A stretch of 64,000 nucleotides of DNA from Verrucomicrobiales bacterium (GTDB taxonomy: Bacteria; Verrucomicrobiota; Verrucomicrobiia; Verrucomicrobiales; DEV007), in NCBI GenBank assembly GCA_029213265.1, contig JARGNG010000007.1, positions 62,001 to 126,000 of the forward strand, in the 5' to 3' direction. How positions within the stretch are numbered: the stretch's first letter is position 1; each line of letters opens with the position of its first letter. The translations under genes were made by a program, and so were the position numbers. Below the pieces are notes generated by a model. That model worked only from the letters and a program-made list of their open reading frames with translations, did not search any database and was not told where the DNA came from. This document shows, one piece after another, positions 1 to 64,000 of this stretch.

Positions 1-139
1 TTAGGTCCGACATGAAATGGCGTACCCGACTCCCCCGATTCACAAGAGGCACTGCGGGAGAAGGACGCATCAAAAGACGGCTGAATTACGTGTCTCCAAG
101 CCTTGACCTGAGAGCGGAACCTTGTGATGTTTCTTTCCT

Positions 140-1816
140 ATGCCGAGCCCGACTGACAAAGCCATCACCGAGAAGTGGAAAAACGAACCCGCACCTCTTC
201 TGCCGATGCTGCACGACTTTCACAATCGCGACGGATACCTCTCCGAAGATTCGATTCGTGCGGTGTCAGATTCGTTGAAGATCCCGATCGCCGAGCTCTG
301 GGGAACGGTCACCTTTTACCATCACTTTTCCCGGGAAGCCCCCGGTAAGTCGGCTCCGCGCGTTTGCACAGGAAATATCTGCTGCCTCAACGGTGGTGAC
401 GAGCTCTACGAGTCGATGAAGGCCGAGGGCGCGACGTCGATGCCCTGTGCCGGTCGTTGCGACGACATGATCCCGGTCATCATTGGTGACAAGGCCCTCG
501 TTGGCAAAACGAAAGACACCCTCGAACACCGCGCCACGCCCATGCCGGTTCCCAATCCGGGAGGAATCGAGGAATGCGTGTTCTCCGGAATTCGCGAACC
601 GGGGCGTGCGACGCTGAAAGGCTACCGAGAAAGCGGAGGTTACACCGGGCTTGAAAAGGCGGTCGGAGAAATGACTCCGGAATCGGTCGTCGAGCTCATC
701 ACCGAGAGCAAGCTGGCCGGACGCGGCGGAGCAGGCTTCCCGACCGGCATCAAGTGGAAAGCCGTTGCCGAAGCACCCGGCGATCCCAAGTGCATCGTCT
801 GCAACGCGGACGAAGGAGAACCAGGTTGCTTCAAGGACCGAACCCTGATGGATCATGATCCGTTCGCGGTGATCGAAGGAATGACGCTCGCCGCATTCGC
901 GACGGGTGCGCCTCTCGGTTTCATCTATCTTCGTTACGAGTATCCGGAAACAGAGGCGATTCTTGAAGAAGCGATCGAAGACGCCCGTGCCAGTGGACTG
1001 CTTGGAGATAAGATCCTTGGAACCGATTTTACCTTCCATCTCTACGTCCGGCGCGGAGCCGGCGCCTACATTTGCGGCGAGGAAGGATCTTTGCTCAACA
1101 GCCTCGAAGGAAAGCACCCCTTCCCCCGTAACAAGCCTCCTTTCCCGGTGACCCACGGTTTTAATGACAAACCCACGGCCGTGAACAATGTCGAGACGCT
1201 CGCGTCCGTTCCCCATATTGTCGCCAAAGGGGCCGAGTGGTACAATTCACTCGGTCTGGGAGACTTCGCAGGAACCAAGTTGATCAGCCTGTCCGGAGAT
1301 GTCCAGCGTCCCGGCAACTACGAAGTACCCTTCGGTCTTCCCCTCCAGACACTGCTTCACGAATGGGCGGGCGGACCTCGCGAGGGCAGGACGATCCAGG
1401 CCGTTACGATGGCCGGACTGTCGGGCGGATTCCTCGGTGGCGATGATCTCGAAGTCACACTGGATGATCCCTGCATTAAATCCAGGGGCTCGTTCCTCGG
1501 AGCCGGCGGCATCATGGTCTTTGACGATTCCCGCGACATGGTCCAGGTCGCCCACGACGCCATGGAATTCTTCGCTCACGAGAGCTGCGGCAAGTGCTTT
1601 CCCTGCCGAATCGGGACGCAGCGAATGACGGAGCGGCTCAACGGTTCCTCCCCTCCGCTCGAACTGGCGGAATGGCTCTCCGAGATGAACGATATCGGAA
1701 GCACGATGAAGTCGACGAGCGCCTGTGGTTTGGGCATGGCCGCCCCCCATGTCACGGAGTCCCTCCTTCGCTACTTTCCGGATCAGGTCGAAACCTACCT
1801 GGAAAACAAGTCATAA
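140..1816 (+). CDS. fdhB: NAD-dependent formate dehydrogenase beta subunit (NuoE-NuoF fusion)
   Basis: A 558-residue fusion of a NuoE-like thioredoxin-fold [2Fe-2S] domain and a NuoF-like flavoprotein. The NuoE part has ligands C76, C81, C103 and C107 (CTGNIC, CAGRC). The NuoF part has the glycine-rich nucleotide-binding loop GRGGAGFP at 194-201, the FMN-region motif GAYICGEE, and the [4Fe-4S] ligands C483, C486, C489 (CGKCFPC) and C529. In the family this subunit passes electrons from formate to NAD+ in the cytoplasm. The gene for the catalytic subunit follows 65 bp downstream on the same strand, so it is read as a formate dehydrogenase diaphorase subunit, not as part of complex I. No other nuo gene is in the window. 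The ATG at 140 leaves a normal NuoE start; the 139 bases before it hold nothing I can identify. Confidence 0.9.
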   Translation: MPSPTDKAITEKWKNEPAPLLPMLHDFHNRDGYLSEDSIRAVSDSLKIPIAELWGTVTFYHHFSREAPGKSAPRVCTGNICCLNGGDELYESMKAEGATSMPCAGRCDDMIPVIIGDKALVGKTKDTLEHRATPMPVPNPGGIEECVFSGIREPGRATLKGYRESGGYTGLEKAVGEMTPESVVELITESKLAGRGGAGFPTGIKWKAVAEAPGDPKCIVCNADEGEPGCFKDRTLMDHDPFAVIEGMTLAAFATGAPLGFIYLRYEYPETEAILEEAIEDARASGLLGDKILGTDFTFHLYVRRGAGAYICGEEGSLLNSLEGKHPFPRNKPPFPVTHGFNDKPTAVNNVETLASVPHIVAKGAEWYNSLGLGDFAGTKLISLSGDVQRPGNYEVPFGLPLQTLLHEWAGGPREGRTIQAVTMAGLSGGFLGGDDLEVTLDDPCIKSRGSFLGAGGIMVFDDSRDMVQVAHDAMEFFAHESCGKCFPCRIGTQRMTERLNGSSPPLELAEWLSEMNDIGSTMKSTSACGLGMAAPHVTESLLRYFPDQVETYLENKS

Positions 1817-1881
1817 CGCCCTTGTTTTCGTAACTGATCTTTCTTGAAGAAACCTGACCGATTCCCTATTCTTTCCCCAGC

Positions 1882-4608
1882 ATGTATTCTGATTCCGAAA
1901 CTGCCTCCTCCGCCAAAGTCTGCACCCTGACACTCGACGGGGAACCCGTGGAATTTCTCGAGGGCGAAACCCTCTACGAAGTCTCTGAGCGCTATCAGCG
2001 GGAAGTACCGACGCTCTGTTACGATGACCGCCTCGAAGCGTTCGGCGCTTGTCGTCTTTGTGTCGTTGAGGTGGAGGGAATCCGCAATCCGGTTGCCTCC
2101 TGCACCACGCAAGCGACCGATGGAATGGTGGTCAAGACGAAGACCGAGGCGATCGAGAAACATCGCAAAACCCTTCTCGAACTGGTCGCTTCGGAGAACC
2201 GCAACGTCGACGTCAACAAGCTGAGCGGATACGCCTCGCAGGAACTCACCATTCTCGTCGATCGCTACGATGCCCGGACCGGACGTTTCCAGGGGGAAAA
2301 GTCAGGCACAACGAATACGAAGGACAAAAACCCGTTTATTCTCCGCGACTATGACAACTGCATTTCCTGCTATCGATGTGTTCGCGTCTGTGCAGAGCAG
2401 GAAGGCGATCACGCCATCAATGTGATGAATCGCGGGTTTCATACCCAGATCATTACTGAATTTCAAAACGACCTCCGCGACTCCAGTTGCACCTTCTGCG
2501 GCCAGTGTGTGCAGACCTGCCCGACCGGTGCCCTCGGAGACAAGAAAGCACTGCGGGATGCGGACACCCCGGGTGAAGTCAAGAAAACCCGCACGATTTG
2601 CCCTTACTGCGGTGTCGGTTGTTCCGTTGATTTGTTGAGCAAAGGGGACAAGATTGTCGGCGTGCAACCGGCCATGGACGGCCCCGCCAACGAAGGAGCG
2701 CTTTGCATCAAAGGGCAGTTTGCTTTCGATTTCATTCAGAACGCCGACCGGCTCAAAAAGCCGATGATCCGGCGGGACGACGGCGAACTGCACGAATGTG
2801 AATGGGACGAGGCGCTCGACTTCGCCGCCGCAGGATTCGCCAAAGTCCGGGACAAGTTTGGACGACACAGCGTCTACGGGGTCGCCTCAGGAAGAGCGCC
2901 CCACGAAGCCGCCTACACGATGCAGAAATTCATCAGGGCGAGCTTCGGGACCAACTACATAGACAACTGTTCTCGAGCCTGACACGCTCCTACAGTTGCC
3001 GGTCTGGCAGCTACTATCGGTCGAGGTGCAATGAGCAATCCGCTTGCGGATATGGAGAAACCTGATGTCATTTTTGCCATCGGCACCAACATGACGGAAT
3101 GCCATCCCGTCGCCGCAACGAGATTAAAAAAGGCGATTACCAACGGTGCCCGTATGGTCGTGGTAGATCCGCGGAAAACTACCCTCGCGAAAATGGCGGA
3201 CCTGCATTTGCCGATCCGGGTGGGATCGGATGTCGCACTTCTCCTCGCGATGGCGCATGTAATTCAGCGGGAAGGATTGATTGATGCCAAATTCATCGAA
3301 GATCGCACCGCAGAGTCGGAAGTCTTCCTGGAGCACATCAAACAGTTCACTCCCGAATGGGCTTCAGAAATCTGCGAAGTCCCTGCTGCCGACATCGAAA
3401 AGGCGGGATTGATCTACGGAGAAGGAAGTCCCGGCGCCATTTACTACACCCTCGGAATTACCGAGCACATCTGCGGAGTCGACAACGTGCAGTCACTTTG
3501 CAACCTAGCCCTCATGACGGGCAATCTTGGTCTCGAGGGGGGCGGAATCAACCCGATGCGCGGCCAGAATAACATTCAGGGTGCCGGAGATTGCGGGGCC
3601 GTGCCCAACAACTTTCCGGGTTTCCAGCCCTGCAATGATCCTGCCAGCGCGGAGAAATTCACGAAGCTTTACCAGCGCGAAATCGACTGTGAACGCGGCA
3701 TCACGAAAGTGCGCGCTCTCGACACCTGCGGGAAAGGGATCCATGCCATGATCATTGACGGGGAAAATACCGTCGTGAGCGACCCGGACCGGAATCATTG
3801 CGAGCATGCGCTCAAGAGTCTTGACCACCTCGTCGTTATTGATATTTTCATGACCGAAACTGCGGAGCTGGCCGATGTCGTTTTCCCGGCCACGGCCTGG
3901 GGCGAAACGGACGGAGTCCAGACAAATACCGAACGGCGGGTCCAACGCCTGCGCCAGGCCGCTCCTCCTGTAGGTGAATCCAAGCCGGACTGGTGGATTG
4001 TCAGTGAAATCGCCAAGCGGATCGGAACCCCGGGTTTCGAATATGATTCCGCGAAAGAGATCTTTAACGAATTGTGCGAACTCAGCCCGATCTACAAAGG
4101 GCTGGATTGGGACCGCATTGAAGACAGCGAATACCAATGGCCCGTTCCGGAGAAAGATCATCCAGGAACTCCGCGCCTCCACGAGAAAGAGTTCAAGAAC
4201 GGACGCGGTGTCTTCAAAGTCATTGGTTATCGAGATCCTGCCGAAGTGATTGATGAGCAGTTTCCCATCTGGCTCACAACCGGCCGCCGCCTGCAGGCCT
4301 ACCACACCAGAACCCAGACGGGACGGAGCGCCGGGATTGAATACCTTCTGTCCGAAGAATCTCTCGAGGTGAATCCAGAAGACGCCGAAAAATGGGGCCT
4401 CACCCACGGCGGAATGGCGAAAATGTCGAGTGCTCGCGGTTCGATTGAAATCCAGGTCAAAGTGACTGACATGTCTCCTCCCGGAACGGTCTTCACTTCC
4501 TTCTCGTTTGCCAATGTTCCCGTCAATATTCTGACCGGCTCCGGATACGACCCCGTGACCGAGACAGCAGAATTGAAGGTCTGCCCTGTCAGCGTGGTGC
4601 CGATTTAG
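1882..4608 (+). CDS. fdhA: Formate dehydrogenase alpha subunit, selenocysteine-containing (in-frame UGA at 2980-2982)
   Basis: One 908-residue reading frame with UGA as codon 367. N-terminal NuoG-like [2Fe-2S] domain (C46-x10-C57-x2-C60-x13-C74), two ferredoxin-type [4Fe-4S] clusters (C160/163/166/170 and C203/206/209/213), then the Mo/W-bis-MGD catalytic domain opened by a [4Fe-4S] motif (C240, C243, C247, C275). The residues around the UGA, NCSRA-U-HAPTVAGL, align with the active-site selenocysteine region of E. coli FdhF (CCARV-U-HGPSVAGL), and translation continues in frame through GAMSNPLADME. A SECIS-like hairpin follows directly. A conventional caller would split this into 1882-2982 and 3031-4608. 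It should oxidise formate to CO2 at a Mo or W centre and pass electrons to the upstream NuoEF-like subunit and NAD+. The sel genes needed for recoding are not in this window. Confidence 0.93.
2980..3028 (+). promoter_or_regulatory. Bacterial SECIS element with the recoded UGA
   Basis: The UGA (2980-2982) is followed after 18 nt by GGTCT (3001-3005), the loop of a 6-bp hairpin with arms GTTGCC (2995-3000) and GGCAGC (3006-3011). Lower pairings CAC/GTG (2983-2985 with 3026-3028) and CTC/GAG (2987-2989 with 3023-3025) can extend it. E. coli fdhF has the same GGUCU loop at the same 18-nt distance, where SelB binds. The pairing is seen directly; SelB recognition is inferred. Confidence 0.85.
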
Positions 4609-4622
4609 AAGCGAAACTCCAA

Positions 4623-4799
4623 CTACGCAACTTCGGAGTCCTCTTCGAAATTGATTTCCGGTACCGGGTCAGTATTTCCCAGCATCTCCTCGACGTCCAC
4701 CCGGAGTCTTGAATCATCCGCGCACGCAAAATCAAGAAAGACCGATAGTTCGTCTACGGAGCACTCGAGTGCTTCGAGGTATAATTCTTCAACTGTCAT
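4623..4799 (-). CDS. 58-residue ORF resembling the N-terminal extension of PVC Ser/Thr protein kinases
   Basis: ATG at 4799, TAG at 4623, 58 codons. The pattern LEALE...FLDFAC..DSRLRVDVEEML resembles the short helical segment that precedes the kinase domain in many Verrucomicrobia and Planctomycetes Ser/Thr kinases. No kinase domain follows: the frame ends in an acidic tail (EEDSEVA) and the next sequence is the convergent fdhA 3' end. It could be a truncated kinase relic or a free-standing small acidic protein. It is seen only as a reading frame with family-like residues. It lies upstream in transcription from nothing obvious and converges with fdhA. Confidence 0.45.
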   Translation of the reverse strand: MTVEELYLEALECSVDELSVFLDFACADDSRLRVDVEEMLGNTDPVPEINFEEDSEVA

Positions 4800-4846
4800 A
4801 TCTATTTACTACATGCGAAAAGCCGGACAAAAAAACAAAAAATTAT

Positions 4847-6151
4847 TCACCCGGGCCGGAATGGCTCGTAGTTTCCGTCTTCATCCGGGAAAAAGCGGGC
4901 TTTTTCGTCCCAACTTGCAGGGTTGAACGCGAGGGCTTCTTCCGACTTCATAGCCTCTTCCCAGGTTACTTCCTGCCCCGTGTAGGCGGCCATCCTCCCC
5001 ATCAGCGCGAACATCGTGGAGTAGGCGGCACGCTCCGCCTCATTAAACTCGCTTCCATCACGAATCGCGGCGAAGAGGTGATCGTGCTCCTTCTGGTAGG
5101 AGTTCTCCGTTTCTTTGCCCCGCCAGGCATCTTTTCCGTCCGCCGGTTTCACAAAGCCGTTCGCCTTGAATGAGAGTTCCGCCGTTCCTTTGCTCCCGTG
5201 GATCTTCTCTCCGAACCAATTCCAACATTTTGGTATATGCCGATGCTGCGTCGTCACCAGAGAACCGTCTGCAAACTGATAGTCGACACTGTAGTGATCG
5301 TAAATGTGGCCATTGGTCGGGCCCGTCCGGACGAGGCGCCCGCCCTGCCCCTGGCAACTCACCGGGAAGATATCCCCTTTGATCCAGCGAACTACGTCAA
5401 ACTCATGCACGCTCTGCTCCACCATAAAGTCCCCACTCAACCAGGTGAAGTAGTACCAGTTCTTCACCTGGAATTGGAGTTCGCTTTCACCCTCGACGCG
5501 ATTCCTGCGCTTGTTTACATCAGACCGGCAATTGAAGATTTGAATGAGGGGCAACTCGCCGATTGCCCCCTCGTTGAGACGGGAAATCACTTCGTGGTGC
5601 AGGGGCGAATGCCGGCGATTGAAGCCGACCCCAACCTTCAACCCCATTTCTTTGGATCGTTTCGCAGCCGCGAGAACTTTTCGAATTCCGGGGGCATCCA
5701 CCGCGACCGGCTTTTCCATAAAGACATGCTTTCCGGCATTCACAGCTGCTTCAAAATGAAACGGGCGGAATCCCGGAGGGGTCGTCAGAATCACGACATC
5801 GATTTCTTTCATGTCCATGACACGCTGAAAGGCGTCGAGGCCGACGAACTGTCGCTCGGGAGAGACCTGGACCTGATCCGGTGAAGGGGCGTTCTTCTCC
5901 AGCGTTTCGCGACTCCGGTCGAGCTGCTCCCGATCAATGTCTGCCATCGCAAACAGCGCCGTGCGGTCGTCCGCGGTGAGCGCCTGAGCGGCGGCTCCGG
6001 TTCCCCTGCCGCCACATCCGATCAGGGCAATCCGGACCTTCTCTGAATCTTCGCTTTGACCCTGCACCCCTGACGGAAAGGCAGAGACTGCCGCAGCGAG
6101 GACCGCAGACTGCTTTACAAATTCGCGACGTTCCAGAGAGTCCTTCTTCAT
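4847..6151 (-). CDS. Gfo/Idh/MocA family oxidoreductase, exported by Tat (probable)
   Basis: 434 residues from ATG 6151. That start gives a compact twin-arginine signal (ERREFVKQSAVLAAAVSAFP); the longer frame to 6187 would put 12 unlikely residues before it. The Rossmann NAD(P) motif is IALIGCGGRG (about 41-50), and the family signature EKP is at 146-148 (HVFMEKPVA). The C-terminal half has the family's beta-sheet substrate domain, including HEFDVVRWI and HGSKGTAEL. The family oxidises or reduces sugars or their derivatives; the substrate here cannot be read. It is divergent from a Tat-signal TIM-barrel isomerase at 6259, a common pairing in carbohydrate catabolism of Verrucomicrobia and Planctomycetes. 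Confidence 0.88.
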   Translation of the reverse strand: MKKDSLERREFVKQSAVLAAAVSAFPSGVQGQSEDSEKVRIALIGCGGRGTGAAAQALTADDRTALFAMADIDREQLDRSRETLEKNAPSPDQVQVSPERQFVGLDAFQRVMDMKEIDVVILTTPPGFRPFHFEAAVNAGKHVFMEKPVAVDAPGIRKVLAAAKRSKEMGLKVGVGFNRRHSPLHHEVISRLNEGAIGELPLIQIFNCRSDVNKRRNRVEGESELQFQVKNWYYFTWLSGDFMVEQSVHEFDVVRWIKGDIFPVSCQGQGGRLVRTGPTNGHIYDHYSVDYQFADGSLVTTQHRHIPKCWNWFGEKIHGSKGTAELSFKANGFVKPADGKDAWRGKETENSYQKEHDHLFAAIRDGSEFNEAERAAYSTMFALMGRMAAYTGQEVTWEEAMKSEEALAFNPASWDEKARFFPDEDGNYEPFRPG

Positions 6152-6258
6152 GGAACAAGCTAACAGGAAGGTTGGAGGGAGGGTCAAGCGGGAGAATTTC
6201 CGAATTGCGCCGCAGCCGAACCTCGCCGTGCCCCTTGACTCTCCCTACACTCTCTGTG

Positions 6259-7119
6259 ATGATGATCGTTTCTCGAAGGAAGTTTCTCTCCACCTCCGGC
6301 GTATTTTGCGGAGCGCTCGCATTGCCCGGTTATTCGGCCCGGTGCGGCCCCCTCTCCGGTCGCATTCGTCTTGCCGTAAAATACCACATGATCCAGGAAC
6401 CGGATCTGACCTTGGCGGAAAAGTTCCTCATGCTGCGAGGTGTCGGTTTCGACGGCGTCGAACTCAAGGTCGATGAAAAGGTGGATCACTCGGAATTGGA
6501 TGCGGCCGTCAAAAGCACCGGCTTTCCCGTACATGGAATCGTCAATGCGTCCCATGAGGATATTCGTCCGGCCGTCGAACTTGCGAAACGTCTCGGGAGC
6601 GATTCGGTTCTGGTTCTCGCGCGCCATTTTCCGGATCAGTCCTACGACGAAAATGTTGCCCGCTGGCAGCGAAATGTGAAAGCGGCCCTCCCTCTTGCAG
6701 AAGAACACGGGGTCAAGCTGTGTATCGAAAACGTGAAGGCCACCTTTCTCAAAACGGCAGAACAGATGATTGCCTTCATCGACTCTTTCGAATCCTCTGT
6801 CGTTCGCTCCTACTTTGATCTTGGAAACACGATCAGCTGGACAGAGCAGCCGGCCGAGCACTGGGCGGCGGTGCTCGGGAAACAAGTCTACAAACTCGAT
6901 ATCAAGGACCGCGGCCACGCCGAATTCGGGGAACCCAAGCTCATGCGCGAGGGCGTCATCGGAACCAACGGAGGCGAAGTCCACTGGGAACGCGTCCGGA
7001 AGATTCTGGAACAGAACAAGTTCTCCGGCTGGGCCACAGCCGAGGTGGCCGGAGGCGACCGCGAAAGACTTCGCCGAATGGCCCTCTGGATGAGAGATGT
7101 CCTCGATCTGGACGCATAG
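6259..7119 (+). CDS. Sugar phosphate isomerase/epimerase-like TIM barrel with Tat signal
   Basis: 286 residues from the ATG at 6259. The N-terminus MMIVSRRKFLSTSG fits a Tat signal, and longer starts to 6172 add low-complexity sequence overlapping the divergent neighbour. The fold is the xylose-isomerase-like TIM barrel (AP endonuclease 2 family): GVGFDGVELK near the N-terminus, a CIENVK strand with the usual glutamate ligand, YFDLGN and YKLDIKD. The family isomerises or epimerises free sugars or hydroxypyruvate using a divalent metal; the exact substrate is unknown. It is divergent from the Gfo/Idh oxidoreductase, with about 107 bp between the two starts. Confidence 0.82.
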   Translation: MMIVSRRKFLSTSGVFCGALALPGYSARCGPLSGRIRLAVKYHMIQEPDLTLAEKFLMLRGVGFDGVELKVDEKVDHSELDAAVKSTGFPVHGIVNASHEDIRPAVELAKRLGSDSVLVLARHFPDQSYDENVARWQRNVKAALPLAEEHGVKLCIENVKATFLKTAEQMIAFIDSFESSVVRSYFDLGNTISWTEQPAEHWAAVLGKQVYKLDIKDRGHAEFGEPKLMREGVIGTNGGEVHWERVRKILEQNKFSGWATAEVAGGDRERLRRMALWMRDVLDLDA

Positions 7120-7138
7120 ACCCGTTCACCGTCAGGCG

Positions 7139-7282
7139 TTAGTCTTCGTCTTCCTCGTCCCGGAGTTTACGGAGCAGTTTTTTGATGTCGCGTGCTCCGA
7201 GAATGGTGACCAGAATCGCCATCAGGGAGAAGGCTCCCACCACGGCGATCAAGACGACTTTCCACAACAATTCCCAACTCAT
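7139..7282 (-). CDS. 47-residue single-span membrane protein coupled to the SSS transporter
   Basis: ATG at 7282 overlaps the TGA of the upstream symporter gene in an ATGA junction (7279-7282), which predicts translational coupling. The product has one hydrophobic helix (about residues 5-28, KVVLIAVVGAFSLMAILVTI) and a charged tail (KKLLRKLRDEEDED). I do not recognise a named family. The position suggests an accessory peptide of the symporter, comparable in layout to small subunits that follow some sodium:solute symporters. The frame is short but has a clear start, stop and coupling. Confidence 0.7.
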   Translation of the reverse strand: MSWELLWKVVLIAVVGAFSLMAILVTILGARDIKKLLRKLRDEEDED

Positions 7283-8859
7283 TCCGCTTCCTTCCTGGTA
7301 TCCGGTTTCAGCAACGATCCCGCAATGGTCAGTACAAGGGCGATACTGACGGTAATCAGACCGATCTGCGGACTGGTCAATATCTCACGCCATTCTCCCG
7401 CCCCATTCAAAACCTTCAGCCCGACCGCCTTCTGGATCGGCTCAAGACCGAGGAGCATCAAGAGCCCTGACAGAAGCCCGAGGAGCGCTCCAAACGAACT
7501 CGTTCTCTTCCAATACACTCCGAGCATAAGAACGACAAACGCTCCCGTAAAATAGATACCGCCCGTCACCGCCATGTAGTCCCAGATATCCTCCCGCCCC
7601 TTATAGAAGACGCTCCAGTAGAGGACATACCCTCCCATCAAAACGATGCAGATTCGGGTAATCTTGACGCGGGCTTTGGTCGACAGCTCCCTTTTCCAGA
7701 GAGGCGCCACAATGTCCTGAGTAATCACCGAACTCCACGTCAGGAAATAGGAATCGTGAGTCGACATGAAGGCCGCAATCATTCCTGCTGTGATCACCCC
7801 GATCAAAATCGGAGGCAGGAGACGCCCCATGAACACGGGCATCGCATACAGATTACTGAGCGGTTCCACCCCTTCTTCGACGGAAAAAAACAGCTCCTTC
7901 AAATCCGCACCAGCCGGCATCGAGGTAATGAAGACGAGCGCACAGATCCCCCAGAAATAAGGAAAGAGAAAACGCACCGTGAAGGAAATCGAAGACCAAC
8001 AATATTGCTTCTTTACGGCTGCCTCGCTTTCCATCGTGAGAGCCCGGGAAACCGCAGTGGGCCAAACTGCGCTTCCGATCAGTCCGGCCGTAATGACCAT
8101 CCAGCAGACATATTCCCAGCCGAAGCTTCCGTCACTCACGGTGGGGTCGAATCCAGCCGGTCCAAGGGTGTCGTGAACGGTTTGAAAAATCGTTCCCCAA
8201 CCCAGCTTCGAAATAGCGATCCAGGTTCCCGCGAGAAGCCCGAAGGAAAGCACGACGAACTGCACGTAGTCAGTCAGGATCACGGAAATCATTCCGCCGA
8301 GAGTGGTGTAGATCAAAACGAGAAGCAGCAAACCGACCATGACCCATTTGAGCGCCTCCCCGTCGCTGGCCATTCCGGTCACTCCGACAATGAACATCGA
8401 CCCGACCTTCAGGAAGAGGCCCATATTCAGGACCCCGGCAAAGACGAGAAGAAACCCGCCGAGGATACGAATTTTCCGGTTGAACCGCTTTTCGTAAAAT
8501 TCCGGGATTGTGAGAACCCGCATGCGGCGAAGCGGCCCGACGATAAATCCTGTCAGTCCCACAAAGAGGGTCGCAACACCGGCAATGAGCGCGATATGAA
8601 AGGCGGCAAATCCTCCCGTAAACCCTTTCTGCGCCGAATACATCACGGTCACGAGGCCAAGCTCCGTTCCCGTCATCGTCGCCACTCCCAGCCACGGCCC
8701 GATCTTTCGTCCGGCCCCGATGTAGTTCACCATCGAACCGGCGTAGCGCTTTACCATGATCCCGATCCCGAGAGAAATCAGAAGATACACAATGACGATC
8801 ACCCAATCGGCAGTGCCGAAATTAGTTTGGTCAAAGGCACTCTGGACAGCATCGGTCAT
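7279..8859 (-). CDS. Sodium:solute symporter (SSS family)
   Basis: 526 residues with about 13 hydrophobic helices. SSS-type features include the N-terminal VIVYLLISLGIGIMVKRYAG, the segment GPWLGVATMTGTELGLVTV and the middle-domain GGMISVILTDYVQF. Members couple Na+ entry to uptake of sugars, carboxylates or similar solutes across the inner membrane. It starts 14 bp after the DUF3604 gene and overlaps the next gene by 4 bp, so 11276 to 7139 is probably one operon. The substrate cannot be assigned; the surrounding sugar isomerase and oxidoreductase genes favour a sugar or sugar acid. Confidence 0.88.
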   Translation of the reverse strand: MTDAVQSAFDQTNFGTADWVIVIVYLLISLGIGIMVKRYAGSMVNYIGAGRKIGPWLGVATMTGTELGLVTVMYSAQKGFTGGFAAFHIALIAGVATLFVGLTGFIVGPLRRMRVLTIPEFYEKRFNRKIRILGGFLLVFAGVLNMGLFLKVGSMFIVGVTGMASDGEALKWVMVGLLLLVLIYTTLGGMISVILTDYVQFVVLSFGLLAGTWIAISKLGWGTIFQTVHDTLGPAGFDPTVSDGSFGWEYVCWMVITAGLIGSAVWPTAVSRALTMESEAAVKKQYCWSSISFTVRFLFPYFWGICALVFITSMPAGADLKELFFSVEEGVEPLSNLYAMPVFMGRLLPPILIGVITAGMIAAFMSTHDSYFLTWSSVITQDIVAPLWKRELSTKARVKITRICIVLMGGYVLYWSVFYKGREDIWDYMAVTGGIYFTGAFVVLMLGVYWKRTSSFGALLGLLSGLLMLLGLEPIQKAVGLKVLNGAGEWREILTSPQIGLITVSIALVLTIAGSLLKPDTRKEAE

Positions 8860-8873
8860 TCGGAAAATAGAAA

Positions 8874-11276
8874 CTACTCAGCCACTTCTACAAAATGCGG
8901 ACTGGACCAGGCAAGGTTTCCCTGAGCCACACTGATGTTTCCCGAATACTGTCGGGAAGTCCCCTCCTGCTCGACGGCCCAATAGAACCAGTGATTTCCG
9001 GAGGGCAGGTTGTGGAGCGCTTTCTCTACGTAAAACTCTTTCGTTCCATTTCCCGGAAACTTCGCAACCGTTTTCCCTCCGGTTCCGATCAACCGGACGT
9101 CGGTGACCGGAGTCGTTCCGGTTATGGACAGCGACAGGTTTACGCTTCCATCCCGCGCCTTGACCACGTGATCCGACAATTTGCCATCGGCCCTGGAGTC
9201 GAGAACGATTTTGGAACCGTTCGTCGCAAATACCCGGTGCTTTTTGAGGGCATCGAAAATCGCCTCCGGAGTCAACTCTTCCGCATAGATGCCGGTCAGT
9301 CCCCCGCAAAGGCCGGGATTTCTCCGATGGGAATCGCTTGTTCCAATGAATCCAACTCGACGTCCCTTGTCCAGTTCCCCGTGAAACAGCGCCGGGACGC
9401 TGCGAATGTAAATTCCCCAGCAGGCGGTTACTTCGAGGTTCACTTCATTCGGCTGGTCCGAAAGCTCGAAGGCGGGATGTTGGGAATGAAGGATTCCGCC
9501 GGACGCCGCAACCGTCTCGGCCATCCTGTCAAAATCGTGCCCCACTTCGAAGTAGCGAACAATGGGGCCGCCCTTCATCGGGTAAATGACGGTGCGATGA
9601 TTCGGGTAAGAACCTTTCATTTTCTGCTCATGTACAGAGGCATAGGGATCCGGCACCCCCCCTTTCATGGTTCGCTGAGTCCACTCGTAGCCGGGCAAGG
9701 CCACAAATCTGCCCGGCTCCGTGATCCATTGCGAATACGTCGTCCCGAGGCGGTATTCCCCTTCCGTCAAAATACGTCCATGCACCTCATCATTGTCCTG
9801 CAACACCATGACATCGAGCTTTGCCCGGTCCCGTGCATACAAAACGATCTCATCCGGTTCACCTTCGGCATCGCCCGTCAGGCCGGAATGACAGTGCAAG
9901 TCTCCCCAGAACAAACGGTAGCGCTTCCCGTCGCTACCTTCGGTTTCGTATCGCTCTGGCTCCCCGGAAAGAGGAAGCGAAACCGGTTCAAACTGTTCCC
10001 GCCAATCGTCGAGTTTGATCGGCACGGCCTTCGTGATATCAACCAGGAGAAGATGAGAAGGCCGCTTCCAGGATCGTGGGATCTCCGATCCGACGAGGTA
10101 AAAGGTGGTATCTCCTTCGACCACCCGATGAGGAACGGCAAGTCGGTAATCGATCAGCCCTTCATGAATCAACATAGGTCCGGTCGTCCATTTTCCCTCG
10201 ACAAACTTTCGCCCAAGCAACTGGCCCGCCGTTTTGGTTCCTCCCCCGCTATGTTTGGACTTTCTCTCCCACAAAAGCCAGACGCCGTCTCCGGAATCGA
10301 GCAACATGGGATGCCGTCGGTTTCCAGAATAGCCACTCGGATATCCCTTGCCGGGACGGAGGTCGGGCAGCAATCCATTAAGAAAGACGGCTGCCTCATC
10401 ATTCCCCTTTTCGTCAACCACCGGAGTGACCTCCCCATCAATAATCCGGGCCACATGGGCGGTATGCAGCATGTCGATCACGCCCTCCCCACCGATGACG
10501 TCCGTCAACTTGATCCATGCTACGCAAACGCCTTCGTTCGACGATGCAATTGCGACCGGCTTCAGGCAGCGCGTTCCGGGATCAGAAGCCACGATCTTCG
10601 CTTTCGACGCCGACAACCCAGTTCCAACGATCCCCATGATTCGACTGTCCCCACTCGGAAAATACTGATCCCAGAACAGCCACCCTCCCACGCCTACCGG
10701 TCTCGATGAGATACGGTCCCCTGTTTCTTCCACCAACTCAGCATCCCTTCCCGCTGCTTCCGTCCCGGGAAGGCGGTAGATAGCGCTTTTCGCTCTCGTT
10801 TCAAGCCGCTGCAGGAGCGGAGCATCAAATCCCGCATCGCTGTAGATTCCTTTGTATCGGCGTTCGCCCTCGAGACCGGCCTCTGCATGGTAGCGTCGAG
10901 TAACCACTTCCCAATCACCGTTCTCACTCCTCTCGGACCAGGAAATCCGGTGCCTTGCGGGTGCGTGAAGCACTCCGGTCGACAGGTTCATGAACGCGGT
11001 GGCACCTTCAGAAATCGGCTCGACCGGGTTCACTCCACTTCCGTCGGTCAGGACGACACGGCGCAGGATTTTCTCTTTCCCGTCCCGGTAGCTTTTCCAA
11101 TAGGCGATCGGGGGATGGGGCGGAGTGATGACCACCTGCATCTCCGTATTGAAGGAATCCTGATCGGTGTCAATGGACCATCGCCCTTCTTCGGAAACCG
11201 GTTCCTCGCTCCCTCCATTTCCGAAAATGCTAATGACGAGGAGAGTCGCAAATCGGGTTCTACAGAAAAGAGTCAT
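8874..11276 (-). CDS. PHP-like metal-dependent hydrolase domain protein (DUF3604-like), secreted
   Basis: 800 residues from ATG 11276, which leaves a plausible signal peptide (MTLFCRTRFATLLVISIF); 11324 is an alternative start. The N-terminal ~440 residues look beta-rich and have no motif I recognise. A PHP-like metallohydrolase domain follows: FWGDLHCHSGLTGD around residues 455-465, ILHSQHPAFE near 597 and GTSDSHRRNPG near 647, giving the His/Asp ligands expected for this fold. DUF3604 proteins are large secreted proteins of unknown substrate. First gene of a likely operon with the SSS symporter 14 bp downstream. Confidence 0.78.
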   Translation of the reverse strand: MTLFCRTRFATLLVISIFGNGGSEEPVSEEGRWSIDTDQDSFNTEMQVVITPPHPPIAYWKSYRDGKEKILRRVVLTDGSGVNPVEPISEGATAFMNLSTGVLHAPARHRISWSERSENGDWEVVTRRYHAEAGLEGERRYKGIYSDAGFDAPLLQRLETRAKSAIYRLPGTEAAGRDAELVEETGDRISSRPVGVGGWLFWDQYFPSGDSRIMGIVGTGLSASKAKIVASDPGTRCLKPVAIASSNEGVCVAWIKLTDVIGGEGVIDMLHTAHVARIIDGEVTPVVDEKGNDEAAVFLNGLLPDLRPGKGYPSGYSGNRRHPMLLDSGDGVWLLWERKSKHSGGGTKTAGQLLGRKFVEGKWTTGPMLIHEGLIDYRLAVPHRVVEGDTTFYLVGSEIPRSWKRPSHLLLVDITKAVPIKLDDWREQFEPVSLPLSGEPERYETEGSDGKRYRLFWGDLHCHSGLTGDAEGEPDEIVLYARDRAKLDVMVLQDNDEVHGRILTEGEYRLGTTYSQWITEPGRFVALPGYEWTQRTMKGGVPDPYASVHEQKMKGSYPNHRTVIYPMKGGPIVRYFEVGHDFDRMAETVAASGGILHSQHPAFELSDQPNEVNLEVTACWGIYIRSVPALFHGELDKGRRVGFIGTSDSHRRNPGLCGGLTGIYAEELTPEAIFDALKKHRVFATNGSKIVLDSRADGKLSDHVVKARDGSVNLSLSITGTTPVTDVRLIGTGGKTVAKFPGNGTKEFYVEKALHNLPSGNHWFYWAVEQEGTSRQYSGNISVAQGNLAWSSPHFVEVAE

Positions 11277-11365
11277 TTCGGCAAGAGCCTGCCGGACTCC
11301 GAACGCTCGTTCCATCAAAAACATGGCGCACTCATGGAAGGAACTCGCCAGCTGACCCGGCCGAT

Positions 11366-12325
11366 TTACTTCAAATGCTGATCAAACCATTCCGTTGCCT
11401 CTATGACCATTTCATCGAACCACTTCTGACGGCCGGGAAAAGCATGCGGAGCGCCAGGGATCAGGGTTAGAGACTCCGCGATTCCCAGCTCCCGCATTTT
11501 CCCGCGGAACTTTTCTGCATGGGTTGTTTCGTTGTCTCTCTCCCCTGCGACAAAATGCATCGGCGGATCGTCGGCATCGAGGTGGGTAATCGGAGAAGCC
11601 AGCTTCCAGCGATCCGGTATTTCGCCCGGCATGCCACCAAGAAACTGTAGCCAGATATTCGGCTTTTCCCCGGGAGGATCGGGATCAGATTTCTCGATAT
11701 TGTCATAGTGACGCCGAAAGTCTGTTTGTGCCCCCATCGGGACAGCGGTCTGAATCCCGCTGCTCTGGCCGGGGTATCCGCCCTCTCCCTCCAGTTCACT
11801 CACTCCACCCGAGGTTCCCAACAAAGCCGTGAGATGACCTCCTGCAGAAAGGCCGATCGCGCCGATTTTCGAAGCATCTATTCCGTATTTCTCCGCGTTC
11901 GCCCTGAGAAAACGGACTGCGGCTTTGCAATCCTGAATCGCCGCCGGGAAAGGAGCCTCACCGGAAAGACGATAGGAAATCGTTGCGGCGACATATCCCT
12001 TTGCCGCGAGCGCCTTCGCCAGGTGACCGTGGTTTTCGCGAGTTCCCCGCCACCAGCCCCCGCCGTGAATGCAAACGATCCCGGGAAGCGCTGACTCGCC
12101 GGCTGCTTTGGGGCGATAAAGATCCAGCTTCATTTCCCGGTCCCCGTACTGCGCATAGACGAGGCCTTCGTGGCTCTCCAGTTTTTCCTCCACAGCGGGA
12201 GGGGTCGAGGTAGGCAGGCCACCTGCGTTCGCTTTTGCCTTTTGTTGGGAGAACGCGGCTGTCGAGAAACCGAGTGAAGCGAGCAAAAGAGGCAGGAAAC
12301 GAACCATGGGCGGATTTTTACTCAT
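11366..12325 (-). CDS. Alpha/beta hydrolase, secreted esterase or lipase-like
   Basis: 319 residues (313 if the ATG at 12307 is used) with a signal peptide ending near AAFSQQ. It carries the oxyanion-hole motif HGGGWW, the nucleophile elbow GLSAGG (Ser near residue 158), an acid region AGERDNET and a final histidine in APHAFPG. That is the arrangement of the hormone-sensitive-lipase/BD-FAE-like carbohydrate esterases common in polysaccharide degraders. It probably removes acyl groups from sugars or other esters in the periplasm. It is divergent from the ECF sigma gene and 41 bp from the DUF3604 gene as extended to 11324; co-transcription is possible but not shown. Confidence 0.85.
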   Translation of the reverse strand: MSKNPPMVRFLPLLLASLGFSTAAFSQQKAKANAGGLPTSTPPAVEEKLESHEGLVYAQYGDREMKLDLYRPKAAGESALPGIVCIHGGGWWRGTRENHGHLAKALAAKGYVAATISYRLSGEAPFPAAIQDCKAAVRFLRANAEKYGIDASKIGAIGLSAGGHLTALLGTSGGVSELEGEGGYPGQSSGIQTAVPMGAQTDFRRHYDNIEKSDPDPPGEKPNIWLQFLGGMPGEIPDRWKLASPITHLDADDPPMHFVAGERDNETTHAEKFRGKMRELGIAESLTLIPGAPHAFPGRQKWFDEMVIEATEWFDQHLK

Positions 12326-12437
12326 CGACTTCCAATTCGCAAGACTCGTCTTCCAGCCGCAGGTTGGAAAAATACTCCCTAAATTCTAAGAAACACATTC
12401 GTCGCGGGTCATGCCTATGTGAGAGACTCTTTTTGCT

Positions 12438-13019
12438 GTGAGCGAATCCCTACCAGACCCCGTTCCTGATTCCGTAAAACCGATGCCGTCGTCCAACCAG
12501 TCCAAAGCGACGTCATCCGAATCACGGAGTCTTAGTGAATTGTTCGAAAATGAGGAAACACCCCTCCTCCGTTATGCGTTTTCACTCGTGGGGCGCCGCG
12601 CGATTGCCGAGGAAATTGTGCAGGATGTTTTTCTCCAACTGCATCACCACTGGGACTCGGTCGAGAATCCAGTGGCCTGGCTGTATCGCAGCGTGCGAAA
12701 TCGATCCTACAATCATCACCGTGATCACAAACGCGAGGTGCTTACGGATGAAGAGACCACACCGGAGGACTCACCTTTCGATACTCCCGAAGACCTTCTC
12801 CATCGAATGGAGGCAGCCGGATTTCTTCGCTTGCTGCTCGCCGAACTGGAAGAAGCCGATCGCCGTCTCATTCACCTGAAATACTTTGACGACCTTTCCT
12901 ACCGGGAAATCGGAGAGCAAACCGGGCTGAGCATCGGAAATGTCGGATACCGACTTCATCACCTTCTCAAACAGTTGGCCGAAAAGTTGCACCACATTGG
13001 AATCGACGAATCGCGTTAG
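12438..13019 (+). CDS. ECF-type RNA polymerase sigma factor
   Basis: 193 residues from GTG 12438; ATG 12483 is an alternative that still keeps both domains. Sigma region 2 is visible as AIAEEIVQDVFLQLHHHWDSVENPVAWLYRSVRN cut here into AEEIVQDVFLQL and NPVAWLYRSVRN (about residues 54-95). Region 4 is a helix-turn-helix, DLSYREIGEQTGLSIGNVGY (about 145-165). An acidic linker joins them. ECF factors redirect RNA polymerase to envelope-stress or surface-function promoters. The next gene starts 12 bp downstream and encodes an anti-sigma-like membrane protein, the usual operon arrangement for its own regulator. Confidence 0.92.
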   Translation: MSESLPDPVPDSVKPMPSSNQSKATSSESRSLSELFENEETPLLRYAFSLVGRRAIAEEIVQDVFLQLHHHWDSVENPVAWLYRSVRNRSYNHHRDHKREVLTDEETTPEDSPFDTPEDLLHRMEAAGFLRLLLAELEEADRRLIHLKYFDDLSYREIGEQTGLSIGNVGYRLHHLLKQLAEKLHHIGIDESR

Positions 13020-13031
13020 GCACCCTCAGAA

Positions 13032-16000
13032 ATGAACGACGAAACACTACATCCCTGGATTGAACCCGAGCTCGAAGCCCGCATCGTTGCGCTGGTTCTG
13101 GGCGAGGCGTCCGATTTTGAAAGGGAGGAATTGGAGCGCCTCATCGGGGAAAAGCCCGAACTGGCTCTGTTCCGCAACCGGATGGATTCCCTGCACGGAA
13201 TGCTGCGGGGACTCGGCCGTGGCGAAGAGTGGGACTCGGAAGAAGAGTGGAAGCTGCCGGCAGAGAAGCGGAAAACCGTCCTCGACGTAATTGACGGGGC
13301 GGGCACCGTTAAAGGAAACGAAGGAAGGGTAGAGCCGAAAAAGGCAACCGTCCCGTTTCGTCGGAGAGTCCGTCCTTTGCTTCAATGGGCGGCACTGTTC
13401 GCGATCCTTGCCTGTATCGCAGGAATGATGTTCCCTGCTTTGCAGGGCCCGATGCAGCCTAAGTCACTTCAATACGACGAGGCTGCGGTCGAGTTCTCCT
13501 CGAAGATGCCAACTGTCGCCACCGCATCCCATGTCGACTCCATGTCCGTAGCCATCGATGAGGAGATTCTAGAGCTCGATTCCCTCGAGCGGCGTGGTCG
13601 CATCGATATCGAGGGAAATGAGAAAACCCGGGATCAGGTTCTCCGCCGGGAGTTGCGGCTTACCGATAAGCCGACAGAAGTAGCACTGATGGAAGCAACT
13701 GCGCCTCCGGCTCCGGGCGAAGCTCTCGATGCCTACGCTCAGATCGGACATGGTGGATATTCCTCTGAGAGAGAGTCAATTCGCACGCCCGCGATTACCT
13801 CTGAGGAGGGCGCATCCGATGGAGATATCTCTGTGGTGGCAGGTGGCGATATCACACTTTCCGATTCTCAGAAGAACACAGAACTCCGACGCATGGCATC
13901 GTCCGGTTCCGCCCCCTCTTCGGAATTTCTTTCCAGAGTAGAGGAGCAGTGGGAGTCGAAAGAAGAGGCCGGGAAACCAAGCCGATCAACGAGGTATGAT
14001 GCGATTGGCAATGGTGGACGCGGAGGGACTGATCGGGAGGCCGGTCAAAAGCTGGCGAAAACTGATCGAATGGTGAGCTCCAGTGGAGCCATCTCCGACC
14101 TCGAAGACAAGGCGCCACTCCTGGGGGATCTCCCGGCCATTGGACAGTGGTTTGTCGACCAGTCCGGTAGCGCCCTTGAGTTTCCGTCTTCTGGCCGAAC
14201 CGCAGAAACGGACGAAGGAAATGCGAATTCGCTTTTCGCACGACAGAAAGGATCTGGATATGCATCCGAACACACTCAGTTGGGCTTTCCCGTCGAATCG
14301 GATTTCAGATACACCAATCCATCCCTTGGGGACAATCGACAGCTTCTCGAAAAGCAACACGGTGGAGTTGTTGGGATTTCAGTCGGCAAACGCCCGGGGA
14401 TAGCGCCGGGGCAGAAGGCGGATGCCTCCTCCATGGACGACCTCTATGCCATCGTCCCGAAAGTAGTTGGCGGAGGAGTGGAAGACGGACGGAAAAACAC
14501 GCCGGGTGAAGGTTCCCCGGGGGCGAAGGGAGTATTGACCGACGGTGCCATTCTCTTTCCCTCCATCGATGACATAGGGGTCCAACCGGAAGTCCTGCGT
14601 CTCGGAACTGACGAACCCGCTTTCTCCGATCACCTTTTCGGACGAAACTATCTGGGTGGGGCGAATAAGCTGCGCGGTTTTGACTATCGAATGGTCGGGG
14701 CAGACGGAGCCGAAGCGGTGTCCGATCCCGATTTTCAAGTGGACCTGAAACTTCAACCCGAAGTCGTCGACTTCGATGGTTTCGTGAACTACGGCTCCGA
14801 AATCTCTCCGGGCAGGGAGACGGAAGTTCAGCTCGCGCAATCGAAGCAGAAGATGGCCCCGTCCCATCCCGCGACTCCCCCTCTGTCCTCCGCTCTTTTT
14901 CCGGGAATCACCGATGGATTGCACGAAGCGGATGCGGATGCAATGAAACGGCTCTCCCAACTCGTCGAAGAACTCCAGGCATCGGAGGAGCCTTTCTCCA
15001 CGTTTTCCCTCCACGTCAGCGACGTTTCCTTTCAACTTGCCAAGTCATCGCTCGCGCAGGATGAGTGGCCGGATGCCACGCGGATCCGAATCGAGGAGTT
15101 TGTAAACGCGTTCGACTACGACGACCCGATGCCGACGGCAGAGGAAAAGGTCGCGGCGAAAATTGAACAGGCGGCGCATCCGTTTCTTCAGCAGCGCAAC
15201 GTCCTTCGCGTTGCAATGAGGACTGCCGCAGCAGGCCGGGATGCCTCGACTCCTCTCCGCCTCACCTTCCTGCTCGACAACTCCGGTTCGATGGAGCGCG
15301 CGGATCGCCGGGAAACGGTTCGACGGGCGTTTGCGCTTCTCGTAGGTCAATTGCAACCGAACGATCAGGTCACACTGATCAGTTTCGCCCGACAGCCGCG
15401 GCTGCTGGCGGATCAAGTCTCCGGCGACAAGGCGAATGATCTCGTTTCCATCATTTCCAGCCTCCCGAGCGAAGGCGGCACCAACCTCGAATCGGCTTTG
15501 CAACTCGCTTTTGAGAAGGCAAAGGAGCAGGAACTCGCCTCCGCTCAAAACCGGATCGTCCTCCTCACCGACGGGGCGGCCAATCTCGGCGATGCCAAAC
15601 CGGAAAGTCTTTCAAGAAAGATCGAAGAAATGCGCGAGGCGGGAATCGCCTTCGATGCGGCCGGGATTGGAACGGAAGATCTCAATGACGAAATCCTTGA
15701 GGCACTCACACGAAAAGGCGACGGGCGCTACTACCTGCTCGACTCGCCTGAAAGCGCTGATGCCGGTTTTGCCCGCAAGATCGCCGGTGCCTTTCGCCCT
15801 GCTGCGAAGAACGTCAAAATTCAGGTCGAGTTCAATCCGGACAGGGTTGGATTTTACAAACTGCTTGGCTTTGAAAAGCATCGCCTCAGCAAGGAAGACT
15901 TTCGGAATGACAAAGTCGATGCGGCCGAGATGGCAGCGGAAGAAGCCGGAGTCGCTGTCTATCAGTTCGAGGCAAAACCGGAGGGCAGCGGTGACATCGG

Positions 16001-16295
16001 AGCGGTTTCGGTTCGCTTTCTCGACATGGCGAGCGGGGAAATCGTAGAGCGTCGCTGGCCCATCCCCTTTGAGGCGGAGGCTCCTGCAGTCGAAAGCGCC
16101 GCACCGTCCCTGCAACTGGCGAGCTGTGCCGCTTTGTTCGCCGCGAAGCTGAAGGGCGCCCCCCTCGGCGATACCGTCGACCTGCCGGAACTCTCCCGAC
16201 TGGTTTCGGAGCTTCCCGGAAACTGGCAAAAGCGGGAGCGGGTCGCTGCTCTCCGCGAAATGATTGAAACTGCCCGTGAACTGGAGGGACGATGA
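13032..16295 (+). CDS. Anti-sigma-like membrane protein with YfbK-type von Willebrand A domain
   Basis: 1087 residues. Residues 1-70 are a small helical cytosolic domain (LEARIVALVLGEASDFEREE) like the zinc-less anti-sigma domains beside PVC ECF sigma genes. One membrane helix lies at about 116-138. A long low-complexity Ser/Gly/Asp-rich stretch follows (about 140-640). Then come the YfbK N-terminal domain (TFSLHVSDVSFQLAKSSL), a vWA domain with the MIDAS motif D749-x-S751-x-S753 (LLDNSGSM) and later DGAANLG, and a C-terminal YfbK-type region. Anti-sigma at the cytosolic end and a metal-binding vWA outside suggests a sensor that controls the sigma factor encoded 12 bp upstream. That role is inference. 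The anti-sigma call is by pattern, not by a conserved motif. Confidence 0.82.
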   Translation: MNDETLHPWIEPELEARIVALVLGEASDFEREELERLIGEKPELALFRNRMDSLHGMLRGLGRGEEWDSEEEWKLPAEKRKTVLDVIDGAGTVKGNEGRVEPKKATVPFRRRVRPLLQWAALFAILACIAGMMFPALQGPMQPKSLQYDEAAVEFSSKMPTVATASHVDSMSVAIDEEILELDSLERRGRIDIEGNEKTRDQVLRRELRLTDKPTEVALMEATAPPAPGEALDAYAQIGHGGYSSERESIRTPAITSEEGASDGDISVVAGGDITLSDSQKNTELRRMASSGSAPSSEFLSRVEEQWESKEEAGKPSRSTRYDAIGNGGRGGTDREAGQKLAKTDRMVSSSGAISDLEDKAPLLGDLPAIGQWFVDQSGSALEFPSSGRTAETDEGNANSLFARQKGSGYASEHTQLGFPVESDFRYTNPSLGDNRQLLEKQHGGVVGISVGKRPGIAPGQKADASSMDDLYAIVPKVVGGGVEDGRKNTPGEGSPGAKGVLTDGAILFPSIDDIGVQPEVLRLGTDEPAFSDHLFGRNYLGGANKLRGFDYRMVGADGAEAVSDPDFQVDLKLQPEVVDFDGFVNYGSEISPGRETEVQLAQSKQKMAPSHPATPPLSSALFPGITDGLHEADADAMKRLSQLVEELQASEEPFSTFSLHVSDVSFQLAKSSLAQDEWPDATRIRIEEFVNAFDYDDPMPTAEEKVAAKIEQAAHPFLQQRNVLRVAMRTAAAGRDASTPLRLTFLLDNSGSMERADRRETVRRAFALLVGQLQPNDQVTLISFARQPRLLADQVSGDKANDLVSIISSLPSEGGTNLESALQLAFEKAKEQELASAQNRIVLLTDGAANLGDAKPESLSRKIEEMREAGIAFDAAGIGTEDLNDEILEALTRKGDGRYYLLDSPESADAGFARKIAGAFRPAAKNVKIQVEFNPDRVGFYKLLGFEKHRLSKEDFRNDKVDAAEMAAEEAGVAVYQFEAKPEGSGDIGAVSVRFLDMASGEIVERRWPIPFEAEAPAVESAAPSLQLASCAALFAAKLKGAPLGDTVDLPELSRLVSELPGNWQKRERVAALREMIETARELEGR

Positions 16296-16322
16296 ATCCC
16301 GAAGGAAGAAGCGGACGACCAG

Positions 16323-16347
16323 TAGCCGCCTTCGCAAGAAGGGTGGC
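16323..16347. repeat. REP-like palindrome, copy 1
   Basis: Imperfect hairpin with arms GCCGCCTTC and GAAGGGTGGC around GCAA, preceded by TA. Same plan as the copies at 16364, 23476 and 23532: TAGCYGC-arm, a CGCAA- or GCGA-type loop, and a complementary arm. Confidence 0.6.
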
Positions 16348-16363
16348 AATCAGGCAGGTCACT

Positions 16364-16386
16364 CCACGCTCTTGCGAGCGCGGCTA
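16364..16386. repeat. REP-like palindrome, copy 2
   Basis: CCACGCTC-TTGC-GAGCGCGG followed by CTA; seven of eight pairs match. In reverse complement it reads TAGCCGCGCTCGCAAGAGCG, the same orientation class as the copy at 23532. Together with copy 1 it forms an inverted pair upstream of the giant gene. Confidence 0.65.
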
Positions 16387-16390
16387 CTCC

Positions 16391-16411
16391 GGACTCAACC
16401 CTGTTGAGTCC
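16391..16411. repeat. Perfect 9-bp inverted repeat upstream of the giant gene
   Basis: GGACTCAAC-CCT-GTTGAGTCC, a perfect stem with a 3-nt loop, 123 bp before the chosen start of the giant gene. No U-tract follows, so a standard intrinsic terminator is unlikely. Its right half is shared with the dispersed repeat 16397-16431. Confidence 0.7.
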
Positions 16412-16431
16412 ACGACCTGACCCTGTTGCCT
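16397..16431 (+). repeat. 35-bp dispersed repeat, copy A (matches 54413-54447)
   Basis: The 35 bases here match the reverse complement of 54413-54447 at 32 positions; the three differences are at repeat positions 15, 18 and 23. The unit contains CCCTGTTG twice, 23 bases apart. Here it lies between the vWA gene and the giant gene. Confidence 0.75.
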
Positions 16432-16534
16432 CACTGACCGGGACTCCAACACCCTGACAACTTCCTGACATTATTTGCACAAACAAATGACAACTTCCGA
16501 ATCGCAAATCGCACCACAACAAAGATCGTTTTTC

Positions 16535-19500
16535 ATGAAGAATCTCATCCTGCTTTTCCTCCTCCTCTCAGGTCTCCCTGTCTTTTCCCAGGAAGCCAAA
16601 GATCAAGCCACGGTCGAAACCTCGATCGGAAACGACGGTGCCGGAAAAATCATCGTGGAAGCCCGCGGAACGCTCCCGGAACTCAAGGTCTTTTACTCCA
16701 GCGAAGTGCAAAGCAAAGTCACGATCAGCCAGACCAAAGTGGTCTACGAGGTCGACGCGAAGGTGCGTATCCTGCAGGGCGATGCCAGGACGATCAGCTA
16801 TCACACGCAGGGGCTCGCCGAAGTCACCGCCGTCACCGGAAAGTCCGTCGCCGAATGGGCCGTCCGATGGGACGAGAAAAAGCGACGTTTCATCGATATC
16901 CGGCTGAAGGAGTCGGAGAAGCCCCTCGTCGACCACACCTTCCAAATCCAGATGCAGCAGGAGATCGCGTCGCTACCGGCCGCCCCCTTGATCACGAATC
17001 TATCGCCGGCACCTGATCACTCAACCGGGTTTCACGAGGTGCTCACCCTCCACTATGCCAATGGCGTGGAAGGAAGAGTGAAGGAAGCTGCCAATTTCTA
17101 TCCGGTCCAGTCGGACGAGTCTTCACCGAACCAGTTTCAAACCGCCAAAGGAGGCCGCTTCGTCGTCCAGCTGAATCGCAGCGGAAGTTCCCCCGCTCCG
17201 GTGGAGTTGCGTCGCTTCGACCTTTCCGGAGAACTCTCCGGGGACGGGAAATCAATTTCCTTTCAGCTCCGTGGGACCGCCCGGGTTTCCAAACCGGGCG
17301 CGGAGTTGCGCATTCTCAGTGGCACTGCTGCGGTCGTCGAACCCATCGTGGGGCGGGATTTTTCCCTGCAACTGCGCCAGGCCAAGAATGGCCCCTACTA
17401 TGTTCTTCAATTCACCCGCCCCGGTGACTGGCCCGTCGATCTCCGTTTTGTGTCCCCGGTGACTCCGGACAAGGGATGGAGCAGGATTCACTTCGATCTC
17501 GCCACTGGAGCGGTGGCTCCCTTTGCCCTTACCGGAGTCGGGGAAGCCGTGGAAATCCGGCCGGATTCCTCCCTCCTTCCCAAGGTCAATGAAGATGGCC
17601 TGAGCGGATTTCTTCCCGCCAACGGAAGCTGTCACCTAGCCTGGAGGGAAAAGAGAACCGTCGGCCAGGGAAAGCTGTTCTTCAGCACGTCCGCGCAGGT
17701 AGAGACCACCGTCGGAGCCGGCCTCCTCCAGCAGTCCCATCAAATTGACTATAAGATCCTTCAGGGAAAACTGGATCGTCTCGCACTCACGATGGAGGGT
17801 CCCGGAGAGGTTCTCGATGTGGTCGGAACCAATGTAGTGGGTTGGGAAGTGTCCGGGGATTCGCCGCGAAAGCTGGAGGTCAAACTCAGCCAGACGATCA
17901 CAAAAACGGCGCAGCTCACGATCCAGACCCGTCTCGCTCTCGATGCGTTCCCGGTTCGAACCGCGGGAATTCAGTTGACCCCTGTCGGGACGGTCCGGCA
18001 CTCGGGACACATTCGCCTCTCCAACCGGGGAAGCGTCCGGCTTGAGCCGGTTTCGCTGGAGGGTTTGACTCAACTCTCTCCCGATCAGTTCCCCGGAGGC
18101 AAACTCGAAGCGCGGCAGGTTTTCGTCTATCGCTTCCCGTCGGCGGACCGACGTTTCGAAGTTTCCGCGGACCGGATTCAACCCGAGGTCAATATTTCTC
18201 AGCGCGTGCTGTATCAACTGGCGGAATCGGACCGGATCATTTCCGCGGATCTTGAGCTCGATATCCGCGAGGCCCCGATCCGCGAATGGAATCTCCTCGT
18301 GCCCTCCGACTACTCCGTAGTCTCCGTTACCGGTGCCGGGGTTTCCGATTCCGTCTCTGCCACCGAAGAGGAAAACGGGATGCGGAACGTCAAAGTGATC
18401 TTTGGATCTGACCTTTCCGGTCGTCAGTTGCTTTCGATCCAGCTGGAAAAGAACGAGACCGCAGAAGCAGGTGGCTGGATTCTTCCCCGGCTCGAATTCC
18501 CGGGGGCCGAATCCGTTCGCGGTGATATTGGTATCGTCGGTGCTCCCGGCTTCCGAATCAATGTGGGGGCGAATGAACTCCTTACGGAAAAGCCGCTCTC
18601 CTATTTCCCCAAACCGGTCCCCAACCTGCAGCAGGCGTTTCGCATTCGTGAGCCGGGCTGGTCTGCGACGATGCAGATCGAACTCCTCGAAAAGAGTGTC
18701 CAGGCGGATGTGTTCCACCTCTACTCACTCAGCGAAGGGACCGCATTCGGAAGTGTTCTCATCAACTATTTCGTAACCGGCGCCCCCGTTTCCGAACTGA
18801 AGATCGTGGTTCCCGAAGGAATGGGAAATGTCGCCGCAGAGGGAAAAGACATCCGCACGTTTCGACATGTGGATGAAATTCTCTCCGTTTCGCTTCATCA
18901 GCCCCTCATTGGCCCCTACACGCTCCTCATCACTTTTGAGGAGGAGCTTCCTGCTGCCGGCGGAACACTGGCTGCCGGACGCGTCACGCCGCTCGAAGTG
19001 CAGGGGGAACGTGGCTTTCTGCAAGTCGTCAGCTCAATGCAGGTGCAGACGGGTGTATCCTCGATCAGCGAGGATCTCCTCGCTCTCGATGCTCTCGAGC
19101 TCCCTGCGGAGTTCCGGTTGCTGAGTTCCGCGCCGTCACTCGGATCGTGGCAGTATACCGAACGCCCTTTTGAACTCGCTATCGATGTAAACTGGTTTGA
19201 ACCGGGGACGACCATGACGCAGGTAGTGGAATTTTCCGAGATCAACAGCCGGGTTTCGCCTGATGGGGAACTCGTCACGGATGTGATCTACTACGTGAAA
19301 TCAAGAGGACGCCGTGCGCTGAAGCTCCATCTTCCCGATGCGGTGCGCCTCTGGGCGGTCACGGTCAACGGCAATACCGTATCGGCACGTCAGTCAGGCG
19401 AGGCCACCTTGATCCCTCTTCCCGGCGGAACCGACCCGAATATTCCGGTCGAGGTCGAGCTTCGCCTCGGCCGCCCCGCCATGGAAGGAAGCGATCCGCT

Positions 19501-22500
19501 CCTCGCCCTCCCCCTGGTGGACGCTCCCGTATTGAAAACCGAATGGAAAATCGAGGGGGATGAACAACATCTTCTCGTTCCCACCGGCGGCAACGTCTCT
19601 CCTCCTGCTTCCGTACTCCCGGAGACCGGTTTTTCTTTCCTCTCAGGTCGAGGCCTCGGAGAATTTGCAACTCTGGCTGCGGTTCTCCTCATCGGGCTGT
19701 GGTTCACACGCTTCAGCAAATTGACCAAGCTCCAACTCCCGGGAATGGCGATTCTTGTCCTTTGCCTCCTCGGTGCCGGAATGGCAACAATGCGCGCCGG
19801 ATCGTTTGGGCACGGGAGCCCGCCTCTCCTGATCAGCCTTCCCCTGCTCACCACGGGCGAAGAAGTGGTTCTTTCCGTCAAAAACACGCCTCTCTGGCAG
19901 CTGAGCTATTCCTGGTCAGGGCTTCTTCTTGCCCTCGCAGGAATCGGCCTTCTTCTGAAAGCCACACTTACCCGGGCAGTCCCGATTGGAAAATTCACCT
20001 GGCTCGTCGTCGGAGGAGTTCTAACTGCAGTGGGACTTCTTCTCCAGCATGATCATGGGCAGGCTTTTTATGCAATTCTATCACTCGCTATTCTTGTCCT
20101 TCTTCTCCTGACCGGAAAGGCGATTTCCCGACGGCGAAGGGAGCGAAAGGCCGATACGCTGTCCGGAGATCAGCCGGCGGCCGAAGTTTCCCTTCTCATC
20201 GGAACCCTCGCAGCTCTCTTTGCTTTCTCTCCCGCGCCTGCAAAAGCGCAGGTTCCGGAAGGATATCAATCCTTGCAAACCATTACGCAGGAATGGAAAA
20301 TTGATTCTGAAAGCGGGCAAATCCTCGGAAACGGTACCGTCTCTCTTTCCGGGGAAAGTGGGGACAGTTTTCTACTTTTGCGTGCCCCTGCCGTCCTGAC
20401 AAAATTTGAGGGAGCGGGCTTGCGGGTCAGCCGCCAGGAACTATCCGGACTCGGATTGTGCTATGTGCTGACGATCGAAGAGAAATCGGCACAGGAAGCA
20501 TCGACCGATGACCCGTTCGCGGAACTCGTCCCGGAGGCTCCATCGCCAGATATCTATAAAGCTTCCTTTTCGTTTCAAAGCAAAGTCGGCGATCTGACCA
20601 AGGGCATCCCGCTCCCGACGGGACCTGCCGCGATTCATTCGCTCAAGGCCACCTACGACAAGCCCGGTTGGGAGTTTCAGACAACCGCAGCCGTAAAGAT
20701 CATTCCGGCTCCGGAATCAAACAAGGAGTCGGGCGCCACCCTGCTGCTCTCGCCTTTGCCGACCACCACGATCCAACTGAAGCCGAAGGCTCGGGACGTC
20801 GCTTCCGAGCAGACCAGTTTCTTTGTCGAAACGGCAAACCTCTATCTTCCGAGCCCCGGAGTCGTCGACGGGAAGCACCGAATTCACATCCGTCCCGCTC
20901 AGGGCCAGGTCAAAGAGCTGCAAATCGAGGTTCCCAAGAACCTAACCGTAGGAGGAGTCACGGGGCCCATCGCAGCGTGGCAGTTTGATGCCGCAAAACG
21001 AACCCTGGCTGTTACCCTCGAACCGGTGCAATCAGCAACCTTCGATCTTCATGTCGATACGCAGCTGAGCCTCGCGCCGCTGCCGGCAGACCTGGTGATT
21101 CAGCCACTTCGTGTGGGTGGAAACGCAGGCGAAGTCGGTCTCGTCGCACTCGCCTTCGGGTCGGATGCCCAGCCGGAGAAAGTTGATTCCGACACCATGT
21201 CGGCCGTGAACCCCGGCGACTTCGACGCGAAGCTTCTCCCCAATGAATCGACCACCCTCCATCGCGTCTATCGCTACGGGAAAGAGGGCGGAGAAGTCAC
21301 CGTTCGCGTCGCGCCGGTCGCGCCGGAAGTCCGACTCACTACCAAACAGATCCTGTCGCTTGGCGAAGAACGAATCGTTCTCGGGGTCAATTTTGCCGCC
21401 GAGATTTCCCGGACAGGGTTATTTCAATTGAGCTTTCCACTTCCTCCCGGCTATGAAGTCGAATCCCTCTCCGGAGATTCACTCCACCACTGGGCGGAAC
21501 TTTCGGAGGGCGAAGCCCGCAGCATCGTGCTTCACCTGAACGGAAAGACGATCGGTACCCATACCTTCTCACTCACCTTGAGCAGCTCGACCCCTTCCGA
21601 TCTCGACGAGTGGTCGATTCCCCGCTTTGAACTGAAGGAAGCCAATCGACAGACGGGAGAACTGATCATCAAACCGACCACGGGCCTCCGCCTTCGCACC
21701 GTCAGCCGCCAGAACGCATCCGAGGTCGATCCGCGAAGCGTTGGCGGCGACGGCAAAGGCGCGTTGGCATTTCGCCTCCTGCAACAGGACTGGGATCTCG
21801 TTCTCGGTGTCGAGAAGTTGGATCCCTGGATCACCGGGAATGTCCTGCACGAAGTCACCCTGAGGGAAGGACAGTCCCGCACGACTCTGTTTTCCCGGCT
21901 GAAGGTGGAAAACGCCTCCGTTCAGAGCCTTCTCGTTCGCCTTCCGATTTCTGATCCCGATGTGATCAAGACGCTGATCGCTTCAGGAACAGCCGTCAGC
22001 GACCTCATCCGCAAGGCCGCGGATTCCGACGTCTGGGAAGTTCGGTTCAAACGACGGGTCGTGGGTGAAGTCGATATTCGAATCGAATTCGAGAGACGGG
22101 GTGATCGCGTTGATGATGTCGAATTGCTGAATCCAGCCTCTTTTCCTGATTCCCGGCAGCTTGGATACCATTTTGCCGTTCGCTCGGGAGGACGAATTGA
22201 AATTGAAGCCGGCGAACTCTCTCGCGGCTGGCAGACCATCGATTGGAATTCCGTGCCCCAGGTCTTGAGGGAATCAGGGGACCGAAATGCTCCCATTCTC
22301 ACTCTGCGCGCAGTTTCGCCCGAGGAACCGCTCTCCCTCGCTGCAGTGCGGCATTCCCTCGCGGAAGCCCTGAAACTCCGCGTCGCGCAAGGCCAGTTGA
22401 CTACCGTCCTTTCCCCGCTGGGAGAAGAACTCACCGCCGTGGACCTTACCATGCAGGTGGTTCAGCGAAGTAGTCTCACGGTAGGCCTTCCCGCAGCCAG

Positions 22501-23452
22501 TGAGCTGTTCAGCGTCTTTGTAAACGGAGAGAGCGTTCATTCCGTTCGCGATGGTGCAACCTGGCAGTTCTACATCTTGCCGGGAACGGATGACCACACC
22601 GCTTCGGTTCGTTTTGTTTACTCCACCACCGGTCAGTCCATCAAAAAAATTGAGCTGGCCAGCCCTCAACTCAATGTTCCGCTGGAAAATATCACCTGGA
22701 ACGTAATTGCACCGCAGGGATTTCGATTGATTGACCAGAAGGGAGACCTCGAACTGAAACAGCGGGAGTACAAACAACAGTTCAACCGGGCCAGCTACCT
22801 TTCGATTGCGGAGGGAAAGAAAAAGGAACAGGCAAATCAGGCGGCAGAGCTTTTGCAGGAAGCAAACGATCTCCTCCAGGCGGGAGAACAGGACAAAGCA
22901 GCCTGGGCCTTCAACAATGTTGCGAACCGGGTTTCCCTGGATGCTGCGTCCAATGAAGACGCCCGGGTGCAATTAGAGAACCTGCAGACCCAGCAGGCGG
23001 TGGTCGGGTTGAACACCCGGAGGCAGCGCATCCTTCTCGACAATTCCCGCGAGCAAATTGGGCACGGCAACGTCGCTCAGATGGAGGCGGGAATTGCTGG
23101 AAATCCAATCCTACAAAACGGGGAGCTCAAATTTCGCCCCCAGGAGTTGAGTCAACTGCTTCAGGGCAACACGACCGAGGACAATGCCGCCCTCCAGCGG
23201 ATGGCTGCCCGGCTTGTGCAGCACCAGAGAGCCACGATTCCTGCTCCCCGGGCCATATCGATCACTCTCCCGGAGGAAGGAACCGCCTACACCTTCCATC
23301 GAACCGTCCAGGTGAGTGAAAATGCACCTCTCCAACTCGGATTGTCCTTTGGACGAATTCAGGAAGCATCGGCAGGACGGGGTTTCCTTCTCCTGCTTCT
23401 ACTCGCGCTCCTCGCCGGAGCATTTGCGAAGTGTCGCAAAGTGACCTCCTGA
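16535..23452 (+). CDS. Giant membrane protein with two ectodomains (about 2305 residues), function unknown
   Basis: ATG 16535 starts a clean signal peptide (MKNLILLFLLLSGLPVFSQ); the frame is open from 16475. Ectodomain 1 (about 20-1035) looks beta-rich. Six hydrophobic segments follow between about 1038 and 1239, for example TLAAVLLIGLWF, LVLCLLGAG and LSLAILVLLLLTG. The last one, LLIGTLAALFAFSPAPAKAQ, reads like an internal signal peptide with an AKA cleavage-type end. Ectodomain 2 (about 1240-2280) is again beta-rich, with a helical, Gln-rich part near 2087-2170. A C-terminal helix (FLLLLLLALLAGAF) ends in KCRKVTS. The predicted topology is out, six spans, out, one span, basic tail in. I recognise no named family. 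It probably belongs with the sigma and anti-sigma/vWA genes, 239 bp downstream of them. Confidence 0.85.
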   Translation: MKNLILLFLLLSGLPVFSQEAKDQATVETSIGNDGAGKIIVEARGTLPELKVFYSSEVQSKVTISQTKVVYEVDAKVRILQGDARTISYHTQGLAEVTAVTGKSVAEWAVRWDEKKRRFIDIRLKESEKPLVDHTFQIQMQQEIASLPAAPLITNLSPAPDHSTGFHEVLTLHYANGVEGRVKEAANFYPVQSDESSPNQFQTAKGGRFVVQLNRSGSSPAPVELRRFDLSGELSGDGKSISFQLRGTARVSKPGAELRILSGTAAVVEPIVGRDFSLQLRQAKNGPYYVLQFTRPGDWPVDLRFVSPVTPDKGWSRIHFDLATGAVAPFALTGVGEAVEIRPDSSLLPKVNEDGLSGFLPANGSCHLAWREKRTVGQGKLFFSTSAQVETTVGAGLLQQSHQIDYKILQGKLDRLALTMEGPGEVLDVVGTNVVGWEVSGDSPRKLEVKLSQTITKTAQLTIQTRLALDAFPVRTAGIQLTPVGTVRHSGHIRLSNRGSVRLEPVSLEGLTQLSPDQFPGGKLEARQVFVYRFPSADRRFEVSADRIQPEVNISQRVLYQLAESDRIISADLELDIREAPIREWNLLVPSDYSVVSVTGAGVSDSVSATEEENGMRNVKVIFGSDLSGRQLLSIQLEKNETAEAGGWILPRLEFPGAESVRGDIGIVGAPGFRINVGANELLTEKPLSYFPKPVPNLQQAFRIREPGWSATMQIELLEKSVQADVFHLYSLSEGTAFGSVLINYFVTGAPVSELKIVVPEGMGNVAAEGKDIRTFRHVDEILSVSLHQPLIGPYTLLITFEEELPAAGGTLAAGRVTPLEVQGERGFLQVVSSMQVQTGVSSISEDLLALDALELPAEFRLLSSAPSLGSWQYTERPFELAIDVNWFEPGTTMTQVVEFSEINSRVSPDGELVTDVIYYVKSRGRRALKLHLPDAVRLWAVTVNGNTVSARQSGEATLIPLPGGTDPNIPVEVELRLGRPAMEGSDPLLALPLVDAPVLKTEWKIEGDEQHLLVPTGGNVSPPASVLPETGFSFLSGRGLGEFATLAAVLLIGLWFTRFSKLTKLQLPGMAILVLCLLGAGMATMRAGSFGHGSPPLLISLPLLTTGEEVVLSVKNTPLWQLSYSWSGLLLALAGIGLLLKATLTRAVPIGKFTWLVVGGVLTAVGLLLQHDHGQAFYAILSLAILVLLLLTGKAISRRRRERKADTLSGDQPAAEVSLLIGTLAALFAFSPAPAKAQVPEGYQSLQTITQEWKIDSESGQILGNGTVSLSGESGDSFLLLRAPAVLTKFEGAGLRVSRQELSGLGLCYVLTIEEKSAQEASTDDPFAELVPEAPSPDIYKASFSFQSKVGDLTKGIPLPTGPAAIHSLKATYDKPGWEFQTTAAVKIIPAPESNKESGATLLLSPLPTTTIQLKPKARDVASEQTSFFVETANLYLPSPGVVDGKHRIHIRPAQGQVKELQIEVPKNLTVGGVTGPIAAWQFDAAKRTLAVTLEPVQSATFDLHVDTQLSLAPLPADLVIQPLRVGGNAGEVGLVALAFGSDAQPEKVDSDTMSAVNPGDFDAKLLPNESTTLHRVYRYGKEGGEVTVRVAPVAPEVRLTTKQILSLGEERIVLGVNFAAEISRTGLFQLSFPLPPGYEVESLSGDSLHHWAELSEGEARSIVLHLNGKTIGTHTFSLTLSSSTPSDLDEWSIPRFELKEANRQTGELIIKPTTGLRLRTVSRQNASEVDPRSVGGDGKGALAFRLLQQDWDLVLGVEKLDPWITGNVLHEVTLREGQSRTTLFSRLKVENASVQSLLVRLPISDPDVIKTLIASGTAVSDLIRKAADSDVWEVRFKRRVVGEVDIRIEFERRGDRVDDVELLNPASFPDSRQLGYHFAVRSGGRIEIEAGELSRGWQTIDWNSVPQVLRESGDRNAPILTLRAVSPEEPLSLAAVRHSLAEALKLRVAQGQLTTVLSPLGEELTAVDLTMQVVQRSSLTVGLPAASELFSVFVNGESVHSVRDGATWQFYILPGTDDHTASVRFVYSTTGQSIKKIELASPQLNVPLENITWNVIAPQGFRLIDQKGDLELKQREYKQQFNRASYLSIAEGKKKEQANQAAELLQEANDLLQAGEQDKAAWAFNNVANRVSLDAASNEDARVQLENLQTQQAVVGLNTRRQRILLDNSREQIGHGNVAQMEAGIAGNPILQNGELKFRPQELSQLLQGNTTEDNAALQRMAARLVQHQRATIPAPRAISITLPEEGTAYTFHRTVQVSENAPLQLGLSFGRIQEASAGRGFLLLLLLALLAGAFAKCRKVTS

Positions 23453-23475
23453 CTTTCGATCCTCCCCCGTCAAAG

Positions 23476-23500
23476 GTAGCTGCGCTCGCAAAAGCGCAGC
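23476..23500. repeat. REP-like palindrome, copy 3
   Basis: GTA followed by GCTGCGCT-CGCAAA-AGCGCAGC, a perfect 8-bp stem, 24 bp after the giant gene's stop. Same family as the copies upstream of that gene. Confidence 0.65.
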
Positions 23501-23531
23501 CATATCCCCGGAAAAGCCCTCGTCATAAGTT

Positions 23532-23555
23532 TAGCCGCACTCGCGAGAGCGTGGC
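23532..23555. repeat. REP-like palindrome, copy 4, possible terminator of the giant gene
   Basis: GCCGCACTC-GCGA-GAGCGTGGC, eight of nine positions pair (one a G-U), followed by CTTCTTTTTCC. The T-rich tail would suit a terminator for the plus-strand operon. It also matches the REP-like family. Confidence 0.6.
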
Positions 23556-23576
23556 CTTCTTTTTCCTGCCAACGAA

Positions 23577-23610
23577 GAAAGCCGCCTCCCCTTGCGGAGA
23601 GACGGCTTTC
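23577..23610. terminator. Bidirectional-type hairpin between the giant gene and the OMP gene
   Basis: Arms GAAAGCCGCCTC (23577-23588) and GAGACGGCTTTC (23599-23610) pair with one mismatch over 12 positions around a 10-nt loop. It lies 34 bp beyond the stop of the minus-strand barrel gene, as expected for that gene's terminator, though the T-run on that side is short. Confidence 0.65.
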
Positions 23611-23644
23611 GAAAACAGGTGTAAAAAACTGTTTGTTGCGATTC

Positions 23645-24466
23645 TTAGAAAGAAACGCTCAGGGAGATACCTCCGTGAAGGATGTCAGTCCCACCACCGG
23701 GAACGATGGATACGCCGTCTGCAAGCCAAGAATCAGGAGCACCTGTGTAGCTGACGTAAGGAACGAGCGTCGCGCGGCAGTTAAGCTCGATAGGAAGAGC
23801 AGCCGTTACGTAGTAGTGGTTCCATCCAGCAGAACGCCCACCGGACTGCACAAGCTGAAGGTTGCTCCAGTAGTTGTCGCTGTATCCAACTCCAGCGGAG
23901 AGAACAAGGTCAAATCCACCGAGAGCGACAGACTTCTCAAGACCAAAGTCATAGAACCAGGCACCGTTGTCATTGTTTCCACGATTCCAGGAGTTAGGAT
24001 AGTTGCCGTTGAAAAGCATGTTTGCTTTGAAAACGGCAAGACCAAGATCACGGGAAACGTGAAGGCCAATCTCTCCAGCACTGCCGACTCCAGCAAGCTC
24101 AGGGAAGAAATGCTGCGTGTAGCTGATCGAAGTGTCGAAACCGGCAAAGCTGCCGATATCACCGCGAAGGTAAAGCTCAAGGTGGTCAACACCGGGAGCG
24201 CCACCAATGACGTTTTTGTAGGTGGCACCGAAAGTGAGAGGGATCACGGAATCGAATCCGTAGTTCACATCAGTTACGACGGAATCGCGACCAAAACGAA
24301 CACCGTGGTAGACGTAGTCGGTATGATATCCAACGCTGATGTTGCCGCCGATGTCGAGGCATTCCTCGATAGGCGCCTTGGCAGGAACGGGAGCCTTGCC
24401 CCAGTCGCCTGCGTGAACTCCGAGCGTAAGCACGGAGATAGCTGTGATTAGAAGTGTCTTTTTCAT
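23645..24466 (-). CDS. Outer-membrane beta-barrel protein (porin-like)
   Basis: 273 residues: a signal peptide (MKKTLLITAISVLTLGVHA), then alternating aromatic/polar strands such as ISVGYHTDYVYHGVRFGRDS, LTFGATYKN, VDHLELYLRGD and YYVTAALPIEL. The sequence ends in a terminal phenylalanine strand (HGGISLSVSF), the usual signal for BAM assembly. The YHGVRFG-type N-terminal strand recalls TorF-like putative porins. It is monocistronic, with a terminator 34 bp downstream and a 7-bp inverted repeat in the leader. Function beyond a barrel is not readable. A 272-codon open frame on the opposite strand is a shadow of this gene. Confidence 0.85.
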   Translation of the reverse strand: MKKTLLITAISVLTLGVHAGDWGKAPVPAKAPIEECLDIGGNISVGYHTDYVYHGVRFGRDSVVTDVNYGFDSVIPLTFGATYKNVIGGAPGVDHLELYLRGDIGSFAGFDTSISYTQHFFPELAGVGSAGEIGLHVSRDLGLAVFKANMLFNGNYPNSWNRGNNDNGAWFYDFGLEKSVALGGFDLVLSAGVGYSDNYWSNLQLVQSGGRSAGWNHYYVTAALPIELNCRATLVPYVSYTGAPDSWLADGVSIVPGGGTDILHGGISLSVSF

Positions 24467-24491
24467 TGAGTCCCTTGGTTGGGTAATCCCC

Positions 24492-24511
24492 TCAGAACGA
24501 GATTGTTCTGA
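24492..24511. repeat. 7-bp inverted repeat in the leader of the barrel gene
   Basis: TCAGAAC-GAGATT-GTTCTGA, a perfect 7-bp stem with a 6-nt loop, 25 bp upstream of the minus-strand ATG at 24466. A TTGACA-like hexamer lies farther upstream on that strand (near 24536), but no good -10 could be matched. It could be an operator or an mRNA 5' stem. Confidence 0.45.
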
Positions 24512-24691
24512 ACGAATTGCCCTGATACTGTCAAAAATCGACGCGTGCGCAACCGAAACTTTTCATATTTTCGCACAGGGAGATATTTGAGCGCAGAAAG
24601 GCAATCGTTGCACACTTTTACCACAAGAATTGAGCAGTCCTACTGATTCAATTCCTCCCGAATATCGGCGTCGCGTTCAATCTTTTCTTAG

Positions 24692-25142
24692 TCACTGGCA
24701 ACACGGCCCGCGGCTGAATTGATCCGATTCATCAATTCCCAAATCGTGGTATAAGATTCGGGACGATTGTTTTCCCATTTCCTCATCAAGCCCGGAGAAA
24801 TCGACCAGGGAATCAACGCAATCTACGGTCATGGGATCCAACATCGGTCGAATCCGCCGCAGACTCGACAGGGATTTCGCATACTTGTCATCTGCGAAGG
24901 GGCTCTCCTGAGGATCGAAATCATCCGACTGAATCAAGCGGATGAGCGGATGAGCGGATGAGCGGTTCGGCTGCAATATCGATCTGGATGAGAGACCTGC
25001 GAAGCGAAAGCTGAGCAGTTACAGTCCCGGCCAATAGCAGATTCTTCGCTGATAAATGATTGGGAGCGAGCTCGATTACTTTTTTCAACCTTTCGATGAC
25101 GTGTGGGTTTTTGAAAAACAGCAGTATGGTACCTGTAAGCAC
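24692..25142 (-). pseudogene. Decayed C-terminal fragment of a TPR-like protein, frame broken at an 8-bp tandem repeat
   Basis: Two minus-strand frames join across the repeat at 24938-24967. The first (from 25142) reads VIERLKKVIELAPNHLSAKN, a TPR-like helix pair, then LSLRRSLIQIDIAAEPLIR before running into repeat-encoded residues and a stop. The second continues with LIRLIQSDDFDPQESPF and an acidic helical tail to a stop at 24692. Repeat units are 8 bp, so adding or losing one shifts the frame, and the joined sequence reads as one protein end. The upstream part of the gene is missing or unreadable. The parent family was not identified. Confidence 0.45.
24938..24967. repeat. 8-bp tandem repeat (GCGGATGA, three full units plus a partial)
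   Basis: GCGGATGA repeats at 24938, 24946 and 24954, followed by GCGGTT. It lies inside the decayed TPR-like fragment and marks the point where the frame changes. Confidence 0.8.
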
Positions 25143-25332
25143 TCGATTACGCGGGAAATCTGGTCAATCCGGGCCAAAGCCGACCAGTCCGCGAAGACGC
25201 AGCCCTGCCTTACGTAGCTTCCTTTCACTCGGCTGTGACAAGGGCAAGTAAGGGCCGAACGAATCCAGAACCCACTTCCGCGATCTCCTTGACGAGGTGT
25301 CCCTTTTCGCGCATGCTCCGTATCGTTACTAA

Positions 25333-25418
25333 GACGGGGGAGCGCAACAACGCCGCTGAGATTGCCAAACGGCAAGACCCTTCGAACCTGACGCAGGTAA
25401 TGCTGCCGCAGGGAGTCC
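25333..25418 (+). promoter_or_regulatory. TPP riboswitch (THI element) upstream of thiC
   Basis: The conserved THI-box parts are present in order: GACGGGGGAGC at the 5' side, GCTGAGAT (25355-25362), ACCCTTCGAACCTGA (25377-25391) and GGTAATGCTGCCGCAGGGAG (25396-25415). The CTGAGA motif, the GAACCTGA motif and the closing GGGA strand match the TPP-sensing fold. It ends about 110 nt before the thiC ATG. Ligand binding is expected to repress thiC when thiamine pyrophosphate is plentiful. I could not identify an expression-platform hairpin with certainty. Confidence 0.92.
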
Positions 25419-25458
25419 CTATGAAACTCTTCCAAATTTACCATCACCGCCCGATTGA

Positions 25459-27713
<2,255 letters not shown>

Positions 27714-27796
27714 AGCTGCAAGTCTCTCCCAAGTGGGAACCAATTACTTCGCATTTTTTGGAAAAAGCTGCGCGGAATTAGAGCCCCGATACGACC

Positions 27797-28441
27797 TCAG
27801 TGCTTCCCTGCGTCGGTTCCTCTCTCCAGCAACGCGGCAATGAACACTGCGATGTAGAGAACCCCGCTCAACCCATTCAGGATGGCTATGAGCCTTGCCA
27901 GCGACGTTGTCGGGACAAAGTCCCCGTACCCAACTCCAGTGAGCGTAATGAAACTGTAATACAAAAGCTCAGTGGGAGTAGCGGCCTCCCCGGTTGAGGC
28001 ATGCGCAAACGCATCCGGATGAAGCATCCTCGCCCAGGCGGACTGAGACATCCAGAAAATCCCGAGGAGCAGATATCCGGCAATCCCTCCCAATATCCTG
28101 TCCCCTTTCGAAACTCCCGGATTGAAGAAGCAATGATTCACGACGGCACGAAAAAGGAGGGCAAAGGAGAATGCGAAAGCAGAAACCGAAACCACTTCGC
28201 ATAGGGGAACCCCTGCTCCGAAATTACCAAATCCAACCCCAACCAGCCCTATCAAGAGAAAACTGCTCAGCCATTTGCGGCTGTTGATAAGGGAATATCC
28301 GCCCGCGCCCAGAATGAGCAGGTAGAGCCAGACCGGCCAGACGGCATCTTCCCGGATTTCATCCCAGACGACCGTAGAAGCCAGTAGAAGGATCTCCCCT
28401 ACCAGAAGAATGCGCGACTGATACCGGTTTCCTTTGTTCAC
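27797..28441 (-). CDS. Two-pore-helix potassium-channel-like protein (Ion_trans_2)
   Basis: 214 residues. It starts at a GTG (28439-28441) that overlaps the TGA of the RND gene in a GTGA junction, so translation is probably coupled. Several hydrophobic helices come first, then a pore region with the K+ selectivity filter TLTGVGYGDFVP (filter around residues 166-172), and a last helix LSGVLYIAVFIAALLERG. No cytosolic RCK/TrkA domain is present. The family conducts K+ across the inner membrane. Coupling to an efflux pump gene is unusual; it may balance charge or share induction with the pump, which is inference. Confidence 0.85.
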   Translation of the reverse strand: MNKGNRYQSRILLVGEILLLASTVVWDEIREDAVWPVWLYLLILGAGGYSLINSRKWLSSFLLIGLVGVGFGNFGAGVPLCEVVSVSAFAFSFALLFRAVVNHCFFNPGVSKGDRILGGIAGYLLLGIFWMSQSAWARMLHPDAFAHASTGEAATPTELLYYSFITLTGVGYGDFVPTTSLARLIAILNGLSGVLYIAVFIAALLERGTDAGKH

Positions 28442-31400
28442 GACTTTTTCTTCGAGAATTTCTCACTCAACGTCTGGATGACATAGTAAAGCATAGGCAC
28501 CGCTGCCAGACTCAGCGCCGTTGCCACAAGCATTCCCCCGAAAACGGAAGTACCGATCACCTTTTGAGATTCGGCACCGGCACCGGAAGCAATCAACAAC
28601 GGAATCACGCCCAGAATAAAAGAGAACGCCGTCATGAGTACGGCACGAAAACGGAGCCGGGTCGCCTCGATCGCGGCATCAAAAACAGATTTCCCGTCCT
28701 CTCGAAGGACTTTGGCAAACTCGACGATCAAAATGGCACTCTTCGTCGAAAGACCAATCAGGAGCACAATTCCGATCTGAGTGTACACGTTGTTGTCCAT
28801 ACCCCGCAGCATGACGGCCGCGACCGCGCCCAACAGCGCCGTCGGCACGGAAAGGACAACCGATATCGGGATCGACCAGCTCTCATACTGGGCGGCGAGC
28901 ACGAGATAGACCATAAGAATTGCAAAGAGGAAGATGACAGAGGTTCCTCCCGAGGCCTGCTTTTCCTGGAATGACAATTCCGACCAACTGTATCCCATCG
29001 TCCCCGGGAGCTTTTCGGAGGCCATATCCTCCACGACCTCCATGGCCTGCCCGGAACTGAAGCCCGGGGCGGGATTCCCCATGATCTTGATCGAGGGATA
29101 TAGATTAAACCGGGTCACCGTGGCGGGACCGTAGCTTTCTTCGACACTCGCAATCGAGCCCAGGGGAGTCATGCTTCCTTCCGCATTGCGAAGCTGGAGC
29201 TTTCCAATGTCCTCGGGAACGGCTCGATAAGGAGCATCCGCCTGCGCTTTCACCTGAAAGGTTCTTCCGAACTGGGTGAAGTCATTGACATACGCGGAAC
29301 CGAGATAGACCTGCAGAGTTTCAAAAACGGAGTTCATGGGAATGCCCATTCTCATGACCTGCTCCCGATCGATATCGACAAAGATTTGAGGGATGCTGGA
29401 TCGGAAGGTCGTGTTCACCCCGGTAAGGCCGCTCTGCGCATTCCCATCAGCGATCATTTCCTGAGCGGTCTTCTGCAATTCTCCGAAGCCAACTCCTCCA
29501 CGATCCTGCAACATGAAGGTAAAACCACCCGAGGTTCCGACTCCCGGAAGGGAGGGAACCGGAAAGCCAAAGGCAAAGCCATCCTGGTAGGACGAGAGTC
29601 GCTGATTCACCTGCTGCAGGATTCCCTTCTGGTGGAGAGCAGGTCCTTTCCGCTCCGACCAAGGCTCGAACACCACAATCATTAAGCCGGTATTGGAGGA
29701 GGCGGACGAATTGATGATCGAAAATCCGGAGATCGAAACAATATCGGCAACCCCGTCGATGCCGGAAAGCATGGTATTGAGTTCCTCGATCGTCTTGTTC
29801 GTCCGCTCGAGCGTCGCACCATCCGGCAACTGGATGTTTACGAGGCAATACCCTTCATCTTCCTGCGGAACGAACCCGGTGGGGAGACTTCCCAGGCCGA
29901 ACACGGCGAATCCAGCCATCGCGATAAATACGATTACGGAAAGCGCCACCCGTCGTATCGCGAACTTCGTTACCCCAAGGTAGAGGTTGGTGGATTTCTC
30001 CAGGGTGCGATTGAATCGGAAAAAGAATCCCCTGGTAGGCTCCTTCTGCTCCTTCAAGAGCAGGGCAGCCAAAGCGGGACTCAATGTGAGAGCATTGATG
30101 GAACTGAACACGGTCGCAATCGAGATGGTCACCGCAAACTGCTTAAACAGAGTACCCGTGATTCCCGCCATGAAAGTCGTGGGGATGAAAACGGCCAACA
30201 GCACCAGGGTGGTCGCGATGACCGGCCCTGAAACCTCTTTCATCGCCGCTTCCGCCGCTTCCCGGCTCGACAAGCCCTTGGCGATCCAGCTTGTGGTATT
30301 TTCCACCACGACGATGGCATCATCCACAACAATCCCGATGACGAGAACGAGCCCGAACAAGGTCAGCTGGTTGAGCGAGTAACTAAAGGCAAGCAACACG
30401 GCAAATGTGCCGATCAAAGCGACCGGAATCGTGATCGCGGGAATGATCGTTGCCCGAAAGTTCTGCAGGAAGATGAATACGGTCAGCACAACCAGAAGCA
30501 GCGCGGAGATCAGAGTCACCACCACGTTTTTGATCGAGGCATTCACGACATTGGTGTTGTCGTAGACCACCTTGTATTCCACGTCATCCGGGAAGGACGC
30601 CGAAAGCTCATTCATCGTCGCTTTGGCCCCTTCCGCCACGGCGAGGATATTCGATCCGGGAATCTGATTGATCGCGAGCGTCGCTGCCGGAGTTCCATTC
30701 AGGCTGGAGCGAATGCTGTAGAGGTCAGAGCCGATTTCAACACGGGCGACATCCCGGACGCGCACCAACCCGCCTCCTGCAGCCGCTTTTACCACGATAC
30801 TTTCAAACTCGGAAACCTCAGTAAGACGCCCCCGCACATTCACCGTAAATTCGTTCTGCACGGATACCGGCGCAGGTGAGGCCCCGATCCTTCCTCCGGC
30901 CACCTGGACGTTCTGCTGTCGAATTGCGTTGACCACTTCTGTGGCTGAGAGGTCGAAACTTTCCATGCGATCCGGATCCAGCCAGATCCGCATACTCATT
31001 TGGCCGGCTCCATAGACCGTGACATTTCCCACGTCATCGACGCGCGCCAACTCATCCCGGATTCGCTGCCAGGCAAAGTTGGATAGAAAAGCATCGTCAT
31101 AGGTACCACCGGGAGAGGTCAGAGCGATGTACATGACCACATCGGTCGATTGCTTTTTCACCGTCACGCCCATTCGTTTCACTTCCTCCGGGAGCTTTGA
31201 TTCCGCAGTGGAAACCCGGTTTTGAGTAAGCACATTCGCCGTATCGAGATCCGTCCCCGGAGCGAAAGTGACCGTCAGGTTCATCGTACCGTCGTTCGCA
31301 GAGACCGATTGCATGTAGATCATTCCCTCGACACCGTTGACTTCCTGCTCGATGGGGGCCGCGACTGTTTCGGCCACCGTCGCTGCGTCAGCACCGGGAT

Positions 31401-31548
31401 AGAGTGCGCTGATCTGCACGGTTGGCGGAGCCAGATCCGGATAGCGCGCAATCGGCAGCGCGACCAGGGCGACCAGGCCAATGATGACAATGAAAATCGA
31501 TATCACGGCCGCAAAGATCGGACGCCGGATGAAGAAAAGACTGAACAT
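28438..31548 (-). CDS. RND multidrug efflux pump, inner-membrane transporter (HAE1/AcrB type)
   Basis: 1036 residues, about the length of AcrB and MexB. The N-terminus FSLFFIRRPIFAAVISIFIV is typical of the family, and the proton-relay aspartates are D409-D410 (GIVVDDAIVVVEN), matching AcrB D407/D408. The two periplasmic porter domains and twelve membrane spans are in place; later landmarks are GFVPQEDEGYCLVNIQLP and LVLAAQYESWSIP. It expels amphiphilic compounds using the proton gradient. Third gene of an operon: outer-membrane factor, adaptor (23 bp upstream), pump, K+-channel-like protein (4-bp overlap). Confidence 0.97.
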   Translation of the reverse strand: MFSLFFIRRPIFAAVISIFIVIIGLVALVALPIARYPDLAPPTVQISALYPGADAATVAETVAAPIEQEVNGVEGMIYMQSVSANDGTMNLTVTFAPGTDLDTANVLTQNRVSTAESKLPEEVKRMGVTVKKQSTDVVMYIALTSPGGTYDDAFLSNFAWQRIRDELARVDDVGNVTVYGAGQMSMRIWLDPDRMESFDLSATEVVNAIRQQNVQVAGGRIGASPAPVSVQNEFTVNVRGRLTEVSEFESIVVKAAAGGGLVRVRDVARVEIGSDLYSIRSSLNGTPAATLAINQIPGSNILAVAEGAKATMNELSASFPDDVEYKVVYDNTNVVNASIKNVVVTLISALLLVVLTVFIFLQNFRATIIPAITIPVALIGTFAVLLAFSYSLNQLTLFGLVLVIGIVVDDAIVVVENTTSWIAKGLSSREAAEAAMKEVSGPVIATTLVLLAVFIPTTFMAGITGTLFKQFAVTISIATVFSSINALTLSPALAALLLKEQKEPTRGFFFRFNRTLEKSTNLYLGVTKFAIRRVALSVIVFIAMAGFAVFGLGSLPTGFVPQEDEGYCLVNIQLPDGATLERTNKTIEELNTMLSGIDGVADIVSISGFSIINSSASSNTGLMIVVFEPWSERKGPALHQKGILQQVNQRLSSYQDGFAFGFPVPSLPGVGTSGGFTFMLQDRGGVGFGELQKTAQEMIADGNAQSGLTGVNTTFRSSIPQIFVDIDREQVMRMGIPMNSVFETLQVYLGSAYVNDFTQFGRTFQVKAQADAPYRAVPEDIGKLQLRNAEGSMTPLGSIASVEESYGPATVTRFNLYPSIKIMGNPAPGFSSGQAMEVVEDMASEKLPGTMGYSWSELSFQEKQASGGTSVIFLFAILMVYLVLAAQYESWSIPISVVLSVPTALLGAVAAVMLRGMDNNVYTQIGIVLLIGLSTKSAILIVEFAKVLREDGKSVFDAAIEATRLRFRAVLMTAFSFILGVIPLLIASGAGAESQKVIGTSVFGGMLVATALSLAAVPMLYYVIQTLSEKFSKKKS

Positions 31549-31571
31549 GATGGTTCCCCGGAATCGATACC

Positions 31572-32828
31572 CTACTCCGCCTTCGCTTTTGCCGGCTTTG
31601 CGGCGGGTTCTTCAGATGCTTTTTCCGCGGCAGGCACAGCGAGCTCAGGGGCAGCGCTGCCCGAACCTGCCCCTCCGCTTTCGACGGGACGAACCTTCAG
31701 TCCCTCCCGGGCACGCTGGAGATTCGAAACCACGAATCGATCGGACGCTTGCAGGCCACTGCCGGTGGACTCGGCGAATGGCTGAATAATCTTGTTGCCG
31801 CCGCCGACCTCAAGAGTGGTCGGTACGACCGTCCTCCGCTCGACCATATTGCTCTCGTTTACCACGAGAACAAAAGAACCGCCCAGATCCCGCTGAATCG
31901 CCAGAGCCGGGACAAGAACCGCATTCTCAATTTGTTCAGGAATGCGGATCCGGGCAAAAAGACCGTCGGCCAGCAATCCCTTTTGGTTCTCGAACGCAGC
32001 CCGGAGCCGGAGCGTTCCCGAATTTGGATCCACCGAATTGTCAGCGAAATCGAAGCGACCCGTTTCTTCAAAAAGAGTGTCGTCGGCAAGGACCAACTCC
32101 AGATCCAGTTCCTTGGCTTTACCACTCCCGGTCGGATTCTCGGCATTGGGCATATCTCCGAGATACCGGAGGACCTCACGCTCATTCGCTTCAAAGTTGA
32201 AGTAGATGGGCCGAACCGTGACGATATCCGTCAGGAGCGTTGGGTCCGCCGCTCCAACCAGGTTCCCCTGATCGACCTGAGCATTGGAGGCACGACCCGA
32301 AACAGGCGCGTGAATTTCCGTGTAGCCCAAATCCCGTTCCGCATTGTCGAGGGAGGCCTTCGCAATGTCGACTCCCGCCGCGGCTGCTTTCTTCTCCGCC
32401 TCCGCGCTCAAAACATCAATTTCGGATACCGCACCACTGGCTTCGAACGCCTTTTTCAGCTTCTGCCAGTTGGTCGTAGCGATCTCCAAATCAGCCTGTG
32501 CCTTGGCCAGATTTCCCTTCGCGGTTTCTACGGCTGCCTCGAACTGCTCCGGCTCGATCGTGAAGAGCAATTGCCCCTTTTCCACAAATTGGCCGGCGTC
32601 AAAATGCGTATCTTTGAGAAAGCCTTTCACACGGGCTCGAATCTCCACCCGCGACGAGCCGGAAGTCCGTCCCGAATACTCTGAGTAGACCGTAGTGGTC
32701 TCAATCTTCGGAGTCTGCACCCCCACTTCCGGAGGCGGAGGCGGCACGAACTCATTCTTTTTGGCGCAGCCCGTTGACGCAGCGATTGCGATCAGCACTG
32801 CAAACGGATTGGAGAGACGGTTCTTCAT
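31572..32828 (-). CDS. RND efflux periplasmic adaptor (membrane fusion protein, AcrA/MexA type)
   Basis: 418 residues, a lipoprotein with lipobox ASTGC (C21). After a short linker come the barrel-sandwich hybrid (SGRTSGSSRVEIRARVKGFL, cut here as EIRARVKGFL), an alpha-hairpin rich in Ala/Lys/Glu (EKKAAAAGVDIAKASLDNAE), the second lipoyl half (APVSGRASNAQVDQGNLV) and the beta-barrel. The C-terminal ~40 residues are Ala/Pro/Lys/Glu-rich and low complexity. It bridges the inner-membrane pump and the outer-membrane channel. Four bp separate it from the upstream outer-membrane factor gene and 23 bp from the pump gene. Confidence 0.95.
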   Translation of the reverse strand: MKNRLSNPFAVLIAIAASTGCAKKNEFVPPPPPEVGVQTPKIETTTVYSEYSGRTSGSSRVEIRARVKGFLKDTHFDAGQFVEKGQLLFTIEPEQFEAAVETAKGNLAKAQADLEIATTNWQKLKKAFEASGAVSEIDVLSAEAEKKAAAAGVDIAKASLDNAERDLGYTEIHAPVSGRASNAQVDQGNLVGAADPTLLTDIVTVRPIYFNFEANEREVLRYLGDMPNAENPTGSGKAKELDLELVLADDTLFEETGRFDFADNSVDPNSGTLRLRAAFENQKGLLADGLFARIRIPEQIENAVLVPALAIQRDLGGSFVLVVNESNMVERRTVVPTTLEVGGGNKIIQPFAESTGSGLQASDRFVVSNLQRAREGLKVRPVESGGAGSGSAAPELAVPAAEKASEEPAAKPAKAKAE

Positions 32829-32832
32829 CAGT

Positions 32833-34365
32833 CTAGTTCTTTAATTCTGCATTTTCGCCGACGACAGGGGTCGCGGCTGCGTATGGAGCAGGACGTTTCT
32901 TGACCCATCCCCCGCCCGGCTTCTCTTTGACTTCCGGAAGAGTCACCTCTTCCACTGCGACGCCTCCACCAAGGGCTCGATACATCGCGATGTAGTTTCT
33001 TGCCAACTGGCCTTTGGAAAGGACAGCCGTGTCCTCGTTTTGAAATTTGACCCGCTCGGTATCAATCACGCGTTGGAAATCCACGAGTCCTTCCTTGTAG
33101 TTTTCCCCGACAAGATCCACGGACTCAGTCGCTGAGGATACGGCGCGCCGCAACGCGCTGAGTCGCTCTCGTTCGGTTGCGACTCCGGCCATGGAGGTTT
33201 CCACTTCCTCCACCGCACCCAGCACCGTCTTTTCGTAGGCTCCGTAGGCCTGCATTGCCCTGGCTTCTTCAACGCGGATCAAATTCTTGATCTGGCCGCT
33301 GCTGAACAAATTCCACCGCACCGAAGGACCGAAGGAATAGGCAGCGGCACCGGCATCGGGAAGATTCGAGATATTAAGCGACTGGAGCTGAAGACTCCCG
33401 GCCAGCTGAAACTTGGGATACAATTCCGATTCAGCGACACCAATGGAGGCGACGGCACCGGCCAATTGTCTCTCCGCACTGCGAATGTCAGGACGAGCCC
33501 GGAGGAGGTCAGCCGGGCACTCTACGGCATAGTCCCGCCCGGGCTGCGGGATCGAACGTGACCGGGCGAGGAGTTCCGTCACCGAATGCGGATACCCGCC
33601 CGTCAGAGCAGCAATCCGATTCCGGGCTGCGGCGAGCTGGCCCTGCAGTTGAGGAACGAGAGCGCGGGTGGTCTCGAGATTCGTTTGGGCCTGAGTTACG
33701 TCGATCTTGGAAACGAGACCTGCATCGAGGCGATTCTGTGCCAGTTCCAGGGAAGACTGTTGGATCTTAATGTTCTGGTTCGCCACATGGATGCGTTCGT
33801 CGAAGGTCGTGTAATCCACGTAATTGAGAGCGACATCCGCAAAGAGCGACACCAGAAGATCGCGATAGTTTTCCACCGATGCTTCCAGATTGGCGTCCGC
33901 CGCTTCCACTCCTCTTCGGAGTCCACCGAAAACATCCAGTTCCCAGCCCGAAGAGAGACCGGTCGAATACACATCAATAGGATTAAAAGGAGGAGCAAAC
34001 CCAACCCGCTCACTCTGTCGCGTGCGGGCGTAGCCCGCATCAGCTGCGAGAACCGGCAGCATCCGGCTTTTGGCAACGCCGCGCTGAGCTCTTGCTTCGA
34101 CGATTCTCTGAATCGCAATTTTGAAATCCGGATTCTCAGCACGAGCGCGGTCGATCAACTGATTCAGAACCGGGTCGTTGAAGCCCTTCCACCACTCGGT
34201 GAGGCAGGCTCCATCGTTGTCCAGATGAGGTTGCACACTGAGCGTCCAGCGGTCGGGGACTTTCGTTGCCGGAGTCTGGTAGTTGTATCCTACCGTTTCG
34301 CATCCACTGATCGCGATCACGCTCAGAAGCAAAAGAGAGACGAAAGAGAAAGAGAGGGAATTCAT
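32833..34365 (-). CDS. RND efflux outer-membrane lipoprotein (NodT/OprM family)
   Basis: 510 residues with lipobox AISGC (C22). It starts with the family segment NYQTPATKVPDRW and then WWKGFNDPVLNQLIDRA, and has the two tandem TolC-like repeats with LRRGVEAADANLEASVENYR and VAESELYPKFQLAGSLQ. It forms the trimeric outer-membrane duct for the pump. The C-terminal tail is Pro/Lys/Gly-rich, longer than usual. First gene of the operon; the divergent isomerase starts 185 bp away, leaving room for both promoters. Confidence 0.95.
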   Translation of the reverse strand: MNSLSFSFVSLLLLSVIAISGCETVGYNYQTPATKVPDRWTLSVQPHLDNDGACLTEWWKGFNDPVLNQLIDRARAENPDFKIAIQRIVEARAQRGVAKSRMLPVLAADAGYARTRQSERVGFAPPFNPIDVYSTGLSSGWELDVFGGLRRGVEAADANLEASVENYRDLLVSLFADVALNYVDYTTFDERIHVANQNIKIQQSSLELAQNRLDAGLVSKIDVTQAQTNLETTRALVPQLQGQLAAARNRIAALTGGYPHSVTELLARSRSIPQPGRDYAVECPADLLRARPDIRSAERQLAGAVASIGVAESELYPKFQLAGSLQLQSLNISNLPDAGAAAYSFGPSVRWNLFSSGQIKNLIRVEEARAMQAYGAYEKTVLGAVEEVETSMAGVATERERLSALRRAVSSATESVDLVGENYKEGLVDFQRVIDTERVKFQNEDTAVLSKGQLARNYIAMYRALGGGVAVEEVTLPEVKEKPGGGWVKKRPAPYAAATPVVGENAELKN

Positions 34366-34550
34366 GTTCGAAACGGCAGAGAACTCAGTCCCTCAAACAG
34401 GGAATAAAGTTACTCCACACAAGCGCGAGAATGGGCGCTCTGGCAAGAAAATAATGAGAGAATAGGTAGAACAGTGTTGGAATTCTCTTCCCGATCTGCG
34501 TGCCGCGGGAGAACTTGCCTCCCTCCCCCTTTTTCACTTACACTCCGCCT

Positions 34551-35453
34551 ATGTTGAATCGACGACGATTACTCACGGGCGGTGCTTTTTTCACCGGTGG
34601 CCTGCTGCTCCCTCATCAGCAATTACTCGCACAGATGAAGAGGTCCGAAGTGGATCCTGAATTTGTGGTGACCAATGGCAGGATTCGCCAGTCTATCATG
34701 GGGTGGTGCTTCCGGGATCACTTCGACGCGATCGAGCTCGCGCATCACTGCAAGGCAATCGGTCTCGTTGCGATGGAGGGGATTCCACGGGAGGCCTACC
34801 CCGAGGTGCGAAAGCTCGGTCTGGATATTTCTCTCATCAGCAGTCACGGCTTTGCCAAGGGCCCCTGCAATCCAGAGAATCACGATGAAGTCGTCGCCAA
34901 GCTCACCGAAGCCATCGATGTCGCGACACAGGTAAACTGCAAAAAAGTCATCACGTTTACAGGGATGCGCTACGACGGAATGGATGACGAGGAGGCAGCT
35001 AAACGCTGTGTCGACACCTGGAAGGAAGTCGTTCCAATCGCAGAAAAAGCCGGAGTCACGCTGGTGCTTGAACACCTCAACTCCCGCGACGACACCCATC
35101 CCATGAAAGGTCATCCCGGCTACTTTGGCGACGATGTTGATTTCTGTGTCGACCTGATTCGGCAAGTGGACTCTCCCAATTTTCAACTTCTCTTCGACAT
35201 CTACCACGTGTCGATCATGAATGGAGACATCATCCGGCGTATCCGCCAGTACAAGGATGTCATCGGCCACTACCATACCGCCGGCAACCCCGGTCGTGCT
35301 GAGCTGGATAACACGCAGGAGATCAACTACCCCGCCATTCTCGAAGAAATTCTGAAAACGGGATACAAAGGATTTGTCGCTCAGGAGTTTATTCCTGACT
35401 GGGATGATCCCGTCCTTGCTCTTCGACATGCCGCGCAGCTCTGCGATATCTGA
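34551..35453 (+). CDS. Hydroxypyruvate isomerase-like TIM barrel with Tat signal
   Basis: 300 residues from ATG 34551, giving a Tat signal MLNRRRLLTGGAFFTGG; the frame is open to 34500 but the extra 17 residues look untranslated. The barrel belongs to the AP endonuclease 2 / hydroxypyruvate isomerase group: SIMGWCFRDHFDAIELAHHC cut here as GWCFRDHFDAIELA, KAGVTLVLEHLNSRD with the metal glutamate, LLFDIYHVSIMNGD, GHYHTAGNPGR and GFVAQEFIPDWD. This group interconverts hydroxypyruvate and tartronate semialdehyde or epimerises sugars. Whether a Tat-exported version keeps that substrate is unknown. Single gene, divergent from the RND operon. Confidence 0.85.
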   Translation: MLNRRRLLTGGAFFTGGLLLPHQQLLAQMKRSEVDPEFVVTNGRIRQSIMGWCFRDHFDAIELAHHCKAIGLVAMEGIPREAYPEVRKLGLDISLISSHGFAKGPCNPENHDEVVAKLTEAIDVATQVNCKKVITFTGMRYDGMDDEEAAKRCVDTWKEVVPIAEKAGVTLVLEHLNSRDDTHPMKGHPGYFGDDVDFCVDLIRQVDSPNFQLLFDIYHVSIMNGDIIRRIRQYKDVIGHYHTAGNPGRAELDNTQEINYPAILEEILKTGYKGFVAQEFIPDWDDPVLALRHAAQLCDI

Positions 35454-35537
35454 CCCTGTTACGCTCCCCCGGCACGGAAGAGCAAACTTCCTGGAAAAAC
35501 GCCGGGGAATTCTCCGATCGCCCGACGTTTAGCGTTT

Positions 35538-35861
35538 TCAGGAAGAAGGATCGGCCTGCTCACCGGCATGATCGTCCAGAATTTGATCCAGCTCTTTGGA
35601 CTCATCTTCCGGACGAAGCTCTCTTTCCTCAGCGCCGAGGTCTACCCGCATACGCTTGAGCTCCTCTTCGGTTCGCTTTACCTCCAGCTCGGTATCAAGC
35701 GTCTGCATGTAGCCTTTTCTCCAGATGAAGAAGCCGCAACCGAGGCCACAGAGAGTGAAAAACAGGGCACAAAGACCGTAGTAGAGGTAGTGATTTCCTA
35801 CTCCGGAAAGTAATTCCGGCACTTCAAGCGCACCGAGGAGTGGAAAGCCGGCCAAAGACAT
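35538..35861 (-). CDS. Small membrane protein with coiled coil, last gene of the OmpA/coiled-coil operon
   Basis: 107 residues. The ATG (35859-35861) shares a base with the TGA of the upstream gene (TGATG), so translation is probably coupled. One hydrophobic helix (YYGLCALFFTLCGLGCGFFIW, cut as CALFFTLCGLGCGFFIW) is followed by a charged coiled coil (LEVKRTEEELKRMRVDLGAE) and an acidic tail. Its layout, span then IWRK-type basic residues then coil, repeats that of the 79-residue protein at 38981, so the two may be diverged paralogues. No family recognised. Confidence 0.75.
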   Translation of the reverse strand: MSLAGFPLLGALEVPELLSGVGNHYLYYGLCALFFTLCGLGCGFFIWRKGYMQTLDTELEVKRTEEELKRMRVDLGAEERELRPEDESKELDQILDDHAGEQADPSS

Positions 35862-38800
35862 CAGTTCACAGATTCGGCAACGGCATTAGGAATCAGAACC
35901 AGTTCCACCCGGCGCGCACGCCAGTTGGTAAACCGGCGATCCTGACCGGAACTCTTGACCGAAATTTTTGAACGCGGGACGCCTCTTTCAATGAGGCGCT
36001 CGCGGACTGCATCTGCCCGTTTTGCCCCCAGGGTCTCGTTGTAATCGGGCGAACCTTCCGAACCGGCGAAACCGATGATTGCTACAGAGGCACGTGATCC
36101 TCCGCGGCGTAAGTTTTTGGCAAATTCATCAATTCGCCCGAGGGAGCGTTCTGTCAGCGCGGCGCTGGATTCATCAAAGAAAACAGAGTCATCATCTATC
36201 GACTCCTCTTCCTGTATTTCCGAGGCAGGCTCCACTACCTTCGCTGCAGGCACTGGCTCCGGTTTCTCTGCCTCGGTCGCAGCCGGAGCCGGAGCATGAT
36301 GGTTTTCTGATTCATCGAGCTCGTCAAACGAAGTACCGGCACTGCCGTCCGACTGCTCCGAGAGCAGAGACTGGTGGATCGCCTCTTGTAGACTCTTGAC
36401 TGATTTGCTTTCCCCGGTTCCGGCTTGAGAGGCTTCTTCCAACTGCTTTTCGAAGGAGCGAAGCTTGCCCTTGAGCAGTGAAATCTCGTTATCCCTCGCC
36501 GAGCGCTGCATCATGATGTTGCTGATCTCGTTCTGCAATTCGCGAATAGAATGACCGCGCTTGGCGACTTTGCCGCGAAGCTGGTCGATTTCCCCGGCGC
36601 TCTTTTTCTGCTGTTTTACATATTGCTGCAAGCTGGTCTCACGGTCTTCGATCTCTGCTTTCAATTGCTCGATGCTTTCGTCCCGCTGGCTGATGGCGGC
36701 TCCATGTTTCACCTTCTCCACTTCAGGGATCTTCCGGGAGGCAAACTCCAGCTTTTCTTCCATTTCCGAACGCAGGACCTCGAGTTCCCCGGCCGCCTCG
36801 GTGATTCGCTGCTCCTTTTCCGATGCAAGTGCCTCCATGGTCTCGACTTCGTTCTTCAGGGACTCCAATTCGCCATCTTTCTCCTCGATCAATCGGGATA
36901 GCTCCATCGTTCTGCTGTCGCTGCCCCGAAGAGCTTCCTCTAACTCGATGATGGCCGCCTTCGACGTCTCGCGGTTCTCGTTGGCCTCCTCGATCTCAGA
37001 AGTCAGCATTTCGACTTTGCGGAGCAGTTCCTCCCCTTCTCGTGAACTGTCGCGCCATTCCTGCTCCAATTCGACAATACGGGTTTCCCTCTCGCGTGCT
37101 GCCGCCTCCAATTCTTCCACCCGGTCGCTGGCACGCTCCAATTGGCGAAGCACCTCATCCTTGTCACGGGAAAGAACGTTCAATTCCTCCCGGAGATCGA
37201 GAATGGTTTGCTCAGATTCCATCAGCTGATCCGTCAATTCAGCGATTTTGGCGTGGGCTTCTTCAATTTCTTCCTCAGCGGTCGCAATACGATGATCGGA
37301 TTGCTCAAATTGTTCCCGGCGACGCTCCAGTTCGGCGGAGAGCTGCTCGGCCTTCGCCTCGTGATATCGCGAGGATTTTTCACCCTCGTCCATTCGGGAC
37401 CGCACTTCGTTCAGCTCTTTGTAGCGCTCGGCGAGAGAGTTCTCCAAATTGGCAATTCGCAGAGCCTGCTCATTGAGAAAGCTTTCCTTGGCGTGGAAAG
37501 ACAGGGAGAATTTCGAAGACTCTTCTCCAAGAGCCTCCAGTTCCCCTTCCTTTTCCGCGAGCGAATCTTTCAGCTGTCGGATCAAGTCCCGCTGCTGACG
37601 AACCTCGCTGGAAAGATCGTTCACTTCCGCTCCGCGATCTTCGATAATTGCTTCCAACTCTTCCATTTCCGCAGTGAGCTGTTCGCATTCACTTGTCTTC
37701 ACGTTCAACGCGATCCGGACGTCGCTCAGTTCGTGACGGGTATCCTTTAGTTCTTTGGCAAGTGCATGAGCCTCCTCTTCGCTGGCCTCAAGCTCCACCA
37801 TGCCCAGCTCAAGAATTTCGATCTCATCTAACCGTTCGCGAAGTGCCTTCCGGACATCATACATTTCGTGATGGGCATCGTTTAATTCGGCCTGAAGGGA
37901 AATACGTTTCCGTTCGAGGGTTTCAGCATCGGCGAGGCGGGATTGGAGAGTTCCCATCTCGGTATTGCGTTCCTCCAACTCCCGGTGAAGAGACTCGATC
38001 TCAATCGCCCGCTCGGTAAGCTGAGACTTGAGATCCTGGATATCTTCCTCCCGCTCAGCAAGCCGTGCGCCATTATCCTCCAATTCGGCGGAGACTGCCT
38101 CCAACTCGGACCGCTCCACCATGTTCTTGAGAAACTCCCGATTCTCGGCCTTGAGTGAATTCACCTCGTTCCGGAAGGAGAATAGCTCAGCCGAACGTTG
38201 CCGGAGAATCGAAGAAAGTTGCGCTGCCGATGCTCCTACCGGAGTTTGGGACTCCTTCAGCTCCGTCTCCAGTTCCTCGATGCGCTCATTTGCTTCTAAA
38301 AGGTCTGCGGTAGGCGATGAATCAATCAATTTCTCCTCCAGTGATTCCACCACCTTCACCTGTTTCAGATAATCCTCTCTGACTTGATAGAGCTCGTCAT
38401 GGGTATCGATCAGATCCTGCTCCAACTCCTGGAGACGGGTCGCATCGCCCCCGCCCTCCGGCGTCGCAGACAAAAGTGGGGTAATTGGCGACACTTGAAC
38501 GGGGGGGGCCTGAAGTTCCCTGAGCTCGGCGATCTCCTCATCCCGACTTTCGATCTCGGTCTTGAGCCGTCTGATCTCATCCTGCAGGGTCGGGTCGATT
38601 TCCTTCTCCGCCGGGATCTCTTTTCCGGAAGACTTGAGCTGCCTCGATAGCTGGGAAATGCGGGTTTCTTTGGCCAGAATTTCTTCTTCGATATCCGAAA
38701 GGCGACTCTCCCACGCGTCCCGGTCCTCCTGCCATCGCGAGCGCAACTTCTTAAAAAGATCACGTTGCGAGGATCCCAAGGCACTCCATTGGCTGGCCAG

Positions 38801-38950
38801 ATTCAGATTTTCCTCCACCGCGAAGGACAGGCGTTGAGTATATCGCCCCCAGAGAAACTTGGCCAGGAGAAGCCCTATGAGAAAGAAAGCAATCGCTGCG
38901 ATCCCGACAGGGAGCAGGTGTTCCAGGAGAAACAGAGAAAAGTCGTGCAT
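35861..38950 (-). CDS. Membrane-anchored long coiled-coil protein with C-terminal OmpA domain
   Basis: 1029 residues. An N-terminal membrane helix (about 10-32, LLPVGIAAIAFFLIGLLLAK) is followed by roughly 750 residues of heptad-type Glu/Lys/Leu-rich sequence, nearly uninterrupted (about 35-800). An Ala/Pro/Glu-rich linker comes next, then an OmpA-type peptidoglycan-binding domain (VFFDESSAALTERS, IIGFAGSEGSPDYNETLGAKRADAV). As a straight coil this would reach on the order of 100 nm, more than the periplasm is wide, so it probably folds back, runs along the wall or bundles (inference). Third gene of a four-gene operon. Coiled coils attract spurious similarity, so only the OmpA domain and the anchor carry weight. 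Confidence 0.85.
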   Translation of the reverse strand: MHDFSLFLLEHLLPVGIAAIAFFLIGLLLAKFLWGRYTQRLSFAVEENLNLASQWSALGSSQRDLFKKLRSRWQEDRDAWESRLSDIEEEILAKETRISQLSRQLKSSGKEIPAEKEIDPTLQDEIRRLKTEIESRDEEIAELRELQAPPVQVSPITPLLSATPEGGGDATRLQELEQDLIDTHDELYQVREDYLKQVKVVESLEEKLIDSSPTADLLEANERIEELETELKESQTPVGASAAQLSSILRQRSAELFSFRNEVNSLKAENREFLKNMVERSELEAVSAELEDNGARLAEREEDIQDLKSQLTERAIEIESLHRELEERNTEMGTLQSRLADAETLERKRISLQAELNDAHHEMYDVRKALRERLDEIEILELGMVELEASEEEAHALAKELKDTRHELSDVRIALNVKTSECEQLTAEMEELEAIIEDRGAEVNDLSSEVRQQRDLIRQLKDSLAEKEGELEALGEESSKFSLSFHAKESFLNEQALRIANLENSLAERYKELNEVRSRMDEGEKSSRYHEAKAEQLSAELERRREQFEQSDHRIATAEEEIEEAHAKIAELTDQLMESEQTILDLREELNVLSRDKDEVLRQLERASDRVEELEAAARERETRIVELEQEWRDSSREGEELLRKVEMLTSEIEEANENRETSKAAIIELEEALRGSDSRTMELSRLIEEKDGELESLKNEVETMEALASEKEQRITEAAGELEVLRSEMEEKLEFASRKIPEVEKVKHGAAISQRDESIEQLKAEIEDRETSLQQYVKQQKKSAGEIDQLRGKVAKRGHSIRELQNEISNIMMQRSARDNEISLLKGKLRSFEKQLEEASQAGTGESKSVKSLQEAIHQSLLSEQSDGSAGTSFDELDESENHHAPAPAATEAEKPEPVPAAKVVEPASEIQEEESIDDDSVFFDESSAALTERSLGRIDEFAKNLRRGGSRASVAIIGFAGSEGSPDYNETLGAKRADAVRERLIERGVPRSKISVKSSGQDRRFTNWRARRVELVLIPNAVAESVN

Positions 38951-38980
38951 GTCTGCGTCGGTAAGTGTGCGGTGGAAATC

Positions 38981-39220
38981 TCAGTCAGTCGTGCCGGACA
39001 GTTCTGCCCGGATTTTTGATACTTCGTCACTGGTCGTCTCGTAGTCGGCAAGTGCGTCGCGGTTCCCAGCTTCAATCTCCTCCGTAACTTTACGCGTATT
39101 CTTCCAGATAATCCAGCCCGCAACGATACCAATCAGCGCAAAGCAGAGACCGGCAATTGCAAAGGTGGCACCCCAGGTGATCAGGAAATCCTGTGTTTCG
39201 GGTGGGAGATCGGATGACAT
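38981..39220 (-). CDS. Small single-span membrane protein of the OmpA/coiled-coil operon
   Basis: 79 residues: a hydrophobic helix (ATFAIAGLCFALIGIVAGWI) followed by WKNTRKVTEEIEAGNRDAL and a short charged helix. It lies 20 bp after the BON-OmpA gene and 30 bp before the coiled-coil OmpA gene, all on one strand. The pattern resembles the 107-residue protein at the end of the operon. Function unknown; a partner of the flanking OmpA proteins is the obvious guess. Confidence 0.75.
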   Translation of the reverse strand: MSSDLPPETQDFLITWGATFAIAGLCFALIGIVAGWIIWKNTRKVTEEIEAGNRDALADYETTSDEVSKIRAELSGTTD

Positions 39221-39240
39221 AAATTTGCAGGCGGGTAGAA

Positions 39241-41079
39241 CTATTCGGATACGGGTTCGTCTTCAGGAGCCAGGGAGACTTCTACTCGCCGGGATTTCCA
39301 GCGGTCACTGCGCCTCACCCGGGAAACATCTTCGATCACACTTTTCGTTTCGACGCGACTCTCATCGATCCCCTCTACCACAAGAACTTCAACCACCGCT
39401 TCCGCACGGCGAATGCTTAACTCGCGATTGGAATCAGCATTTCCCACGTTATCGGCGAATCCGGTGACGACGAGGTCCACTTGAGCTCCGCCTTCCTTGA
39501 GGAGCGTAAAGATCGATTCTACTGACTTCTTTCCCTCCTCGTCTAAAATCTCGCTACCCGTGTCAAAATAGACCGGAATATTTGCCAATTCCGCATCCAT
39601 TTGCACCCGTGCTTCCGGCAGCAATTCCGGCATCGGGAAAGGCTGGTCTGCGTGAATCAAAAGATTCTCGACGGAATACCCGGACGGAACCGCATTGAAC
39701 GCCACATTTTGGAGAAGCTGTCGATCTGCCAGCTCGATCGTGATCCCTTCCATCTTCAAGACCCCGTCCGCCAATTTCATTACGGCGTTCTCGACCCGGC
39801 CGGGAATTTCTTCAAGTAGGTCCTCCAACCGGTCCGCCCAACCATCACCCGGAGAACTGGGAGTCACTTCCAGGGAGTTCTTAACGAGAACATCCATTCC
39901 CTGGCTTTCGAAGGTCCTCTCCAACGATCCGACAAATGAGTCGTCGGGAACATTGCCCGTCAGCGAAAGCAATCCAGGTTCGTAGACGACCAGCAGCCTA
40001 ACGGCAGGCCCTGCACCCTCAGCGGTTCCCCGAATTCGGATATCTGACAGAATCTCCAGACCTTCAGCGGCTGCCCGGACCGGATTAAGGGAAGCCAACA
40101 CGGCTGTTTTTCGCTCCTCTTTGGCAACCTCTCCACTCAGGCGGATTTGTTTCTCACCGAATTCCACCGTCATTTCCCCGAGAAACTCGCTGACCAGTAT
40201 CGGTAGAACCGTGGCCAGGTGAAGCTGCCAGGGCGCTTTTGTGCGCTCCTTGTCTAGCTCGATCCGATTGGTGATGCGAGCTCCACTGCTCTCCTGAGCC
40301 AGCATCTTTTCAATCGCTGCCCGCACTTCCTCCGACTGGACAACACCACTGACGGTGATTCCAAATCGATTCCGCGTCAGAGCAAGCGTCGCCGGCACGA
40401 AAAAGGTCTCTGGGGGCGTAACCTGAATGCTCTCCTCAATCGATTTGGCTTCGACCTGTTTGGCCAACTCCATCAAGCTGCTCTTGATGCCATCGTTCGG
40501 AACTGAACCCTGAATCTTGAGAATGCCGTCTTTCAGTCTCACTTCGGCCTCTGCGGAATGCTCCAGAAGACTGCCGGCGAGGGAGGCCAGCTCCGCCACA
40601 TGGATCAGTGGCAACCGTTTCGGATCAAGAGAGATCTGATTATTCACCGACTCGACACCGTCGACTCCGTGGATTCGCGATCCAAGAAGAGTTCGTCCCG
40701 CTTCCCCATCCGCTCCGAGGACCCCTTCGAGCAGCACTTCTGTATCCTTCTGCTTCTTTCTGACTGCTACCATCGGCGGGATGGTCGCACGGATTTCCAG
40801 ACGAATCCCCTTTTCATCCGGCAGAACTCCAATGGGAACAGTTTCCTGAACCAGCTCGAGAACTTTCGCCTTGTCTTCTTGGTGATCGACAAAGCCGGAG
40901 AATTTGGCGACGTGATGATCAAACGTCACCTCAACGCCCTCATAACCTGCCTCATCCAGCGCTTCACCAGCCAGCGTTGCCAACTCGCTTTCAACACTGC
41001 CTTGATACACGGCCTTGGCGACAAAAGTGAATAGGGCTACTGCTCCGCAGAACAGCAGAAGGGCAAAGAAAAATCTCAT
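39241..41079 (-). CDS. BON-repeat protein with C-terminal OmpA domain
   Basis: 612 residues. An N-terminal membrane helix (RFFFALLLFCGAVALFTFVA) anchors a periplasmic part made of repeated BON-like modules; units such as EVTFDHHVAKFSGFV, RFGITVSGVVQSEEVRAAIE and KQIRLSGEVAKEERK share the strand-helix pattern. An OmpA peptidoglycan-binding domain closes the protein (IPVYFDTGSEILDEEGKKS, GFADNVGNADSNRELSIRRA). The general plan, membrane span, BON domains, OmpA, resembles mycobacterial ArfA. The likely role is holding the envelope together or wall-linked sensing. First gene of the four-gene operon; its promoter should be in 41080-41260. Confidence 0.85.
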   Translation of the reverse strand: MRFFFALLLFCGAVALFTFVAKAVYQGSVESELATLAGEALDEAGYEGVEVTFDHHVAKFSGFVDHQEDKAKVLELVQETVPIGVLPDEKGIRLEIRATIPPMVAVRKKQKDTEVLLEGVLGADGEAGRTLLGSRIHGVDGVESVNNQISLDPKRLPLIHVAELASLAGSLLEHSAEAEVRLKDGILKIQGSVPNDGIKSSLMELAKQVEAKSIEESIQVTPPETFFVPATLALTRNRFGITVSGVVQSEEVRAAIEKMLAQESSGARITNRIELDKERTKAPWQLHLATVLPILVSEFLGEMTVEFGEKQIRLSGEVAKEERKTAVLASLNPVRAAAEGLEILSDIRIRGTAEGAGPAVRLLVVYEPGLLSLTGNVPDDSFVGSLERTFESQGMDVLVKNSLEVTPSSPGDGWADRLEDLLEEIPGRVENAVMKLADGVLKMEGITIELADRQLLQNVAFNAVPSGYSVENLLIHADQPFPMPELLPEARVQMDAELANIPVYFDTGSEILDEEGKKSVESIFTLLKEGGAQVDLVVTGFADNVGNADSNRELSIRRAEAVVEVLVVEGIDESRVETKSVIEDVSRVRRSDRWKSRRVEVSLAPEDEPVSE

Positions 41080-41260
41080 CTAGTCAGAGGCGGAACCGGT
41101 TAAGAATCGACAATAATCAAATTTTACAAACTTCTCAATGGCGAAGTCGGCATACTTAAAAATACCGAGTCAGCGAGAAGGAGTATTCCTACCGGATCCA
41201 AAATATCTCTCTACTGCCGAAAGTGCGTCCCGCCAGCAGCAACGGTTTCGAGCGGGCACG

Positions 41261-41296
41261 AAAAAACCCGCCTGGATATTTCCCGGCGGGCTTTTC
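41261..41296 (-). terminator. Intrinsic terminator of pnp
   Basis: On the minus strand, GCCCGCC and GGCGGGT arms (41285-41291 and 41266-41272) surround a 12-nt loop and are followed by TTTTTT (41261-41266). It lies just after the pnp stop at 41324. Confidence 0.85.
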
Positions 41297-41323
41297 GAAT
41301 TTGTTTCTGTCCCTGTGTCAGGA

Positions 41324-43462
41324 TCAGTCGTCGGAAGCGAGCTCGGCGTCGGCCTGCACGCCCATTTCCGCCATTGCCGCTTTGCGACTGAGCTTCACGC
41401 GGCCGCGCTCGTCGATTCCAATACACTTGGCGTGAACGAGATCGCCAACTTTGACAATGTCTTCCACTTTCTCGACGCGGAAATCCGCAAGTTCCGAAAT
41501 GTGGACCATACCATCTTTGCCGGGAAGAACCTCAACAAAGGCACCGAAATTCGTCGTACTGACCACTTTGCCGTGATAAGTCTTGCCGACTTCGATTTCC
41601 GCAGTGACACGCTTCACGAGCTCGATCGCCCGGTCCAATGCTTCCTGGTTCGCCGCATAGATCGCAACGGTTCCGCTGTCGTCAATATTGATGTCGGCTC
41701 CGGTCTCGGCCTGAATGCCCTTGATGTTTTTACCACCAGGACCAATCAATTCACCAATCTTCTTAGGATCGATGGTAAGACTTTCGATTCGAGGAGCGTA
41801 ATCGCTAAGCTCGTTCGGTGAAGCGATTGCAGCGTTCATGACGTCGAGAACCTCAAAACGGCCTTTCGTTGCCTTGTCCATTCCTTCGAAAAGAATATCG
41901 AGAGAAAGTCCGCGCAATTTAAGATCGAGTTGGAATCCGGTAACACCTTCCGTGGTTCCACAGAGTTTAAAGTCCATGTCACCGTTGAAGTCCTCGTTAC
42001 CGATAATGTCGACCATCGTTACGTGACGCTTCATCTCGTCACCTTCGAATTCGGTAACCAATCCTGCGGAAATACCTGCAACCGGGCGCTTTAATGGAAC
42101 ACCCGCATCAAGCAGAGCCATAGTTCCGGAACAAACCGCAGCCATCGACGTGGAACCGTTTGATTCCATGATCTCGCTGGTGATACGAATCGCATAAGGA
42201 AAATCCTCATTGTCAGGGATCACAGGCTCAATCGACTTCTCAGCAAGAACTCCGTGCCCAATCTCACGACGATTCATTCCACCCATGCGCCCGGTTTCAC
42301 CGACGCTGAAAGGAGGAAAGTTGTAGTGAAGCATGAAACTCTTGGTGTCTTCTCCGCCAGCGTAGTTATCGAGATACTGCCGCTCATCAGCAGGGGCGAG
42401 CGTAGCGATCGAAAGTGCCTGTGTTTCACCACGGGCAAAAAGAGCAGAACCATGAGTTCGGGGCATTATGCCGATCTCCGCGCTGAGCGGACGGATCGTA
42501 TCGACGTCACGACCGTCACAACGAACACCCTTGTCCAGAATGCTGACACGGAACGCCTTCTTCTGAAGATAGTCGAATGCCTGTGACATCGCGAAATCAG
42601 TCGCATCCGGATTTTTCGCCAGAATTGCTTCATCCACTTCCTTGCGGAGAGCTCCTACTGCCGCACCACGCTCGATCTTGCTTGGCTGATTGATCGCACT
42701 TTCAATGCGGTCACCGGCAACTTCGTAGGCGATCTCCAGCAAGTCGTCCTGAACCTCCATGAGGTCGACGACACGCTTTTCCTTTCCGACCCGACGGGCA
42801 AGTTCTTCCTGCGCATCGAGAATTGGCTGAATCGCCTTTTGAGCGAATGTGAAGGCTTCTTTCAGCTTCTCATCCGGGACCTCGTCACCACCGCCCTCAA
42901 TCATGATCACCGAGTCGCGAAGACCGGCGTAGACCAGGTCGAGTGTACTTTCCGCACGCTCTTCGAATGTTGGGTTGGCGATAAACTCGCCGTTAACGAG
43001 TCCAACGCGGACCGCGCCGATAGGGCCTGCAAAGGGAATATCAGAAACAGCCAAAGCCGCTGATGCTCCATTCATGCTCAGAATGTCGGAATCATGAACC
43101 CCGTCAGCACTCAAGAGCAATGTCACAACCTGTGTGTCGTAGAAGTATCCTTTCGGGAAAAGTGGTCGCAAAGGGCGATCCGTCATCCGGCAGGTGAGAA
43201 TCTCCTTCTCAGTTGGACGTCCTTCGCGCTTGAAGTAACCGCCTGGAAAGCGTCCTGCCGCGGCGGCCTTTTCCTTGTATTCCACGGAAAGCGGAAACCA
43301 ATCCTGCCCTTCACGTATTTTGGTCTGGGAGACAGCGGTCACCATGACCACGGTGTCACCTACTTGAACAGTGACAGCTCCGTCGGCAAGCTTACCCATC
43401 TTGCCGGTTTCGATTTTCATTTCGTGCGCGCCAACCTGGCACGTAATCGTTTCAATACTCAT
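41324..43462 (-). CDS. pnp: Polyribonucleotide nucleotidyltransferase (PNPase)
   Basis: 712 residues, full length. It has two RNase PH-like cores (ending with [18 protein letters not shown] in the second), a KH domain ([20 protein letters not shown], about 560-615) and a C-terminal S1 domain ([20 protein letters not shown], about 620-690). It degrades RNA 3' to 5' with phosphate and is part of RNA turnover complexes. rpsO lies upstream in the same orientation, the order seen in many bacteria, but a terminator after rpsO (43612-43641) separates them; pnp probably also has its own promoter in 43463-43610. Confidence 0.98.
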
Positions 43463-43611
43463 ATGTTTTCTTACTTTTGCTTAAAAATTGGATGGGAAAA
43501 GGTTTCCCTGGCTTTACCGAATTGGCTCGCCTTGACGAAATCACTCGCGGGAAACGGGCGTCTCCCGGAAGACATCCATATCAAGCAATTGCCTGAGGGA
43601 TCTCGGGAAAC

Positions 43612-43641
43612 GAAAAAGCGCCGGTGCAAACCGACGCTTTC
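43612..43641 (-). terminator. Intrinsic terminator between rpsO and pnp
   Basis: Minus strand: GAAAGCGTCGGT-TTGC-ACCGGCGCTTTTTC, ten or more pairs around a 4-nt loop with a T-run built into the 3' arm. It starts 9 bp after the rpsO stop. Confidence 0.85.
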
Positions 43642-43650
43642 GTAAAATCG

Positions 43651-43908
43651 TTATCGGCGCAGGCCGAGCGTTGCGAGAACTTTCTGATACCGCTCGTGAT
43701 CACTACGAGCCAGGTAGTCAAGGAGCTTTCGACGACGTGCGACGAGTCGAAGCAACCCGCGACGTGATGAAAGGTCTTTCTTATTTTCCGACATGTGGCC
43801 GGTGAGGTGGGTAATCCGATCGGTGAGAAGTGCAATTTGCACGTCCGCACTTCCGGTGTCACCCTCGTGGAGCCGAAGTTCGGCAGTTGTGTCTGTAGAT
43901 TCACTCAT
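43651..43908 (-). CDS. rpsO: Small ribosomal subunit protein uS15
   Basis: 85 residues from ATG 43908 ([20 protein letters not shown]); the frame is open to 43929 but S15 proteins start close to this Met. The family signature is clear: [20 protein letters not shown], then [20 protein letters not shown] and [12 protein letters not shown]. It binds the 16S rRNA three-way junction early in 30S assembly. A strong terminator follows, then pnp. Confidence 0.98.
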
Positions 43909-44071
43909 TGTAGACAGGAATGGCATCACCTTGATGCCTTAAAATTAATATCCTTACTAGGCGGCGCATTTAACCACCATTCTCAGTCGATGCAATGGAA
44001 AACATGCCATAGAAGTCAGTTTTTCAGTAAAAAAGGCGGACGGTTGCCATTCCGTTTCGTAAAGTAGTGCG

Positions 44072-44704
44072 ATGACCGAAAGTGATCCAGCGGAAATTCC
44101 TGATACCGTTCCAGTAATGGTTCTCGGCGGAGCGACCCTGTTTCCCCACGGTTACATGCCTCTCTTCATCTTTGAGCAACGCTACAGGGACATGCTCAGC
44201 TACGCACTGGAACGGGAGCGAATGCTCTGTATCGGCCACGCTCTTCCCGGTATCGACTCGGACGAGAGCGAGAATCCCGTTCACCGTATCACTACGGTTG
44301 GCCTGATCCGTGCCTGCGTCACCCACGACGACGGCACATCCCATCTCATGCTCTCCGGTTTGCAGCGGGTGGAAATCCTGGGGTGGGAGCAACATTCCCC
44401 CTTTCGGATTGCGACAATCGTCCCCCAGCCCTCCCGCATCGAAGATTTGGACGCGGTTGCCTCAGCCGCTCTCGAAGTCGTGGATCTGTCGAGCCGACTC
44501 TGCGGTGATGGCAAGCCCATGTCCGAGCAGTTGCGTGAGCATCTCACCAGCGTAAAGGATCCCGCGGCGATATCTGATGTCGTCGCCCAAACATTCCTGA
44601 ACTGCCCGGAAGAGCGCCAGCAGCTACTGGAGACACTGACCGTGGAAGACCGCCTCAACTTTCTGTCCGGTCGGTTGAGTCAACTGCTCACCAAGGAACA
44701 GTAG
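44072..44704 (+). CDS. Lon N-terminal (substrate-binding) domain protein
   Basis: 210 residues that correspond to the LAN/Lon substrate-binding domain alone, with no ATPase or protease. The diagnostic start is VPVMVLGGATLFPHGYMPLFIF, cut here as VMVLGGATLFPHGYMPL, then EQRYRDMLSYALERERMLCI and the beta-strand segment VGLIRACVTHDDGTSHLMLS. A helical C-terminal half follows (CGDGKPMSEQLREHL). Free-standing proteins of this type are widespread; they are thought to bind substrates or partners, role unproven. It is divergent from rpsO and precedes the TTT transporter genes by about 107 bp, probably as a separate unit. Confidence 0.9.
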   Translation: MTESDPAEIPDTVPVMVLGGATLFPHGYMPLFIFEQRYRDMLSYALERERMLCIGHALPGIDSDESENPVHRITTVGLIRACVTHDDGTSHLMLSGLQRVEILGWEQHSPFRIATIVPQPSRIEDLDAVASAALEVVDLSSRLCGDGKPMSEQLREHLTSVKDPAAISDVVAQTFLNCPEERQQLLETLTVEDRLNFLSGRLSQLLTKEQ

Positions 44705-44811
44705 TCACCCTGAGTAGCCAAGACCTCCGGCCACCGCGAAAGGACGAATTAATCGGCCTGTAAACTCTTTTGGTTTGCGAAAAGTTCCGATTCATCGCAA
44801 TAAACTGGGAT

Positions 44812-46095
44812 ATGTCGATACTGCGAAGCTGGATTCAGCCGCTGACTGCTCTGCTCCTCGGGTTTAGTTACTGCGCCGATTGTGAAGCCCGAGAAAAACC
44901 AGTCCGGGTTATTGTCCCTTTTGCCCCCGGTGGCGGAAGTGACACACTGGCGCGCCTCTTTTCTCGCGCGATCAATGATTCGAAACGCTCACCCTCTCCC
45001 TGGGTCATCGTGAACATTCCGGGAGCAGGAGGAACAATCGGCAGCCGACGGGCCAAGAATGCGATTCCGGACGGACGGACCCTGCTGTTCCTGCACGACG
45101 GCATCATTACCGCCAAATTCGCCGGACAGGCGCTCTATGGCCCGGATGCCTTCACCCCGCTTGCCGCTACGGGGTCGGTCGGGATGGTCATCTGTGTGCA
45201 TGAAAGGTCGGAATTCTCAGGCCTCCCTGCCCTTCTGCAGGAAGCGAGCAAGCATCCGGAAACCGTCACCTTTGCTGCCAATCTCGGCGCTCCGAGCTAT
45301 TTCATGGCCCGAATCATCGAGCACACACACGGAAGCGCTCGATTTCGCTACGTCCAGTCGGGAGGCGGAGCCAGCCGATTTGCAGACTTGAGCGGTGGGC
45401 ACATCACGGCAAGTGCATTCTCGGTGTCTGAATACCTCTCTTTCCAAAGCGGTGGACTTCGCGCCATCGCATTTCTCGGCGAGGAACGCCATGAGTCCTT
45501 GCCGGAAGTTCCCACCGCGGCGGAGTCCGGTCTCGCCATCTCCTACCAGAATTTGCAGGGTTGGTGGCTGCCCAGGGGGACCCCGGCAGAGACGGTCGAG
45601 CATCTCGCTACGATTCTTTCGGAAACCATGAAACAGGAGGACGTCCAACAGGTGTTTCGGGAGCAACAAATCGAACCGCTTTTCCTCAACGCGGTGGAAC
45701 TGAAGGCGGCGGTGAGCAAAAAGGCAACCGAACTGGAAGCCCTGAACCTCGGTCATGAGAGGCAGCGTTTGCCGAATCTGCTTTACCCGCTTCTCGGAAT
45801 GCTGGGGGTTGGATTCGCGATCACAACCATTGCCAAACCGGTGCAGGAAAAGAAAGAAGAGACCTCGCCGATGAAACAATCCCCACTCGCCGTGGCCCTC
45901 GCAATTCTCGCCTATTTGGTGGCCCTCCATTTTCTGGAAGGACTCTTTGTCCCGCTGAGCGGCGGATTCCTGATCGGAATCGCAATCCTGACGATTGGGA
46001 AGGCGGCTCCGTGGAAAACACTGATCGCGGCGGTTTCCATCCCCATTCTCCTGCACCTCCTTCTGCAAACCGTCCTGGGATATCAACTGCCATGA
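44812..46095 (+). CDS. Tripartite tricarboxylate transporter: fused TctC binding protein and TctB small subunit
   Basis: 427 residues from ATG 44812, which begins a signal-like segment (SILRSWIQPLTALLLGFSY). The TctC-type binding domain runs to about residue 310: KPVRVIVPFAPGGGSDTLAR, NIPGAGGTIGSRRAK, a QSGGGASRFADLSGGHI stretch and LPEVPTAAESGL. A hydrophobic helix follows (LLYPLLGMLGVGFAITTIA) and then a TctB-like membrane part ending LIAAVSIPILLHLLLQTVLGYQLP, cut as LHLLLQTVLGYQLP. TctB and TctC are normally separate proteins; here both are in one chain. The ATG of tctA overlaps the stop (ATGA), so the two genes supply all three components. Confidence 0.85.
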   Translation: MSILRSWIQPLTALLLGFSYCADCEAREKPVRVIVPFAPGGGSDTLARLFSRAINDSKRSPSPWVIVNIPGAGGTIGSRRAKNAIPDGRTLLFLHDGIITAKFAGQALYGPDAFTPLAATGSVGMVICVHERSEFSGLPALLQEASKHPETVTFAANLGAPSYFMARIIEHTHGSARFRYVQSGGGASRFADLSGGHITASAFSVSEYLSFQSGGLRAIAFLGEERHESLPEVPTAAESGLAISYQNLQGWWLPRGTPAETVEHLATILSETMKQEDVQQVFREQQIEPLFLNAVELKAAVSKKATELEALNLGHERQRLPNLLYPLLGMLGVGFAITTIAKPVQEKKEETSPMKQSPLAVALAILAYLVALHFLEGLFVPLSGGFLIGIAILTIGKAAPWKTLIAAVSIPILLHLLLQTVLGYQLP

Positions 46096-47579
46096 ATTTG
46101 ATCCTCGATCTCTTCCCTCTCCTGCCCTGGATTATTCTGGGCGTTGCTGCAGGCATGATTGTCGGAGCGGTTCCCGGCCTCACCGGAGCCATGGTCATTG
46201 CACTGGTCGTTCCGCTGACCTACGCCATGGAGGAAACCTCCGCTCTCGCTCTTCTCGTCTCGCTCTACACAGGCTCTGTCAGCGGAGGGCTGATATCGGC
46301 GACCTTGCTGAAAATCCCCGGTACTCCGGCAGCAATGATCACCATTCTCGACGCTCATCCAATCACCGAATCGGGCAGGCCGGGCCGCGCTCTCGGACTT
46401 GGTATCGGAGCCTCTTTTGTCGGCGGCACGCTTTCGGGAATTGCCCTTTTCTTCCTCGCGAAACCGATCGCGGAATGGTCCATTCTACTGGGAAAATTCG
46501 ATCTATTTGCCCTGACTGCGATGGCAATGGTATTCATCATTTCAGTTGCCGAGCCGGGACGTACCGGTCTGGGCAAGGGGCTCATCTCAGGCGCCCTCGG
46601 ATGCCTGGCCGCACTTCCGGGAATGCATCCGGCCACCGGCGAACTCCGCTACACCTTTGGCTTCGCCGAATTGAACGACGGACTGAGTCTTCTACCCGTC
46701 CTCATCGGCCTGTTCGCTCTGAGCCAGTCCTTTCTTGATTTGGTAACGCGCCCGTCGAGCAACGATGTGTCTATGGCCTCCAAGCTTCAGGATCGTATAT
46801 TGCTGCCTTTGCGCGAATGGCTCGGTCAGGGATTCAATTTGGTCCGGTCGTCCTTTATCGGCACCTTCATCGGAATCCTTCCGGGAATTGGTGCAAACAT
46901 TGGCTCGACCATCGCCTACGGGGTTTCCCGCCATTTCTCCCGTAATCCGGAAGTGTTCGGCAAAGGCTCGGAAGAAGGACTGGTTGCCTCGGAATCGGCC
47001 AACAACGCTACCGTCGGCGGCGCACTGATTCCTCTCGTCTCCCTCGGAATCCCCGGAAGTGTTGTCGACGCGATCTTGCTGGGCGCATTTATCATGCATG
47101 GATTGCAGCCGGGGCCTCTCCTCTTCCAGAACCACCCGGAAACCGTGGAATCGCTCATTGGAGCCTATCTGGTTTCCAACGTCGTCATGGTCATCCTGAT
47201 GCTGGCAATGGCACGCTGGATCGCGAAGCTGGCCCGGATTGACAAAGTGCGTCTCGCACCATGCATTCTTGTCTGTTGCGTAGTCGGCGCATTTTGCATC
47301 GGAAACCGCATGTTTGATGTCTGGGTCATGGTTGGATTCGGCCTCCTCGGACTCCTTTTTCAGCGGTGGAAAATTCCTCCGGCACCGTTTGTGATTGGAT
47401 TCGTCCTTACCCCGGTTGCAGAGGAAAACCTGTCGGGCGGCCTGATGCAGTCAGGCGGAAGCTATCGCCCCCTGTTCCAGTCTCCCTTCTCTCTGGCCTG
47501 CCTCGTTCTTGGTTCTATCCTGCTCCTGTTGAGTCTGAGAAAGACCGGACAAAACGAAAACAGCCCGGATGCCGCTTGA
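46092..47579 (+). CDS. tctA: Tripartite tricarboxylate transporter large permease TctA
   Basis: 495 residues from the ATG in the ATGA overlap with the TctC-TctB gene. About twelve membrane helices are present with family motifs GMIVGAVPGLTGAMVIAL (GxxxGxxPGxT), LLKIPGTPAAMITILDAHP (KIPGTP) and in the second half GILPGIGANIGSTIAYG and VSLGIPGSVVDAILLGAF. It is the membrane channel that takes up tri- or dicarboxylates or similar acids with Na+ or H+. The last codons sit in a hairpin that serves as the terminator. Confidence 0.95.
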   Translation: MNLILDLFPLLPWIILGVAAGMIVGAVPGLTGAMVIALVVPLTYAMEETSALALLVSLYTGSVSGGLISATLLKIPGTPAAMITILDAHPITESGRPGRALGLGIGASFVGGTLSGIALFFLAKPIAEWSILLGKFDLFALTAMAMVFIISVAEPGRTGLGKGLISGALGCLAALPGMHPATGELRYTFGFAELNDGLSLLPVLIGLFALSQSFLDLVTRPSSNDVSMASKLQDRILLPLREWLGQGFNLVRSSFIGTFIGILPGIGANIGSTIAYGVSRHFSRNPEVFGKGSEEGLVASESANNATVGGALIPLVSLGIPGSVVDAILLGAFIMHGLQPGPLLFQNHPETVESLIGAYLVSNVVMVILMLAMARWIAKLARIDKVRLAPCILVCCVVGAFCIGNRMFDVWVMVGFGLLGLLFQRWKIPPAPFVIGFVLTPVAEENLSGGLMQSGGSYRPLFQSPFSLACLVLGSILLLLSLRKTGQNENSPDAA

Positions 47580-47597
47580 GGACACCCGGGCTGTGTT
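47560..47597. terminator. Convergent terminator overlapping the end of tctA
   Basis: ACAGCCCGG (47560-47568) pairs with CCGGGCTGT (47586-47594) over nine bases, followed by TTT on the plus side and preceded by AAAA (TTTT on the minus side). It serves tctA and the convergent isomerase gene, and contains the tctA stop codon. Confidence 0.75.
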
Positions 47598-47617
47598 TCA
47601 AAAGGAACCGGAATTAA

Positions 47618-48610
47618 TCAGCGATCAAACTGTGCATCGAAAACGATGTTCGAAGCCGGAAAGTCGACCTTCTTCACAAAGGCCGCGGACTCCGCACCGC
47701 CCGCTTCACGATCCATTCCGCCGTCCTCCCACTCCACAGAGAGAGGGCCGGTGTACTGGATATCGTTGAGCGCGCGAATGATGCGCTCAAAATCGATGTT
47801 TCCGCGTCCGACGGATTTGAAATCCCAGTATCGCTTCCGGTTGTGGAAATCGACGTGGCCGCCAAACACACCAGCGTCGACCGGATGATCCGACCAGCTC
47901 GCATCCTTCATGTGGACGTGGTTGATTCGATCAGAGAAACGATAAATAAACTCGACGTAGTCAACGCCCTGGTAGCCCAGGTGACTGGGGTCGTAGTTAA
48001 AGCCGAAGGCAGGATGAAAGTCGATTGCCTCCAGAGCGGTCTCGGCAGAGGCAATATCGAAAGCGATCTCGGTCGGGTGGACCTCCAGCCCGAACTTGAT
48101 CCCGTTTTCCTGAAAGACATCCATGATCGGCCCGAAACGGTCCGCAAAGTCCTTGAACCCTGCCTCAATCTGTCCCGGCATATTGGGCGGGAAGGAATAG
48201 AGAAGGTGCCAGATCGAAGAACCGGTAAAACCATTCACAACACCGACTCCGAATTCTTTGGCCGCCACAGCTGTCTTTTTGAGTTCTTCAGCAGCGCGCT
48301 GGCGAACTCCTTCGGGATCCCCGTCGCCCCATACGTATTCAGGAAGGATCTGCTTGTGTCGCTCGTCAATGCGATCACAGACGGCCTGCCCGACGAGGTG
48401 GCTGGAAATGGCGTAGCACTTCATGTTGTGCTTCTCGAGCAGCTCGCGTTTCGCGGCACAATAAGCAGCGTCAGCCTTGTCGACTTCGAAGTGGTCGCCC
48501 CAACAGCCGAGCTCGACACCGTCGTAGCCCATTTCTTTGGCTTTTACGATTACGGTTTCGCAATCGAGGTCGGCCCACTGGCCGGTGAATAGTGTAACAG
48601 GTCTTCCCAT
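47618..48610 (-). CDS. Sugar phosphate isomerase/epimerase, TIM barrel, cytoplasmic
   Basis: 330 residues without a signal peptide. Family features: [51 protein letters not shown] with the metal glutamate, [24 protein letters not shown] and [15 protein letters not shown]. This points to the xylose-isomerase-like TIM barrel family with a divalent metal centre; the length and VHPTE motif fit the group found in sugar catabolic clusters of Verrucomicrobia and Planctomycetes. Substrate unknown. It is single, with a terminator shared with tctA. Confidence 0.88.
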
Positions 48611-48777
48611 GCGTAGCAGATCAGGTAGTAGAGTTTAAACAGTTTCCGCGCCCCTTTCGCCGGCCAATAACCGGCCTCTGGAAACGCACCGCAAATACCT
48701 ACCGTTTCCGCGATGTCCCTTCAAGAAGGAAATCGGAGTTTTCAGGCACTCCACGGGGAATCTTGAATCCGCCCCGC

Positions 48778-48812
48778 AAAAAAGGCCCCGTGGGAATCCA
48801 CGGAGCCTTCTT
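48778..48812 (-). terminator. Intrinsic terminator of the TpsB-like gene
   Basis: Minus strand: AAGGCTCCGTGG-ATTC-CCACGGGGCCTT followed by TTTT; 11 of 12 positions pair. It starts 23 bp after the stop at 48835. Confidence 0.9.
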
Positions 48813-48834
48813 CGAAATTTCTTGTTCGGCTGAC

Positions 48835-50697
48835 TTAGAAAGTTGCCGTCGCACCGATGTGGAAGCGACCTGACTCATCAGCAACCACATTTTCGGTGAA
48901 GACCGGGTAACCGTAATCGACGCGAAGCTTGAACCAGTCGCTGTAGTTCCAGCGGAGACCGACACCGACCGAACCGATCTGGAAGGTGGAAGGCTCAAGT
49001 GGGAGCAGATCCACGTTACTCATGCTTGCCGCATCAAAGAATCCAAGGAAACGAAGACTGTCCGTCTCATTCTCCCAGTCGTAAATCCGACCGAAGGAAA
49101 GCTCAGGAGTGTAGAATTCAACCGTTCCCCAGAAGCCTTCATCACCACGGGCGACGCGCTGATCGAAACCACGGACGGTGTCATAACCGCCGGCGCCCAG
49201 TTGCTCAGAGGCCTGCAGATTGCCATTGGCAGCCTGACCTTGCAGCTTGAAGCGGGCCGACCAGTCTTCGCGGAGGCGCTGCTGGTGCTCAATTCCACCG
49301 ACAGCGTAGAAGTACTCGGATTTGGAACCGAGACGGGACTGGTCGAAGGTGAAATCATCATTGTGGCCGTTGAAGCCACCAGGAGAATAAACACCACGAA
49401 TATCAAACTGAGTCACACCGCGATTCCACTGAACCGTCTCCTGGTAACCAAGGCTGAACTGGAAGATTTCCACCCGACTTCCGAAAAGCTGGAGGTTTCC
49501 AACGTTTCGAATATCAGTGAATTCAAGATTGTTACCATTCGACTTCCAATCAAATCCGAAGTCCATCTCCCTTTGACGATTTGCCTTCGCATCGAGAGGA
49601 ATTCCATACCGTGCACTCAGCTGAGTGTTCTCGCCCTCGGAATCAAGAAAGTTTCCGCCGCCGGCAGGAATTGGATCAGAATCGATCTCCACAAAAGAGG
49701 CCAACACCGTAATCCAATGCCTCCAGGGGAGAGCGTGGGTGTAGACGAGCGAGTTGGCGCGAACGTGCTCAAAATCGAGGTCACCGGTATACTGGTAACT
49801 GAGTGACTGATTCGGGCCGAAGAGGTCACCGAAGTTAAAGCCGAAAACCAGGCGGTCTTTACCGAGGAAATCCGTTCCGGAATCTTCGTAGCCGGTGTAG
49901 AACCAGTTCGAGCGGGACTCATAGTTTTTGAGAATCACGTCGGTCGTTCCAAATTCAAAACCGGGTGCATAGACCATATCCACTTTGCGATATGGCGAGC
50001 GGTTCACCCAGGAGAGGTCGCGGAGGATTTCAGAGGAACGAATGACCTCACCTTTTTGCACGCGCATTTGAGAGCGAATGAACTCTTCCGTGTCTGTGTC
50101 GACTCCCTCCACGCGAATTCGCGCAAGCTGAGATTCGATGACGACCAACTGGACCACACCGGAAGTTATGTCCTGCTCGGGGAGCAGAACGTCGACCACA
50201 GGTCGGTCTCCCTCACGGTAAGCAACGATCACGTCCTTCACCATCTGATCAAGAGATCCCAGAGAGACCGGCTTGTTCATGTAGCTCTGCAGGACGAGGC
50301 CGACAGAACGGGGAAATTCTTCGAAGTCGTGCCAAATACCTTCCACGCCGGGCCAGCCGTCTGGACGAACGTCACCGGGACGGGGAAGGAGAACCACGCC
50401 TAGAAGTTGGTTGACGAGGTATTCCTGTTCGCTTGGGCCACCGCCTAAACCGGCTGTCTGGTCGAGCTTGAAGCGCCCCATCCTATCAACAGAAATCGGA
50501 CCTGTTCCACCACCGGAGTCAAGAATCGACTGAGTCTGTCCGACCTGCCCCTGCACGGTCGGGGGTAGTGCGTCGATCAGGATTTCGGTCCCATATTGGT
50601 CGGTTACTGTCTGTTGCGCCGAGGCCATGCTCGCGATTGCGACACAGACGATCCCGCTAAGGCCGGAAATGAATTTTTGGATTCTCATCGTATTCAA
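48835..50697 (-). CDS. Two-partner secretion-type outer-membrane transporter (TpsB/ShlB/FhaC-like)
   Basis: 620 residues with a signal peptide (about 1-28). A Gly/Asp-rich stretch follows, then POTRA-like domains (DVLLPEQDITSGVVQLVVIE, ARIRVEGVDTDTEEFIRSQM and RDLSWVNRSPYRKVD), and a 16-strand-type barrel with the lid-motif DTVRGFDQR (about 505-513, the VRGY/F box of Omp85/TpsB loop 6). The chain ends in a terminal phenylalanine (RFHIGATATF). TpsB proteins export one large TpsA exoprotein; no TpsA with a filamentous-haemagglutinin domain is encoded in this window. It may serve a distant partner or a different cargo. Confidence 0.9.
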   Translation of the reverse strand: MNTMRIQKFISGLSGIVCVAIASMASAQQTVTDQYGTEILIDALPPTVQGQVGQTQSILDSGGGTGPISVDRMGRFKLDQTAGLGGGPSEQEYLVNQLLGVVLLPRPGDVRPDGWPGVEGIWHDFEEFPRSVGLVLQSYMNKPVSLGSLDQMVKDVIVAYREGDRPVVDVLLPEQDITSGVVQLVVIESQLARIRVEGVDTDTEEFIRSQMRVQKGEVIRSSEILRDLSWVNRSPYRKVDMVYAPGFEFGTTDVILKNYESRSNWFYTGYEDSGTDFLGKDRLVFGFNFGDLFGPNQSLSYQYTGDLDFEHVRANSLVYTHALPWRHWITVLASFVEIDSDPIPAGGGNFLDSEGENTQLSARYGIPLDAKANRQREMDFGFDWKSNGNNLEFTDIRNVGNLQLFGSRVEIFQFSLGYQETVQWNRGVTQFDIRGVYSPGGFNGHNDDFTFDQSRLGSKSEYFYAVGGIEHQQRLREDWSARFKLQGQAANGNLQASEQLGAGGYDTVRGFDQRVARGDEGFWGTVEFYTPELSFGRIYDWENETDSLRFLGFFDAASMSNVDLLPLEPSTFQIGSVGVGLRWNYSDWFKLRVDYGYPVFTENVVADESGRFHIGATATF

Positions 50698-50830
50698 ACG
50701 GGGAGGAAAATAATATTCTTCCCCAAGAAGCTATTCGATTAACACACGTTAAGTGGGTTGAAAAAGGTTTTTTTCGTTATTTTTTGCCACAGCACCCACA
50801 TTTCGACCATGCTAGGGCCTCTCGAATAGA

Positions 50831-51634
50831 ATGGAAGCAGAAAATAACGTAAGTCTCGTAGACACACACGCCCACCTCGCATCATCCAAGCTGCGGCCTG
50901 ATCTGGACGCAATCCTGGAGCGCTCTCAAGGTGCCGGATTATCAAGAATTGTGTCCATCGCGTGCGATTTGGAGGATTCGAAAACCAATCTGGAACTCGC
51001 CGGAGCGAATCCACTCGTTTCTCCAACGGTCGGAATTCATCCTCTCTACGTTCACGAAATCGAATCTCCCGGTTGGGAATCGGAACTCAGGGAACTCGCA
51101 TCTAGTCCCGGGGTTGCGGCCATTGCCGAAATCGGACTCGACTACTTTCATCCTCCCGGAGACGGTTCCTCCGACGCGGACTGGAGAAAGCTCCAGCGGG
51201 AAATCTTTGAGCGGCAGCTTGAGATTTCCATCGATTTGGATCTCCCGGTCGTGGTTCATCAAAGGGAAAGCGCAGAAGATGTCACCGCCGTCCTGCGTCA
51301 GTTTCCGGAAACGCGCGCGGTTCTTCACTGTTTCACCGGAACCATGGCCGAGGCAGAGACCGCTCTCGATCTCGGACACTACTTGTCTTTCACCGGAATC
51401 CTGACCTTCAACAATGCTAGCCAGGTTCAAGAAGTGGCCGCCAACGCACCGCTCGATCGAATCATGGTGGAAACGGATTGTCCCTATCTCGCTCCCGTGC
51501 CGTTTCGGGGAAAGCGCTGTGAACCGGCCTACGTTCGTCATACCGCGGAAAAGCTCGCTCTCCTGAGGGGTCTTGATCTTGCCGAAATCGCCCGGGCGAC
51601 ATCGGAAAACGCCTCCCGCTTTTTTGCTTTGTGA
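50831..51634 (+). CDS. tatD: TatD family metal-dependent hydrolase (DNase)
   Basis: 267 residues, full length. The family's metal ligands are in place: DTHAHL (D11, H13, H15), EIGLDYFH, VVHQRESAED, LHCFTGTMAEA and METDCPYLAPVP. It forms a TIM-barrel nuclease in the cytoplasm, linked to DNA degradation or repair. Monocistronic and divergent from the TpsB-like gene; the 133-bp gap between them is AT-rich and should hold both promoters. Confidence 0.96.
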   Translation: MEAENNVSLVDTHAHLASSKLRPDLDAILERSQGAGLSRIVSIACDLEDSKTNLELAGANPLVSPTVGIHPLYVHEIESPGWESELRELASSPGVAAIAEIGLDYFHPPGDGSSDADWRKLQREIFERQLEISIDLDLPVVVHQRESAEDVTAVLRQFPETRAVLHCFTGTMAEAETALDLGHYLSFTGILTFNNASQVQEVAANAPLDRIMVETDCPYLAPVPFRGKRCEPAYVRHTAEKLALLRGLDLAEIARATSENASRFFAL

Positions 51635-51739
51635 CAACGAACGGGGCCGTGTTCCCGTGTCCGGAAGAATATCCGCTTATTTGCAAATACGGGAAAGAAG
51701 GCGAAACTTTCAACGTAACGGTACTGTTACCTTTTCCCT

Positions 51740-51931
51740 ATGACCTCAGACCGCAACCATTTGATTCGCGAAAAGAAGTTTCGTCCGGTTGATGCAATAA
51801 GCCGAAAGAAGGGCCATCATTATGGTGCCACCTTGACTGACGACCACACGCTTTTCCTCCTGAATCAGCAACGAGATCGCCGATCGAAGAAAGAGAATCG
51901 ATCCTGGATTTCCCGGCTCTTCCGCCGTTAG
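51740..51931 (+). CDS. Small basic hypothetical protein
   Basis: 63 residues, rich in Arg, Lys and His (REKKFRPVDAISRKKGHHYG, then RDRRSKKENRSWISRLFRR). It converges with ligA and the two stop codons overlap (TTAG at 51928-51931). A short inverted repeat, GTAAC-GGTACT-GTTAC, lies about 20 bp before the ATG. No family recognised. The even composition and clean start favour a real gene, but it has no independent support. Confidence 0.5.
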   Translation: MTSDRNHLIREKKFRPVDAISRKKGHHYGATLTDDHTLFLLNQQRDRRSKKENRSWISRLFRR

Positions 51932-54102
51932 AGGAGAAGCGCCTGCTCCACCTCTCCTTCTCCCTCTTCTGTGCTTTCGCCGCCGACGAGAGATTGAAAG
52001 TCTTCTTCCGAGAGAATGATTACGCCCAGCGACTCTGCTTTGTCGCGCTTGGAACCTCCGCCTTCCCCGGCGAGAAGATAATCCGTCTTTGAGCTGATCG
52101 ACCCCGAGACCTTCCCGCCCAAGGAGAGAATACGATCCTTGAAATCGTTCCTGGGAGCCGAAAGCGTCCCGGTGATAACAAAAGTCTTTCCGGCGCAGCC
52201 GCCGCCCGCTTCCTCCGCCGAAGGCGGGATCGGAGCATAGTTTTCCGATTGCGGATCAATTCCCATCTCTGCCAGCCTCTCCAGCAGCACAATACCGGAG
52301 GAGCTTTGGAGAAAGGTCATCATCGAATTCGCGACGGTAGGCCCCACCTCAACGGCGATTTGATACTCCACCAGGGCAGGATTGTCTTCCTTTCTCTGAC
52401 CGACCTTCATCTGACTGAGCTCGGGAAAAACAGGAGACTCCAGCAGCTCTCCAAAATTCCGGTGAAGACGCGCCAACTCTCGCGCCGCCGACTCCCCCAC
52501 CTGCGGAATTCCAAGACCGTAGAGCCAGCGGTGCAACGGGGCGGTTCTGGCACGTTTGGCTGTTTCCACAATCTTAACGGCATTCTTGGCACCGAGCATT
52601 CGCGGCTCCTCTTCAGTCCCGAGATTCAACCCGGCCAGCGATTCCGGGTTCAGAACAAACAAATCGGGAATCGTTTTTACGACGCCTCTTTCGACCAGCT
52701 TCTCGGCAACAATGGAACCGACCCCATCGATGTCGAGCGCTTTGCGACTGACAAATTGCTTGATCTGATTCGCGGACTGCGCAGGGCAGGTTCGATTGAG
52801 GCATTTCAAAGCCACAAAGCCTTCCGGTCTCTCCACCGGCTCCCCGCAACTGGGACAGATTCCCCCGACCGCTTCGAAAAGATTGAAGGGAACAGAGTCT
52901 TCAGGACGCTTTTCGAAAACCACTTTGACCACGGCCGGGATGATTTCGCCGGCCTTTTCTATGATCACCGTATCGCCGATGCGGACATCCTTTCGATCGA
53001 TCTCGTCCTGATTGTGCAGGGTCGCCCGCCGGACTGTCGTGCCGGAAACGAGAACCGGTTCCAACTCGGCAACCGGCGTAAGGTTACCGGTTCGGCCCAC
53101 CTGGACCGTGATATCATGCAGAACCGTTTCCTTCTGTTCGGGCGGATACTTGAAAGCGGCTGCCCACCGCGGGGCGCGCGAGGTGTAGCCCAACTGCTCC
53201 TGGTCGGCGACGTCATTGACCTTGATCACTGCACCGTCCGTCGCATACGGCAGAGAATGGCGGGCCACATCCAGTTCACGGACCGCAGTGACGACCTGCT
53301 CGAGGGTTTCGGCTTCCCAGATCGGCTGGTTCGGAGGCAGTCCATACCGTTTCAGAAGCTGGTGGAATTCCTTCACGCTCCGGGGCTCGACGCCATCGAT
53401 ACGACCACGCCCATGAGCCACAAAATCAAGTGGTCGCCGGGCCACCTCGCGGGAATCGAGCAGTTTCAGCGAACCCGCCGTGGCATTGCGGGGATTCTTA
53501 AAGGTGCTGAGACCGGCCGCTTCCCGGCTCTCATTCATCTCCGCGAATTTCTCGTTCGGCATGAAAATTTCCCCCCGCACCTCCAGCCAGGCAGGTGCGT
53601 CGTCGCCCAAACGCAGCGGGATGTTCCGGATCGTTCTCACATTCTCCGTGACGAGATCACCCACCGCACCATCCCCCCGTGTCACCGCAAAGGCCAATTC
53701 ACCCGCATCGTAGTGAAGCGCAACGGCGACACCGTCGATCTTTGGTTCAATCGTGACCGGAATTATTTCGGCATTCAGATTTTTCTGCAAACGCGCAAAA
53801 AACTCACCTAACTCCTCCTCGGAGAAGACGTCATCAATGCTTAGCATGGGAACATCATGAGCCCGCTGCTCAAATCCGTCGATCGGTTCGCCCCCGACCC
53901 TGCGAGTCGGCGAATTCGCGGAAGCGAGCTCGGGAAAGCGAGCTTCGAGAAGTTCCAGATTCCGGAACATCTCATCGTATTCGTTATCCGGAATCTCAGA
54001 GATCCCCTCGACATAGTAGAGCCGATTGTGACGTTCCAGCTCGCGAGTGAGCCGCGAAATTTCTTCAGCCGCCTCTTCAGAAGTCATGCCGGGGAAGAAC
54101 AA
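51928..54102 (-). CDS. ligA: NAD+-dependent DNA ligase LigA
   Basis: 724 residues with every LigA module. NAD+-binding domain Ia (HNRLYYVEGISEIPDNEYDE), the adenylation motif with the active-site lysine K121 (EPKIDGVAVALH), the OB fold (GRTGNLTPVAELEPV), a zinc finger (CPSCGEPVERPEGFVALKC, then NRTCPAQ), the helix-hairpin-helix region and a C-terminal BRCT domain (GKTFVITGTLSAPRNDFKD). It seals nicks in replication and repair. A start at ATG 54087 (MTSEEAAEE) is also possible. Convergent with the small 51740 gene. Confidence 0.98.
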   Translation of the reverse strand: MFFPGMTSEEAAEEISRLTRELERHNRLYYVEGISEIPDNEYDEMFRNLELLEARFPELASANSPTRRVGGEPIDGFEQRAHDVPMLSIDDVFSEEELGEFFARLQKNLNAEIIPVTIEPKIDGVAVALHYDAGELAFAVTRGDGAVGDLVTENVRTIRNIPLRLGDDAPAWLEVRGEIFMPNEKFAEMNESREAAGLSTFKNPRNATAGSLKLLDSREVARRPLDFVAHGRGRIDGVEPRSVKEFHQLLKRYGLPPNQPIWEAETLEQVVTAVRELDVARHSLPYATDGAVIKVNDVADQEQLGYTSRAPRWAAAFKYPPEQKETVLHDITVQVGRTGNLTPVAELEPVLVSGTTVRRATLHNQDEIDRKDVRIGDTVIIEKAGEIIPAVVKVVFEKRPEDSVPFNLFEAVGGICPSCGEPVERPEGFVALKCLNRTCPAQSANQIKQFVSRKALDIDGVGSIVAEKLVERGVVKTIPDLFVLNPESLAGLNLGTEEEPRMLGAKNAVKIVETAKRARTAPLHRWLYGLGIPQVGESAARELARLHRNFGELLESPVFPELSQMKVGQRKEDNPALVEYQIAVEVGPTVANSMMTFLQSSSGIVLLERLAEMGIDPQSENYAPIPPSAEEAGGGCAGKTFVITGTLSAPRNDFKDRILSLGGKVSGSISSKTDYLLAGEGGGSKRDKAESLGVIILSEEDFQSLVGGESTEEGEGEVEQALLL

Positions 54103-54120
54103 TAGCTTATACAGCCCGGA

Positions 54121-54411
54121 TCAGGGCTCCCGATGATCACCCTGCTTGGCGATCTCTTCCTCAAGCCGCTCACTAAGCCACTGCTTGATCATGCTCTGGT
54201 AGTTCAGGTAACGATGGCGCGCGAGACGCTTGATCCGGCTCAGCATCTGGGGATCAAACCGCAGAGTGATCGTTGTTGATTCCCGAACATTCTGACGATG
54301 AACGGAGGCATTCATTAATCGTGAGTCGATCGCATGTCCCGCCCAGAATTCCGCCTCCTCCTTTTCATCTTCGAATTCGGGGATTTCGTTCCACGTTTGG
54401 ATCGTTTTCAC
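54121..54411 (-). CDS. brnA: Antitoxin of the CopG/BrnA type
   Basis: 96 residues from a GTG start at 54411. The N-terminal part IPEFEDEKEEAEFWAGHAID and the C-terminal ribbon-helix-helix (TTITLRFDPQMLSRIKRLA, YLNYQSMIKQWLSERLEEE) match the CopG-like antitoxins paired with BrnT-type toxins. It should bind the toxin and repress its own promoter. The toxin gene lies upstream (54475-54753) with 63 bp between, most of it the dispersed repeat 54413-54447, which ends one base before the start codon. Antitoxin and toxin are normally closer. Confidence 0.85.
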   Translation of the reverse strand: MKTIQTWNEIPEFEDEKEEAEFWAGHAIDSRLMNASVHRQNVRESTTITLRFDPQMLSRIKRLARHRYLNYQSMIKQWLSERLEEEIAKQGDHREP

Positions 54412-54412
54412 A

Positions 54413-54447
54413 AGGCAACAGGGTTAGGTGGTAGACTCAACAGGGTT
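54413..54447 (-). repeat. 35-bp dispersed repeat, copy B, between brnT and brnA
   Basis: Reverse complement matches 16397-16431 at 32 of 35 positions. It fills most of the brnT-brnA gap and ends one base before the brnA GTG, so it replaces the usual Shine-Dalgarno region. Confidence 0.75.
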
Positions 54448-54474
54448 AGATGACCGGGGATTTCAGCTCGCAGC

Positions 54475-54753
54475 TCAAACCCACTCCGCGTTTTTCCGCT
54501 CATAGAAAGTTTCTTCGTGCGCTTCCATCTCTCGACAGAAGATCACCCGATAGTTCTTTCCATCGGTCCAGAATACAGAAAAGAGAAACCGGGCATTGAG
54601 CGTTTTCCCCAGGGAAAAATAGCGCGCCTCCGCATCGCTGTTGTCCGATTCGGGAAGCAGACGGATGGAGAAAGGATCCTCAAACGCCTCTTCGACTTCA
54701 CGAGGTGTGATCTTTTTCAAATCGAAGTGGCAGTCAATCCAGTCAAATTCCAT
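54475..54753 (-). CDS. brnT: Toxin of the BrnT family
   Basis: 92 residues from ATG 54753 (MEFDWIDCHFDLKKI); the open frame runs to 54849 but its extra 32 residues do not look like the family. BrnT landmarks: the EFxW start, a helix ITPREVEEAFEDPFSIRLLP, then DAEARYFSLGKTLNARFLFS and NYRVIFCREMEAHEETFYE, where the family's final strand and basic/acid active-site residues lie. BrnT proteins are RNase-like growth inhibitors. It is followed by the BrnA-type antitoxin. Confidence 0.82.
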   Translation of the reverse strand: MEFDWIDCHFDLKKITPREVEEAFEDPFSIRLLPESDNSDAEARYFSLGKTLNARFLFSVFWTDGKNYRVIFCREMEAHEETFYERKNAEWV

Positions 54754-54877
54754 GAGGCAGCGGTAGGCAGGACCTGTGCAGCATTTCCGCTCCGGTCCTT
54801 GCGAGTCGAGAGTACGAGGAACGCGCAAGGAAATCAACGCTAGAAACACCGTTTTTGTTCCTGATGTAAGGATCTCT

Positions 54878-54897
54878 TGAAATTTTCATAAATTTCA
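54878..54897. promoter_or_regulatory. Perfect palindrome in the brnT/lipoprotein intergenic region
   Basis: TGAAATTT-TCAT-AAATTTCA, a perfect 8-bp inverted repeat with a 4-nt spacer. It lies 125 bp upstream of brnT and 36 bp upstream of the divergent lipoprotein gene. A ribbon-helix-helix antitoxin could bind it as an operator; that is inference. Confidence 0.5.
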
Positions 54898-54932
54898 GTT
54901 TTATAAATCATTAATTGCCGTTAAATAATATT

Positions 54933-55466
54933 GTGAACGCTCAATTCCTCAGACCACTCCTCTGCGGTGTCCTTCTCGCCTCGTGTCAGACAACCAAGCC
55001 GTATGCCCCTCCCGCACAGCCCGCTGTCGTGGATTCGGTCGAGGTGGAAGTGCGCACCTTTCAGGGTCGACCGGAAGCCTTTGCCATCGTGGAAGGCTCT
55101 CTTTCGACCAGCGCAGCGCAACTCGTGGATTCCAGGCAATCCCGTGATGAAAACCGACTCTACCTCGAAGTTCTTGAGCAAACACCCCGCGGTGCCGCGC
55201 TCGCCGGAGCGATCACTGACTCGCCCACCTTTAAGACGAAGGTGCCCCTTGAGCTGCTCGGATTGATGCCGGGAGACTACATTCTTTCGACCAACGGCAT
55301 TGAAACTCCCATTTCGGTTCCCGGGATTCGCGCGGAAACCTTTTCCGGGGAGACACTCTCTTCCGCCAGCATTCCGGCAGAGGAAATCGTCGATGAGTTC
55401 ATTGCGATCGAAGATTCCTCGTTCATCGAACCGCGATATTCCGGCGGGATTCCGGAGCTGGAGTGA
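54933..55466 (+). CDS. Lipoprotein of unknown function
   Basis: 177 residues from GTG 54933; the frame is open from a TTG at 54915. The N-terminus LRPLLCGVLLASCQTTKPYA has a lipobox (LLASC) and a Pro-rich linker. The mature part includes AIVEGSLSTSAAQLVDSRQS, LYLEVLEQTPRGAALA and many Glu/Ser residues. No known domain was recognised. It is divergent from brnT and converges with the LptF/G permease gene, 9 bp apart. Confidence 0.72.
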   Translation: MNAQFLRPLLCGVLLASCQTTKPYAPPAQPAVVDSVEVEVRTFQGRPEAFAIVEGSLSTSAAQLVDSRQSRDENRLYLEVLEQTPRGAALAGAITDSPTFKTKVPLELLGLMPGDYILSTNGIETPISVPGIRAETFSGETLSSASIPAEEIVDEFIAIEDSSFIEPRYSGGIPELE

Positions 55467-55475
55467 GCGCGCCGC

Positions 55476-56597
55476 TTATTTCTGGCTGAGTTTCCAGAAC
55501 ATATAGATTCCCAGAGAGAGGAACAGAACATTCGGCACCCAGACGAGCAGGTGTGGATACAGCTCTTCGTTCTCCCGCATCATTTTCGCAAACGTGAGCA
55601 TGACATAGTAGACCACTGCGATGACCATACTGAGAACGAAACCAGCAGTGCTCTCCCGCCGTTGTGCGGTAATTCCGAGTGGCACCCCGACCAGGGCAAA
55701 GGTGATACAGGAAACCGAAAAGGCCATTCGCATACTCAGTTCCGTTCGATAGGTCGCGCGCATTTCGGGCTCGAGATTTCGATCCCCAACCTTCTCGTAG
55801 AGACGGGATAGCGAAATATTGTCGGGCTTATCGAGGGTTTCATCTGCATTTTGCTTAAACTTGGCAATGGAAACGCCCGCCGTTGCCTCATCCATGAAAA
55901 CCGGCTGTGCTGAATCCATGAAGTCCCCCTCCTGTCCGCGCAGCATAAGGTTGACCTCCATCATGTCGAGAACCAGTTCGGGATCCTCTTTTTCCAGCTG
56001 AACGGAAACCTCAGCCGTTTTTGCGATGGCGAGCGCCTGGGGAACATTGTCCTCCATCTTAACCATCTGAAAATTCTTCAACTTTCCATCCACCTTCTCG
56101 GCGTAGACGAGGTGATCATCGAGTCTCGTCATCACCTGCTTGTCCGGAAAAATCAGCATGGGATCTTTCGAGATCATATTAATGAAAGAGCCTTTCATGC
56201 CCTCCATCTTCATTTTCGCCATCGGAGTGATGGAAAGATTCACCCAGGCACAGATGGAGGTGAAAAAGATTGCAAGAATGGCCACTGGCACACAGATCCG
56301 GGTCATACTGAGTCCCGCCATTCGCATCGAGACGAATTCGCTGTCAGCAGACAGTCGACCGAAGGTCAGAAGGATCGAAGTCAGAAAGGAAAAGGGAATC
56401 GCGAGGCTCAACGAGATCGGAATGACCAGCGCAATGAATTTGAAAACGAAAAATAGATCCAGATCCGGCCGCTTTGCCAATTCCCTGAGGATCTCTTTGA
56501 AAACATTGCCCAGGACCAAAATAATGATGATCACCGCCACGGCATATATGGCGGAGATAAAGACCTGACGGGCGATGTAGCGATCGAGAAGATTCAT
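55476..56597 (-). CDS. lptG: LptF/LptG family permease (lipopolysaccharide export)
   Basis: 373 residues. Membrane helices flank a periplasmic domain: N-terminal LLDRYIARQVFISAIYAVAV, then VPISLSLAIPFSFLTSILLT and the characteristic GRLSADSEFVSMRMAGLSM, a periplasmic part (about 130-275), and C-terminal AFSVSCITFALVGVPLGI and VYYVMLTFAKMM. Two such permeases normally work with LptB and LptC to extract LPS. Only one is in the window and I cannot tell LptF from LptG by eye; the symbol is provisional. Confidence 0.9.
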   Translation of the reverse strand: MNLLDRYIARQVFISAIYAVAVIIIILVLGNVFKEILRELAKRPDLDLFFVFKFIALVIPISLSLAIPFSFLTSILLTFGRLSADSEFVSMRMAGLSMTRICVPVAILAIFFTSICAWVNLSITPMAKMKMEGMKGSFINMISKDPMLIFPDKQVMTRLDDHLVYAEKVDGKLKNFQMVKMEDNVPQALAIAKTAEVSVQLEKEDPELVLDMMEVNLMLRGQEGDFMDSAQPVFMDEATAGVSIAKFKQNADETLDKPDNISLSRLYEKVGDRNLEPEMRATYRTELSMRMAFSVSCITFALVGVPLGITAQRRESTAGFVLSMVIAVVYYVMLTFAKMMRENEELYPHLLVWVPNVLFLSLGIYMFWKLSQK

Positions 56598-56760
56598 TCA
56601 CTGACAGACAATACGATCCAGAGGAGAAATCCTTGGACCGACCTCCGCAATCTCTGCCAGTTACCGATATTCAGCAAGGCTGAAAGGGATGCCCGCTACG
56701 CCCCCGGGGGAAACGAGAGTCCCCCAACGAGCACAGGGCCCGAAAATTCTGTGAAAAGAT

Positions 56761-57781
56761 TTACGAATCACCCTTGGGCGTATCCGGCCCGTCGGCGGGA
56801 ATCTCAGGCACCTTGATGAACTCTTCGTCAATACGTCCTTTCAGAGAGCCCAGGAATTCGACGACAGAGGCAACTTCCTCGTCATTCAGTGTCTTCCCGA
56901 TCTGATACTCGCCCATCTTAGAGACCATCTCCTCCAGGCTCTTGACAGAACCGTCGTGAAGGTAGGGCCCGGTCTCGGTAATGTTGCAAAGCGACGGAAC
57001 TTTGAAGAAATACGTATCGGCCTCGTTTTTCGTGTTTTCGAAGCGACCCAGATCTTTTGTCGGCCACTCTTTGACCAGTCCCCGCTTCTGATACATATGC
57101 CCACCGACTCCCATTCCGTTGTGGCAGGTCGTGCAGCCCTTGGTAATGAAAAGGTTCAATCCCACCTTCTGACCGCCCGTGAGCGCCTTTTCATCGCCCT
57201 TCAAGTAATCATCGAAAGGCGCATGCGTGAGCAATTTGCGCTCGAACGCTCCGATCGCGTTGCCAATGTTCGAGTAGGCCATGGACTCATCCTGATCAGG
57301 AAACGCCTTTCCAAAAGCTTCCACATATCCGGGGATCTACTTGAGGACCTTGAGAACGCAATCCGCATCCGGCATTCCCATCTCAATCGGATTGGTGATC
57401 GGACCGACGGCGGTTCTTCGACGTCCTTTGCCCGTCCGTCCCAGAACTGCGCGATGTGAATCGCGGCGTTGTAGACCGTCGGAGCGGAGCAACCTCCGAC
57501 CTGGGCATTGGTGCCCTCGGAAGTGGCAAGCCCATTATCGCCGAAGCTGTCGAGAGCGTGACAGGTATTGCAGGAGACGGACCGGTTTTTTGAAAGTCGG
57601 GTATCGTAGTAGAGCATCCGGCCGAGATCCACCTTGGCATCGTAGACGGGGTTGTCAGGATTCTCAGCGACCTCAGAAATCAGCTAAAAAGTGCAAGCAT
57701 CGCCTTGTTTACCTCGACCTGAGCCATGGCACTGGAAGAGAAACATGCGAGAGTGGACAGTGTGAGGAGTAGATTTTTCAT
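56761..57781 (-). pseudogene. Di-haem cytochrome c peroxidase, inactivated by two frameshifts and a nonsense codon
   Basis: Read from ATG 57781, a signal peptide (MKNLLLTLSTLACF...SSAMA) is followed by LALF, then a 1-base loss near 57684-57690 shifts to the frame reading SEVAENPDNPVYDAKVDLGR, CNTCHALDSFGDNG and FWDGRAKDVEE. A second 1-base loss near 57404-57416 shifts to GPITNPIEMGMPDADCVLK, then a TAG (57338-57340), then IPGYVEAFGKAFPDQDESMA. The final part is open to 56761 and has the second haem site CTTCHNGMG and a late GPYLHDGSVKSLEE. All regions of a MauG/CcpA-type di-haem peroxidase are there, but the chain is cut three times. Sequencing indels could explain the shifts, though not the TAG. 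Confidence 0.9.
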
Positions 57782-57914
57782 CAGCAAAACGGGGCTTCCG
57801 ATAATGACGAAACCGAAGTGTCTATGGTTGTTTAGAATTGTTCCATTTTCTGTTCAATTGCAGATTTACTCCGGAGAGTAACCCAAACAGGTTTCGCTCC
57901 GTCTTTCCCATTGA

Positions 57915-59090
57915 ATGGAAGCTGTGATCGAAGAGCCCCCCATGAAAACCGACCTGACCGAAGCGAACGCCCCTTCCCGGTTTCCTATCTGGAAGCGCTT
58001 CTTCCGCTGGGTCGCCATAGTAACCCGGTCCATTTTCGGATTTTTCACGATCGTGGTTTGCCTCGCTCTCGTTTCTGTCGTGCCCGTCCTGAACCTTCTC
58101 AGCCTCGGTTATCTACTGGAGGCTTCGGCTCGCGTCGCCCGGGAAGGAAAACTTCGCTACGGCCTGATCGGTTTGTCCCAGTTTGCAAGGCTCGGAACCA
58201 TCGCAATCGGAATCTGGCTTTGGGTCCTGCCACTGCGCCTGCTTTACAGTTTCTGGCAGGATGCTGAGTTAATCAAAGCCGGCAGCCAGCAGGCAGACCA
58301 GCTTCGCCTCTTCCTGTCCTTCTCCATCATTGTCATTTCCCTGCACCTGATCTGGGCTATTCTTCGAGGGGGGAAATTGCGGCATTTTCTCTGGCCGGCC
58401 CCGATTCGGTTTTTCCGTTGGCTTTCGCAGGAAAAGAATGGCGCAGGCCTCCTGCAGAAAGTGAAGGACTTCTTCGGACGCATTCATCTCGTCGATCTTT
58501 GGATTCTCGGAGCAAAAGGCTTCGCCGGCGCGGCGATCTGGCTGGCCATTCCCGTCCTTCTCCTGATGGCGGCCGGGTCGGTCGCAAATCCGGGGCTGTC
58601 CTTCCTCATCTCGCTGCTTGGCGGCATCCTCCTCGGAATTGTGGCACTGTTTCTCCCCTTTCTACAAACCCGCTTCGCCGTAACCCGCAAATTCTCCGAG
58701 TTCTTTTCCATCAAGGAAGCCCGTCGACTCTTCAAAAAGGCCCCCCTCGCTTTCTGGCTGGCCCTGTTTGTCACCCTGCTCTTCGCGCTTCCTCTCTATC
58801 TCCTGAAGATCGAGCTCACGCCGAACGAAGTCGCCTGGCTGCCCAATCTCGTCTTTGTGCTCTTCATTTTCCCGGCACGACTCATCGTCGGATGGGCCCT
58901 GTCGCGCGCCCTGCGACGGGACACCAATCGGATCTGGGTGTCCCGTTGGACCGCCCGGCTCGCTGCTTTGCCGGTCGTGGCTGCGTATGTCTTTCTCGTC
59001 TGGCTAACGCAATACTTGAGCTGGCATGGCTCTTTCAGCCTCATGGAACAACACGCCTTCCTCGTTCCCGCTCCTTTGCTGGGATTGTAA
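57915..59090 (+). CDS. Polytopic membrane protein, DUF4013-like
   Basis: 391 residues with about eight hydrophobic segments, including FTIVVCLALVSVVPVLNLLS, LRLFLSFSIIVISLHLIWA, AGAAIWLAIPVLLLMAAG and LSFLISLLGGILLGIVALF. The motif VVPVLNLLSLGYLLEASARV resembles uncharacterised PVC membrane proteins. Basic loops suggest the usual inside-positive orientation. ATG 57942 is an alternative start. It follows the peroxidase pseudogene divergently and converges with the DUF167 gene. Function unknown. Confidence 0.75.
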   Translation: MEAVIEEPPMKTDLTEANAPSRFPIWKRFFRWVAIVTRSIFGFFTIVVCLALVSVVPVLNLLSLGYLLEASARVAREGKLRYGLIGLSQFARLGTIAIGIWLWVLPLRLLYSFWQDAELIKAGSQQADQLRLFLSFSIIVISLHLIWAILRGGKLRHFLWPAPIRFFRWLSQEKNGAGLLQKVKDFFGRIHLVDLWILGAKGFAGAAIWLAIPVLLLMAAGSVANPGLSFLISLLGGILLGIVALFLPFLQTRFAVTRKFSEFFSIKEARRLFKKAPLAFWLALFVTLLFALPLYLLKIELTPNEVAWLPNLVFVLFIFPARLIVGWALSRALRRDTNRIWVSRWTARLAALPVVAAYVFLVWLTQYLSWHGSFSLMEQHAFLVPAPLLGL

Positions 59091-59103
59091 CCCGGTAGTC
59101 GGA

Positions 59104-59331
59104 TCAGCCGCTGAGCTCGACGCGTTTCCAACGGGAGGCAGCTCCGGTTTTGATCTCGACCCCGGCATTACGAACGCCGAACTCTTTCGCGAGAAGGGCG
59201 ATCAACTCGCGGTTCGCTTTTCCATCGACCGGAGGGGACTTCAATCGTGCGACGCAGACGCCATCATCGCCTCCCTTCACGGGCAACTCTTTCGCATTCG
59301 GCTTCACCTTGACCTCGATCCAACGGGTCAT
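59104..59331 (-). CDS. yggU: DUF167 (YggU) family protein
   Basis: 75 residues. The whole small fold is readable: IEVKVKPNAKELPVKGG, VCVARLKSPPVDGKANRELI and VEIKTGAASRWKRVEL. The motif PPVDGKAN is the family signature. The function of DUF167 is not settled. It lies 3 bp after the NagB-LmbE stop and so is in that operon. Confidence 0.92.
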   Translation of the reverse strand: MTRWIEVKVKPNAKELPVKGGDDGVCVARLKSPPVDGKANRELIALLAKEFGVRNAGVEIKTGAASRWKRVELSG

Positions 59332-59334
59332 GGA

Positions 59335-61263
59335 TCACATGCGCCACTTCCGGAAGGCTTCGATCGCCTCGTACTCCGCCAATCCGAGATCATTGTAGGT
59401 CGATGCGATTTCCTGGTTTCGGGCCGGGGCACTGACGTCGTCATCGCTCGTCGACATGAACTTCCGAATGGCATCGACCTTCTGCTGCAACTGATCCGGA
59501 CTCATCGGAACCGCCATCTCGATCTCGTGGGCCTCGTAGGGCCGATCCCGTCCCCGGTAGAGCCAGACATTGCAGTTCGCAGACCAGTCGCCATTTTCGA
59601 GGCTTTTCAGGGCACTCGAAAGAACCTGAAAACAAATCGCCTGATTGGAACTCGGATCCCCCGCGTCACCGGTCGCGAAGATAATATCCGGTCGAAATGC
59701 CTCCAGCACCCCGCGAGTCTTTTCGACATCTACCCCCGAGCTCTGGAACCGGCGATAGCGACCTTCTTCGTAGAAGGGCAAATCCAGAAAGCGGCTTTCC
59801 TCGTTTCCAACTCCGCAAACGGAAGCGGCATCTCTCGCTTCTCCACGCAGAATCATCCCCTTCAACCTCCGGACCAATTCCGGATCGACTCCGAATTCCC
59901 CCTTGTCGGCAATCGCATCGACGATGGATTGCGCATAGTCTTTCTGGCCGCTCCAGCCTTCCCCGTCGGTCCTTTCACCCATTTCGAGCACGACCCGGGC
60001 AAAGTTTAATGCCGCCACATCGGCGACCCGCAGGTTTCCAGAGGTTTGAAACACGAGCTTCACCTCGTGTCCCTGCTCTTTGAGTCGGTTGAGCGTGCCG
60101 CCCATTCCGATGAAGGCATCCGCAGGTTCCGGGCTTAGGACGAGAACGCGTTTTGGAAACGGCGTCGCCCGCTCCGGGCGATTCGAATCATCCGCTCCGG
60201 GCTTTCCTCCGGGCCAACCGGAAATGGTATGCTGCACCCGGTTGAAGCTGTCGATATTGACCTGGTAGGCCGCCTCGGAAGTGGACGCGAGCAGATCACC
60301 GGCCCCGGCTTCGTTGTAGTCTTCATCGACCAGCTTGAGAATCGGTTTTTCCAGTTTGGAGGAAAGCCAGACCACGGCCCGGTTCATCATTTCGGCCGAC
60401 CATTCGACCGGACCAACCAGCCACGGATATCGAAAACGGGTCAAATGAGAGGCGGCGGCTTCGTCGACGAGGAAGACTGCCTGGTCATGAGACTGGAGGA
60501 AACTCGCGGAAACCCGGTCGTTCATTTCCCCCTCGACCGCTTCCTGCACAATCTCGGCCTTGTTGCTTCCCCAGGCCATGAGGACGAGTCGCCGGGCATT
60601 GAGAATTGTTCCCACCCCCATCGTGATCGCGGATCGGGGAACATTGGCCACGCCCATGAAGTCGGCCGCGGCATCCTGGCGGGTCACCCGGTCCAGCGTG
60701 ATCATGCGGGTGATCGAGTCCGCGGACGATCCCGGTTCGTTGAAACCGATGTGACCGGTTCGGCCAATCCCGAGGATTTGCAGATCGAGGCCGCCCGCTT
60801 CGGCAATCGCCTTTTCGTAGCCGAGGCAGAAATCGTAGACATCCTCCATCGGCACCGTGCCGTCCGGAATGTGGATCTGGTCCTCCGGGATGTCGACATG
60901 ATCAAACAACTGGTCATGCATGAAGCGGTAGTAGCTCTCCGGATGATCCCGTTGCAGACCGTAGTATTCGTCCAGGTTGAAAGTGATTACATTCGTAAAG
61001 GTCAGCCCTTCTTCCTTGTGCAAGCGAATCAATTCGCGGTAGAACGGCACCGGGGTCGACCCGGTCGCAAGCCCTAACACAACCTTCTCACCGGATTCCT
61101 GACGGGATTGGATCAGCTCCGCCAGCTCGGTGGCCAATTCCACACTCGCTTCGCTGGAGCTGGGACGAATGAGAGTTCGAACCTTTTCAAACCGCTCCTG
61201 CTGAGTGCGTTGCTTTTGGCCGGGGGAACCAAAAATCCGGCTGGATTCATCGAGACTGTTCAT
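59335..61263 (-). CDS. nagB: NagB-like glucosamine-6-phosphate deaminase fused to a degenerate LmbE-like domain
   Basis: 642 residues from ATG 61263 (652 from 61293). The NagB half has VVLGLATGSTPVPFYRELIR, TFNLDEYYGL (the catalytic aspartate) and LGIGRTGHIGFNEPGSSADS; the RTGHIGFNEP form is that of the NagB-LmbE fusions seen in Bacteroidetes. It would deaminate glucosamine 6-phosphate to fructose 6-phosphate. The second half (about 370-620) has the LmbE/PIG-L fold, VLSPEPADAFIGMGGTL and HEVKLVFQTSGNLRV. The HPDD zinc motif reads EPAD, and the later DPHGTH-type ligand position reads DPSSNQ, so deacetylase activity is probably lost. The DUF167 gene follows 3 bp on. Confidence 0.88.
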   Translation of the reverse strand: MNSLDESSRIFGSPGQKQRTQQERFEKVRTLIRPSSSEASVELATELAELIQSRQESGEKVVLGLATGSTPVPFYRELIRLHKEEGLTFTNVITFNLDEYYGLQRDHPESYYRFMHDQLFDHVDIPEDQIHIPDGTVPMEDVYDFCLGYEKAIAEAGGLDLQILGIGRTGHIGFNEPGSSADSITRMITLDRVTRQDAAADFMGVANVPRSAITMGVGTILNARRLVLMAWGSNKAEIVQEAVEGEMNDRVSASFLQSHDQAVFLVDEAAASHLTRFRYPWLVGPVEWSAEMMNRAVVWLSSKLEKPILKLVDEDYNEAGAGDLLASTSEAAYQVNIDSFNRVQHTISGWPGGKPGADDSNRPERATPFPKRVLVLSPEPADAFIGMGGTLNRLKEQGHEVKLVFQTSGNLRVADVAALNFARVVLEMGERTDGEGWSGQKDYAQSIVDAIADKGEFGVDPELVRRLKGMILRGEARDAASVCGVGNEESRFLDLPFYEEGRYRRFQSSGVDVEKTRGVLEAFRPDIIFATGDAGDPSSNQAICFQVLSSALKSLENGDWSANCNVWLYRGRDRPYEAHEIEMAVPMSPDQLQQKVDAIRKFMSTSDDDVSAPARNQEIASTYNDLGLAEYEAIEAFRKWRM

Positions 61264-61384
61264 GCAAGACGAATATGCTGGCGGCGTTGTCATCGACTGT
61301 CAATCAGCGCAATGGATACAAATCGTGATTCCTCTGATCAATGCGCCTTTACTCCCCTGAAAATTCATGCCACAACCTTGCCAG

Positions 61385-62776
61385 ATGAAATTTGCGTACT
61401 CCTTTCTCGCCCTGACATTGCTTCTTTCGCTCCTGCCACCGGCTCATGCGGGGGAAAGGCCCAACTTTGTAGTCATCTTCTGCGATGACCTCGGCTATGG
61501 CGATTTATCGACCTTTGGGCATCCCACGATCAAGACGCCCCATCTCGATGCGATGGCCGCCACCGGGCAAAAATGGACGAACTTCTACGCCGCCGCCTGC
61601 GTCTGCACCCCGAGCCGGGCCGGCCTGCTGACAGGACGACTTCCGGTTCGAAACGGAATGTGCTCCGACACGAGGCGGGTTCTCTTTCCCGACTCGGCCA
61701 ATGGATTGCCAGCCACCGAAATCACGATCTCCTCCGCCCTCCACGGAGCCGGATACCGCACCGCCGCGATTGGGAAATGGCATCTCGGTCATCTTCCGGC
61801 TTTCCTCCCTACCGCTCACTGTTTCGAAAGTTACTACGGCATCCCCTACTCCAACGACATGTCGAGAACGAGCAAGGAGGATCAACTCGAGCTTGCCGAA
61901 CAGGAGAAGTGGTCCGTTTACAACGTGCCCCTTCTCCGTGACACCGAGGTCATCGAACAGCCTGTTGACCAACGCACCATCACGAAGCGGTACACCGAGG
62001 AAACCGTGAAGAAGATTCACGAATTCAAAGAAGAGCCGTTCTTCCTCTATCTCGCCCACAGCCTTCCTCACATTCCTCTCTTCCGGGGCCCCGAGTTCAA
62101 AGAGGTGTCCACCGGCGGTATCTATGGCGATGTCATTGAAGAAATTGACTGGTCCGTGGGGCAGGTGCAGAAAGCGCTCGAAGAGGCGGGCGTTGCGGAA
62201 AACACCCTGGTTGTGTTCACTTCCGACAATGGCCCGTGGCTTCGCTTCAAGACCCACGGAGGAACTGCCGGCATGCTTCGCGACGGAAAGGGCTCGACCT
62301 GGGAAGGCGGCATGCGGGAACCCACCGTGATTAGCTGGCCCGGAAGAATCAAGCCGGGGATCATTCATGGAATGGGAGCCACGCTCGATCTTCTTCCCAC
62401 CTTCGCCAGCCTCGCCGGAGTCGAACTTCCCGGTGATCGCACCTATGACGGATACGATCTGTCCGGAGTGATTCTCGGAACCGCCGAAACGAGCCCCCGG
62501 GAGGAGATGTTCTACTACCACGGGGAGCAACTCTACGCGGTCCGGAAAGGACTCTTCAAAGCCCACTTCAAGACGAAGACCAGCTATGTCGGGCAAAAAG
62601 AAGCCGTCGTTCCGGAGCGCCCTCTCCTCTATCACCTCGGTGAAGATCCCGGAGAGCAATGGGACATCGGCGAAAAACATCCCGAAGTGCTGGAAGAGAT
62701 CACCGCTCTCGCCGCCCAACACGAGGCCGGAGTCGAGCGAGTCCCGAGTCTTCTGCCCGCCATAATTGGTGAGTAG
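61385..62776 (+). CDS. Sulfatase (formylglycine type), secreted
   Basis: 463 residues from ATG 61385, which opens a signal peptide (MKFAYSFLALTLLLSLLPPA). Sulfatase features: NFVVIFCDDLGYGDLSTFGH with the calcium-binding aspartates, then CTPSRAGLLTGRLPVRNG, where the cysteine of C-x-P-S-R becomes formylglycine. Other sites include GKWHLGHL and TSDNGPWLRFKTHGG. It cleaves sulfate esters, probably from sulfated polysaccharides, in the periplasm. No sulfatase-maturating enzyme is in the window. Divergent from the NagB-LmbE gene; the ~120-bp gap should hold both promoters. Confidence 0.95.
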   Translation: MKFAYSFLALTLLLSLLPPAHAGERPNFVVIFCDDLGYGDLSTFGHPTIKTPHLDAMAATGQKWTNFYAAACVCTPSRAGLLTGRLPVRNGMCSDTRRVLFPDSANGLPATEITISSALHGAGYRTAAIGKWHLGHLPAFLPTAHCFESYYGIPYSNDMSRTSKEDQLELAEQEKWSVYNVPLLRDTEVIEQPVDQRTITKRYTEETVKKIHEFKEEPFFLYLAHSLPHIPLFRGPEFKEVSTGGIYGDVIEEIDWSVGQVQKALEEAGVAENTLVVFTSDNGPWLRFKTHGGTAGMLRDGKGSTWEGGMREPTVISWPGRIKPGIIHGMGATLDLLPTFASLAGVELPGDRTYDGYDLSGVILGTAETSPREEMFYYHGEQLYAVRKGLFKAHFKTKTSYVGQKEAVVPERPLLYHLGEDPGEQWDIGEKHPEVLEEITALAAQHEAGVERVPSLLPAIIGE

Positions 62777-62791
62777 TGGAACGTCGATGCA

Positions 62792-62811
62792 GACAGAGCG
62801 GGAGCTCTGTC
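62792..62811. repeat. Perfect 8-bp inverted repeat after the sulfatase gene
   Basis: GACAGAGC-GGGA-GCTCTGTC, 15 bp after the sulfatase stop, followed by CCTCC and, farther on, AAAAAAG. It may end the sulfatase mRNA, or be a dispersed palindrome of another class than the REP-like copies near the giant gene. Confidence 0.6.
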
Positions 62812-62926
62812 CTCCGGTGAAAAAAGAGAGAGAAGTTGAGACTGCGGTGAATATTCACTGACCTCTGACTTCCACTTCCTCCCCGGATTGGCGGCGAATC
62901 CAATCCTCGCGTAGAATTCATTCCAG

Positions 62927-63571
62927 ATGCCCTCCCCCGCCAACGACCCCGCGCCAGACCGTCCGCCGCAGACGAAGAACGAGTGGGGCATTCTCGTGAT
63001 TATTTCGCTCTTCTTTGGAGTCTTCCTCGTCATGGAGTTGGCGAAAGACTTCACCCCGGCGAAGTGGAGCGTTCCCTTCTTCCTGCTTTCCTGGATCGCT
63101 CTTCTTTTTCTCCATGAACTCGGCCATGCCCTGATGGCCCGCTTTCTCGGCTGGAGGGTGGAGCGAATCTGCATCGGACTGGGACAAGTCCGTTCGACCT
63201 CCCGGATTCTCGGAATGCCCATCGAGTTCCGGACGATTCCTCTTTCCGGCTATGTCCTTCCCCGACCCGCTGACCTCATTGCGCCCAGGCTGAAGCAATG
63301 CCTCATCTTCTCCGCCGGCCCCGGAATTGAACTGCTCCTCGTCGGCCTGTGCGTGCTTATTTTCGGGACGGAAGCTCTTCTTCAGCGCACCAACGAGGTT
63401 CCTATCATCGCAGTGCAGAGTTTCTGCGTCGCCGCCCTCTTCGGGGCCCTTCTCAATTTGATCCCCTTCCCCGTGGAAACGAAAGAGGGAACGGCTTGGT
63501 CCGACGGGCTCGGAATGATTCTTTGCTGGAAACTCCCCGATGAATGGTTTGCGGAACAGATGGGGAAATAA
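62927..63571 (+). CDS. M50 family site-2 protease-like protein
   Basis: 214 residues with hydrophobic helices and the HExxH zinc motif in the first half (H63-E64-L-G-H67, FLHELGHALMARFLGW). The second motif NLIPFPVETKEGTAWSDG supplies the usual aspartate of the NxxPxxxxDG type with a longer insert. Helices include FFLLSWIALLFLHELG and IELLLVGLCVLIFG. The family cleaves within membranes or handles membrane-near substrates. Start ATG 62927, 115 bp after the inverted repeat. The neighbouring gene converges. The target is unknown. Confidence 0.82.
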   Translation: MPSPANDPAPDRPPQTKNEWGILVIISLFFGVFLVMELAKDFTPAKWSVPFFLLSWIALLFLHELGHALMARFLGWRVERICIGLGQVRSTSRILGMPIEFRTIPLSGYVLPRPADLIAPRLKQCLIFSAGPGIELLLVGLCVLIFGTEALLQRTNEVPIIAVQSFCVAALFGALLNLIPFPVETKEGTAWSDGLGMILCWKLPDEWFAEQMGK

Positions 63572-63579
63572 ATTCCCCG

Positions 63580-64000
63580 TCAGGCTCTGCCGAAGAGGCG
63601 CTGGACCTGCTCACCAACGCCCATCACATTCTCCCATCGTCTCACGCAGAGATCAGCGAGAAACACGGCCAAAAAGACAAAAAGTAGATACGGCCAGAGT
63701 TCGACGTAGCGGGAGACATCGGTTCCGGTGAGTTCCAAATCGGAGTCCGGTCCTTCGAGAAAGGTTCCGCCGCTGATTTCGCAAACCTTGCGGAGCAACT
63801 CTTCGTTGACCCGACCCGTCGCAACTTCACTGGAGGGATTGTGCACATAGCCAGCTGAAACGAGTCGTGATCCGGAACGCGCCCGAACCAGGTAGACCCC
63901 CGGTTCCATCGGACGAAAGGAGGATTCATACCAACCGGGCCCTTCCTGATCGAGTGCAAGCGTGGCGATCGTCTTCATGCCCGACCCCAGTGAATTGGCC
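63580..64000 (-). CDS. C-terminal part of a membrane protein (vWA/glutamine-amidotransferase-like family), truncated by the window end
   Basis: At least 140 residues are visible; the frame remains open to position 64000, so the start is outside. It ends with a beta-domain (ESSFRPMEPGVYLVRARSGS), GYVHNPSSEVATGRVNEELL, the segment CEISGGTFLEGPDSD, and one membrane helix (YLLFVFLAVFLADLCVRRWE) near the stop. This C-terminal arrangement is typical of large membrane proteins with an N-terminal vWA domain found in Planctomycetes and Verrucomicrobia. The vWA part itself would be outside the window, so the family assignment is tentative. Convergent with the M50 gene, 8 bp apart. Confidence 0.6.
   Translation of the reverse strand, partial: ANSLGSGMKTIATLALDQEGPGWYESSFRPMEPGVYLVRARSGSRLVSAGYVHNPSSEVATGRVNEELLRKVCEISGGTFLEGPDSDLELTGTDVSRYVELWPYLLFVFLAVFLADLCVRRWENVMGVGEQVQRLFGRA

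Follow-up and report, generated by a model that had tools for sequence, protein, structure and literature searches.

A formate dehydrogenase gene with an internal UGA codon, almost certainly read as selenocysteine, in a Verrucomicrobiales bacterium

Results

The fdhA gene and its neighbour

The window, by which we mean the whole stretch of 64,000 nucleotides that was analysed (contig JARGNG010000007.1 of GCA_029213265.1, positions 62,001 to 126,000), belongs to an assembly of 5.87 Mb in 182 contigs that is 93.5% complete. Near its beginning lies one open frame of 908 codons with a TGA as its sole internal stop, preceded by a gene for a fused NuoE-NuoF protein (Table 1).

Table 1. Features of the fdhA locus in the window and selenium-related genes elsewhere in the same genome
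Feature	Position	Strand	Evidence
fdhB-like partner, NuoE (2Fe-2S) + NuoF (FMN) fusion, 558 aa	140..1816	+	Pfam, NCBIfam, 7e5z_B
fdhA, formate dehydrogenase alpha subunit, 908 residues, UGA predicted as Sec367	1882..4608	+	Frame, TIGR01591, Pfam domains, PDB relatives
Rfam SECIS_3 (RF01989) match	2977..3035	+	Covariance-model scan; 43.8 bits, E 4.2e-9, gathering score 63
UGA codon, predicted selenocysteine, residue 367, context SRA-U-HAPTVAGL	2980..2982	+	Alignment with 1aa6; TGA in 110/110 loci
SECIS-like hairpin, 7-bp stem 2994-3000/3006-3012, loop GGTCT 3001-3005	2994..3012	+	Pair counts, silent-site conservation, fold
tRNA-Sec, anticodon tca	Contig C79:2579-2673		61.5 bits, cut-off 47; also ARAGORN
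selA	Contig C141:36231-37592		514.7 bits, cut-off 267.9
selB	Contig C141		307 bits, cut-off 242.25
selD with one in-frame TGA	Contig C141:37819-38748		379.2 bits, cut-off 125
PF00578 UGA frame, motif FTGG-U-TAEC	L158 nt 456 (contig C88)
PF00578 UGA frame, motif GFW-U-PFC	L159 nt 435 (contig C159)
PF00578 UGA frame, motif SASW-U-APC	L160 nt 492 (contig C121)

An earlier note on this DNA had proposed that the two ORFs found here are one formate dehydrogenase gene. This was confirmed, as the frame is broken by the UGA at 2980-2982 alone and its product, translated for the programs with Cys standing for UGA (Sec), matched TIGR01591 (formate dehydrogenase alpha) over residues 238-905 with 744.3 bits against a curated cut-off of 666.25. 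Based on Pfam, FdhA has a NuoG-like Fe-S part at the N terminus, followed by the molybdopterin catalytic part. Residues 14-907 aligned with 7vw6, a formate dehydrogenase alpha subunit that differs in having Cys at the active-site position, where the window's FdhA has the predicted Sec.

The upstream gene, on the same strand, ends 65 nt ahead of fdhA. The NCBIfam models for NuoE and NuoF matched it below their curated cut-offs, and residues 20-549 of its product matched 7e5z_B, the fused beta subunit of Methylorubrum FDH1, a formate dehydrogenase with tungsten (7vw6/7e5z). A NuoG-like alpha N terminus and a NuoE/NuoF-type partner, as in enzymes of the FdsABG/FDH1 type, were thus both found. With the fusion directly upstream, a two-subunit NAD-linked formate dehydrogenase is the best reading of the locus, and the window's enzyme is likely of this kind.

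The fusion was expected to be a constant neighbour of fdhA, but this was not borne out by the relatives. We compared 80 named loci, the best 80 of 207 relatives (identity 68-90%), which are biased to close kin because they were found with patterns from the window's protein. Five of them had too little upstream sequence. Among the 75 with at least 1.8 kb upstream, only 25 had an fdhB-like gene, in 15 cases within 400 nt upstream and in 10 up to 1.2 kb away or overlapping by a few nt. In the fetched stretch of the other 50 such a gene was not found, and none of the Poribacteria loci among the 75 had one. The partner in these 50 is therefore encoded elsewhere or different, and the NAD pairing may not extend to the whole clade.

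The 50 loci in which no such neighbour was found would also fit a Sec enzyme whose role in the cell is to reduce CO2, or one that uses a different electron acceptor from NAD+, and the solved relatives of FdhA also include 7qv7, a subunit of a hydrogen-dependent CO2 reductase, and 9t1s, an F420 enzyme. For the window we consider this unlikely, given the adjacent NuoE-NuoF fusion on the same strand and a NuoG-like N terminus that aligns nearly end to end with 7vw6 and 6tg9.

The UGA codon

When FdhA was aligned with E. coli FdhH (1aa6), the UGA fell on the X (= Sec) of the E. coli enzyme and the flanking residues were similar, in agreement with the earlier note, which had placed the codon at the active-site Sec/Cys position between E. 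coli-like flanks. FdhH matches only residues 234-908 of FdhA; it has no NuoG-like N terminus and belongs to a different complex. TGA at codon 367 and zero other stops were observed in 110 of 110 loci (L021-L130), which comprise 30 from the window's family, the window itself (L021) included, and the 80 named loci; many genomes occur twice, and the 110 loci give 80 distinct sequences of 75 nt. They include MAGs labelled by their submitters as Poribacteria, Gemmatimonadota, Planctomycetota and Latescibacterota. With TGA in every locus, a sequencing error is very unlikely.

Elsewhere in the window UGA serves as an ordinary stop: among 34 ORFs chosen greedily, each of at least 150 aa, TGA closes 16, and the 5' half of fdhA is counted among these. 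The earlier note had named two such genes, thiC and an SSS gene, presumably the ORFs at 25528-27459 and 7279-8859. Both do end in TGA, but the ATGA overlap described for the latter was not confirmed, and a 4-nt ORF overlap was seen at 28438-28441 instead. A TPP riboswitch (25326-25431, + strand, 67.3 bits) lies upstream of ORF 25528-27459. The view that the recoding is local needs widening, because selD and three thiol-redox frames of the genome also have an in-frame UGA.

A constrained hairpin after the UGA

The hairpin begins 11 nt past the UGA and its GGTCT loop 18 nt past it; the earlier note had put a 6-bp hairpin with this loop 18 nt on. Six stem pairs form in all 80 distinct sequences and the outer seventh (2994/3012) in 65. 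Pairs 2997/3009 and 2994/3012 each join silent third codon positions. The former is T-A in 60 sequences, C-G in 16 and G-C in four, hence paired in 80/80, compared with a mean of 60.4 and a maximum of 68 in 5000 shuffles; for the latter, 65/80 compares with a shuffled mean of 32.2 and maximum of 45 (5000 shuffles). Codons 373-375, which hold the loop and inner stem, were the only three of 302 codons in which the commonest codon reached at least 97% in the 80 distinct sequences (mean share 43%; codons with a conserved amino acid and four or more synonyms were counted). The hairpin is constrained beyond protein coding, and it is these comparative counts that settle it.

Pairing holds in 96.6% of cells in an alignment that takes 25 of the 80 sequences, compared with 17-68% in slid versions, and four of the seven pairs are invariant. 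The 25-nt hairpin alone folded with -10.1 kcal/mol (z -2.73; 2/200 shuffles equally good), and a longer stretch of 53 nt folded no better than its shuffles (z -0.31; 58/200 equally good). A scan with SECIS covariance models, proposed in the earlier note, gave a divided answer: SECIS_3 matched the region with a low E value, but its score stayed below the gathering threshold, so that the element resembles the family and is not filed under it. The Rfam scan of the whole window at gathering thresholds gave no SECIS. The E. coli FdhH gene carries a stem-loop just past its UGA with a GGUC-type loop, and such a loop is present in the Rfam SECIS_2 consensus.

Selenocysteine machinery and other selenium genes

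The earlier note had made the selenocysteine reading depend on the presence of selA, selB, selD and a tRNA-Sec. All four were found over their cut-offs in the same assembly, and the reading withstood this test. The in-frame TGA of selD has the context CAG-U-ASK, which fits the selenophosphate synthetase motif UxxK as listed in the text of PMC13188914. The best hairpin following this UGA is also closed by a GGTCT loop. The tRNA-Sec model gave nine matches in the genome; in the eight examined with ARAGORN a tRNA was found in seven, with tca only in tRNA-Sec, and none in L005.

These results bear on two other ways of reading the UGA. An unusual tRNA could read it as Cys or another ordinary residue with no selenium involved, and Cys does stand at the same position in 22 of 24 paralogues read; we consider this very improbable in a genome that has the sel machinery with its tRNA-Sec, where the anticodon tca occurred only in tRNA-Sec among the eight matches examined and the hairpin is under constraint. 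That the UGA is a true stop, of a decayed gene or of the first of two polypeptides with the second starting at ATG 3031, can be dismissed almost entirely, since against the mechanical ORFs 1882-2982 and 3031-4608 and an ATG widespread in relatives stand the lack of other stops in all 110 loci, the conservation as protein of the 16 residues from UGA to ATG (HAPTVAGLAATIGRGA), an ACG in place of that ATG in locus L073, an alignment with the E. coli Sec enzyme that runs straight across the site, and covarying silent positions in the hairpin.

The sel locus (C141:25001-44000, minus strand) holds selD, selA, a four-gene ABC transporter and then selB. The binding protein of the transporter matched TIGR04553, 'putative selenate ABC transporter substrate-binding protein' (262.1, cut-off 250). 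Two genes diverge from this locus, for SenB (312.8, cut-off 300) and for a protein resembling SenA (411.4, slightly short of its cut-off, 420); they suggest that selenoneine is made. Near the tRNA-Sec gene (C79:1-8000) we found a NifS-type cysteine desulfurase and MnmH, the tRNA 2-selenouridine synthase (446 bits, cut-off 266).

A search of the genome with AhpC/TSA PF00578 gave 18 matches, three with an in-frame TGA in redox-type motifs (Table 1). These three frames are likely candidates for further selenoproteins. No Rfam SECIS was found in them at E <= 0.1, and against Sec in L158 speaks its nearest PDB relative, 3drn, in which the residue at the place of the UGA is Ser rather than Cys. Searches of the same genome with PF02627, PF00255 and PF10262 gave two matches, neither with UGA, one match below cut-off and zero matches, respectively.

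Distribution and phylogeny

In the window's family, 74 genomes were compared: 32 had the UGA gene, 18 a full-length stop-free paralogue and none had both. The paralogues (32-38% identity) had Cys in 10 of 10 read, one each from 10 of the 18 genomes. The stop-free set was restricted to full-length matches, which excluded G050 (398.8 bits over residues 234-905) along with shorter matches. The 32 genomes include G020, in which two contig ends carry the gene, and G038, with the N-terminal piece as a separate match; both are outside the 30 family loci.

In raw counts that ignore kinship, selA exceeded its cut-off in 29 of the 32 genomes with the UGA gene, in 3 of the 18 that have the stop-free paralogue and in 15 of the 24 others, hence in 29/32 with the UGA gene versus 18/42 without it. 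The UGA-gene genomes without selA over cut-off were G046 (59% complete, weak match), G047 (54%, none) and G065 (90%, 91.7-bit fragment). With selA over cut-off in 47 of the 74 genomes, the Sec trait is common in the family. Neither the UGA gene nor a full-length stop-free paralogue was present in 16 genomes, 15 with selA over cut-off and G035 with a fragment, in which other selenoproteins would presumably sustain the machinery. SelD had a TGA-containing frame in 40 of the 74 genomes and a stop-free frame of about 750-800 aa in 10, with both in G026; in G032, SelD exceeded its cut-off but had no TGA, and selA was not matched.

A sample of the phylum (288 genomes, at least 80% complete, matches at E <= 1e-200) gave an FdhA match in 15 genomes: the window's own, L134 (75% identity, TGA, a member of the clade) and 13 at 38-42% identity, which had Cys in 12 cases and TGA in one (L139). 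The latter, a 41%-identical formate dehydrogenase from G128 in another family of the phylum, has its TGA at the same codon and falls among Cys paralogues in the tree. It is possibly a separate Sec case, arisen by an independent Sec/Cys switch.

A quick tree was made of 61 rows: the window, those named loci in which 800 or more residues aligned (every fifth for Poribacteria), L134, L139 and 12 of 22 Cys rows. The program flagged long branches. The tree was used solely for the split between Sec clade and the rest. The 48 Sec-clade rows, window included, formed one group (SH-aLRT 100). A single branch separates the 31 rows that submitters labelled Verrucomicrobiota from all others. On this tree Sec/Cys requires two changes or more, with L139 sitting among Cys rows.

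Discussion

It is almost certain that the two adjoining frames form a single gene, that this gene encodes a formate-oxidising enzyme containing selenium, and that its internal UGA is read as selenocysteine. We also hold the account as a whole to be very highly probable, namely a single fdhA gene, Sec367 inserted by means of SelB and the GGUCU hairpin, and NAD-linked formate oxidation with the NuoE-NuoF subunit. As known from the respective families, SelB bearing Sec-tRNA-Sec would bind the hairpin in the message and selenocysteine would be inserted at residue 367, where it would ligate the active-site Mo or W. Formate, the substrate to which the families point, would then be oxidised to CO2, most likely by FdhA and the fused NuoE-NuoF subunit together, with electrons most likely passing through Fe-S clusters and FMN to NAD+, the acceptor predicted on the same grounds.

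The enzyme type is well known: FdhA was the most widespread bacterial selenoprotein in a 2016 survey, with 822 organisms (PMC5029168). A close likeness is seen in planctomycete P1 from Porphyra umbilicalis, whose Sec fdhA, reported in 2016, shares an operon with nuoEF and for which horizontal transfer was inferred (PMC4807772). As in the window, the UGA-encoded Sec FdhA of P1 goes with nuoEF and lies apart from the Sec-insertion genes. By description, however, nuoE and nuoF are genes in P1 and one fused gene in the window, and P1 belongs to the Planctomycetes, the window to the Verrucomicrobiota. It is the host group in which such enzymes are little described. The term 'verrucomicrobi' is absent from the main texts of PMC5029168, PMC13188914, PMC12013277, PMC5322559, PMC9312934 and PMC5330540, which treat bacterial selenium use, candidate selenium genes and tRNA-Sec, yet the Sec trait is common in the window's family.

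We favour, with some reservation, a wider picture in which the gene belongs to one clade of Sec-only formate dehydrogenases, spread across MAGs labelled Verrucomicrobiota, Poribacteria, Gemmatimonadota and Planctomycetota. As none of the 74 family genomes has both forms, the clade would mark a switch between selenium-based and selenium-free formate oxidation among close relatives, the stop-free paralogue having Cys where read. The genome itself would apparently have three selenium pathways (Sec, selenouridine and probably selenoneine), no fewer than five UGA genes and, within the sel locus, a putative selenate ABC transporter. Under the standard code fdhA is cut into two, which conceals both the enzyme and its trait. 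The mutually exclusive stop-free paralogue would offer a natural comparison of Sec and Cys in one reaction in close relatives.
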